Both the position numbers and the translations under genes were made by a program. The notes beneath the pieces are model-generated. The model did no database searches. It was not told where the DNA came from and saw only the letters and a program-made list of their open reading frames with translations. A stretch of DNA of 35,173 bases from Candidatus Parakkermansia intestinigallinarum (GTDB lineage Bacteria; Verrucomicrobiota; Verrucomicrobiia; Verrucomicrobiales; Akkermansiaceae): the NCBI GenBank assembly GCA_019114365.1, contig DXFQ01000058.1, positions 1-35,173 on the forward strand. The letters are read 5' to 3'. Positions 1 through 35,173 of this stretch are shown here, piece after piece. Every line of letters begins with the position of its first letter. Position 1 is the first letter of the stretch.

Positions 1-180
1 AAAAGCCGCCCCCGCGTCAAAAAACGCTATGGGAGGGGGTGCTTCTCTAGTTTTGCCCTCTCCTTGCCCGACAACCCGCATGATTACTGCATCCCTTTTC
101 CCCCCTGCTCAAACTTTGGGACAGGTGTGGTTTTTGAGACCCTCAATCATTTTGTGCTGGAAAAACCGACAGAGCGGAGC

Positions 181-186
181 TATAAT
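181..186 (+). promoter_or_regulatory. Putative -10 element TATAAT upstream of the NifU-like/GGGtGRT operon
   Basis: Perfect TATAAT at 181-186, 71 nt before the ATG at 258; no clear -35 TTG at 17-nt spacing. Confidence 0.4.
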
Positions 187-257
187 GCTGCCAGCAAGGC
201 AGGCTCTGCCGCTTTGGAGCACAGAGCCCTTTGTCATTCAAGCCAAATACACATACT

Positions 258-950
258 ATGCAGTACACGACAGAAGTTGAACATATGTGTTGCGTCAAGA
301 AGGGCTGCAATCACGGCCCCGCACCCATCCCGCAGGAGGGGGCTTGGACGGCATCCACGAAGATTGAGGATATCTCCGGCCTGACTCACGGTGTGGGTTG
401 GTGCGCTCCTCAGCAGGGTGCCTGCAAGCTGACGCTCAACGTCAAGCAGGGCGTCATTCAGGAGGCCCTGGTCGAAACCATCGGCTGCTCGGGCATGACC
501 CACTCCGCTGCTATGGCTTCCGAGATTCTCCCCGGCAAGACGGTTCTTGAGGCCCTCAATACCGACCTCGTCTGCGACGCCATCAACACGGCTATGCGCG
601 AGCTCTTCCTGCAGATTGTCTACGGTCGCACGCAGAGCGCTTACTCCGAGGGCGGTCTGCCCATCGGCGCCGGTCTCGAAGACCTCGGCAAGGGGCTCCG
701 CTCTCAGACGGGCACGCTCTACGGCACGCTCGCCAAGGGCTCCCGTTACCTGGAGCTCGCCGAGGGTTACATCACGAAGCTGGCTCTCGATGAGAACAAT
801 GAGATCATCGGCTACCAGTACGTGAAGATGGGCCCGATGATGGAGGACATCAAGAAGGGTGTTGACGCCAATGAGGCTGTCAAGAAGTACACGGGTACCT
901 ACGGCCGCTTCGACGGTGCTGCCAAGTACATCGACCCCCGTCACGAGTAA
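258..950 (+). CDS. NifU-like iron-sulfur cluster scaffold-type protein (partner of GGGtGRT protein)
   Basis: ORF 231..950; likely start MQYTTEVEHMCCVKKGC at 258. NifU-N-like core 'KLTLNVKQGVIQEALVETIGCSGMTHSAAMASEIL' with a Cys-rich N-terminus. Followed after 26 nt by the GGGtGRT gene. Confidence 0.8.
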   Translation: MQYTTEVEHMCCVKKGCNHGPAPIPQEGAWTASTKIEDISGLTHGVGWCAPQQGACKLTLNVKQGVIQEALVETIGCSGMTHSAAMASEILPGKTVLEALNTDLVCDAINTAMRELFLQIVYGRTQSAYSEGGLPIGAGLEDLGKGLRSQTGTLYGTLAKGSRYLELAEGYITKLALDENNEIIGYQYVKMGPMMEDIKKGVDANEAVKKYTGTYGRFDGAAKYIDPRHE

Positions 951-976
951 AGAACCCTTAACATCACATCACGATT

Positions 977-1978
977 ATGCCTCTTTTCGAATCTTACGAT
1001 CGTCGAATTAACCAGATTCTGCCGGTTCTCAAGCAGTACGGCATCAACTCCTGCGAGGAGGCCGAGCAGGTCTGCCTTGAGAAGGGTATCGACGTGCGCG
1101 CCATTGTCCGCGGCATCCAGAATATCGCCTTCGAGAACGCCGGCTGGGCCTACACCGTGGGCGCTGCTATCGCCATCAAGAAGGGCTGCAAGAAGGCTGC
1201 CGACGCTGCCGAGGCTATCGGCGAGGGTCTGCAGAGCTTCTGCATTCCCGGTTCGGTCGCGGATGACCGCAAGGTCGGTCTCGGCCACGGCAATCTCGCC
1301 GCTATGCTGCTGCGCGAGGAGACGGAGTGCTTCTGCTTCCTCGCCGGTCACGAGTCCTTCGCTGCTGCTGAGGGCGCCATCGGTATTGCTCGCTCCGCCA
1401 ACAAGGTGCGCCAGAAGCCGCTTCGCGTGATCCTCAACGGTCTCGGCAAGGATGCCGCTTACATCATTTCCCGCATCAACGGCTTCACTTACTGCCAGAC
1501 GAAGTTCGACTACGCCACGGGCAAGGTCGAGGTTGTCAAGCGCACGTCCTTCTCGGACGGCGAGCGCAGCAAGGTGAACTGCTACGGTGCTGACGATGTG
1601 CGCGAGGGCGTGGCCATCATGTGGCTCGAGGGTGTGGATGTGTCCATCACGGGTAACTCCACGAACCCGACCCGCTTCCAGCACCCGGTTGCCGGTACCT
1701 ACAAGAAGGAGTGCGTTGCCGCCGGCAAGAAGTACTTCTCCGTGGCTTCCGGCGGCGGCACGGGCCGCACGCTGCACCCGGACAACATGGCTGCCGGTCC
1801 CGCCTCCTACGGCTTCACCGACACGCTGGGCCGCATGCACAGCGATGCTCAGTTCGCCGGCTCCTCCTCCGTGCCCGCTCACGTGGAGATGATGGGTCTC
1901 ATCGGCATGGGCAACAACCCCATGGTCGGTGCGACCGTCTCCGTGGCCGTGGCTGTGGAAGAGGCGATGAACAAGTAA
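977..1978 (+). CDS. GGGtGRT protein (uncharacterised family)
   Basis: 333 aa containing the family-naming motif 'SGGGTGRTLHPDNMAAGPASYGFTD'; strongly biased coding; followed by a terminator. Confidence 0.88.
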   Translation: MPLFESYDRRINQILPVLKQYGINSCEEAEQVCLEKGIDVRAIVRGIQNIAFENAGWAYTVGAAIAIKKGCKKAADAAEAIGEGLQSFCIPGSVADDRKVGLGHGNLAAMLLREETECFCFLAGHESFAAAEGAIGIARSANKVRQKPLRVILNGLGKDAAYIISRINGFTYCQTKFDYATGKVEVVKRTSFSDGERSKVNCYGADDVREGVAIMWLEGVDVSITGNSTNPTRFQHPVAGTYKKECVAAGKKYFSVASGGGTGRTLHPDNMAAGPASYGFTDTLGRMHSDAQFAGSSSVPAHVEMMGLIGMGNNPMVGATVSVAVAVEEAMNK

Positions 1979-2005
1979 GTTCAACTTTCTGCAAGTTGCA
2001 GATCG

Positions 2006-2040
2006 GCCGCATCCCCACCGGGGGATGCGGCCTTTTCTTT
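2006..2040 (+). terminator. Rho-independent terminator of the GGGtGRT operon
   Basis: Perfect 12-bp stem ggccgcatcccc(accg)ggggatgcggcc followed by ttttctttttc. Confidence 0.9.
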
Positions 2041-2231
2041 TTCCGGGGTGCGAGGGTGTGCGACGGGGTTGAAGGCCCGGGCGCGTGCCCGGTGCGGAAG
2101 ACGGGCAGGGGGGCGTTCGCTGAGCTTGAACAGGGTGGAGCGCCGGGCGGCCGGCTCGAGATTCGCGGGGCGGGCGTAGGGGGCGTGGGGCGGTTGGCCT
2201 GGGACGGAGTGCCGTTGCTGATCGGATGCCG

Positions 2232-2267
2232 AAAAAAACGCCGCACGGCCGGAAGCCGTGCGGCGTT
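2232..2267 (-). terminator. Rho-independent terminator of the M16 peptidase gene (minus strand)
   Basis: Plus strand gaaaaaaacgccgcacggccggaagccgtgcggcgtt; read on the minus strand this is a GC stem followed by a T7 tract. Confidence 0.88.
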
Positions 2268-2303
2268 GATGAGAGTCGGGCAAGCGGCTGCCGCCGCTGC
2301 GCT

Positions 2304-5300
2304 TTACTTGATGGTCACCGTCAGCGTTTCACCCTTCTTCATGTCCAGCTCGGGGAAGAGGATGAAGTCGTTGGTGAAGAAGGCGCCGGGGGCATCGCAG
2401 CCCGAGGCTCCCCGGCCGGTCTCAGCCGTCGGGAACCAGACGGCGACGCGCCCCTTGCGGTTGCTGTTGGCGGTGATGGTGAAGGTCTTGGCGTCCTGCC
2501 AGCTCACCGTGTAGTTGGAGCTGTGGTGCTCTTCGTTGAGCGTGGCGCTCCAGGCAGGATCGCCGTAGAAGGCCACCACGTCGCGGTCGTGCACGAGGCC
2601 GACGCGGTCTTTCGCGTTCTCTTGATTGAGATCCACGCCGACCGCAGCGATGTTGCGGTAGATGCGCCCGTCGATCTGCGGCTCGTTGAAGCGAGCCTTG
2701 AGCAGCCTCGGATCAATGTCCGCAGCTTCCTTGAGGATGAACTGATTGTTCAGGAACCACGCTTCGGCCAGCGTCGTGCCCGCGCTGTTGTCGAAGAACA
2801 TCGACAGCGTCCCCCAGCCGCCCTTGCCGTACCAGGAGGGAACCGTGTAGCCCACAAGCTGATTGCAGGTGTAGGCGGAGAGGGCGGTGACGGCCATGCT
2901 CTGCTTGGTATTCATCGCATCGCCGAAGAGGCAGTTGCCGGCGGCAATCCACACGCGGGTTTCGCCGTCCGGCTTGATTTCGGGACACTTGAACTGCTTG
3001 GCCACGCGGGCAAGAGCCTTGGTTTGCTTCTGCGTGATGGCCGGGGCAATGCCTTGGCCGACGATGCCGCGCATGTTCGGCAGGCTGGCTTCGTAGTAGC
3101 GGTTGTTTGCCGGGAAGATGAGCCCTTTGCTGTAGGGCATTTCCAAATTCGCCTGCGTTGCGTGGCTCGAGGAGACGACGAGCTGCGGCTTGCCCGTTGC
3201 CAGTTCGTGCGCGAAAAGGCCCTGCATGCCTTCGCGCTTGATGCGGCGGCCTTCTTCCGTGCTGTCGTTGTAGACGGTTTCGGTGGGTTTCACGTTGCCC
3301 GTTTGCTCCAGCACGGGGCTGTCGGGGCCCCAGTCCGTCAGGCAGTAGCTGCGGTCGAAGCGCTCGTGGCTCACGTTGGTGCTGCCGAGAACTCGTTTGA
3401 TGACGAGCGGTTGGCGGGCTTTGGCGATGCGCATGGCGTCCTTGGCGCTGTAGCCGGTGACGATGCCCCAGATGCAGTCGCCGTAGGGGTCGTCATCGAC
3501 GCGGCGCGCGGCGCGGTGCAGGTTGTTGACCAGCTCGCGACCGACTTCCATCGGGCGGGCAACGCAGGCCGCATAGCGGGCTTGCGTGTCGCGCAGCGCC
3601 TTGGCAATGGCGTCTTCGCTCAGCTCGTCCACCACGACGACCTTGCCCTTCCGGCCGTACTTGTCGGCCAGCGTTTGAGCCACCTTGAGCCACGATTTCT
3701 TGGAGGCGGCGTCTTTGCTGATGATGACCGTATAGGGGGAATACTTCTCGGCATCGCTCACGCTCAGCACGCGTACATCGTAGCGGAGAGCCACCTGCGG
3801 CGCGGCCGCGGGCACCGCAGTTTCGGGCACCGCAGTCTCGGGCTCGCCCGCCTTCACGGCGTTGCCTTGGCCCTCGTCGGTCTTTTCATCGTAGTCGTCG
3901 GGCACGGTAAAGATGTGAGTGGCTTTCGAGGCGTCGCCGAAGACTTCGCGCGCCAGCTGCCGGATTTCTTCCAGCGTGATGGAGCGCACATCCTCGCGCA
4001 GACCGCGCAGCAGGGCCAGCTGTTCCGGGTCGCTCTGGAGTTGGGCGAGATTGTTCATCCAGAAGGCAGGCTGAGAGAAGGCCTTGTCGATGCGGGACAG
4101 ATAGGGCTTGATGGCTCGCTCGAAGTCCTCTTGTGAGATGTTGCCCTTGCCGAGGTCCTGCATGATGAGATCCAGCGCCGTGCTGACTTTGACGCGGTTG
4201 CCTTTCACGCCTTCGCTCGTCACCATCACGAAGGCGGCGTCGTTGAAGTCGCTGCTCGTTTCAACGCTGACGGAGGGGCTGTAGCTTTCATTGAGCACCG
4301 CGCGGATGCCGTCAAAGACGCGTTCGCGTGCGATGGAGACGAGGATGGCAAGGCGGCGGTTGCGCTTGCGATCCATGCCGTTGCCCGCGGGGAAGATCTG
4401 CGTCACGATCGTCTTGTCTATGTCGGTGTTGTAGCGGATGAAGCTGCGTTCACCCCAAGGGCGGAAGTTCACGCGGCGCTGCTCTTCCGTCAGTTTCGTG
4501 AATTCCTTGTTGCGCTCGGGCATGGCGCCGAAGGTGCGCTCAATCACCGGGATGACCTCTTGGACGTCGAAGTCGCCGACGATTGTCACCTCCATCGCTC
4601 CCTTCTGCAGGAGGGGCGTCATGAGCTCGCGCACCTTCTGCGTATTCACGCCGTCGAACTGCTCGCGGGTCGGGAAGTTGAAGCGCGGATCGTCGCCGAA
4701 GAGCAGGCGTGTTACGTTGAACATGAAGGCGCCGTCGGGCGTTGTCTCAAACTGCGTGTAGACGGCATCGAGCTGGCGGCGCAGCAGCATCTCGGCCTCG
4801 GGGCGGAAGCCCGGGTGCAGCACGGCCGCTGCCAACAGCTTGCACTGAAGCTCGAAATCCTTGGGGTTGCAGTTGCCCGAGAAGGCGAAGCGATCCTGAC
4901 CCATGCTAAACGACATGCCTACCTTGTGTCCGGCGAGAATGCGGCGCAGATCATCCGTCGAGTGCGCTTCGAGGCCGCCGGCGGACATCACCGCCTCCGT
5001 CATTTGGCTGAGGCCGGGAATGGCCGGCAGATTCATCTGCCCGCCGTCGACGGCGACGCAGACTTGGATGTTGCCCTTGCGCGTGGAAAGCGGCTTGAGG
5101 TTGACGCGCACGCCGTTGGAGAGCGTGAGGGTTGTCGTATCGAGATCGGCCAGATGCTGTTGCTCAACGACTGTGCCGGGCGTGCCCGTCTGATCGTAGG
5201 CGAAGCTCAGCTCCTTCTGCTCCTCGGGGGGGGTGACGCGCACGGCTTTGGCTTCATCGTACACGCGGCGCAGATTCTGCTCGGTCGCATCGTCGGCCAG

Positions 5301-6755
5301 CGCTCCCATGAGCGTCAGCTTCACGCGGTCCGAGCAGTAGGCTTGAGCCAAGGCCTTGCGGCAGAGGTCGGGGTCGGCCGCCACGCGTGCAAGGCCGGCC
5401 TTGATGCTGCGGAGGTCTTCGGACGGGGGGGTGAAGGCTTGCCGGTCGGTGAGGGCCGAGATGATTTCTCCGGCCAGGCTGTCGCATGTCACGGTCTCCC
5501 AGCTGTCCTGAGCGCTTTGGGCTGCCGTCAGCAGCGATGAGGCCACCATCTCCAGCTCCTGCTCCGAGAAGCCGTATTCGCAGGCGCGGCGGAGTTCGGC
5601 CTCGGCCGCTGCGAGTGCCTCCTTCCACTTCTCGGGCTTGGCCTGCACGGCGAGGCCGAACACGCGAGCGGAGCGGAAGATTTCGTCATCGCTCACGCCG
5701 GCTCCCTCAAAGGGGCTCTCCGCCTGCTTCGCGAGGAGGTTGAAGCGAATGTTGAGCATGCTGCATGCCAGCTGCAGGGGCAAATCCTCGATGCGCTGCT
5801 CGAGCGTGTCGGGGCGCTGTTCCCAAGGATTCACCACGGAGAGCATGACGGTCGTCTTGGCGCTTTCGGGGTTCGGAATCACCTTTTCATCGGCGCCGAT
5901 ATTCGCCGGGGTGCCGATGGCGGGGCGAGCCGGGTTGGGGCTCTTCTCCATGCTTGCGAAGTGTTTTTCAATCCACTCCCGGGCTTTGTCGGTATCAAAA
6001 TCGCCCGTCACCACCACCGTCATGCGCTCGGGCACGTAGTTGGCGTGATAATAGGCGCGGATGGTCTCGTAGGGGCAGTTGCGAATCACCTCTTCGAGGC
6101 CGATGGGCATGTAGTCCGGCACGCGCGTGCCGTTGCAGAGCTGGCGAATGAAGGCCATGCTGGCGCGGTAGCCCTCCGAATCGCGGCTCTTGAGTTCGCT
6201 GATGACAATGCCGCGCTCGTGATCAATCGCCTCATCGCTCAGCTCGGCGCCGTCGGCAAAGTCGCGCAGCGCCGTGAAGGCGAAGTCGACCGTCTCATCC
6301 TTGAGGTTCGGCAGGTCGAACATGAAGACCGTTTGCAGCAGCCCCGTATAGGCATTCGCATCGCCGCCGAAGCCGAGGCCGAGCTGTTGCATGGCGGGGA
6401 TGAGCTCGCCGCGCTTGAAATGGCGGCTGCCGTTGAACACCATGTGTTCGAGGAAGTGCGAGATGCCCTTCGTCTCGGGGCTCTCGTTGAGCGAACCCGT
6501 ATCGACGAAAAGCCGGATGCTTGCGCGCCCCTTCGGCTCCGAGGTCGGGCGGATGATGTAGGAGAGCCCATTGTCGAGCTTCCCGAAGACCATCTGCGGG
6601 TCGTTTGCCAGCGGGCGCGTCAGATCCTCATCCGGTGCAGCCTCCGGCCGATTTGCGGGGGGTGCGGGCTGCGGAGCGTTTGCGGGAGCCTGGCTGTATG
6701 CCGCGGGGGCAGAGAGAGCCAAGGCCAGCAACATCATGGTGTATTTCGTGTTCAT
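2304..6755 (-). CDS. Secreted M16-family (pitrilysin/insulinase) metallopeptidase with two M16 modules and a C-terminal C25/clan CD-like domain
   Basis: ORF 2304..6929; likely start MNTKYTMMLLALALSAPAAYSQA (signal peptide) at 6755. Zn motif HxxEH in 'GISHFLEHMVFNGS'; second M16-like half; PETAVPETAVPAAAP linker; C-terminal domain with 'LVVSSSHATQ', 'VWIAAGNCLFGD' and 'VVAFYGDPAW'. Confidence 0.88.
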   Translation of the reverse strand: MNTKYTMMLLALALSAPAAYSQAPANAPQPAPPANRPEAAPDEDLTRPLANDPQMVFGKLDNGLSYIIRPTSEPKGRASIRLFVDTGSLNESPETKGISHFLEHMVFNGSRHFKRGELIPAMQQLGLGFGGDANAYTGLLQTVFMFDLPNLKDETVDFAFTALRDFADGAELSDEAIDHERGIVISELKSRDSEGYRASMAFIRQLCNGTRVPDYMPIGLEEVIRNCPYETIRAYYHANYVPERMTVVVTGDFDTDKAREWIEKHFASMEKSPNPARPAIGTPANIGADEKVIPNPESAKTTVMLSVVNPWEQRPDTLEQRIEDLPLQLACSMLNIRFNLLAKQAESPFEGAGVSDDEIFRSARVFGLAVQAKPEKWKEALAAAEAELRRACEYGFSEQELEMVASSLLTAAQSAQDSWETVTCDSLAGEIISALTDRQAFTPPSEDLRSIKAGLARVAADPDLCRKALAQAYCSDRVKLTLMGALADDATEQNLRRVYDEAKAVRVTPPEEQKELSFAYDQTGTPGTVVEQQHLADLDTTTLTLSNGVRVNLKPLSTRKGNIQVCVAVDGGQMNLPAIPGLSQMTEAVMSAGGLEAHSTDDLRRILAGHKVGMSFSMGQDRFAFSGNCNPKDFELQCKLLAAAVLHPGFRPEAEMLLRRQLDAVYTQFETTPDGAFMFNVTRLLFGDDPRFNFPTREQFDGVNTQKVRELMTPLLQKGAMEVTIVGDFDVQEVIPVIERTFGAMPERNKEFTKLTEEQRRVNFRPWGERSFIRYNTDIDKTIVTQIFPAGNGMDRKRNRRLAILVSIARERVFDGIRAVLNESYSPSVSVETSSDFNDAAFVMVTSEGVKGNRVKVSTALDLIMQDLGKGNISQEDFERAIKPYLSRIDKAFSQPAFWMNNLAQLQSDPEQLALLRGLREDVRSITLEEIRQLAREVFGDASKATHIFTVPDDYDEKTDEGQGNAVKAGEPETAVPETAVPAAAPQVALRYDVRVLSVSDAEKYSPYTVIISKDAASKKSWLKVAQTLADKYGRKGKVVVVDELSEDAIAKALRDTQARYAACVARPMEVGRELVNNLHRAARRVDDDPYGDCIWGIVTGYSAKDAMRIAKARQPLVIKRVLGSTNVSHERFDRSYCLTDWGPDSPVLEQTGNVKPTETVYNDSTEEGRRIKREGMQGLFAHELATGKPQLVVSSSHATQANLEMPYSKGLIFPANNRYYEASLPNMRGIVGQGIAPAITQKQTKALARVAKQFKCPEIKPDGETRVWIAAGNCLFGDAMNTKQSMAVTALSAYTCNQLVGYTVPSWYGKGGWGTLSMFFDNSAGTTLAEAWFLNNQFILKEAADIDPRLLKARFNEPQIDGRIYRNIAAVGVDLNQENAKDRVGLVHDRDVVAFYGDPAWSATLNEEHHSSNYTVSWQDAKTFTITANSNRKGRVAVWFPTAETGRGASGCDAPGAFFTNDFILFPELDMKKGETLTVTIK

Positions 6756-6944
6756 GGATTGGAATGCTATAATAAGGGTACGTCGACCTTTCTTTGATTC
6801 TTTCACAAAAAAACGCAGAAAGCCACCAAAAAAGGCTAATAACTGACGATGTGCCCGTTTTTCTCTGCGAAAGGGCTTGTTAAGGGCTCTTTGAGGGCTC
6901 CGGCCGCTTTGCTCGTTCCGGCGTGTCAATGCCGTGATAACAGC

Positions 6945-6973
6945 TTGCTTGACGGCTGCCGACGTGCTATTCT
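6945..6973 (+). promoter_or_regulatory. Putative sigma70-type promoter TTGCTT-N17-TATTCT (preceded by TGC)
   Basis: Same architecture as other promoters in the window; located 50 nt before the ATG at 7023. Confidence 0.5.
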
Positions 6974-7022
6974 GGCAGAGTCAGCTCAGCCACCATCACT
7001 TCACCTCATTCGCCTCGATCCC

Positions 7023-7817
7023 ATGATTCACGAAACGGCTTTCCTCGGCGCCAGCACCATCCTCGGCAAGTACTGGACAAAGCGTCGGCACTTCGACTAT
7101 CTGATTGACAAGGAGAATTTCTCGTCGACTTTCGGCCACAGCTTTCGCTTCATGGTCTACCTCGACAGCGCCGTGGCCAACGGCTCGTATGCCGTGCGCA
7201 AGGATGTAGCGGCCGACACGTCCGCCACCAACTACCTGATTCGCCACCTCGCCGACATCAAGCCCGAGTTCACCGTCTTTGTGACGACCTGCGACATGCT
7301 CGCACCCGATGCCGACGAAAACACCCCCGTTCTCGAATCCAGCGACGACCCCTACGTGCAAAACCGCATCAACCTCTACCGCGAGCTCAACTTGCAGTAC
7401 GGCCGCGTGCTCAATGTTCACATCACGGAGCTGGGGGCGCCGATGGATTGCTTCTGCCCGCTGCTCCGGGCTATGGCGGATCCCCCCGCAGGCCGCAAGG
7501 CTCTGCCCTTTGCCCCCGATGAGCTGCACCAGATCTACTTCCCGCAGCGCATCCTCGGAGACGTTGAGCGCTGCATACCGCTGGGCATCCAGTCCATCAT
7601 TCCGGCGATGCCCCCGCTGACGACCCGCGAAATCGTCGAGGCTCTCAACCCAGCGCTTCTCAAGCGTCTGCGCGAGCCTCTCGCCGAAGACCCCAAGGGC
7701 TCGCGCCGCCAATCCATCCACTCCTTCCAGTGGCTCGACCCGAAGGACGGCTACCTCGTGACGAAAGACGACCAGATTGTCCTGCTCAAGTTCTTCGCCG
7801 GGGTCGATGCGCTGTGA
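7023..7817 (+). CDS. Hypothetical protein; possible Rossmann/epimerase-like fold
   Basis: ORF 6849..7817; best start MIHETAFLGAST at 7023, downstream of a promoter. Strong coding character; 'EFTVFVTTCDM...NRINLYRELNLQYGRVLNVHITELGAPMD' only weakly resembles SDR epimerases. Confidence 0.65.
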   Translation: MIHETAFLGASTILGKYWTKRRHFDYLIDKENFSSTFGHSFRFMVYLDSAVANGSYAVRKDVAADTSATNYLIRHLADIKPEFTVFVTTCDMLAPDADENTPVLESSDDPYVQNRINLYRELNLQYGRVLNVHITELGAPMDCFCPLLRAMADPPAGRKALPFAPDELHQIYFPQRILGDVERCIPLGIQSIIPAMPPLTTREIVEALNPALLKRLREPLAEDPKGSRRQSIHSFQWLDPKDGYLVTKDDQIVLLKFFAGVDAL

Positions 7818-7909
7818 GCCTGCGGATGAGGCGCTGCGCCGACGCCGCGCGGCCGAGGTGCCGTTCGCCGCTACGCTCCTTTTTTTGAAGGGGGGCGGTG
7901 AGAAAAAGC

Positions 7910-7938
7910 TTGACTATTGAGCCGTCCTCTGCTACCCT
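7910..7938 (+). promoter_or_regulatory. Putative promoter TTGACT-N17-TACCCT (TGC-extended)
   Basis: Located immediately upstream of efp; the -10 ends only 9 nt before the ATG. Confidence 0.6.
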
Positions 7939-7947
7939 CCCGCCGCT

Positions 7948-8517
7948 ATGGCAAAAGTCCCCGTTATCCAACTTCGCAAAGGCCACGCCGTGAATTACAA
8001 CGGCGACATCTGCGTGGTGCGTGAGAGCCAGCTCAAGACTCCTCCCCGCATGGCATCCTACGTCCAGATGACTATTCGCAGCATCGCTACCAAGAAGGAC
8101 TACAACCTTCGTCTGACCTCCAACGACTTCCTCGAGGGCGTGATGCTCAGCCGCGAAGAGATGGAGTTCTCGTACGTGGACGGCATGGGCTACCACTTCC
8201 TCAACACCGAGACTTACGAGGACGTTTGCGTGCCCGAGGATATCGTCGAGCCCGTCAAGGACTACCTCATGGAGGGCAACTCCTACATCCTGCTCTTCAC
8301 TGATGAGACCGTCTGCTCCATCGAGCTTCCGGCCGCCATCACGATGGAGGTTGCCGAGGCCCCCGAGGGCGTCAAGGGCAACTCCGCCAACAATGTCTAC
8401 AAGAGCGCAACGATGACCACGGGCCTCGTGGTGCAAGTGCCGCTCTTCATCAACGCCGGCCAGCGCATCTCCGTCAAGACGGAAGACGGCACCTACCTCG
8501 GCCGCGTCAACGGCTGA
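7948..8517 (+). CDS. Elongation factor P family protein (Arg-tipped, EfpL/YeiP-like)
   Basis: EF-P domain features: 'KGHAVNYNGDICVV', 'FSYVDGMGYHFLNTETYED', 'VKGNSANNVYKSATMTTGLVVQVPLFINAGQRISVKTEDGTYLGR'. The loop reads KTPPRMASY. Confidence 0.9.
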   Translation: MAKVPVIQLRKGHAVNYNGDICVVRESQLKTPPRMASYVQMTIRSIATKKDYNLRLTSNDFLEGVMLSREEMEFSYVDGMGYHFLNTETYEDVCVPEDIVEPVKDYLMEGNSYILLFTDETVCSIELPAAITMEVAEAPEGVKGNSANNVYKSATMTTGLVVQVPLFINAGQRISVKTEDGTYLGRVNG

Positions 8518-8553
8518 TAAACAGCCCGCCGCCCTTCACAAGGCATCAAAGAG

Positions 8554-8583
8554 GCCCCACTGCTTCGGCGGCGGGGCTTTTTT
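8554..8583 (+). terminator. Rho-independent terminator of efp
   Basis: gccccactgc-ttcg-gcggcggggc stem with UUCG tetraloop followed by T6. Confidence 0.85.
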
Positions 8584-8670
8584 GACGCGGCAAGGGCAGG
8601 GCGGGGGAGGCAGGCGAAGCTCGGAGAATCTGCGGAGTTTTTGAAGTCTCGCTCAGCCTGAGCTTTGAGG

Positions 8671-8699
8671 TTGCATTCCCTTTGTCGGCGTGCTAGAAT
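8671..8699 (+). promoter_or_regulatory. Putative promoter TTGCAT-N17-TAGAAT (TGC-extended)
   Basis: Located 15 nt upstream of the ATG at 8715; same architecture as the efp promoter. Confidence 0.6.
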
Positions 8700-8714
8700 G
8701 GCCGAAACCTCAGT

Positions 8715-9599
8715 ATGGCTCAACTTCGACAGTATCGCGCACCGCGTGGAGATCTCCGTTCGGGCGGCGGCATCGCCGGGAAGCTGGTGTACTTCATCCT
8801 GCCTCCCGCCTTTCTTGCTGCCGTCTTCGTCTTCTGCGCCGTCTGCCCGCACGCCGGGCAGGAGCTTGCCGTGCTTTCGCCCGCCCCGGCTCCGACGGCA
8901 CAGGCAAAAGCGCCCGGAGGCTCGCGCCCGGCAGCAGGGGCTCCCGCCGTCGCTCAGACGCCGAAGCCTGCGAAGCCGACCGCCCCTTCGCCGAGCACGA
9001 AGCAAGTCGAGACGGCCATGGGCACGGCGGTGACGGAACTGCCGCCCGAGGATCCTGATCCCAATGCGGATCTCGAGCCCTACGTGCCCGCTGACGGCAT
9101 GGTCAATCTGCTGGCGTCGGATACGCCGGCGCGGGCCGGAGCCGTCGATGAGGCTTTTCCCCTGAGCAACGCCACCGACGGCTCCGTCGCGAATGACGCC
9201 GGGGTGGCGGTGGCTTTGCCGACGGATGACAAACCCGCCTGGGTCGAGTGGTCACCTGCTCCCGGCAGCGCATCGGCCGTGACGACCGTCGTCATCTACG
9301 GCGGTGGCTCCCGGAGCCCGGCGGGCAAGCTCCGCGGCGGCTTCCGCGTCGAGCTCAAACTGGCCGACGGCTCCGTGCTGAAACGCCGCTTCTGCGAAGC
9401 GGGATTCGCGCTTGAGGGCTATGAGGTCTGGACGCTTCCGAAGGCGGCTGATGTTCGCGCGTTGTCCATCAGTGCGCTGCGCAGCAACCGCCCGCTCGTC
9501 CTGCGCCAAGTGCAACTGATCGGCCCTGCTGCTCGCCCTGCGGCAACGCAGGACGCGCCCCAACCTCTTCAAAATCTGAATCAGAATACACAACCATGA
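8715..9599 (+). CDS. Single-pass membrane protein with Pro/Ala linker and discoidin (F5/8C)-like C-terminal domain
   Basis: Hydrophobic segment '[20 protein letters not shown]'; low-complexity linker; C-terminal '[28 protein letters not shown]...[24 protein letters not shown]' resembles discoidin domains. Stop overlaps the icd start (ATGA). Confidence 0.7.
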
Positions 9600-10819
9600 G
9601 CGAAGGTACCCCCATCACGATGACCGCGCAGGGCTTGCGCGTGCCTGATTTTCCCATTATTCCCCACATCATCGGCGACGGCTCCGGGCCGGACATCTGG
9701 CGTGCGGCTCAGCGCGTGATTGACGCAGCCGTTTCCGCCGCCTACGGCGACGCACGCCGCCTTGTCTGGCAGGAGGTGCTTGCCGGGCAGAAGGCCTACG
9801 ACCAACTCAACACCTGGCTGCCGCAGTCGACGCTCGACGCCTTCCGCAGTCTGCTCGTCGGTATCAAAGGACCGCTCACCACGCCCGTCGGCGGCGGCAT
9901 CCGCTCGCTCAACGTCGCTCTGCGTCAGGGACTCGACCTCTACTGCTGCGTGCGCCCCGTGCGCTACTTCAAGGGCATTGAGACGCCCGTGAAGGATCCT
10001 TCGCTCGTGGATATGGTGATCTTCCGCGAGAACACGGAGGATATCTACGCCGGGGTCGAACTCCAGAGCGGCACGCCCGAGGCTCAGACTTTCTTCAACT
10101 GGCTTTCGGATTGTTTCCCCAAGCTGGCCAACAAGGTGCGCTTCCCCGACACGTCGGGCTTCGGCGTCAAGCCCGTTTCGCGCGAGGGTACCGAGCGCCT
10201 CGTGCGCGCGGCGATTCAGTACGCCGTGGCGCACCGTCGCCCCAGCGTGACGCTGGTGCACAAGGGCAACATCATGAAGTTCACCGAAGGCGCCTTCCGC
10301 GACTGGGGCTACGAGCTCGCCCGCCGCGAGTTCGGTGCCGAGCCCATCGGCAAGGGGCCTTGGTGCCGCCTGCCCAACGGCATCGTCATCAAAGACTGCA
10401 TCTGCGACGCCTTCCTGCAGGAGATTCTCATCCACCCGAAGGATCACTCTGTCATCGCCACGCTCAACCTCAACGGCGATTACTGCTCCGATGCGCTGGC
10501 TGCACAGGTCGGCGGTATCGGCATCGCGCCGGGCGCCAACATCAACTACAAGACCGGGCACGCCGTCTTTGAGGCCACGCACGGCACGGCGCCGGCGCTG
10601 GCGGGGCTCGACAAGGCCAATCCCTGCTCCTTCCTGCTTTCCGCGGAGATGATGCTGCGCTACATCGGCTGGCATGAGGCGGCTGACCGCATCGTTTCAG
10701 CCATCGAGAAGGCGATTGCCGACAAGCAGGTGACGGCCGATTTGGCCGAGATGATTCCCGGGGCCGCGTCTCTGTCGACGAGTGCCTTCGGCGACGCTCT
10801 CATAGCGCGCCTCGCCTGA
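9596..10819 (+). CDS. icd: Isocitrate dehydrogenase (NADP+-type)
   Basis: '[13 protein letters not shown]', '[16 protein letters not shown]', '[19 protein letters not shown]', '[31 protein letters not shown]' typical of bacterial IDH. Confidence 0.93.
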
Positions 10820-10828
10820 CGGGTTTTG

Positions 10829-10867
10829 CTCCGCACGCGCCGACGGAACTCTCCGGCGCGTGCGGAG
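10829..10867. repeat. Perfect 14-bp inverted repeat (intergenic hairpin)
   Basis: ctccgcacgcgccg (10829-10842), 11-nt loop, cggcgcgtgcggag (10854-10867); no T-tract on either strand. Confidence 0.75.
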
Positions 10868-10904
10868 ACGCTCACCTCTCCCCCCTCCCTTCTCCTGCGA
10901 CGTC

Positions 10905-11576
10905 ATGCCTGATCCCGCCTACGTGCATGCAGCGTTCTCGTCGATAGCCGAGCGCTACGTCACGGCCAATCACGTCCTGTCCCTGGGTACCGACCTCCTC
11001 TGGCGCGATCGGGCTCTCAAAATCATTGCCGAGTGGAAACCCGCGCGACTCATCGACATCGCTACGGGAACGGGCGACTTGGCTCTGGCCGTCAGTCGCG
11101 CCTTCCCTGAGATCGACGTGCTGGGCACGGACTTCTGCCGCCCCATGCTCGACGTCGCCCGTCGCCGAGGTCTGGAGAAGGTGCTGGAGGCCGATGCGCT
11201 GCATCTGCCGCTTCCCGACGCCTCGTTCGATGCGGCCACCGTGGCGTTCGGGCTGCGCAACATGGCTGACTACGAGGCGGCCCTGCGCGAGTTTCGCCGC
11301 ATTCTGCGCCCCGGCGGGCACCTGCTGGTGCTCGACTTCAGCATGCCGGAGGGATGGACGGCCGCGCCCTACCGCTTCTACCTGCATTGCATCCTGCCCA
11401 AAATGGCCGGCCTGATCACGGGCAACGGCGGCGCCTACCATTACCTCGGCGACAGCATCGAAGCTTTCCCCCGCGGAGAGGCCTTTTGCCGGCTGTTGCA
11501 GCGCTGCGGCTACGGCATGACGACCTCGCTGCCTCTCACCGGCGGTATCGCCTCGATTTACACGGCCGAAGCCTGA
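10905..11576 (+). CDS. menG: Demethylmenaquinone/ubiquinone methyltransferase (UbiE/MenG family)
   Basis: SAM motif 'RLIDIATGTGDLALAVSR', 'VAFGLRNMADYEAALREFRRILRPGGHLLVLDFSMPE', 'YHYLGDSIEAFPRGEAF'. ATG at 10905 preferred over 10860. Confidence 0.92.
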   Translation: MPDPAYVHAAFSSIAERYVTANHVLSLGTDLLWRDRALKIIAEWKPARLIDIATGTGDLALAVSRAFPEIDVLGTDFCRPMLDVARRRGLEKVLEADALHLPLPDASFDAATVAFGLRNMADYEAALREFRRILRPGGHLLVLDFSMPEGWTAAPYRFYLHCILPKMAGLITGNGGAYHYLGDSIEAFPRGEAFCRLLQRCGYGMTTSLPLTGGIASIYTAEA

Positions 11577-11654
11577 AGAACGGCTCCCTTGCCCGCAGCC
11601 GGCACGTTCGCTGCCGCGATCGTGAAAAAAGTGTTCGTTTGACGCACTTTCGGA

Positions 11655-11683
11655 TCGACAAATGCCCCGGCTCAGGCTACCAT
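11655..11683 (+). promoter_or_regulatory. Putative promoter TCGACA-N17-TACCAT
   Basis: 17-nt spacing and GC-TAnnnT -10 context as elsewhere; upstream of the bactofilin gene (ATG 11748). Confidence 0.45.
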
Positions 11684-11747
11684 GTCCGGGACGTTGGCAC
11701 ACCGCCGAGGCCACTTACCCCCTTTCACTGATACATCAAAAAGACTT

Positions 11748-12368
11748 ATGGCATTCAATAACTTCAATCACAAACGTCGTCCTGATGCTGAGCAGAAGAC
11801 GTCTCCCTCTCTTGCGGACACCTCGATCCCGGCCGACTGGGGCGCGCCTCCCGTCGGCGTTGAGCCGGTGTCGAGCGGCAATGACGGGCTCTACGGCGAG
11901 CCGTCTCCGTACGTTCCGGCTGCCGCTGATCCCCTCAGCAGCGAGAGCACCGTCGTGGCTGCCCGCAACGTGCTCAACGCCGACGTCAGCGTGGTCGGCA
12001 AGCTGCGCTTCACGGATGATCTCCTGGTCGACGGCACCGTCGAGGGTGAGATTTCGTCGGACGGCATTCTGACCGTGGGCAAAAACGCGACGATTCAGGC
12101 CGGGGCGGACAACAAGGTCGCCATTCACACGCAGAGCGCCATCATTCACGGCAGGGTGACGGGCGACATCGTGGTGACCGATCGCATCGAGCTTTCGTCG
12201 ACGGCGGAGCTCGTCGGCGACGTGTCGGCGGCCCGTATTTCCATTCAGGAGGGCGCCGTGTTTATCGGCAACTGCCACGTCGGTTCGGCTTCGGTGGCGG
12301 CCACCACCCCCAAGAAGAGCTCCAAGACGTCGGCTCTCAAGGAGGAGCAGGCCAATCTTCTCAGCTGA
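11748..12368 (+). CDS. Bactofilin family polymer-forming protein
   Basis: 'VVGKLRFTDDLLVDGTVEGEISSDGILTVGKNATIQA...IIHGRVTGDIVVTDRIELSSTAELVGDVSAARISIQEGAVFIGNC' is a canonical bactofilin core. Start MAFNNFNHK. Confidence 0.92.
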   Translation: MAFNNFNHKRRPDAEQKTSPSLADTSIPADWGAPPVGVEPVSSGNDGLYGEPSPYVPAAADPLSSESTVVAARNVLNADVSVVGKLRFTDDLLVDGTVEGEISSDGILTVGKNATIQAGADNKVAIHTQSAIIHGRVTGDIVVTDRIELSSTAELVGDVSAARISIQEGAVFIGNCHVGSASVAATTPKKSSKTSALKEEQANLLS

Positions 12369-12407
12369 TTCTTCCCGCGTTGCGGAAGAGTCTGATTGTG
12401 TGCAGCC

Positions 12408-13082
12408 ATGCCTGAGTTCAAGCCCGAGCCGCTCGTCGTGCCCCATGTCTCAGGCCTGCTGCCCGAAGGTGAGCGCAACCGTCGTGTTGCGCTCACGTCG
12501 TTTGCGGGGCACCGCGAGAAAAAACAGCTGCCGACGCGCGAGATTATCTGTTACGAGTGCGGGCGCAAGTCGCACGTGCCCGCCGCGGCGCTTTCGGCCA
12601 ACTGCATTCATTGCCATGCCCATCTCAACATGGCCAACGTCGACCTGCGGCCGTCGAGCACGCGCTGCACGGTCAGCACGCTGGGCGATATTACGATTCT
12701 GAGCGAGGCCGTGCTCTCGCACCTCAAGCTTGTCTGTCGGGATCTCAACGTGCTGGGCAAGGGCTCGGGAGCGGTGCGTTGCTCGCGCAAGATGACCGTG
12801 CAGGGCAGCTTTCGCCAAGTCGGCAGCTTTCGCGTCGGTGAGCTGGAGCTGTGCCGCGGAGCCGTGCTGCGCTTTGAGACGCCCGTGAAGCTGGGCAGCG
12901 CCGTCATCAACGGCTTGGTGGAGGGCGACATCGCGGCCGAGGGCGAGGTGCGGATTCGCCGCCACGGCATCTTGCGCGGGGAGTGCGTCGCGAAGCGCCT
13001 CATCATCGAGTCGGGAGGCTGCCACGAACTGCTTCATGCGCCGCGATCCGCAGGGCGCGGGTCTGATGCTTCCGCCGTCTGA
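12408..13082 (+). CDS. Bactofilin-like protein with N-terminal zinc ribbon
   Basis: 'IICYECGRKSHVPAAALSANCIHCHAHL' (CxxC...CxxC), then a beta-helix-like repeat '...VRCSRKMTVQGSFRQVGSFRVGELELCRGAVLRFETPVKLGSAVINGLVEGDIAAEGEVRIRRHGILRGEC'. The ORF can extend to TTG 12396. Confidence 0.8.
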   Translation: MPEFKPEPLVVPHVSGLLPEGERNRRVALTSFAGHREKKQLPTREIICYECGRKSHVPAAALSANCIHCHAHLNMANVDLRPSSTRCTVSTLGDITILSEAVLSHLKLVCRDLNVLGKGSGAVRCSRKMTVQGSFRQVGSFRVGELELCRGAVLRFETPVKLGSAVINGLVEGDIAAEGEVRIRRHGILRGECVAKRLIIESGGCHELLHAPRSAGRGSDASAV

Positions 13083-15547
13083 TGGACATCAGCATCACAG
13101 GGGCTTCGCAGAATACGCTGCGCCACATCAGCCTCAAGCTCCCCGCCGGGCGCATCATAGCGCTCATGGGGCCGAGCGGCTCGGGCAAGAGCACGCTGGC
13201 CTACGACACGCTTTTTGCCGAATCGCGACGCCGCTTTCTCGACTGCCTCTCGCCCGGAGCTCGGCGCCTGCTGGCGCGCCCCGAGCGTCCGCAAGTCGAG
13301 GCCATCGACGGATTGCCGCCCGCCCTCTGTCTGGAGCAGGGCCTCAGCCGCGGCCCGTCGCGCAGCCTTCTCGGCACGCTCACCGAGACACTCGACTACC
13401 TGCGCATCATCTACGCGGCCATCGGGGTGCCGCACGACCCTGAAACCGGCACCGTGCTCACGCGGCTCAGCCCGGACGAAATCTCATCTTGCCTCGCCGA
13501 GCTCCCCGAAGGGACGCGCCTCACGCTGCTGGCGCCTCTGGGGGCATCGTTCGCACGCGAGGCGGAGAGCGGCATCATGCAGCTGCGCAAGACCGGCTAC
13601 CTGCGCGTGCGCGTCAGCGGCGTGATTCGCGAGCTCGACGAGCTCGAATCGCAGCCGCCGCGCGAAGACGAGGTCTGCGAGCTGGTCGTCGACCGCATCG
13701 TCGTCAAAGACGGCGCCGCCTCGCGCATCGCCGACTCCGTCCAAGCGGCGCTGCGCCTCTGGCCCGACGAGCTGCGCGCCTTGGTGCAGGAGCGCGGCGG
13801 CGAGCCCCGCCTCGACTGCTTTCACACCCGCTACCGCAACGCCGAGACCGGCTTTACCATGCCCGATCTCAGCCCCGGTCTCTTCTCTCATTACTCCCCC
13901 CGCGGCGCTTGCCCGCGCTGCGACGGGCTCGGCGTCGTTGAAGGCGGCAAGGGCGATCGGGGAGAGCCCGAGCTTTGCCCGCAGTGCAAGGGAATGAGGC
14001 TCAACCCCGTCGCCCTCGCCGTCACGCTCGACTTCGGCGCGAGCAGCCTCAACCTCGGCGACTACTGCCGCCTGAGCATCGAGCGCAACCGCGAGCTGCT
14101 GCGCCAGCTGCGCGTCCCGCCCGCCTTTCGCGAGCCTCTGAAAACCGCGCTTGAAGAACTGGAGCGGCGCTTCGACTGCCTCATCGAGCTGGGGCTGGGC
14201 TACCTCTCGCTCGACCGCGCCACCAACACGCTCTCGGGCGGCGAATTGCAGCGCGCGCGCCTCGCCGGACAGATCGGCGGCGGGCTTTCGGGTGTCCTTT
14301 ACATTCTCGATGAGCCCACCATAGGCCTGCATCCCCGCGAGGTTGACCGCCTCATCGCCGCGCTGCGCCGCCTGCGCGACAAGGGTAACACCATCCTCGT
14401 CGTCGAGCACGACCCCCAGCTGCTGGCCGCCGCCGACCACCTCGTCGAAATGGGCCCGGGCAGCGGACCCGAAGGCGGGCTCATTCTGGCCGAGGGCAGC
14501 TACGACGACTTCCTGCACAATCCCGATTCGCCCACGGGCGCCTGGCTCTCGGGGCACCGCCGCATGCCCGAAGCCGAGCCCCTCGACCTCGCGGCTCTTC
14601 CTCGCCTCGTGCTGCGGCATGCATCCGCCCGCAACCTGCACGACCTTGAGCTGAGCCTGCCGCTGGGCGCTTTCTGCTGCCTGTGCGGCCCCGGCGGCTC
14701 GGGCAAGAGCACGCTCGTGCATGAATGCCTGTTGCCGGCCTTGCGAAGCGGCAAGCTCGAGGGTGCCGAGGGCATCGCCCGCGCAATCCTCGTTGATCAG
14801 AGCCCTCTGGGCAGCTCGCCGCGCTCGACGCCTGCCTCGGCCACGGGGCTGCTCGACGTGCTGCGCCCGCTCTACGCCGCATTGCCTCTCGCGCGTCAGC
14901 GCGGCTACACGGCCTCGCGTTTCTCGCTCACGACGCGCGGCGGGCGCTGCGAACGCTGCGGCGGCACCGGTCTGCTGCAGGTCGACATGAACTTTCTGGC
15001 CGACCTCTACACGCCCTGTGACGCCTGCCGCGGAGCGCGCTACAACCGCGAGACGCTGGAGGTCACGTGGCGGGGCAAATCCATCGCGCAGGCTCTCGCG
15101 CTGAGCGTGCGCGAGGCGCTGGACTTCTTCTCGGCCATTCCGGCCGCGGCGGCCATCCTCAGAGCGCTCGATGAGCTGGGTCTGGGCTACCTCAGCCTCG
15201 ATCGCAGCGTCACGACCCTGTCGGGCGGCGAAGCGCAGCGCATCAAGCTCGCCACCTATTTAGCGAAGGCCGGCGGCAAATCGCGGCGCGGCTTGCCGGA
15301 GCATTACCTGCTGGTGCTGGATGAACCCGGCACGGGGCTCCATTTCGGCGAGCTGGAGCTGCTGCTGCGCGCCATTTATCGCCTGCGTGCCGCCGGGCAC
15401 AGTATCCTCTGCATTGAGCACAACCACAGCCTGCTCTCCCGTGCCGATTACATTGTCGAACTCGGCCCCGGAGCCGGAGAGGCGGGCGGGCGCCTTGTGT
15501 ACGCAGGCCCGCCCCGGCCCGAAGACCGCGCTGCCGTCGGCTGCTGA
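13082..15547 (+). CDS. UvrA-family excinuclease ATPase, shortened (821 aa)
   Basis: Two ABC modules: Walker A 'GPSGSGKST' and 'GPGGSGKST'; signatures 'LSGGELQRARLA' and 'LSGGEAQRIKLA'. Zn motifs 'GACPRCDGLG', 'ELCPQCKGMRL' and 'RCERCGGTG...TPCDACRGARYNRETLEV'. Start overlaps the upstream stop by 1 nt. Confidence 0.9.
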   Translation: MDISITGASQNTLRHISLKLPAGRIIALMGPSGSGKSTLAYDTLFAESRRRFLDCLSPGARRLLARPERPQVEAIDGLPPALCLEQGLSRGPSRSLLGTLTETLDYLRIIYAAIGVPHDPETGTVLTRLSPDEISSCLAELPEGTRLTLLAPLGASFAREAESGIMQLRKTGYLRVRVSGVIRELDELESQPPREDEVCELVVDRIVVKDGAASRIADSVQAALRLWPDELRALVQERGGEPRLDCFHTRYRNAETGFTMPDLSPGLFSHYSPRGACPRCDGLGVVEGGKGDRGEPELCPQCKGMRLNPVALAVTLDFGASSLNLGDYCRLSIERNRELLRQLRVPPAFREPLKTALEELERRFDCLIELGLGYLSLDRATNTLSGGELQRARLAGQIGGGLSGVLYILDEPTIGLHPREVDRLIAALRRLRDKGNTILVVEHDPQLLAAADHLVEMGPGSGPEGGLILAEGSYDDFLHNPDSPTGAWLSGHRRMPEAEPLDLAALPRLVLRHASARNLHDLELSLPLGAFCCLCGPGGSGKSTLVHECLLPALRSGKLEGAEGIARAILVDQSPLGSSPRSTPASATGLLDVLRPLYAALPLARQRGYTASRFSLTTRGGRCERCGGTGLLQVDMNFLADLYTPCDACRGARYNRETLEVTWRGKSIAQALALSVREALDFFSAIPAAAAILRALDELGLGYLSLDRSVTTLSGGEAQRIKLATYLAKAGGKSRRGLPEHYLLVLDEPGTGLHFGELELLLRAIYRLRAAGHSILCIEHNHSLLSRADYIVELGPGAGEAGGRLVYAGPPRPEDRAAVGC

Positions 15548-15615
15548 GGGCTGAACGGCAAACACTGCGTCCGGTGGCCGTTGCGGTGCCGAAGCGCCGC
15601 TCCCGCCGGGGCTGC

Positions 15616-15639
15616 AGGTGAGAAAGGGATTTCTCACCT
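15616..15639. repeat. Perfect 10-bp inverted repeat
   Basis: aggtgagaaa-ggga-tttctcacct; followed by a second small hairpin tcccg-taaaaaag-cggga. Confidence 0.7.
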
Positions 15640-16177
15640 CCTCCCGTAAAAAAGCGGGATAAGTCGTCGCTCCCGCGCCCGGATTCCGCTTGTCTGCTGC
15701 GTGTTGTATTTATCTAAGGCGCAGATTATAAACGAATAAAGCCTGTTATGAAAAGGTGTTCGAATCGTATCAGAACAAGAGTATAAAGAGCGCAACGCAG
15801 AACGTTGCCGGCCTCGGGCGGCAGGAGATGCGGAGCGCTGCGGACGGCACGCCTTTGGAGCCGGCGCGCACGGACGTCCGGCGCACGGCTGAACCCCGTC
15901 GAAGCGATGGTCGGCAACTTCTGCGACCTCGTCGAGGGATGCGGATTCAATACCGAATCCCAAGCGCTGAAAAGGCGCGCGACCGACCTGCGCGGCTCGG
16001 CCATTTGCGCGGCTTGGAGGCCGGAGCCTTCGTCCCTTTCGTCGCTTCCGCCGAACTCGTCGGTTCCGTCACTTCCGTCGGGCTCGCCGACGGCTCGGGC
16101 GCTGCAAACGCTGTAGTCGCTGCACGCTTCGGGAGCTGCGTCGCTACAGGCGCTACAGGCGGGCGGCGTTCGGCGGC

Positions 16178-17545
16178 TCAGTCGAGTTTGTAGCTCTTGC
16201 CGGGCTGCGGGATGATGATCTGCGTCTGCGGAAGGCGCTGTTGCAGCGTCTCGCGCGTCTGCTCGAGGGCACCTTCGTCGCCGTGCACGAGCAGAATGGT
16301 GCGCGGAGCAAGAGTAACGGCGTAGTCAATGAGCGCCTCGCGCGTCGCGTGACCGGAGAAATCAAAACACTCCGTGCGGCAGAGCAGGGGGTAGGCCTGG
16401 CCGCCCTTCTCCTGCAGCTTGACGAGACTGCCCGGCGCGGCCGCCTTGATTTTGCCGGCGGGGGAGTCGGGGTCGCTGTAGCCGACGAAGAGAATGGCGT
16501 CTTTCGGGTGCGGCATCACCTGCGCCGCCAGCAGGTTGGAGACCGTGTGCTCGCTCATCATGCCGCTGGAGACAAGGTAAATGTTGCCCGGCGAGGCGAT
16601 GAGCGGCGCCTTGCCCTGTTTGGGCAGACCGTAAGTCTCAACCTCATCGCGCAGGCGGTAACCCGGTTTGAGGCGGGGCGTGCTGTCGGCCGTCTTGTCG
16701 TAGATGAGCGTGATTTTGGAGCTCAGACCGCCGAAATAGACCGGAACGTCGGGGATGAGCCCCTCGCGTTTGAATCGCCCGATTTCGCAGAGCAATTCCT
16801 GACTCTTGCCGAGGGCAAACACGGGGATGAGGACGGCACCGCCGCCCTCGATCGTCTCGCGTATCGCGTCGGCAAAGCGCCGCAGCTCAGCCTCGCGTGT
16901 GTAATCGCTGCGCCGTTGCGTGCTGCCGTGCGTGCACTCCATGAGCAGAATGTCGATGCCCTTCTGCGGGAAGTCGGCTCCGGCGATGAGCGTCTGGTTT
17001 TCAAACTGCACGTCGCCCGTGTAGAAGAGCGTCGCGCCGCTCTCGCTCTCGAGCTCAACGCCGCAGGAGCCGAGAATGTGCCCGGCGTCGTGCAGCGTCG
17101 CCAGCACGGCGCCGCGGCGGCCGGTGCGGAAGGCTTCGTTGTAGGGCCGCACCATCCAGCTGCGCGCGGCGTGCTCGAGCTCGTGGTGCGTGAAGAAGGG
17201 GTACTCGATGATGCCCTCCTGCAGGCGTTTTGAGGTCATCACGTTGACGGAGTTGTGCAGCATGGCTTCGCCGACGATGGCCGTTCCGGCAGTCATGATC
17301 ACTTCGGCGGCTGGGTGTGCATCTTGGAGAACGGGCAGAGTGCCGATGTGGTCGAGGTGGGCGTGGGTGATGAAAATGACATCCGGATCGGCCGCCCCGA
17401 TCAGACTGTAGTCCGGCATAGCCTCGCGTCCGTCCTTTTTGGGGTGCATGCCGGCATCGAGCACGATGCGCACACCGTCCATGTCGAGCAGGTAGCTATT
17501 GGAGCCGATTTCGGCGGCTCCCGTCATGTTGGTGAATGTAATCAT
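16178..17545 (-). CDS. MBL-fold beta-CASP RNA-processing exonuclease/nuclease-like protein
   Basis: 'FITHAHLDHIGTLP' (HxHxDH), 'LFYTGDVQFENQ', 'LLMECTHGS', 'ILLVHGDEGALEQTRETL', beta-CASP segment 'GGGAVLIPVFALGKSQELL'. Start MITFTNMTGAAEIGSNSY at 17545. Confidence 0.9.
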   Translation of the reverse strand: MITFTNMTGAAEIGSNSYLLDMDGVRIVLDAGMHPKKDGREAMPDYSLIGAADPDVIFITHAHLDHIGTLPVLQDAHPAAEVIMTAGTAIVGEAMLHNSVNVMTSKRLQEGIIEYPFFTHHELEHAARSWMVRPYNEAFRTGRRGAVLATLHDAGHILGSCGVELESESGATLFYTGDVQFENQTLIAGADFPQKGIDILLMECTHGSTQRRSDYTREAELRRFADAIRETIEGGGAVLIPVFALGKSQELLCEIGRFKREGLIPDVPVYFGGLSSKITLIYDKTADSTPRLKPGYRLRDEVETYGLPKQGKAPLIASPGNIYLVSSGMMSEHTVSNLLAAQVMPHPKDAILFVGYSDPDSPAGKIKAAAPGSLVKLQEKGGQAYPLLCRTECFDFSGHATREALIDYAVTLAPRTILLVHGDEGALEQTRETLQQRLPQTQIIIPQPGKSYKLD

Positions 17546-17644
17546 GAAAATGAGCGGCGGCATTGTGCCTCAAGATACCCCTCTTGTCAATGCGATACTT
17601 GATGCGGGGCCCGCAGCGCGCAAAAAAATCCCCTTTGAAGCAGG

Positions 17645-17684
17645 GATTTGAACCCGCCGCTGCCGATTTGAACCCGCCGCTGCC
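17645..17684. repeat. Perfect tandem duplication of a 20-bp unit
   Basis: GATTTGAACCCGCCGCTGCC at 17645-17664 and 17665-17684. Confidence 0.9.
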
Positions 17685-17882
17685 CCTCTTGCCCTTCGCG
17701 TCGCCGGCGGATGATGCTCAACCCAGCCTTCGCGCGGATTTTGCGGCCGGGCTGAGCTTGGAGCTTCGTGCAGGGCTTGCATCCGCGCCGCGTGCCGAGC
17801 TTGCCGTCGTGCACTCCCCCGGCGCCGCACCGCTCTTGAGCCTCGTGCAAGCTCGGCGGCGGGGAGGGGATGAAACAGGCGT

Positions 17883-18983
17883 TCAGCGCAGCCCCTCGTA
17901 GAGCTTGCGGTAGGCGGAGACCGTGTCGCTGAGGCGGTAGGGAGGGGGAATTTGCCCGGGCAGGCTGGGCCTGTAGGTGCGCCACTGCAAGAGAACGTCG
18001 GCCATGGCGCGCGCCTTATCGGGCTCGACGCGTCCCTCGGGCAGGAAGGCCTCGAGCAGCTCGGAGACGACGCCGTGATCGTAGGCGGCTACCGGTCGCC
18101 CCAGCGACAGAGCCTCGAGAATGGGGCGGTTGTAGCTTTCGGGGCGGCGCGAGAGGTAGAGCGTGACGTCGCAGGCGCAGATAACGTCGCGCAGGTCGGG
18201 GCGGTGCCCGAGCCAGATGATGCGCTCATCGAGGTGCGCTTCGGCGAAGTGGTTGCGCAGCGACTCAAGGTAGTTGGGGTCGGCTTTGCCGGAGTCGCCG
18301 ACGATGTAGGCGAGCGGCGAGAGCCCGTTGTTGAGCAGAACCGACATGATGGGCTCGAGATCCTCCAGCCCGTGGAGCGGCGAGATGGGGCAGGGTACGC
18401 AGAGGGTGTAGCGATGCCTGCCGTGCTGCTGGGTGAGGTGCCATTGCTCCATCCAATCGGCGGAGGGCGCGTAGCCCGGGTAACAGAGAGACTCGTCCAC
18501 GCCGCCCGGAATGACCCAGACTTCGGCCCCCTTGGGAACGAAGCCGCGCTCGGTCATCACCTTGCGCAGGTATCGGGAGGAGAACACCAGCGCATCACAG
18601 GCACCCATGGCCCAGCGCTGCCAGCGGGCCGACATGAAGCCCGTCACCACACCGACGAGAGCCGGGCGGCGTCGGCGCCTCAGGCGCATGCAGGCCAGCC
18701 TCGCCATGAGGGCGGCTTCGGGGGTGTATGTCTGCAGGATGTCGGGGGCGATGGAGATGATGGTTTTGCGCAGCTTGCGAACAGCGGCCAGCGTTTTCAG
18801 CCATCCGCCCGTGCGGCAGGTGATGTGGCGCACGCGCGCGGCGTCCAGCGCTCCGATGAGCTCGCTGGCGGGTCCCATGACGATGTTTTTGATGCCCGCG
18901 GCTTGGAGACCTCGCGCGAGATCCGCTGCTTGGCCGGTGATGCCGCCGGGGCGAAGTCCGGGGTTGAGGTGCAGAACCTTCAT
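17883..18983 (-). CDS. Glycosyltransferase family 4-like protein
   Basis: 'MKVLHLNPGLRPGGITGQAADLARGL', 'VIPGGVDESL', 'IIWLGHRPDLRDVICACDVTLYLSRRPESYNRPILEALSLGRPVAAYDHGVVSELL'. Confidence 0.88.
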   Translation of the reverse strand: MKVLHLNPGLRPGGITGQAADLARGLQAAGIKNIVMGPASELIGALDAARVRHITCRTGGWLKTLAAVRKLRKTIISIAPDILQTYTPEAALMARLACMRLRRRRRPALVGVVTGFMSARWQRWAMGACDALVFSSRYLRKVMTERGFVPKGAEVWVIPGGVDESLCYPGYAPSADWMEQWHLTQQHGRHRYTLCVPCPISPLHGLEDLEPIMSVLLNNGLSPLAYIVGDSGKADPNYLESLRNHFAEAHLDERIIWLGHRPDLRDVICACDVTLYLSRRPESYNRPILEALSLGRPVAAYDHGVVSELLEAFLPEGRVEPDKARAMADVLLQWRTYRPSLPGQIPPPYRLSDTVSAYRKLYEGLR

Positions 18984-20092
18984 CGCGCTGAGAGTAGCTG
19001 GAGGTAGAGCTCGAGGTGCGCGTCAATCATGTCGGCGCGGCGGTAGGGAGGCGGAACGGGCGAGCGGGGAACGGGCGGGCAGGAGTACCATGCTGCAAGT
19101 TTATCGGCCATGGCTGCCGTATCTCCCGTGCGAACGCGCCCTTCGGGCAGAAAGACATCGAGTTGCTCGCCGACGCCGCCGTGCTCGTACCCGGCAACGG
19201 GGCGCCCCAGCGCCAGCGCGTCGAGCGTCGTCTTGCCGAAGGATTCGGGCTGGAGCGTCAGCGAGAGCGTGACGTCGCAGACGCAGAGGACGTCGCGCAG
19301 GTCGCTGCGGTGCCCCGTCCACGTGACGGCATCGCTGAGCCCGGCTTTCGCGAACGCTTCCTGCGCTTCGCGGCGGAAGGCCTCCTTCCCCTTTTTCGTT
19401 TCACCGACGATGACGGCGTGGGCGGGGATGCCTCTCGCCCTCAGTTCGCGGAGGATGGGGACGAGGTGCAGGGCGCCCTTGATGCGCGTGACGCGCCCCG
19501 GCAGGCAGAGGGTGTATTTGCCGCTGAGCTCGGGGTACTGCGCGCGCCACTTCTCCAGCCAGGCGGCATCGGGGCGATAGTCGGGGCGGTTGAGCTGTGT
19601 GTCCACCGAGTTGGGGATGACGACGACGCGGGAGGCCTCGGTGCGCGGGTAATGCACCAGAATATGCTCCTTCATGCAGCGCGAGACGGCAATCACGCGC
19701 TGCCCTTTCGCCATGATGCCCGAGTAGGGGTTGACGCTGTGGAAGCCGTGGAAGGTCGTGACCAGGGCCGGGCGCTCGGCCGGATTCATCTTGCGCCAAG
19801 CCAGATAGCCGACCCACGCCGGAATGCGCGAGTGCAGGTGCAGAATGTCGGGCTTTTCCGCTTCCAGCAGGCGCCGAAACGGGCGGATGCGAAAGAGGGA
19901 GCGGATGCTTTTCCGGCCGATGGGGCAGGTAATGTGCCGCGCCCCGGCTGCTTCAATTTGGGCGACCATGCTGCCGCCGGCGGAGACGACGACGTTTTCT
20001 TCGCCTCGAGCGCAGAGCCCTTGGCAGAGCTCGAGCACGACTTGCTCGACTCCGCCCGAACTGAGCGACGGCAGCAGGTGCATGATTTTCAT
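18980..20092 (-). CDS. Glycosyltransferase family 4-like protein (paralogue of the next gene)
   Basis: 'MKIMHLLPSLSSGGVEQVVLELCQGL', 'VVVIPNSVDT', 'VTWTGHRSDLRDVLCVCDVTLSLTLQPESFGKTTLDALALGRPVAGYEHGGVGE'. 4-nt overlaps with neighbours. Confidence 0.9.
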   Translation of the reverse strand: MKIMHLLPSLSSGGVEQVVLELCQGLCARGEENVVVSAGGSMVAQIEAAGARHITCPIGRKSIRSLFRIRPFRRLLEAEKPDILHLHSRIPAWVGYLAWRKMNPAERPALVTTFHGFHSVNPYSGIMAKGQRVIAVSRCMKEHILVHYPRTEASRVVVIPNSVDTQLNRPDYRPDAAWLEKWRAQYPELSGKYTLCLPGRVTRIKGALHLVPILRELRARGIPAHAVIVGETKKGKEAFRREAQEAFAKAGLSDAVTWTGHRSDLRDVLCVCDVTLSLTLQPESFGKTTLDALALGRPVAGYEHGGVGEQLDVFLPEGRVRTGDTAAMADKLAAWYSCPPVPRSPVPPPYRRADMIDAHLELYLQLLSAR

Positions 20093-21033
20093 GGCAGCAG
20101 CTTCGGGAAGCGGTCGAGGATGTATTCGGCGGCGCGGTGCGCCTCATCGAGCACGGTGTCGGGCTGCGGCAGCGTGCGATCTTTGGCCCACTCGGTGAAG
20201 CTGCGCACGCATCCGTCGCTGATGATCATATCGAGCCCTCGGCTCACGCGCGACAGCTTTTTGCCCTTGCGGTACACCTTCTTGCGCGGCATCTCGATGA
20301 TGCCGACGGGCGCCCCGCTGGAGAGCGCTTCGTAGACCATCGAGACGCTGTCTTGCGTCACCCAGACCTCCTTGGCGCAGGCGAGGTGGTCGGCCACCCA
20401 AGTCGGGCCGGTTGTTTCGACGGGCTCGACGCGGATGCTCGGGCAGGTCGAGGTGACGTCCTGCACGAAGTCCTTGGGCGTGCGCCGCGAGGTGGTCAGC
20501 ACCATGGGGCAGGAGCTGTGGCGCGTGATGGTCGAGAGCTGGTTGAGCACGGTCTCGGTATCCCAGTCAAACTCCTTGCTCGGCCCGCCGATGAGGATGA
20601 GCTGCTCGCGCTTCGGCACCTCGGGGTGGGGCTTGATCATGTTGATGGAGCCGACGGTGGGAAGAATGCGCCCCCCGCTCGTCTCGCCGGGGCGCAGATC
20701 GTGCCGAGGCATGATGCAGAGATCAAAGAGACGCAGAGGCAGGCTCGGCCTCATGCACACCATGCACAGGCAGCGCAGGTGCCGCGCCAGACTCAGCGCG
20801 GCCAAGTGGGTGCCGTGCCCGGCGCAGAGGATGAGGTTGGGCCTGGGCAGGTCGAGATCTCGCCCCTTGTAGAGGAGCTTGCTCAGCCAAGTCTTGTCGA
20901 CGACGCTGACCTCATAATAGCTGTGCTCCAGATCCGGGCGCCGACGGCGGGCGCAGTCCGTCAGAGCCTGTGCCAGCCCTTCGGTTTGGGAGAGGTGGCC
21001 GCGCTTGCCATCGCTGACAATATAGATAATCAT
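20089..21033 (-). CDS. ELM1/GtrOC1-family putative nucleoside-diphosphate-sugar epimerase-like protein
   Basis: 'MIIYIVSDGKRGHLSQTEGLAQAL', 'ILIGGPSKEFDWD', 'TWVADHLACAKEVWVTQDSVSMVYEALSSGAPVGIIEMP' are typical of the mitochondrial fission ELM1-like family. Confidence 0.82.
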   Translation of the reverse strand: MIIYIVSDGKRGHLSQTEGLAQALTDCARRRRPDLEHSYYEVSVVDKTWLSKLLYKGRDLDLPRPNLILCAGHGTHLAALSLARHLRCLCMVCMRPSLPLRLFDLCIMPRHDLRPGETSGGRILPTVGSINMIKPHPEVPKREQLILIGGPSKEFDWDTETVLNQLSTITRHSSCPMVLTTSRRTPKDFVQDVTSTCPSIRVEPVETTGPTWVADHLACAKEVWVTQDSVSMVYEALSSGAPVGIIEMPRKKVYRKGKKLSRVSRGLDMIISDGCVRSFTEWAKDRTLPQPDTVLDEAHRAAEYILDRFPKLLP

Positions 21034-21039
21034 TGTGTT

Positions 21040-22293
21040 TTACTGGAGGGGCAGCGTCACGGCGCCGCACAGGGTGCTGCCGAGCAACGGCGTGTTGAGC
21101 GTGCCGCAGCTCAGCTGAGATTCGCTGACGGTAACGCGAGCCTCCGGATCAAAGAGCATGAGCGGAGGGGTGAGCTCGGTATCCATCTCCGGATCCTGCG
21201 GGTTGGCGATGCGGCAGGGGTTTTCGCTGCAGGTGCGCACGACGTCTGCCCAGCTGAGCTTGCCGGGGAGGATGAGATGCGTGTAGATGGCCGGCAGGAA
21301 GGTGTCGAGAGAAACCATGCCCTGCGGCGCCGAGATGAAGTCCTGTTTCTTGGCGAAGGGCGTGCAGGGGCTGTGGTCGGAGACGATGCAGTCAATCGTG
21401 CCGTCTTTCACGCCCGCGAGCAGGGCATCGACGTCGCCGCGCGAACGCAGCGGCGGCAGGGTCTTGAAGTTGGTATCGTAATCGCAGATGTCTTCATCGG
21501 TGTAGAGGAGGTGGTGCAGAGCTACTTCGGCCGTGACCTTCACCCCCTGAGCCTTCGCGCGGCGGATGATGGCCACGCCTTCCGCCGTGCTGACGGTCTG
21601 GATGTGCACGCGAGCCCCGGCGTCCGCCGCGAGGCGCAGCACGGTTTCAATACCGATTTCTTCGGCGCAGGGCGGGGTGCCGTGCAGGCCGAGGCGGTAG
21701 GAGGTGGCGCCGACGTTGATGCAGGTGTTCTGCGTCAGCTCGGGCACGTCACCGCGAATCGCGAAGGTCAGCCCCAGCTCTCCGGCGTATTTCATGGCGC
21801 GGTAGAGCATGAGCAGGCTGACGGGCATGCGGCCGGCATCCGTCAGGATGCTCACGCCGCGCGCCGCCATCGTGTTGTAGGGCGCTTGCTGCTGCCCCTT
21901 CATGCCCAGCGAAATGCAGCCGGCGGCGTACATCTCGGCCGCCGAGCGCTGCGAAACGGCGTCGCGGAAGCTGTCGAGCGTCGCGTAGTTGTCGAACATG
22001 AAACCCTCGGAAGGCATCACGAGCATGCCCCAGACGCCGCCGTTGAGCGCAGCCTGACCCGCCCGGCTCACGCTTTCGCGCTTGCTGCGACCGGGAATCT
22101 CGATGGTGGCGTGCAGGTCGAAGAGCGCGGGCAGCAGGATCTTGCCGTGCGCATCAATGATGCGCGTGGCTCCTTGCGGAATCGCGAGGCTGCCGGCAGG
22201 TGCCGTCGTGACCTCGCTCCCGCTGCGGCCCAGACTGCAGTCGACGGCCTTTCCGTTGATGTCCGTCGCGTTTCGGATGTAGAGCTTATTCAT
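21040..22293 (-). CDS. pyrX: Dihydroorotase-like protein, probably inactive (PyrX/PyrC'-like)
   Basis: Overall DHOase match ('ALFDLHATIEIPGRSKRES', 'ILTDAGRMPV', 'VHIQTVSTAEGVAIIRRAK', 'DGTIDCIVSDHSPCTPFAKK'), but most metal-binding His are replaced. Overlaps pyrB by 8 bp. Confidence 0.85.
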   Translation of the reverse strand: MNKLYIRNATDINGKAVDCSLGRSGSEVTTAPAGSLAIPQGATRIIDAHGKILLPALFDLHATIEIPGRSKRESVSRAGQAALNGGVWGMLVMPSEGFMFDNYATLDSFRDAVSQRSAAEMYAAGCISLGMKGQQQAPYNTMAARGVSILTDAGRMPVSLLMLYRAMKYAGELGLTFAIRGDVPELTQNTCINVGATSYRLGLHGTPPCAEEIGIETVLRLAADAGARVHIQTVSTAEGVAIIRRAKAQGVKVTAEVALHHLLYTDEDICDYDTNFKTLPPLRSRGDVDALLAGVKDGTIDCIVSDHSPCTPFAKKQDFISAPQGMVSLDTFLPAIYTHLILPGKLSWADVVRTCSENPCRIANPQDPEMDTELTPPLMLFDPEARVTVSESQLSCGTLNTPLLGSTLCGAVTLPLQ

Positions 22294-23215
22294 GGTTCTG
22301 AGTCTGCGGGGTGAGGTGGTAAAGAATGCTCATGCGCGCGGCGATGCCGTTTTCAACCTGATTGCAAATGAGCGAGTTGCGGTATTCCATAGCGGCGTCG
22401 CAGATCTCGACGCCCCGATTGACCGGGCCGGGGTGCATGATGGAAAGATCGAGGTCTTCGATGCGCCGCAGGCGCTCCTCCGTCACGCCGAAGGCCTGGT
22501 GGTAGTCCGCCGCCGGGAAGAACGGCGTGTCGATGCGCTCGTTTTGGATGCGCAGCAGGTAGATGACGTCGGGCTTCCACTCAAAGGTGTCCTCCCAATT
22601 GGTGAAGCGCGGAATGCCCGTGTACTTCTCGGCGGGAACCAGCGGGCCGGGCCCCATGTAGGCCACTTGAGCCCCGAGCCGACGCAGAATCGTGCTGGTG
22701 GAGCGAGCGACGCGGCTGTGCAGAATATCGCCGATGATCACGACGCGCTTGCCGGCCACCGTGCCGTATTTCTCGCGGATGGTGAAGGCGTCGAGGAAGG
22801 CTTGGCTGGGATGCGCGTGGGCGCCGTCGCCGGCGTTGATGACGGAGGCCTTGCAGTGGCGGGCGATGACGGCGGGAATGCCGCTGTTTTTGTGGCGCAC
22901 GATGATGTAATCCATCTTCATGCTCATGAGCGTGTCAATGGTATCGTGCACGCTCTCGCCCTTCACGACGGAGGAGGTCGAGACGGTGAAGGTGGTCACG
23001 TCGGCCGAGAGGCGGTGCGCGGCCACCTCGAAGGAGGAACGCGTGCGCGTACTCGGCTCATAGAAGAGAGTCAGAACCGATTTTCCCTTGAGTGCGGGCA
23101 CTTTCTTCACACTCTTGGTGAAGATGTCCTTCATCGCCTTGGCGCTCTCGAGGATGGTGTCGATGTCCTCGTCGCTCAGAGAATCGATGGTGAGCAGATC
23201 TTTTCTCGGGTTCAT
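22286..23215 (-). CDS. pyrB: Aspartate carbamoyltransferase catalytic subunit
   Basis: 'LFYEPSTRTRSSFEVAAHRL', 'VINAGDGAHAHPSQAFLDAFTI', 'IMHPGPVNRGVEI'. Confidence 0.95.
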   Translation of the reverse strand: MNPRKDLLTIDSLSDEDIDTILESAKAMKDIFTKSVKKVPALKGKSVLTLFYEPSTRTRSSFEVAAHRLSADVTTFTVSTSSVVKGESVHDTIDTLMSMKMDYIIVRHKNSGIPAVIARHCKASVINAGDGAHAHPSQAFLDAFTIREKYGTVAGKRVVIIGDILHSRVARSTSTILRRLGAQVAYMGPGPLVPAEKYTGIPRFTNWEDTFEWKPDVIYLLRIQNERIDTPFFPAADYHQAFGVTEERLRRIEDLDLSIMHPGPVNRGVEICDAAMEYRNSLICNQVENGIAARMSILYHLTPQTQNHE

Positions 23216-23222
23216 ACTTCGT

Positions 23223-23741
23223 TCAATAGGTTATGGATTCGCAGCCGTCCGACTCGCTGAGCTGCACCGTGACCTCGGTGTCGAACGGCAGATCCAGCTT
23301 GAAGGCGGCGTAATCGGGGTGGATGGGAACCTGCCTGCCGCTGCGGTTGACGAGGCAGTGCAGCTTCACTTCGGCGGGGCGTCCGTACTCGAAAACGGCA
23401 TTGAGTGCCGCGCGGATGCTGCGCCCCGTGTGAATGACGTCGTCCACCAGCACCAGATGCAGATCATCGGTGCTGAAGGGCAGGTAGGAGGAGTGCAGTG
23501 CCGGCTTGCGATCCAGCATGCTCAAATCGTCGCGGTAGAGCGAGATGTCCAGCGTGCCGAAGCGCGCGCGGCAGCCCGCCGCTTCGAGCTTGTCCGTCAG
23601 GCGGCGTGCCAGTACGTCACCTCGGCGTATGAGCCCGACGACGGCCAGCCTGCCGGGCGGGACCTGCTCGCCGTAGCGCAGCAGATGCTCGGCCCATGTG
23701 TCAATGGCCTTCTCCAGTTCAGGCTGTCCGATCACGGTCAT
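23223..23741 (-). CDS. pyrR: PyrR bifunctional regulator / uracil phosphoribosyltransferase
   Basis: PRPP motif 'LVLVDDVIHTGRSIRAALNAVFEYGRPAEVKLHCLVNRSGRQVPIHPDYAAF'; sits next to pyrB. Confidence 0.9.
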   Translation of the reverse strand: MTVIGQPELEKAIDTWAEHLLRYGEQVPPGRLAVVGLIRRGDVLARRLTDKLEAAGCRARFGTLDISLYRDDLSMLDRKPALHSSYLPFSTDDLHLVLVDDVIHTGRSIRAALNAVFEYGRPAEVKLHCLVNRSGRQVPIHPDYAAFKLDLPFDTEVTVQLSESDGCESITY

Positions 23742-23761
23742 GGTGCGGATGAAGCTTGCGT

Positions 23762-24169
23762 TTATTCGGCGAGGCGAATGATGCGGTGGGCGGCCATGGC
23801 GGCATTCAGCGGCGTTTTCTTGTGCAGGCCGACCGTGGTGGCGGGCACGCCGCCGGGAAGTTGAGAGATGGCCAGCAGCGCGTCGATGCCGTTGAGCGGG
23901 CCGCAGGGAACGGGCACGCCGATGACGGGCAGCTGCGTGTTCATGACCACGACGCCGGGCAGAGCGGCAGAAAGCCCGGCCACGCAGAGCAAAACGGCCT
24001 TCGTGCCGTCCTCTTCGAGCTTCCGGAGGTAGGCCAGCAGCTCGGGAAGATCGCGGTGAGCCGAGTAGACGACTTCTTCGGCCTCGACTTGGTGTTCTGC
24101 GAAGTACTGGCGAGCCGGTTCCATGAAGGGAAGGTCGCTCTTGCTGCCGTATATGGTGATGACTTTCAT
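23762..24169 (-). CDS. purE: 5-(carboxyamino)imidazole ribonucleotide mutase / AIR carboxylase (PurE family, divergent)
   Basis: 'MKVITIYGSKSDLPFM', 'YSAHRDLPELL', 'NTQLPVIGVPV...IDALLAISQLPGGVPATTV'; divergent 'AGLSAALPG' in place of AGGAAHLPG. Confidence 0.85.
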   Translation of the reverse strand: MKVITIYGSKSDLPFMEPARQYFAEHQVEAEEVVYSAHRDLPELLAYLRKLEEDGTKAVLLCVAGLSAALPGVVVMNTQLPVIGVPVPCGPLNGIDALLAISQLPGGVPATTVGLHKKTPLNAAMAAHRIIRLAE

Positions 24170-24178
24170 GCGCCGCTT

Positions 24179-24208
24179 ATCTTAGCACGCCGGGGCCGGC
24201 GGACGCAA
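24179..24208 (-). promoter_or_regulatory. Putative promoter of the purE-pyr-GT operon: TTGCGT-N18-TAAGAT (TGC-extended)
   Basis: Minus strand TTGCGTccgccggccccggcgtgcTAAGAT; -10 ends about 9 nt before the purE ATG. Confidence 0.55.
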
Positions 24209-24210
24209 GC

Positions 24211-24255
24211 AAAAAGCAGCTGCGAGACGCGTTCACTGCCCGCCGCGAGCTGCGC
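24211..24255 (-). terminator. Likely rho-independent terminator of the sigma factor gene
   Basis: Minus strand gcagctcgcgg...cgcgtctcgcagctgctttttg: GCAGCT/AGCTGC plus CGCG/CGCG stems followed by T5. Confidence 0.6.
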
Positions 24256-24257
24256 GC

Positions 24258-24863
24258 TCAGCGGTGGTCATCGCCCAGCAGACCTTGGAGGATTTTGTGG
24301 GCGTAGTGGAGGCGCGAGCGGAGAGTCCCTTCCGTGATGTTGAGCAGGGCAGATATCTCGGCAAAGCTCTTGCCTTGAATGTCGAAGAGCGTGACAACCT
24401 CGCGCTGGGCGGGCGAGAGCTGATCCATGGCGGCGCGCAGGCGCTGCTTGAGCTCGCTGACGTGCGCGTTGCGCGTCGGGTCGGCCGCGCGACTTTCGTC
24501 GGCAAGCTCGCTGCGCTTGTCTATGGGGGTGGCGTCTGCGTCGTTGTCGATGCTGAAGGAGTTTTCGCGTTTTTTGCGGCGCAGCAGGTTGCGGGCGCGG
24601 TTGGCGGCTATCGAGTAGAGCCAGGTGAAGAAGGCGCTGCGCCCGCTGAAGTAGCGCAGGGAGTGAAAGGCCTTGAGGAAGGCGTCCTGAGCGATGTCGT
24701 AGGCATCGGCTTCTGACCGCAGCATTTGCAGCAGCATGGCGTGCAGCTTGCGACTGTGCCTCTTGACCAGAACGTCGTAAGCTTTGACATTGCCCTCCAA
24801 GGTGATGCGAATCAACTCCTCATCGGTGCGATCGTTGAGGCTCTGTTGCGTTTCATCAGGCAT
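24258..24863 (-). CDS. RNA polymerase sigma-70 family (ECF-like) sigma factor
   Basis: Region 2 'LVKRHSRKLHAMLLQMLRSEADAYDIAQDAFLKAFHSLRYFSGRSAFFTWLYSIAANRARNLLRR'; region 4 'LSPAQREVVTLFDIQGKSFAEISALLNITEGTLRSRLHYAHKIL'. Confidence 0.93.
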   Translation of the reverse strand: MPDETQQSLNDRTDEELIRITLEGNVKAYDVLVKRHSRKLHAMLLQMLRSEADAYDIAQDAFLKAFHSLRYFSGRSAFFTWLYSIAANRARNLLRRKKRENSFSIDNDADATPIDKRSELADESRAADPTRNAHVSELKQRLRAAMDQLSPAQREVVTLFDIQGKSFAEISALLNITEGTLRSRLHYAHKILQGLLGDDHR

Positions 24864-24976
24864 GGCGGTGGGGTAGGGTAGGTGTGGGTGAGAAAATCAA
24901 AGCTTCGCAGCGGTGGCGCTTTGCCGAGTGCGTCTTGACCGGAGGATTCGGAGAGGAAGGGAGAGGCGCAGCAAGA

Positions 24977-25110
24977 GCGAGCGGAGGAGGGGCGAGCGGA
25001 GGAGGGAGGGGCGAGCGGAGTATGAGTCGGCGGGGCAGCTGCGAGCGAAAGGAAGGTGAAGGGGAGGGGTAGCGGTAGCGGGGAGTGGGAGAGGGAGTGG
25101 GAGAGGGAGA
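24977..25110. repeat. Purine-rich low-complexity spacer with short direct repeats
   Basis: GCGAGCGGAG at 24977, 24992 and 25011; perfect 12-bp tandem GGGAGTGGGAGA at 25081-25104. Confidence 0.75.
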
Positions 25111-25210
25111 GCGGGTGCGGGGTGAGGAGGCGGGGGCTTTCTGCTTGGGAGGTGCTGAGGTCGGGAGGTGCTGCGGGTGAAACGGAGGGGGAGAGGAGGA
25201 CTGTCGTGAT

Positions 25211-25247
25211 ATCGCGGTGCCGGGCGGAACGGCACCGGCACCGCGAT
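25211..25247. repeat. 12-bp inverted repeat downstream of purF
   Basis: atcgcggtgccg (25211-25222) / cggcaccgcgat (25236-25247), with an alternative proximal cggcac at 25230; no T-tract. Confidence 0.65.
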
Positions 25248-25256
25248 CGAAGAAGC

Positions 25257-27173
25257 CTACACCGGCAGGGAGTACGAGCGGCCGTCGCGTCCGTCAAACC
25301 AGTTGATGAAGGCCGCATTGACCGTCGTGTAGCCGCCCGGCGTCGGGTAATTGCCGCTGAAGTACCAGTCGCCGCAGGGCCCTTCGATGGAGCGATGCAG
25401 ACCCTCGAGCGTCTGATAGATCACCTGAACGGGGCAGGTGGCGTTGTCCGGCGTGACGAGGCGCGATACCTCATTCGTGATCTCATCATCCGTGAAGGGC
25501 GCGTAGATCTTCTTGACGGGGTTGCCGCGCTCCTCCGGGGGGAGGGTCAGCTGGTGCTTGCACTCCTCGTAAATCGAGGTGATGTAATCGTACATGCCGC
25601 GCTTCTTGAGCAGGGAAATCGCCGCTTGGAAGGCGATAAACTTGCCCAGTTCGCTCATGTCAATGCCGTAGCAGTCGGGGTAGCGAATCTGCGGAGCCGA
25701 CGAGGCAATGACGATCTTGCGGGGTTTGGCACGCCCCAGCAGACGCAGCAGCGAGGTCTTGAGCGTCGTGCCGCGCACGATGGAGTCGTCGATGGCGACG
25801 AGCACTTCGTCTTCGGCGATGGCGCCGTAGGTGAGGTCGTAGACCTGCGAGACCATCTGGCCGCGGTTGGTCTCCTGCGTGATGAAGGTGCGCAGCTTGA
25901 TGTCCTTGTGGACGATTTTCTCGGCGCGGGGCCAGCGGCGCAGCACCTGCTCCTCGATCATCTCTTCGGTCAGGCGCCCCTCGCGCAGCGCGGCAATCAT
26001 ATCTGCCGTGATGCGTTCGCGGCGGTAGCTTCGCAGCCCTTCCAGCAGCCCGTAGTACGAGACCTCGGCCGTGTTCGGGATGTAGGTGACGGCCGCTTTG
26101 GAGATGTCTCCCTCGATGCTGGCGACGATCTTCTCGGTGAGCTCGGCGCCCAGCGCCTTGCGCTCGCGGTAGATGATGGGATCATTGCCGCGCGAGAAGT
26201 AGATGGCCTCAAAGGAGCAGGGCGTCGGCTCGAGCGGCTTGGTGTACTCGCGAATGGAAATCTTGCCGTCGCTCTTCACCACAATCATGTTGGCGCGCGG
26301 CAGCTCGTGCACCTGCTCGCTCTCCACCTCCATCACACTCATGAGCGGTACCCGCTCACTGGCAATGGCGATGTATTCATCCGTGATGATGTAGTGGCAG
26401 GGGCGGATGCCGTGCGGGTCGCGCAGGCAGAAGAAATCGCCGTTGCCGACGCCGCCCAGAATGCAGAAACCGCCGTCCCAAGCCTGCGATGCCTTGCCGA
26501 TAATATCGTAGAGATCGAGGCGTTTGGAGATCTCGCGCGGAATGTCGCGCCCGGGCATCGTGTCGCGCAGCTCGCGGTAGATGTCCGTGTGCGCCTCGTC
26601 GAGGTAGAAGCCGATCTCCTCGAGCACCGTCTGCGTGTCGGTGCCGAAGATGGGGTGCTGGCCGCGCTCGATGAGGCTGCGGTTGAGCTGCGGGGCATTG
26701 GTCATGTTGAAGTTGCCCAGCAGCATGAGCGTGCGCGTCTCCCAGTTGGTGCGGCGCAGGTAGGGGTGGCAGCTGCCCTCGTCAAAGAGGCCGCTGGTGC
26801 CGTAGCGCAGGTGCCCCATGAGAATCTCGCCGCCGAAATTGAAGTTCTTTTTGTAGCTCTCGGCGTCGCTCCAGCCGATTTCCCCGCGCTCGCGCATGTG
26901 GCGCAGAGAGCGCTGCTGCGTCGAGAAGATGTTGGCGAGAGCCGAGCTCGTCGCATCGCGCGCACGGAACACGTAGGGCTCCCCGAGCGGCATCCCCAGC
27001 TTGATGCAGCCGATACCCGCGCCGTCCTGGCCGCGGTTGTGCTGCTTCTCCATGAGCAGGAAAAGCTTGTTGAAGGCCCAGTCGGGCGAGCCGTACTTGT
27101 CCGCGAAGTAGGCGAGCGGCTTGAGGAGGCGGATGGCCGCCACGCCGCATTCATGATGGAGGGGGTCAGACAT
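25257..27173 (-). CDS. purF: Amidophosphoribosyltransferase (long form, 638 aa)
   Basis: N-terminal 'HHECGVAAIRLL' nucleophile Cys context, 'QHNRGQDGAGIG', 'GHLRYGTSG', PRPP motif 'LVAIDDSIVRGTTLKTSLLRLL'. Confidence 0.93.
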   Translation of the reverse strand: MSDPLHHECGVAAIRLLKPLAYFADKYGSPDWAFNKLFLLMEKQHNRGQDGAGIGCIKLGMPLGEPYVFRARDATSSALANIFSTQQRSLRHMRERGEIGWSDAESYKKNFNFGGEILMGHLRYGTSGLFDEGSCHPYLRRTNWETRTLMLLGNFNMTNAPQLNRSLIERGQHPIFGTDTQTVLEEIGFYLDEAHTDIYRELRDTMPGRDIPREISKRLDLYDIIGKASQAWDGGFCILGGVGNGDFFCLRDPHGIRPCHYIITDEYIAIASERVPLMSVMEVESEQVHELPRANMIVVKSDGKISIREYTKPLEPTPCSFEAIYFSRGNDPIIYRERKALGAELTEKIVASIEGDISKAAVTYIPNTAEVSYYGLLEGLRSYRRERITADMIAALREGRLTEEMIEEQVLRRWPRAEKIVHKDIKLRTFITQETNRGQMVSQVYDLTYGAIAEDEVLVAIDDSIVRGTTLKTSLLRLLGRAKPRKIVIASSAPQIRYPDCYGIDMSELGKFIAFQAAISLLKKRGMYDYITSIYEECKHQLTLPPEERGNPVKKIYAPFTDDEITNEVSRLVTPDNATCPVQVIYQTLEGLHRSIEGPCGDWYFSGNYPTPGGYTTVNAAFINWFDGRDGRSYSLPV

Positions 27174-27196
27174 GGTCCGTCATCAATGTGCCCTTG

Positions 27197-28201
27197 TCAA
27201 TGCTCGCCGCGCACCTTCACGTGAATGCCGCGGCCTTCGCGCATCGTGCCGATCACCGTGCCGCCGGGGCCGGCCGTCATCGCCTGCTGTACCTCATCGG
27301 GCTTCACGATGGCCACCCAGCCGATGCCCATGTTGAAGGTGTGGAAGCGATCCTCGGCGTCGACGAAGTCGAGCACCTTCTGGATGGCGGGGTTGTCCCA
27401 GTACGGCACCTCGAGGTCGGCACCCTTCTCGCCGAGGAAGCGCTCGAGATTCTCCGGCAGACCGCCGCCCGTGATGTGGGCGTAGGCCTTGGGCGTGATG
27501 CCGAGCTTGCGCATATCGTAGACAACGTCGTGGTAGAGTCGCGTCGGGGCGAGGATGCCGCGCAGCTCCTCTTCGGTCAGCAGGTCGGGATTCTGCTTGA
27601 GAATGCGGCGCACGAGGCTCCAGCCGTTGGCGTGGAAGCCGTCGCTGGGATAGCCGATGAGAACGTCACCCACCTCAACCTTCGACGGATCGATCATCTG
27701 GCTCTTCTCCACACAGCCGATGCTGAAACCGGCCATCTCAACGAGATTCTCGGGCACGACACCCGGCATTTCCGCCGTTTCACCGCCGGCAAGAATGCAG
27801 TTGCAGCTCTCGAGGTAGTCGCACATACCGGCCACGAGGCGCGTGATGCGGGGCCTCTCCGCCTCGAGATTCGAGATGCCGAGGTAGTCGAGAAAGACGA
27901 GGGGATCGCCGCCCGTGGTCAGGATGTCATTGACATTCATGGCCACCAAGTCCTTGCCGGCCGTTTCAAGCATGTCGAGCTCAAAGAGAATCTCCGTCTT
28001 GGTGCCGACGCCGTCGGTGCCGGTGACAATCACGGGCTCCTTGTAAGAGGAAAGGTCGTAGGCGGCAGCGAAGAGACCGAAGGCATTGCAGAGCCGGCGG
28101 TTCTTCTGGGTGCGCTTCACATGGGCGCTGATGTCATGAACAAAGGACTGGGCCTCGATGGTATCGACGCCGGATTGCTTGTAGGTGAGGTTGCCGGACA
28201 T
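27197..28201 (-). CDS. purM: Phosphoribosylformylglycinamidine cyclo-ligase
   Basis: 'VTGTDGVGTKTEI', 'NVNDILTTGGDPLVFLDYLG', 'GGETAEMPG', 'AYAHITGGGLPENLER'. Start MSGNLTYKQSGVD at 28201. Confidence 0.95.
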   Translation of the reverse strand: MSGNLTYKQSGVDTIEAQSFVHDISAHVKRTQKNRRLCNAFGLFAAAYDLSSYKEPVIVTGTDGVGTKTEILFELDMLETAGKDLVAMNVNDILTTGGDPLVFLDYLGISNLEAERPRITRLVAGMCDYLESCNCILAGGETAEMPGVVPENLVEMAGFSIGCVEKSQMIDPSKVEVGDVLIGYPSDGFHANGWSLVRRILKQNPDLLTEEELRGILAPTRLYHDVVYDMRKLGITPKAYAHITGGGLPENLERFLGEKGADLEVPYWDNPAIQKVLDFVDAEDRFHTFNMGIGWVAIVKPDEVQQAMTAGPGGTVIGTMREGRGIHVKVRGEH

Positions 28202-28228
28202 AGGAATGAGGTGCGTGAATGCGTGACT

Positions 28229-28257
28229 ATTGTACCTGAAAAATACCCTTTTGGCAA
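28229..28257 (-). promoter_or_regulatory. Putative purMF promoter TTGCCA-N17-TACAAT
   Basis: Minus strand TTGCCAaaagggtatttttcaggTACAAT, about 28 nt upstream of the purM ATG. Confidence 0.7.
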
Positions 28258-28364
28258 GTCGTATTTTATCTCCCCGTTTGGGCGGAAAAGACACGCTGAA
28301 GGCAGCTGAGGGGCGCGCGGCAGCGAGGGCTGTGCAGCTCCGTCAGCTAATCGCCGGCGAACCC

Positions 28365-30614
28365 TCAGCTGAAGGTGTAGGCGTCGATATCCAGCGTGGC
28401 GATGATGTCCTCGCCGAAGCCCATGGCTTGGATCTCGCGCGAGCCGATTTCGGCGATGACGCGCGCGCCCGGCGCGCAGAGTGTGCACTGGTAGCGGTAC
28501 TGCCCGTAGCTCTTGGCGATGGGCGAGGGAATGGGCGGGCTGAGCTGTACCGTGGGCGGCAGGGCCTGTTCCAGACGCCGATGCAGCGATTCGATGCCGA
28601 AGCGAGCCAGTTCTTCCTGCACCGAGCGCACCGTCAGCACCGCCATGTGCGAGAAGGGCGGGTAGTTGAAGCGGCGGCGCAGTTCCAGTTCGGCCTCGGC
28701 AAAGCCGTCGGTGTCGTGCCGTCTGGCAAATTGAATGGCCGGAGCCTGCGGCGTGAAGGTTTGGATGATGACCTCGCCGTCGAGCTCGCCGCGCCCGGCG
28801 CGGCCGGCGACTTGCGTGAGGAGTTGAAAGCTGCGCTCGCCGGCGCGGGGATCGGGGATGCTCAGGCCGATGTCGGCGTTGAGCACGCCTACCAGCGTGA
28901 CGCCCGGAAAGTCGAGCCCTTTGGAAATCATCTGCGTGCCGAGCAGAATATCGATGCGGTGCGCGCGGAAATCGGCCAGAATGTCGCGCAGCGCGTTTTT
29001 GCGGGCGGCGACGTCTGCGTCGATGCGCTGCAGGCGCGCCTGCGGGTAGCAGCGCCGCAGGATGGCCTCGACTTTCTGCGTGCCGCAGCCCTCGAGCAGG
29101 ATGCCGCGCGAGCCGCATTCGGGGCAGGCGTGCGGCACGACGGCGCGGAAGCCGCAGATGTGGCAGATGAGGCGGTTCTCCGTCACGTGGTAGGTCAGGG
29201 GCAGGGAGCAGTGCTCGCAGGTGACGATGTGCCCGCAGTCGGGGCACTGCAAGGAGCGCGCAAAGCCGCGGCGGTTGAGAAAGAGGATGGTTTGTTCGCC
29301 GCGCGCGAGGCGCTCGTCGATGGCCATGCGCAGGCGCTCGCTGAGAATGCCCTGATAGCGCTTGTCCTTGGGTTCCGTGCGCATGTCCAGCACGCGGGTG
29401 AGCGGCAGGCGCTGGCCGTCGGCTCGGTGGTCGAGGCGCAGCATGCGGTACTTGCCCGTTTGGGCGTTGTGCAGCGATTCGAGCGAGGGGGTTGCCGAGC
29501 CCAGCACGATGGTGGCGCCTTCCATGCGTGCGCGCAGAACGGCGAGGTCGCGTCCTTGGTAGCGCGGGCTGTTTTCCTGTTTATAGGAGGCGTCGTGCTC
29601 TTCGTCGACGATGATGAGACCGAGCTGCTGAACGGGTGCGAAGACGGCGGAGCGCGGCCCGATGGCGATGCGCGCCTGCCCCCGGCGGATGGCATGCCAC
29701 TCGTCGAAGCGCTCGCCGTCGCTCATGGCGCTGTGCAGAATGGCTACGGCGCCGGGGCTCTCGGCAAAGCGGCTTTTGAAGCGAGCCATGGTCTGCGGCG
29801 TGAGCGAAATCTCCGGCACGAGAATCAGCACGCCTTTGCCGGCCGCCATGGCGCGCGCCGCCGCTTGCAGGTAGACCTCGGTTTTGCCGGACCCCGTCAC
29901 GCCCTGCAGCAGCAAGGGGCGGGATGAGCCTGCGTCGAAGGCTTCGTTGATGCAGGCGAGGGCCCGAGCTTGTTCCTCATTGAGCTCGAGCGGCTGCGAG
30001 GGGGCAAAGACTTCGTTGCCCGCAGGATCGCGCTTCACCTGCTCTTCGGTGATTTCGACGAGTCCGCGCCGCTCCAGAGCGCGGGCCGGAGCCAGCGCCG
30101 AACTGCCGCCCAAGTCGCTGAGGGCGGCTCGCTGCCCATCGGCGGCTTGGAGTTGGCGCAGCAGGGAGGCTTGGCGCGGCGCTCGAGCGTTGATTTTGTT
30201 GAGCTGCTCATCATCGGGCATGTGCAGCAGGTGCAGCACCTTGCGCGTCTTCTCCTCGTGCCGCTCCTGCCGTACGGCCTCGGGCACCATGCAGCGAATC
30301 ATTTGCTCGACCGGCACCGCGTAGTAGTGAGAGGCCCATTCGGCCAGATCCAGCAGCGTCGGCGAGACGATGGGTCGCTCATCAATGGCCCGCAGGATCG
30401 CCCGCAGGCGGTTTCTCAGCGCCGGGTCGGGATCGACGAGATCCAGCACGGTGCCGACAGCTTTGCCGCCGCGCAGCGGTACCTCGACGCGAAAGCCGCG
30501 GCTGACGGACTCAAGCCCGGGGGGGATGGCGTAATCGAGAGCCATGTCGTCGCGCCCGTCTACCAGAACACGGGCAAGCTTGAGCGGAGGCGCCTCGCTG
30601 AAGAGCTCCTGCAT
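28365..30614 (-). CDS. priA: Primosomal protein N' (replication restart helicase PriA)
   Basis: 'LLLQGVTGSGKTEVYLQAA', 'IIVDEEHDASYKQENSPRYQGRDLAV', Zn cluster 'CPDCGHIVTCEHCSLPLTYH...CHICGF...CPECGSRGI', 'QVAGRAGRG'. Confidence 0.96.
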   Translation of the reverse strand: MQELFSEAPPLKLARVLVDGRDDMALDYAIPPGLESVSRGFRVEVPLRGGKAVGTVLDLVDPDPALRNRLRAILRAIDERPIVSPTLLDLAEWASHYYAVPVEQMIRCMVPEAVRQERHEEKTRKVLHLLHMPDDEQLNKINARAPRQASLLRQLQAADGQRAALSDLGGSSALAPARALERRGLVEITEEQVKRDPAGNEVFAPSQPLELNEEQARALACINEAFDAGSSRPLLLQGVTGSGKTEVYLQAAARAMAAGKGVLILVPEISLTPQTMARFKSRFAESPGAVAILHSAMSDGERFDEWHAIRRGQARIAIGPRSAVFAPVQQLGLIIVDEEHDASYKQENSPRYQGRDLAVLRARMEGATIVLGSATPSLESLHNAQTGKYRMLRLDHRADGQRLPLTRVLDMRTEPKDKRYQGILSERLRMAIDERLARGEQTILFLNRRGFARSLQCPDCGHIVTCEHCSLPLTYHVTENRLICHICGFRAVVPHACPECGSRGILLEGCGTQKVEAILRRCYPQARLQRIDADVAARKNALRDILADFRAHRIDILLGTQMISKGLDFPGVTLVGVLNADIGLSIPDPRAGERSFQLLTQVAGRAGRGELDGEVIIQTFTPQAPAIQFARRHDTDGFAEAELELRRRFNYPPFSHMAVLTVRSVQEELARFGIESLHRRLEQALPPTVQLSPPIPSPIAKSYGQYRYQCTLCAPGARVIAEIGSREIQAMGFGEDIIATLDIDAYTFS

Positions 30615-30857
30615 GGGGGAAAAGGAGGAGGAAAGGGGTGTGCGGAGAGTGGGAAAAGCCGGAAGTCGGAAGACGGAGACTCGGAGTAGAGGGACGAAAG
30701 CCGGAGGCGCAGGAGGGAGGCGGTAGACGGATGCTCGGAGACTCAGAGGCGGGGAGGAGGCTCGGAGGCGAGAGGCGTGGAGTCGGGGGCGTCCGTCCTG
30801 CCGAAGGCGGGGAAGGGGGGGGCGAGGGAGGGGCGGACAAGCCTCGCCCGAGGAAAC

Positions 30858-31130
30858 TCAGTCGAGCTCCTCTTCCGAAAGAATGTGCACGACCACCTTG
30901 ATGCCCTGTTTCTCGCCGGCGGCCTTGGCCATCGAGCGTATGGCGGAGGCCGTCATGCCGTTGCGGCCGATGACGCGTGCCACGTCCTCGTGTTTGAGAA
31001 TCAAACGAAAGCGCACCATGTCTCCCCGGGGAGTCGAAGCCACGCGCAGCTGAGCTGCTTCGGGATGCTTGATGAGCGGCCCGATGACCGCAAGAAGATA
31101 TCGACCGATGGATTCGACTAATTGCTGCAT
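30858..31130 (-). CDS. khpA: KH-domain RNA-binding protein (KhpA-like)
   Basis: 'MQQLVESIGRYLLAVIGPLIKHPEAAQLRV...HEDVARVIGRNGMTASAIRSMAKAA' KH motif (VIGRNG). Confidence 0.85.
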   Translation of the reverse strand: MQQLVESIGRYLLAVIGPLIKHPEAAQLRVASTPRGDMVRFRLILKHEDVARVIGRNGMTASAIRSMAKAAGEKQGIKVVVHILSEEELD

Positions 31131-31180
31131 ATGGCTGAAACGGGGGTGCCGCGGCATGAAAGGTCGCCGACGCTTGGCGT

Positions 31181-31209
31181 ATCTTATGCGATGGTGCGGC
31201 GGCTGTCAA
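31181..31209 (-). promoter_or_regulatory. Putative khpA promoter TTGACA-N17-TAAGAT
   Basis: Minus strand TTGACAgccgccgcaccatcgcaTAAGAT. Confidence 0.75.
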
Positions 31210-31279
31210 GCCTCCATCCGCACCGCCGGAGCTGCATGACAGAATGCGTTGCAAGAAGTCGACTCAGTTAACAATTGAC

Positions 31280-31308
31280 TTGACGCGGGGAGATTGCTGT
31301 GATTTACT
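31280..31308 (+). promoter_or_regulatory. Putative merR-family gene promoter TTGACG-N17-TTTACT
   Basis: Upstream of ATG 31323; divergent from the khpA promoter. Confidence 0.55.
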
Positions 31309-31322
31309 CATGCCGCACGTTC

Positions 31323-31862
31323 ATGAGTCAACGCAAGACCTACAGCATCTCAGCCATGGCTCGCAAGACCGGGCTGAGCATCCACACGCTGCGCTTCTAC
31401 GAGAAAGAAGGCGTTTTGCGCTACGTCGAGCGCACGCCGTCGGGGCGGCGCGTCTACACCGAAGACAGCTTGGCCTGCTTGCTCGGTGTGCTCTGCCTGA
31501 AGCATGCCGGGCTGACATTGCCCGAGATCAAAACCTTTTTTGACAGCACGAGGGAAGGGGCGGTTTCTCTGCCCGAGCGTCTCGATATGCTGCGCCGAGC
31601 CAAGGCTCAGCTCGAGGCTCAGCGGGATGAGCTCGACCGCTCTCTGGGGCTGGTCAACTACTTCCTCAAGGGCGGAGAGGCGGCACTGGCTGCCGAGGCG
31701 CGGGGGGACGATCCCGATGAGGCCTTCCCCTTCTTCACCAAGCAGGGCATTGTCACCTTCCCGTATCTGGCGCAAATCGGCGACAAGCTCGAAGTCTACG
31801 CGCCCGGGAGTGAGCCCCGAGGGCTGAGGCCGGACTCGCCGCCAGCTGCCCAAGAGGATTGA
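31323..31862 (+). CDS. MerR family transcriptional regulator
   Basis: 'YSISAMARKTGLSIHTLRFYEKEGVLRYVERTPSGRRVYTEDSLACLLGVLCLKHAGLTLPEIKTFF' MerR HTH. ATG 31323 preferred over GTG 31299. Confidence 0.92.
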   Translation: MSQRKTYSISAMARKTGLSIHTLRFYEKEGVLRYVERTPSGRRVYTEDSLACLLGVLCLKHAGLTLPEIKTFFDSTREGAVSLPERLDMLRRAKAQLEAQRDELDRSLGLVNYFLKGGEAALAAEARGDDPDEAFPFFTKQGIVTFPYLAQIGDKLEVYAPGSEPRGLRPDSPPAAQED

Positions 31863-31892
31863 TTTTTCCCGAATCCCTCGCTGAACCCTCAA

Positions 31893-31914
31893 AATCGCCG
31901 TATAATCGCCGTAT
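31893..31914. repeat. Perfect 11-bp tandem repeat creating a TATAAT at the junction
   Basis: AATCGCCGTAT x2; TATAAT at 31901-31906. Confidence 0.85.
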
Positions 31915-31926
31915 CCTTCAGCCGAC

Positions 31927-32055
31927 ATGAAGAAGATGTTTTGCATAGCTGCTCTTGGTGCCGCCGGATGTTTTCTCGCTGCGGCCGCGATGCTCATCTA
32001 CGCCTCGCGCCGCGACGTGCGCGATGTGCACGATATGCTGCGCCGCTACGAGTGA
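31927..32055 (+). CDS. Putative 42-aa single-span membrane peptide
   Basis: MKKMFCIAALGAAGCFLAAAAMLIYASRRDVRDVHDMLRRYE*: KK start, about 20-residue hydrophobic span and charged tail; TATAAT upstream. Below the ORF-track length cut-off. Confidence 0.6.
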   Translation: MKKMFCIAALGAAGCFLAAAAMLIYASRRDVRDVHDMLRRYE

Positions 32056-32139
32056 CGGAGCTGCACGCGGCCTGCGGAGCTGCCGCAACGCGCGACGGTG
32101 CTGCGGCGAACGAAGAGGCGCCGCCCGCGGGTGCTGCGG

Positions 32140-33225
32140 CTAATCTCCGCATCGCTCCCCGCAGCGCAGCTGCGCCGCCCAAGCTCGGTCGGCGCGGGAG
32201 GCGGAGCGGATGGCGAGGAGGTCGAACTCTCCCGCCTGCATCATCAGCAGCAACATGCGGAGTTGTGCGCGAATGTCGCGCTCGCGAGCTTGCTCGGAGA
32301 CGGCTTGCGAGCAAACCGCAGCGCCGGCCGCTATCACGGGGCGGTCCGTCAGATAGCGCACCCAGCCTGCAAAGCTGCGGCCGCTGCCCGCAAACGCAGG
32401 CTGCGTGACGGAATCCGACGCACACTCAAAGATATCAACGCCGGCCTCGGCAAGAGGCTGAACGATGTCGGCCAGCTCACCGGGCGTTGAGGCCGGACGA
32501 AGCTCCTGACTCGCGAGCCTCTGAGGCAGGCGCAGAATGACGGGCGTGCGCGCGCCGACGGCACGCCGAACGGCCGCCAGCAGTTCGCGGACAAAGCGCA
32601 GGCGCCCGACGCTGCTTCCCCCGTACTCGTCGCTGCGGCGGTTGGTGGATGCGTGCAGAAACTGGTCAATGAGACCGCCCCCCGGGCCGTTGACGGCGAC
32701 GGCGTCAAAACCGAGCGCGCGGGCTCGCCAAGCGGCGAGTGCGAAGGCATCCGCGATGTCCGCCATGCGGGCTCGGCTCATCGGCTCGCCGACCGCTTGG
32801 AGGGTGACGGGGTGGATGCCCGAAGGACTCAGAGCCGGCTGCTTGCCGACAACGCGGCGCGAGCCGCCTATCCTCAGTTCTCCGGCGTGGTAGAGCCGCG
32901 CGGCGATGCACCCGCCGTTTGCGTGCACGGCGTGCACCACCCTGCGCCAGCGCCGCAGCGACGGCCCCGAGTAAAACTCCGGTGCGTCGGCATCATTCGT
33001 CGCACAGGGCGAGACGGCCAAACCCTCCGTCATCACCAGCCCGATTCCGGCGCTCATGCTGCGCGTGTACGCGCGGAGCAGCTCAACGCTCGGAAGCCCG
33101 CCCGGACACAGACCCCGGTTTCCGGCTTCCAGCACGAGGCGGGTGGGCAAGCAGAGCTTGCGATGGCGAAAGGGCTTGAAAAGAAACTCAACATCGCGGA
33201 GGCAGAGTTCAATGCGGGTATTCAT
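32140..33225 (-). CDS. NADH:flavin oxidoreductase / Old Yellow Enzyme family protein
   Basis: 'AARLYHAGEL', 'ALGFDAVAVNGPGGGLIDQFLHASTNRRSDEYGGSSVGRLRFVRELLAAVRRAVG', 'RPVIAAGA'. Confidence 0.85.
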   Translation of the reverse strand: MNTRIELCLRDVEFLFKPFRHRKLCLPTRLVLEAGNRGLCPGGLPSVELLRAYTRSMSAGIGLVMTEGLAVSPCATNDADAPEFYSGPSLRRWRRVVHAVHANGGCIAARLYHAGELRIGGSRRVVGKQPALSPSGIHPVTLQAVGEPMSRARMADIADAFALAAWRARALGFDAVAVNGPGGGLIDQFLHASTNRRSDEYGGSSVGRLRFVRELLAAVRRAVGARTPVILRLPQRLASQELRPASTPGELADIVQPLAEAGVDIFECASDSVTQPAFAGSGRSFAGWVRYLTDRPVIAAGAAVCSQAVSEQARERDIRAQLRMLLLMMQAGEFDLLAIRSASRADRAWAAQLRCGERCGD

Positions 33226-33234
33226 GGTTCTTGT

Positions 33235-33263
33235 ACTCTAAGATCGGCCTTGAGTCTGATCAA
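33235..33263 (-). promoter_or_regulatory. Putative promoter TTGATC-N17-TAGAGT for the OYE gene
   Basis: Minus strand TTGATCagactcaaggccgatctTAGAGT, -10 ends 9 nt before the ATG. Confidence 0.55.
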
Positions 33264-33392
33264 GAAGATAGAAAAACTGTTTCGGAGCTCCATCCGCGAG
33301 AGCTGACAGGCTCGGGGAAAGCCGCGATACAGCGGCCCGACGGACGCCGCATCGCCGGAGACTCCGCGCGACGCATGTGACAGCGAAAAGGT

Positions 33393-33421
33393 TTGCCAAA
33401 GACGCGACAAAAGCGTACAAT
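33393..33421 (+). promoter_or_regulatory. Putative promoter TTGCCA-N17-TACAAT
   Basis: Identical -35 and -10 hexamers to the purM promoter; 45 nt upstream of ATG 33467. Confidence 0.7.
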
Positions 33422-33466
33422 GACGCGCGACGCACCCGCACCGGGTGCCGCATCTGCATCACAGCT

Positions 33467-34543
33467 ATGAATAAATCCTTTTTCCTTGTCGCCTTCGCCG
33501 CCGTCTTGGGGCTCAGCTGCTGCGTCTCTCAGAGCCGGCAGGATCAGCAAACCGATCAGGTTGAGACGGACAGCTCGAAGACTCAGGGCGAGACGCCGAA
33601 TGCATCCGGCGTCCGAACTCCCGGCTCCAAGACTCCCTCCGTCAAACCCGGCAAACCCTACACCTACGTGCCCTCTTTCCCCGGGCGGCGCATCAGCCGC
33701 GTCTCCGTGCCCGGCAAGTATGTCGCGCTCACCTTTGACGACGGCCCCCACGTGACCCACACGCCGCACATCCTCGACGTGCTGGCTCGCCACAATGCCC
33801 GCGCCACCTTCTTCGTGCTCGGTCAGCGCGCCGCGCAGCACCCTGAAATCCTGAGCCGCGCCGTCTCTCAGGGCTGTGAAATCGGCTCGCACACATGGTC
33901 GCACATCAACATGGCGCGCAGCAGTCAGGAGACAATCAAGAATGAGCTCGACCGCACGGCGTCCGTGATTTCGCAGGCCACGGGGCGTGCTCCGCGCGTT
34001 GTGCGTCCCCCCTACGGTGCCGGCGGCACAAGCGTTGTCAACTACATCTACGACCTCTACGGTGCGCCTTCCATCCTCTGGGATGTCGACACGAATGACT
34101 GGCGCAAACCCGGCGTGCAGACTGTCATCAACCGCGCCGTCAACAGTGCGAGGCCGGGCTCCATCATTCTGGTGCACGACATACACGGCTCAACGGCTGC
34201 CGCCGTCGAGGGCATTGTCACCGGCCTGCAGCAGCGCGGTTACACCCTCGTGACGGTCTCCGAGCTCATCGCCATGGGGCGCCGCGCCGCTCTCGAGGCC
34301 GGCAAGACCCCCGCCGCTCCGTCGGCTCCCGCAGCGCCTACCGCTCCCGCGGCTCCCGCAGCTCCCGCGACTCCGTCTGCTCCTACCGCTCCCGCCGTTG
34401 TTCCGGCTCCTGCGGCTCCTCCGGTGCTGCCTGCGGCACCCGAGACGCCGTCGGCTCCCGTCGCTCCTGCCGCTTCCGCCGCCAACACCGCATTCGCCTC
34501 TCCGACGGCAGCGGTGATTGCGGGCTCATCCGCCGCGCTCTGA
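33467..34543 (+). CDS. Polysaccharide deacetylase (NodB homology) lipoprotein with Ala/Pro-rich tail
   Basis: 'VALTFDDGPHVTHTPHILDVLARHNARATFFVLGQ', 'EIGSHTWSHINM', 'RPPYGAGGTS', 'ILVHDIHG'; signal MNKSFFLVAFAAVLGLSCCVSQ with lipobox-like LSC. Confidence 0.92.
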   Translation: MNKSFFLVAFAAVLGLSCCVSQSRQDQQTDQVETDSSKTQGETPNASGVRTPGSKTPSVKPGKPYTYVPSFPGRRISRVSVPGKYVALTFDDGPHVTHTPHILDVLARHNARATFFVLGQRAAQHPEILSRAVSQGCEIGSHTWSHINMARSSQETIKNELDRTASVISQATGRAPRVVRPPYGAGGTSVVNYIYDLYGAPSILWDVDTNDWRKPGVQTVINRAVNSARPGSIILVHDIHGSTAAAVEGIVTGLQQRGYTLVTVSELIAMGRRAALEAGKTPAAPSAPAAPTAPAAPAAPATPSAPTAPAVVPAPAAPPVLPAAPETPSAPVAPAASAANTAFASPTAAVIAGSSAAL

Positions 34544-34585
34544 GCCGGAGATTCGGCTTCCCCTTTACCCACCCATCCTCCCACC

Positions 34586-35173
34586 ATGAAAGCTGAGGAC
34601 AAGACACCCGGTAAGGTCTGCCTCGTCGGTGCGGGCCCCGGAGATCCGGGACTCATGACGCTGCGGGGCAAGGAGCTCGTCGAGCGGGCCGACTGCCTCG
34701 TTTACGACGCCCTCGTGCCCGCGTCCGTTCTGGCTTGGGCCTCGCCGGACTGCGAGAAAATCTACGTCGGCAAGCGCTCGGGCGTGCACGCCATGCCCCA
34801 GTCTCAAATCAACGAGCTGCTCGTGACCTGCGCCTCGCGCCACGCCTGTACCGTGCGGCTCAAGGGCGGAGACCCCTACGTCTTCGGTCGCGGCGGCGAG
34901 GAAGCCGCAGCCCTGTATGCGGCGGGAGTTCCCTTTGAAGTGGTGCCGGGCATCAGCTCTGCCATTGCCGGGCCCGCCCTCGCCGGCATTCCCGTCACCC
35001 ATCGGGCCCACTGCACCCAGTTTACCGTTTTTACCGGGCACGAAGATGCGGCCAAGACCGAGTCGACACTCGACATTCAGGGCATAGCCGCGGCCAAGGG
35101 AACCAAAGTCATGCTCATGGGCATGAGCCGCCTGCGCCGCACGCTCGACGCTTTGCTCGAGGCGGGGCAGGAC
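34586..35173 (+). CDS. cobA: Uroporphyrinogen-III C-methyltransferase, truncated by window end
   Basis: MKAEDKTPGKVCLVGAGPGDPGLMTLRGKELVERADCLVYDALV...VRLKGGDPYVFGRGGEEA...VVPGISSAIAGPALAGIPVTHR; open to 35173, hence absent from the ORF track. Confidence 0.93.
   Translation, partial: MKAEDKTPGKVCLVGAGPGDPGLMTLRGKELVERADCLVYDALVPASVLAWASPDCEKIYVGKRSGVHAMPQSQINELLVTCASRHACTVRLKGGDPYVFGRGGEEAAALYAAGVPFEVVPGISSAIAGPALAGIPVTHRAHCTQFTVFTGHEDAAKTESTLDIQGIAAAKGTKVMLMGMSRLRRTLDALLEAGQD

Follow-up and report, generated by a model that had tools for sequence, protein, structure and literature searches.

M16 clamshell proteases degrade peptides, and gingipain-type enzymes cleave proteins. The gingipains RgpA/B and Kgp stand with the type IX secretion sortase PorU in peptidase family C25, one of the accepted families of clan CD, where the catalytic His is usually followed by Gly. 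Akkermansia lives on host mucus and is a major human gut commensal. In literature searched for Akkermansia with M16, insulinase, C25 or gingipain, no description was found of a protein fusing an M16 protease to a gingipain-type domain, nor of any gingipain-type protease in the genus. We analysed a 35,173-nt stretch of DNA (the window) from a relative of these bacteria. It encodes a protein which is probably an exported two-protease chain, made of an M16 protease and a member of a clan CD family nearest to C25 that is unnamed in Pfam and NCBIfam.

Gene organization and the M16 part

The gene was complete and occupied positions 2304-6755 of the window on the reverse strand, encoding 1483 aa plus a stop. 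The frame stayed open upstream of 6755 as far as 6929; the signal peptide MNTKYTMMLLALALSAPAAYSQ, predicted by reading the sequence, began at the ATG at 6755 and covered about residues 1-22 (6690-6755). The reading frame, the motifs and the same architecture across Akkermansia relatives pointed to a secreted M16 protein with a clan CD-like cysteine-peptidase domain. Chance joining of the frames of two genes was rejected because the fusion was kept in most Akkermansia loci. The source genome assembly measured 2.13 Mb in 174 contigs, and a functional lead was sought among the neighbouring genes of the locus, where none was found. Several open frames were present on the opposite strand, including one of 636 aa at 2226-4136 (forward strand) antisense to the C-terminal domain (CTD), which is likely a by-product of codon composition.

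Pfam and PDB matches delimited an M16 part of two halves at about residues 46-962 (3870-6620). Membership of M16 was established in the Pfam scan by PF00675 (3.9e-23, 82.4 bits against a cut-off of 22.3) and by PF05193, which matched two stretches (2.4e-35, 122.5 bits against a cut-off of 23); the PDB sequence matches were the M16 proteins 9ldy and PqqL (6ofs). The zinc motif HFLEH was found at residues 100-104 (6444-6458), and the third ligand, Glu180, stood 76 residues past His104. Judged by its sequence, this N-terminal portion is a typical zinc-dependent M16 clamshell enzyme whose active site is intact. The same genome also carried a distant M16 paralogue (G000:C76:3460-5358, 24-30% identity).

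A Pro/Ala/Glu-rich linker, PETAVPETAVPAAAPQ, followed at residues 972-987 (3795-3842) and included PETAVPETAV at residues 972-981 (3842-3813). The linker PETAVPETAVPAAAP stood between the M16 part and a CTD of about 480 aa, and the confidence of the AlphaFold2 model dropped just past it. The CTD, to which AlphaFold2 and Foldseek assigned a predicted gingipain fold, spanned residues 1004-1483 (2307-3746). The putative catalytic His1198 (SSSHATQ, codon 3162-3164) lay in LVVSSSHATQ at residues 1192-1201, and the putative nucleophile Cys1275 (AGNCLFGD, codon 2931-2933) lay in VWIAAGNCLFGD at residues 1268-1279; both were assigned by conservation, and they directly follow predicted strands 206-209 and 281-285 of the CTD model. 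VVAFYGDPAW (residues 1393-1402, 2550-2579) corresponded to the GDP motif at which the C25 domain terminates, and a beta-rich C-terminal part came after GDPAW. The original prediction had placed the reading frame and both codons at these positions and the linker at about 3795-3850, and had named VVAFYGDPAW after the Cys motif.

Family membership of the C-terminal domain

The original prediction had called the domain C25-like and proposed a comparison with Peptidase_C25 (PF01364). At the Pfam cut-off, PF01364 matched neither the window protein nor the CTD alone, nor any of 22 family members scanned singly (0/22), and the window genome held no match to it. No consistent Pfam match was obtained for the CTD or any of the 22 relatives, the CTD matched nothing in NCBIfam, and a PDB sequence search of the CTD returned no match, even with a profile. 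Matches to DUF7432 and DUF2399 were weak, single and inconsistent and were treated as chance. The possibility, raised with the prediction, that the CTD was a known non-peptidase extension of M16 proteins was set aside, given that no Pfam family matched it.

For profile comparison, a C25 alignment was built from the PF01364 matches in the phylum, and the resulting profile retrieved RgpA/B, Kgp and PorU (6za2) from the PDB. The CTD aligned with this profile end to end, with the His residues paired, the Cys residues paired and the GDP motifs meeting at the close of the alignment; the score was 26.5, at an hhalign probability of just 2.8%. None of 200 column-shuffled controls reached 26.5 (mean 15.8, maximum 24.0). 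The CTD scored 21.5 against the C11 profile (shuffled maximum 19.8) and 19.8 against the C14 profile (shuffled maximum 22.9), both below C25, so neither clostripain-type C11 nor caspase-type C14 was retained as its nearest kin. A C11 peptidase gene was observed about 1 kb before a CTD-family gene in another genome (G189:C40:98150-101519).

C25 and C11, both accepted families of clan CD, scored 27.9 against each other. By this measure the distance from the CTD to C25 is close to that separating two such families, so the CTD reads as a separate family of the clan, with C25 the nearest. A conserved His-then-Cys dyad in register with C25 was present. The GHG that surrounds the catalytic His in C25 was absent; SHAT or GHAT stood there in most members, giving His-Ala, and HG occurred after all in a handful of members, L029, L133 and L140 among them. 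The C25 label held for the predicted gingipain fold and the register of the dyad, but was too narrow for a domain that lacks the PF01364 match and reads as a family apart.

Predicted structure

The AlphaFold2 model of the window CTD, built with 50 homologues, was confident (pLDDT 94.3, pTM 0.93). When it was searched with Foldseek against 350,542 PDB chains, two matches fell below 0.001, and both were the catalytic plus Ig-like domains of gingipain K (E 2.1e-7 for 4rbm and 5.8e-7, probability 1.00). A second model was made for a stand-alone Butyricimonas relative that shares about 30% identity with the window CTD, starting from a separate first sequence and a separate alignment (pLDDT 91.6). 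Its one match below 0.001 was gingipain RgpB (E 2.9e-8, probability 1.00). Gingipains were thus the sole significant matches of both models, in agreement with the original prediction of an M16 protease carrying a caspase/gingipain-type C-terminal domain and with the fold check proposed for it. The TM-scores were modest (0.35-0.44), in the range that remote relatives carrying insertions would give; the rmsd was large, and identity to gingipains was about 10%.

Distribution and gene architectures

The CTD was present in 23 of the 24 sampled genomes of the genus. In the remaining one, an Akkermansia-genus genome that is 99% complete (G128), both the M16 module and the CTD were missing, and a distant M16 paralogue alone was found; this joint absence fits a shared role of the two parts, but tells nothing if a single event removed the fused gene. 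The CTD family was confirmed at no fewer than 392 places, in Verrucomicrobiota, Planctomycetota, Bacteroidota and Omnitrophota. Among 80 loci compared, fusion to M16 occurred in Akkermansia-type loci alone; in 0 of 34 non-Akkermansia loci did an M16 share the frame or lie in the flanking sequence retrieved.

Within Akkermansia, the two parts were encoded by separate genes at several loci. In L074/L106, L099 and L105 the CTD gene directly followed the M16 gene and carried its own apparent signal peptide; in L113 the two genes, with apparent signal peptides, lay on different contigs. The splits in L072, L075 and L097 look like assembly frameshifts and were not counted as true separate genes. At least 3-4 changes between the fused and the separate state were required on the tree. 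Such repeated joining or splitting of two exported parts suggests that the M16 part and the CTD share a compartment and probably cooperate.

Outside Akkermansia the CTD usually made up an exported protein of about 500 aa by itself. It was fused to a transglutaminase-like domain (PF01841) in five loci (L185, L068, L188, L193 and L130), and in L132:1168-4287 the CTD gene started 3 bases past a transglutaminase-like gene. Single fusions to a GH127 glycoside hydrolase (L189:828-4670) and to an SHD1 domain (L136:5833-7881) were also found. That an unrecognised clan CD family serves as a plug-in partner, of M16 in Akkermansia and of transglutaminase-like enzymes elsewhere, and here forms a secreted Zn/Cys two-protease machine, is in our judgement evenly poised.

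Putative catalytic residues and proposed function

Alignments of the CTD drew on several phyla and on as many as 50 homologues. The His1198 position was invariant in alignments A1, A2 and A4, and the Cys1275 position (GNC) was invariant in A1 and A4 and at least 90% conserved in A2, where G-D-P was also invariant. The dyad was kept in virtually every relative across the four phyla. Since both residues fall in the most conserved alignment columns among such homologues, the His and Cys motifs are not chance occurrences. Most likely, the CTD cleaves peptide bonds through the His1198/Cys1275 dyad. The cysteine domain, joined to the M16 part by a linker that would be flexible, may nick larger or folded proteins beyond the inner membrane; the M16 chamber would then degrade the resulting peptides, and such two-step degradation could serve nutrition or envelope turnover.

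PorU, retrieved here by the C25 profile, raises another role for a gingipain fold, that of a transpeptidase or sortase trimming or anchoring exported proteins. A CTD family that is exported, often stand-alone and spread across Gram-negative phyla would suit this role; however, no type IX-like sorting domain was noticed, and fusions to a degradative M16, to transglutaminase-like domains or to GH127 fit hydrolysis better, so that we regard a sortase-like CTD as unlikely.

The original prediction had also allowed that the domain might be degenerate. In the window protein the dyad is intact, and it is near-universal in the family, so this description fits one Akkermansia subclade only (L112/L020, L021, L022 and L192). 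There the Cys is lost and GNCLFGD is replaced by GPGERGD or similar; L021 and L192 have lost the His as well. A conserved WYGxxGWG stretch has decayed in the same subclade, and joint loss of this stretch and the Cys is expected if both serve one active site. The CTDs of this subclade look like pseudoenzymes (apparent pseudoproteases), as far as can be read from their residues. They nevertheless remain fused, and the M16 HLLEH is retained where checked, as would be expected if the CTD played a non-catalytic part as scaffold, substrate binder or regulator of M16. Elsewhere, in contrast, relatives from different phyla retain both dyad residues, and most of these proteins lack an M16 partner, which makes such a non-catalytic role improbable.

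A cysteine hydrolase of gingipain fold acting on substrates other than proteins could be reconciled with the low identity to gingipains and the one GH127 fusion, yet every significant structural match is a peptidase, and the dyad occupies the peptidase position; we consider this very unlikely. That the gingipain similarity is an artefact and the CTD an unrelated alpha/beta fold, as the low TM-scores and hhalign probability might suggest, is extremely improbable, since two separate models matched gingipains alone among all chains searched and the profile alignment independently set both catalytic residues in register.

Relevance to Akkermansia

Mucus or host proteins are candidate substrates of a conserved exported protein with two different predicted active sites. 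The family of its CTD, which has no name, counts hundreds of members in other phyla. In G119, a genome of the same genus, the fused gene lay at 674-679 kb. Interpolation from M60 landmarks, whose locus tags we presume to be correct, put it near Amuc_0578, and a rough gene call counted 43 genes to the landmark that we take to be Amuc_0627. The count was compatible with Amuc_0576 and not exact, so the assignment is approximate; by position, the fused gene is likely Amuc_0576. Outer-membrane proteomics found the peptidase Amuc_0576 of A. muciniphila to be more abundant on mucin (PMC4960237). If the two are the same gene, a higher abundance of the fused protein on mucin has already been reported (PMC4960237).

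Comparison with known proteases

The window protein shares with PqqL and 9ldy-type M16 proteins the two-half M16 structure and the HxxEH motif with downstream Glu, which form its N-terminal part. Those proteins stop after the M16 halves, whereas the window protein adds about 480 residues. C11 and C14 peptidases have the same class of His-Cys dyad as the CTD, with profile scores near the top of the shuffled controls. With PorU, the CTD shares the expected superfamily fold and export; PorU is the sortase of a type IX system, whereas nothing here points to a sorting system or to a cargo domain. The gingipains Kgp and RgpB share with it the predicted fold, including the catalytic and the following beta-rich domain, the order strand-His, strand-Cys and GDP, and secretion. 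Unlike them, the CTD has no PF01364 match, is only about 10% identical to them, and bears SHAT in place of GHG and GNCLxG around the Cys; the window protein has no visible gingipain-type prodomain, and its CTD is instead tethered to an M16 protease.
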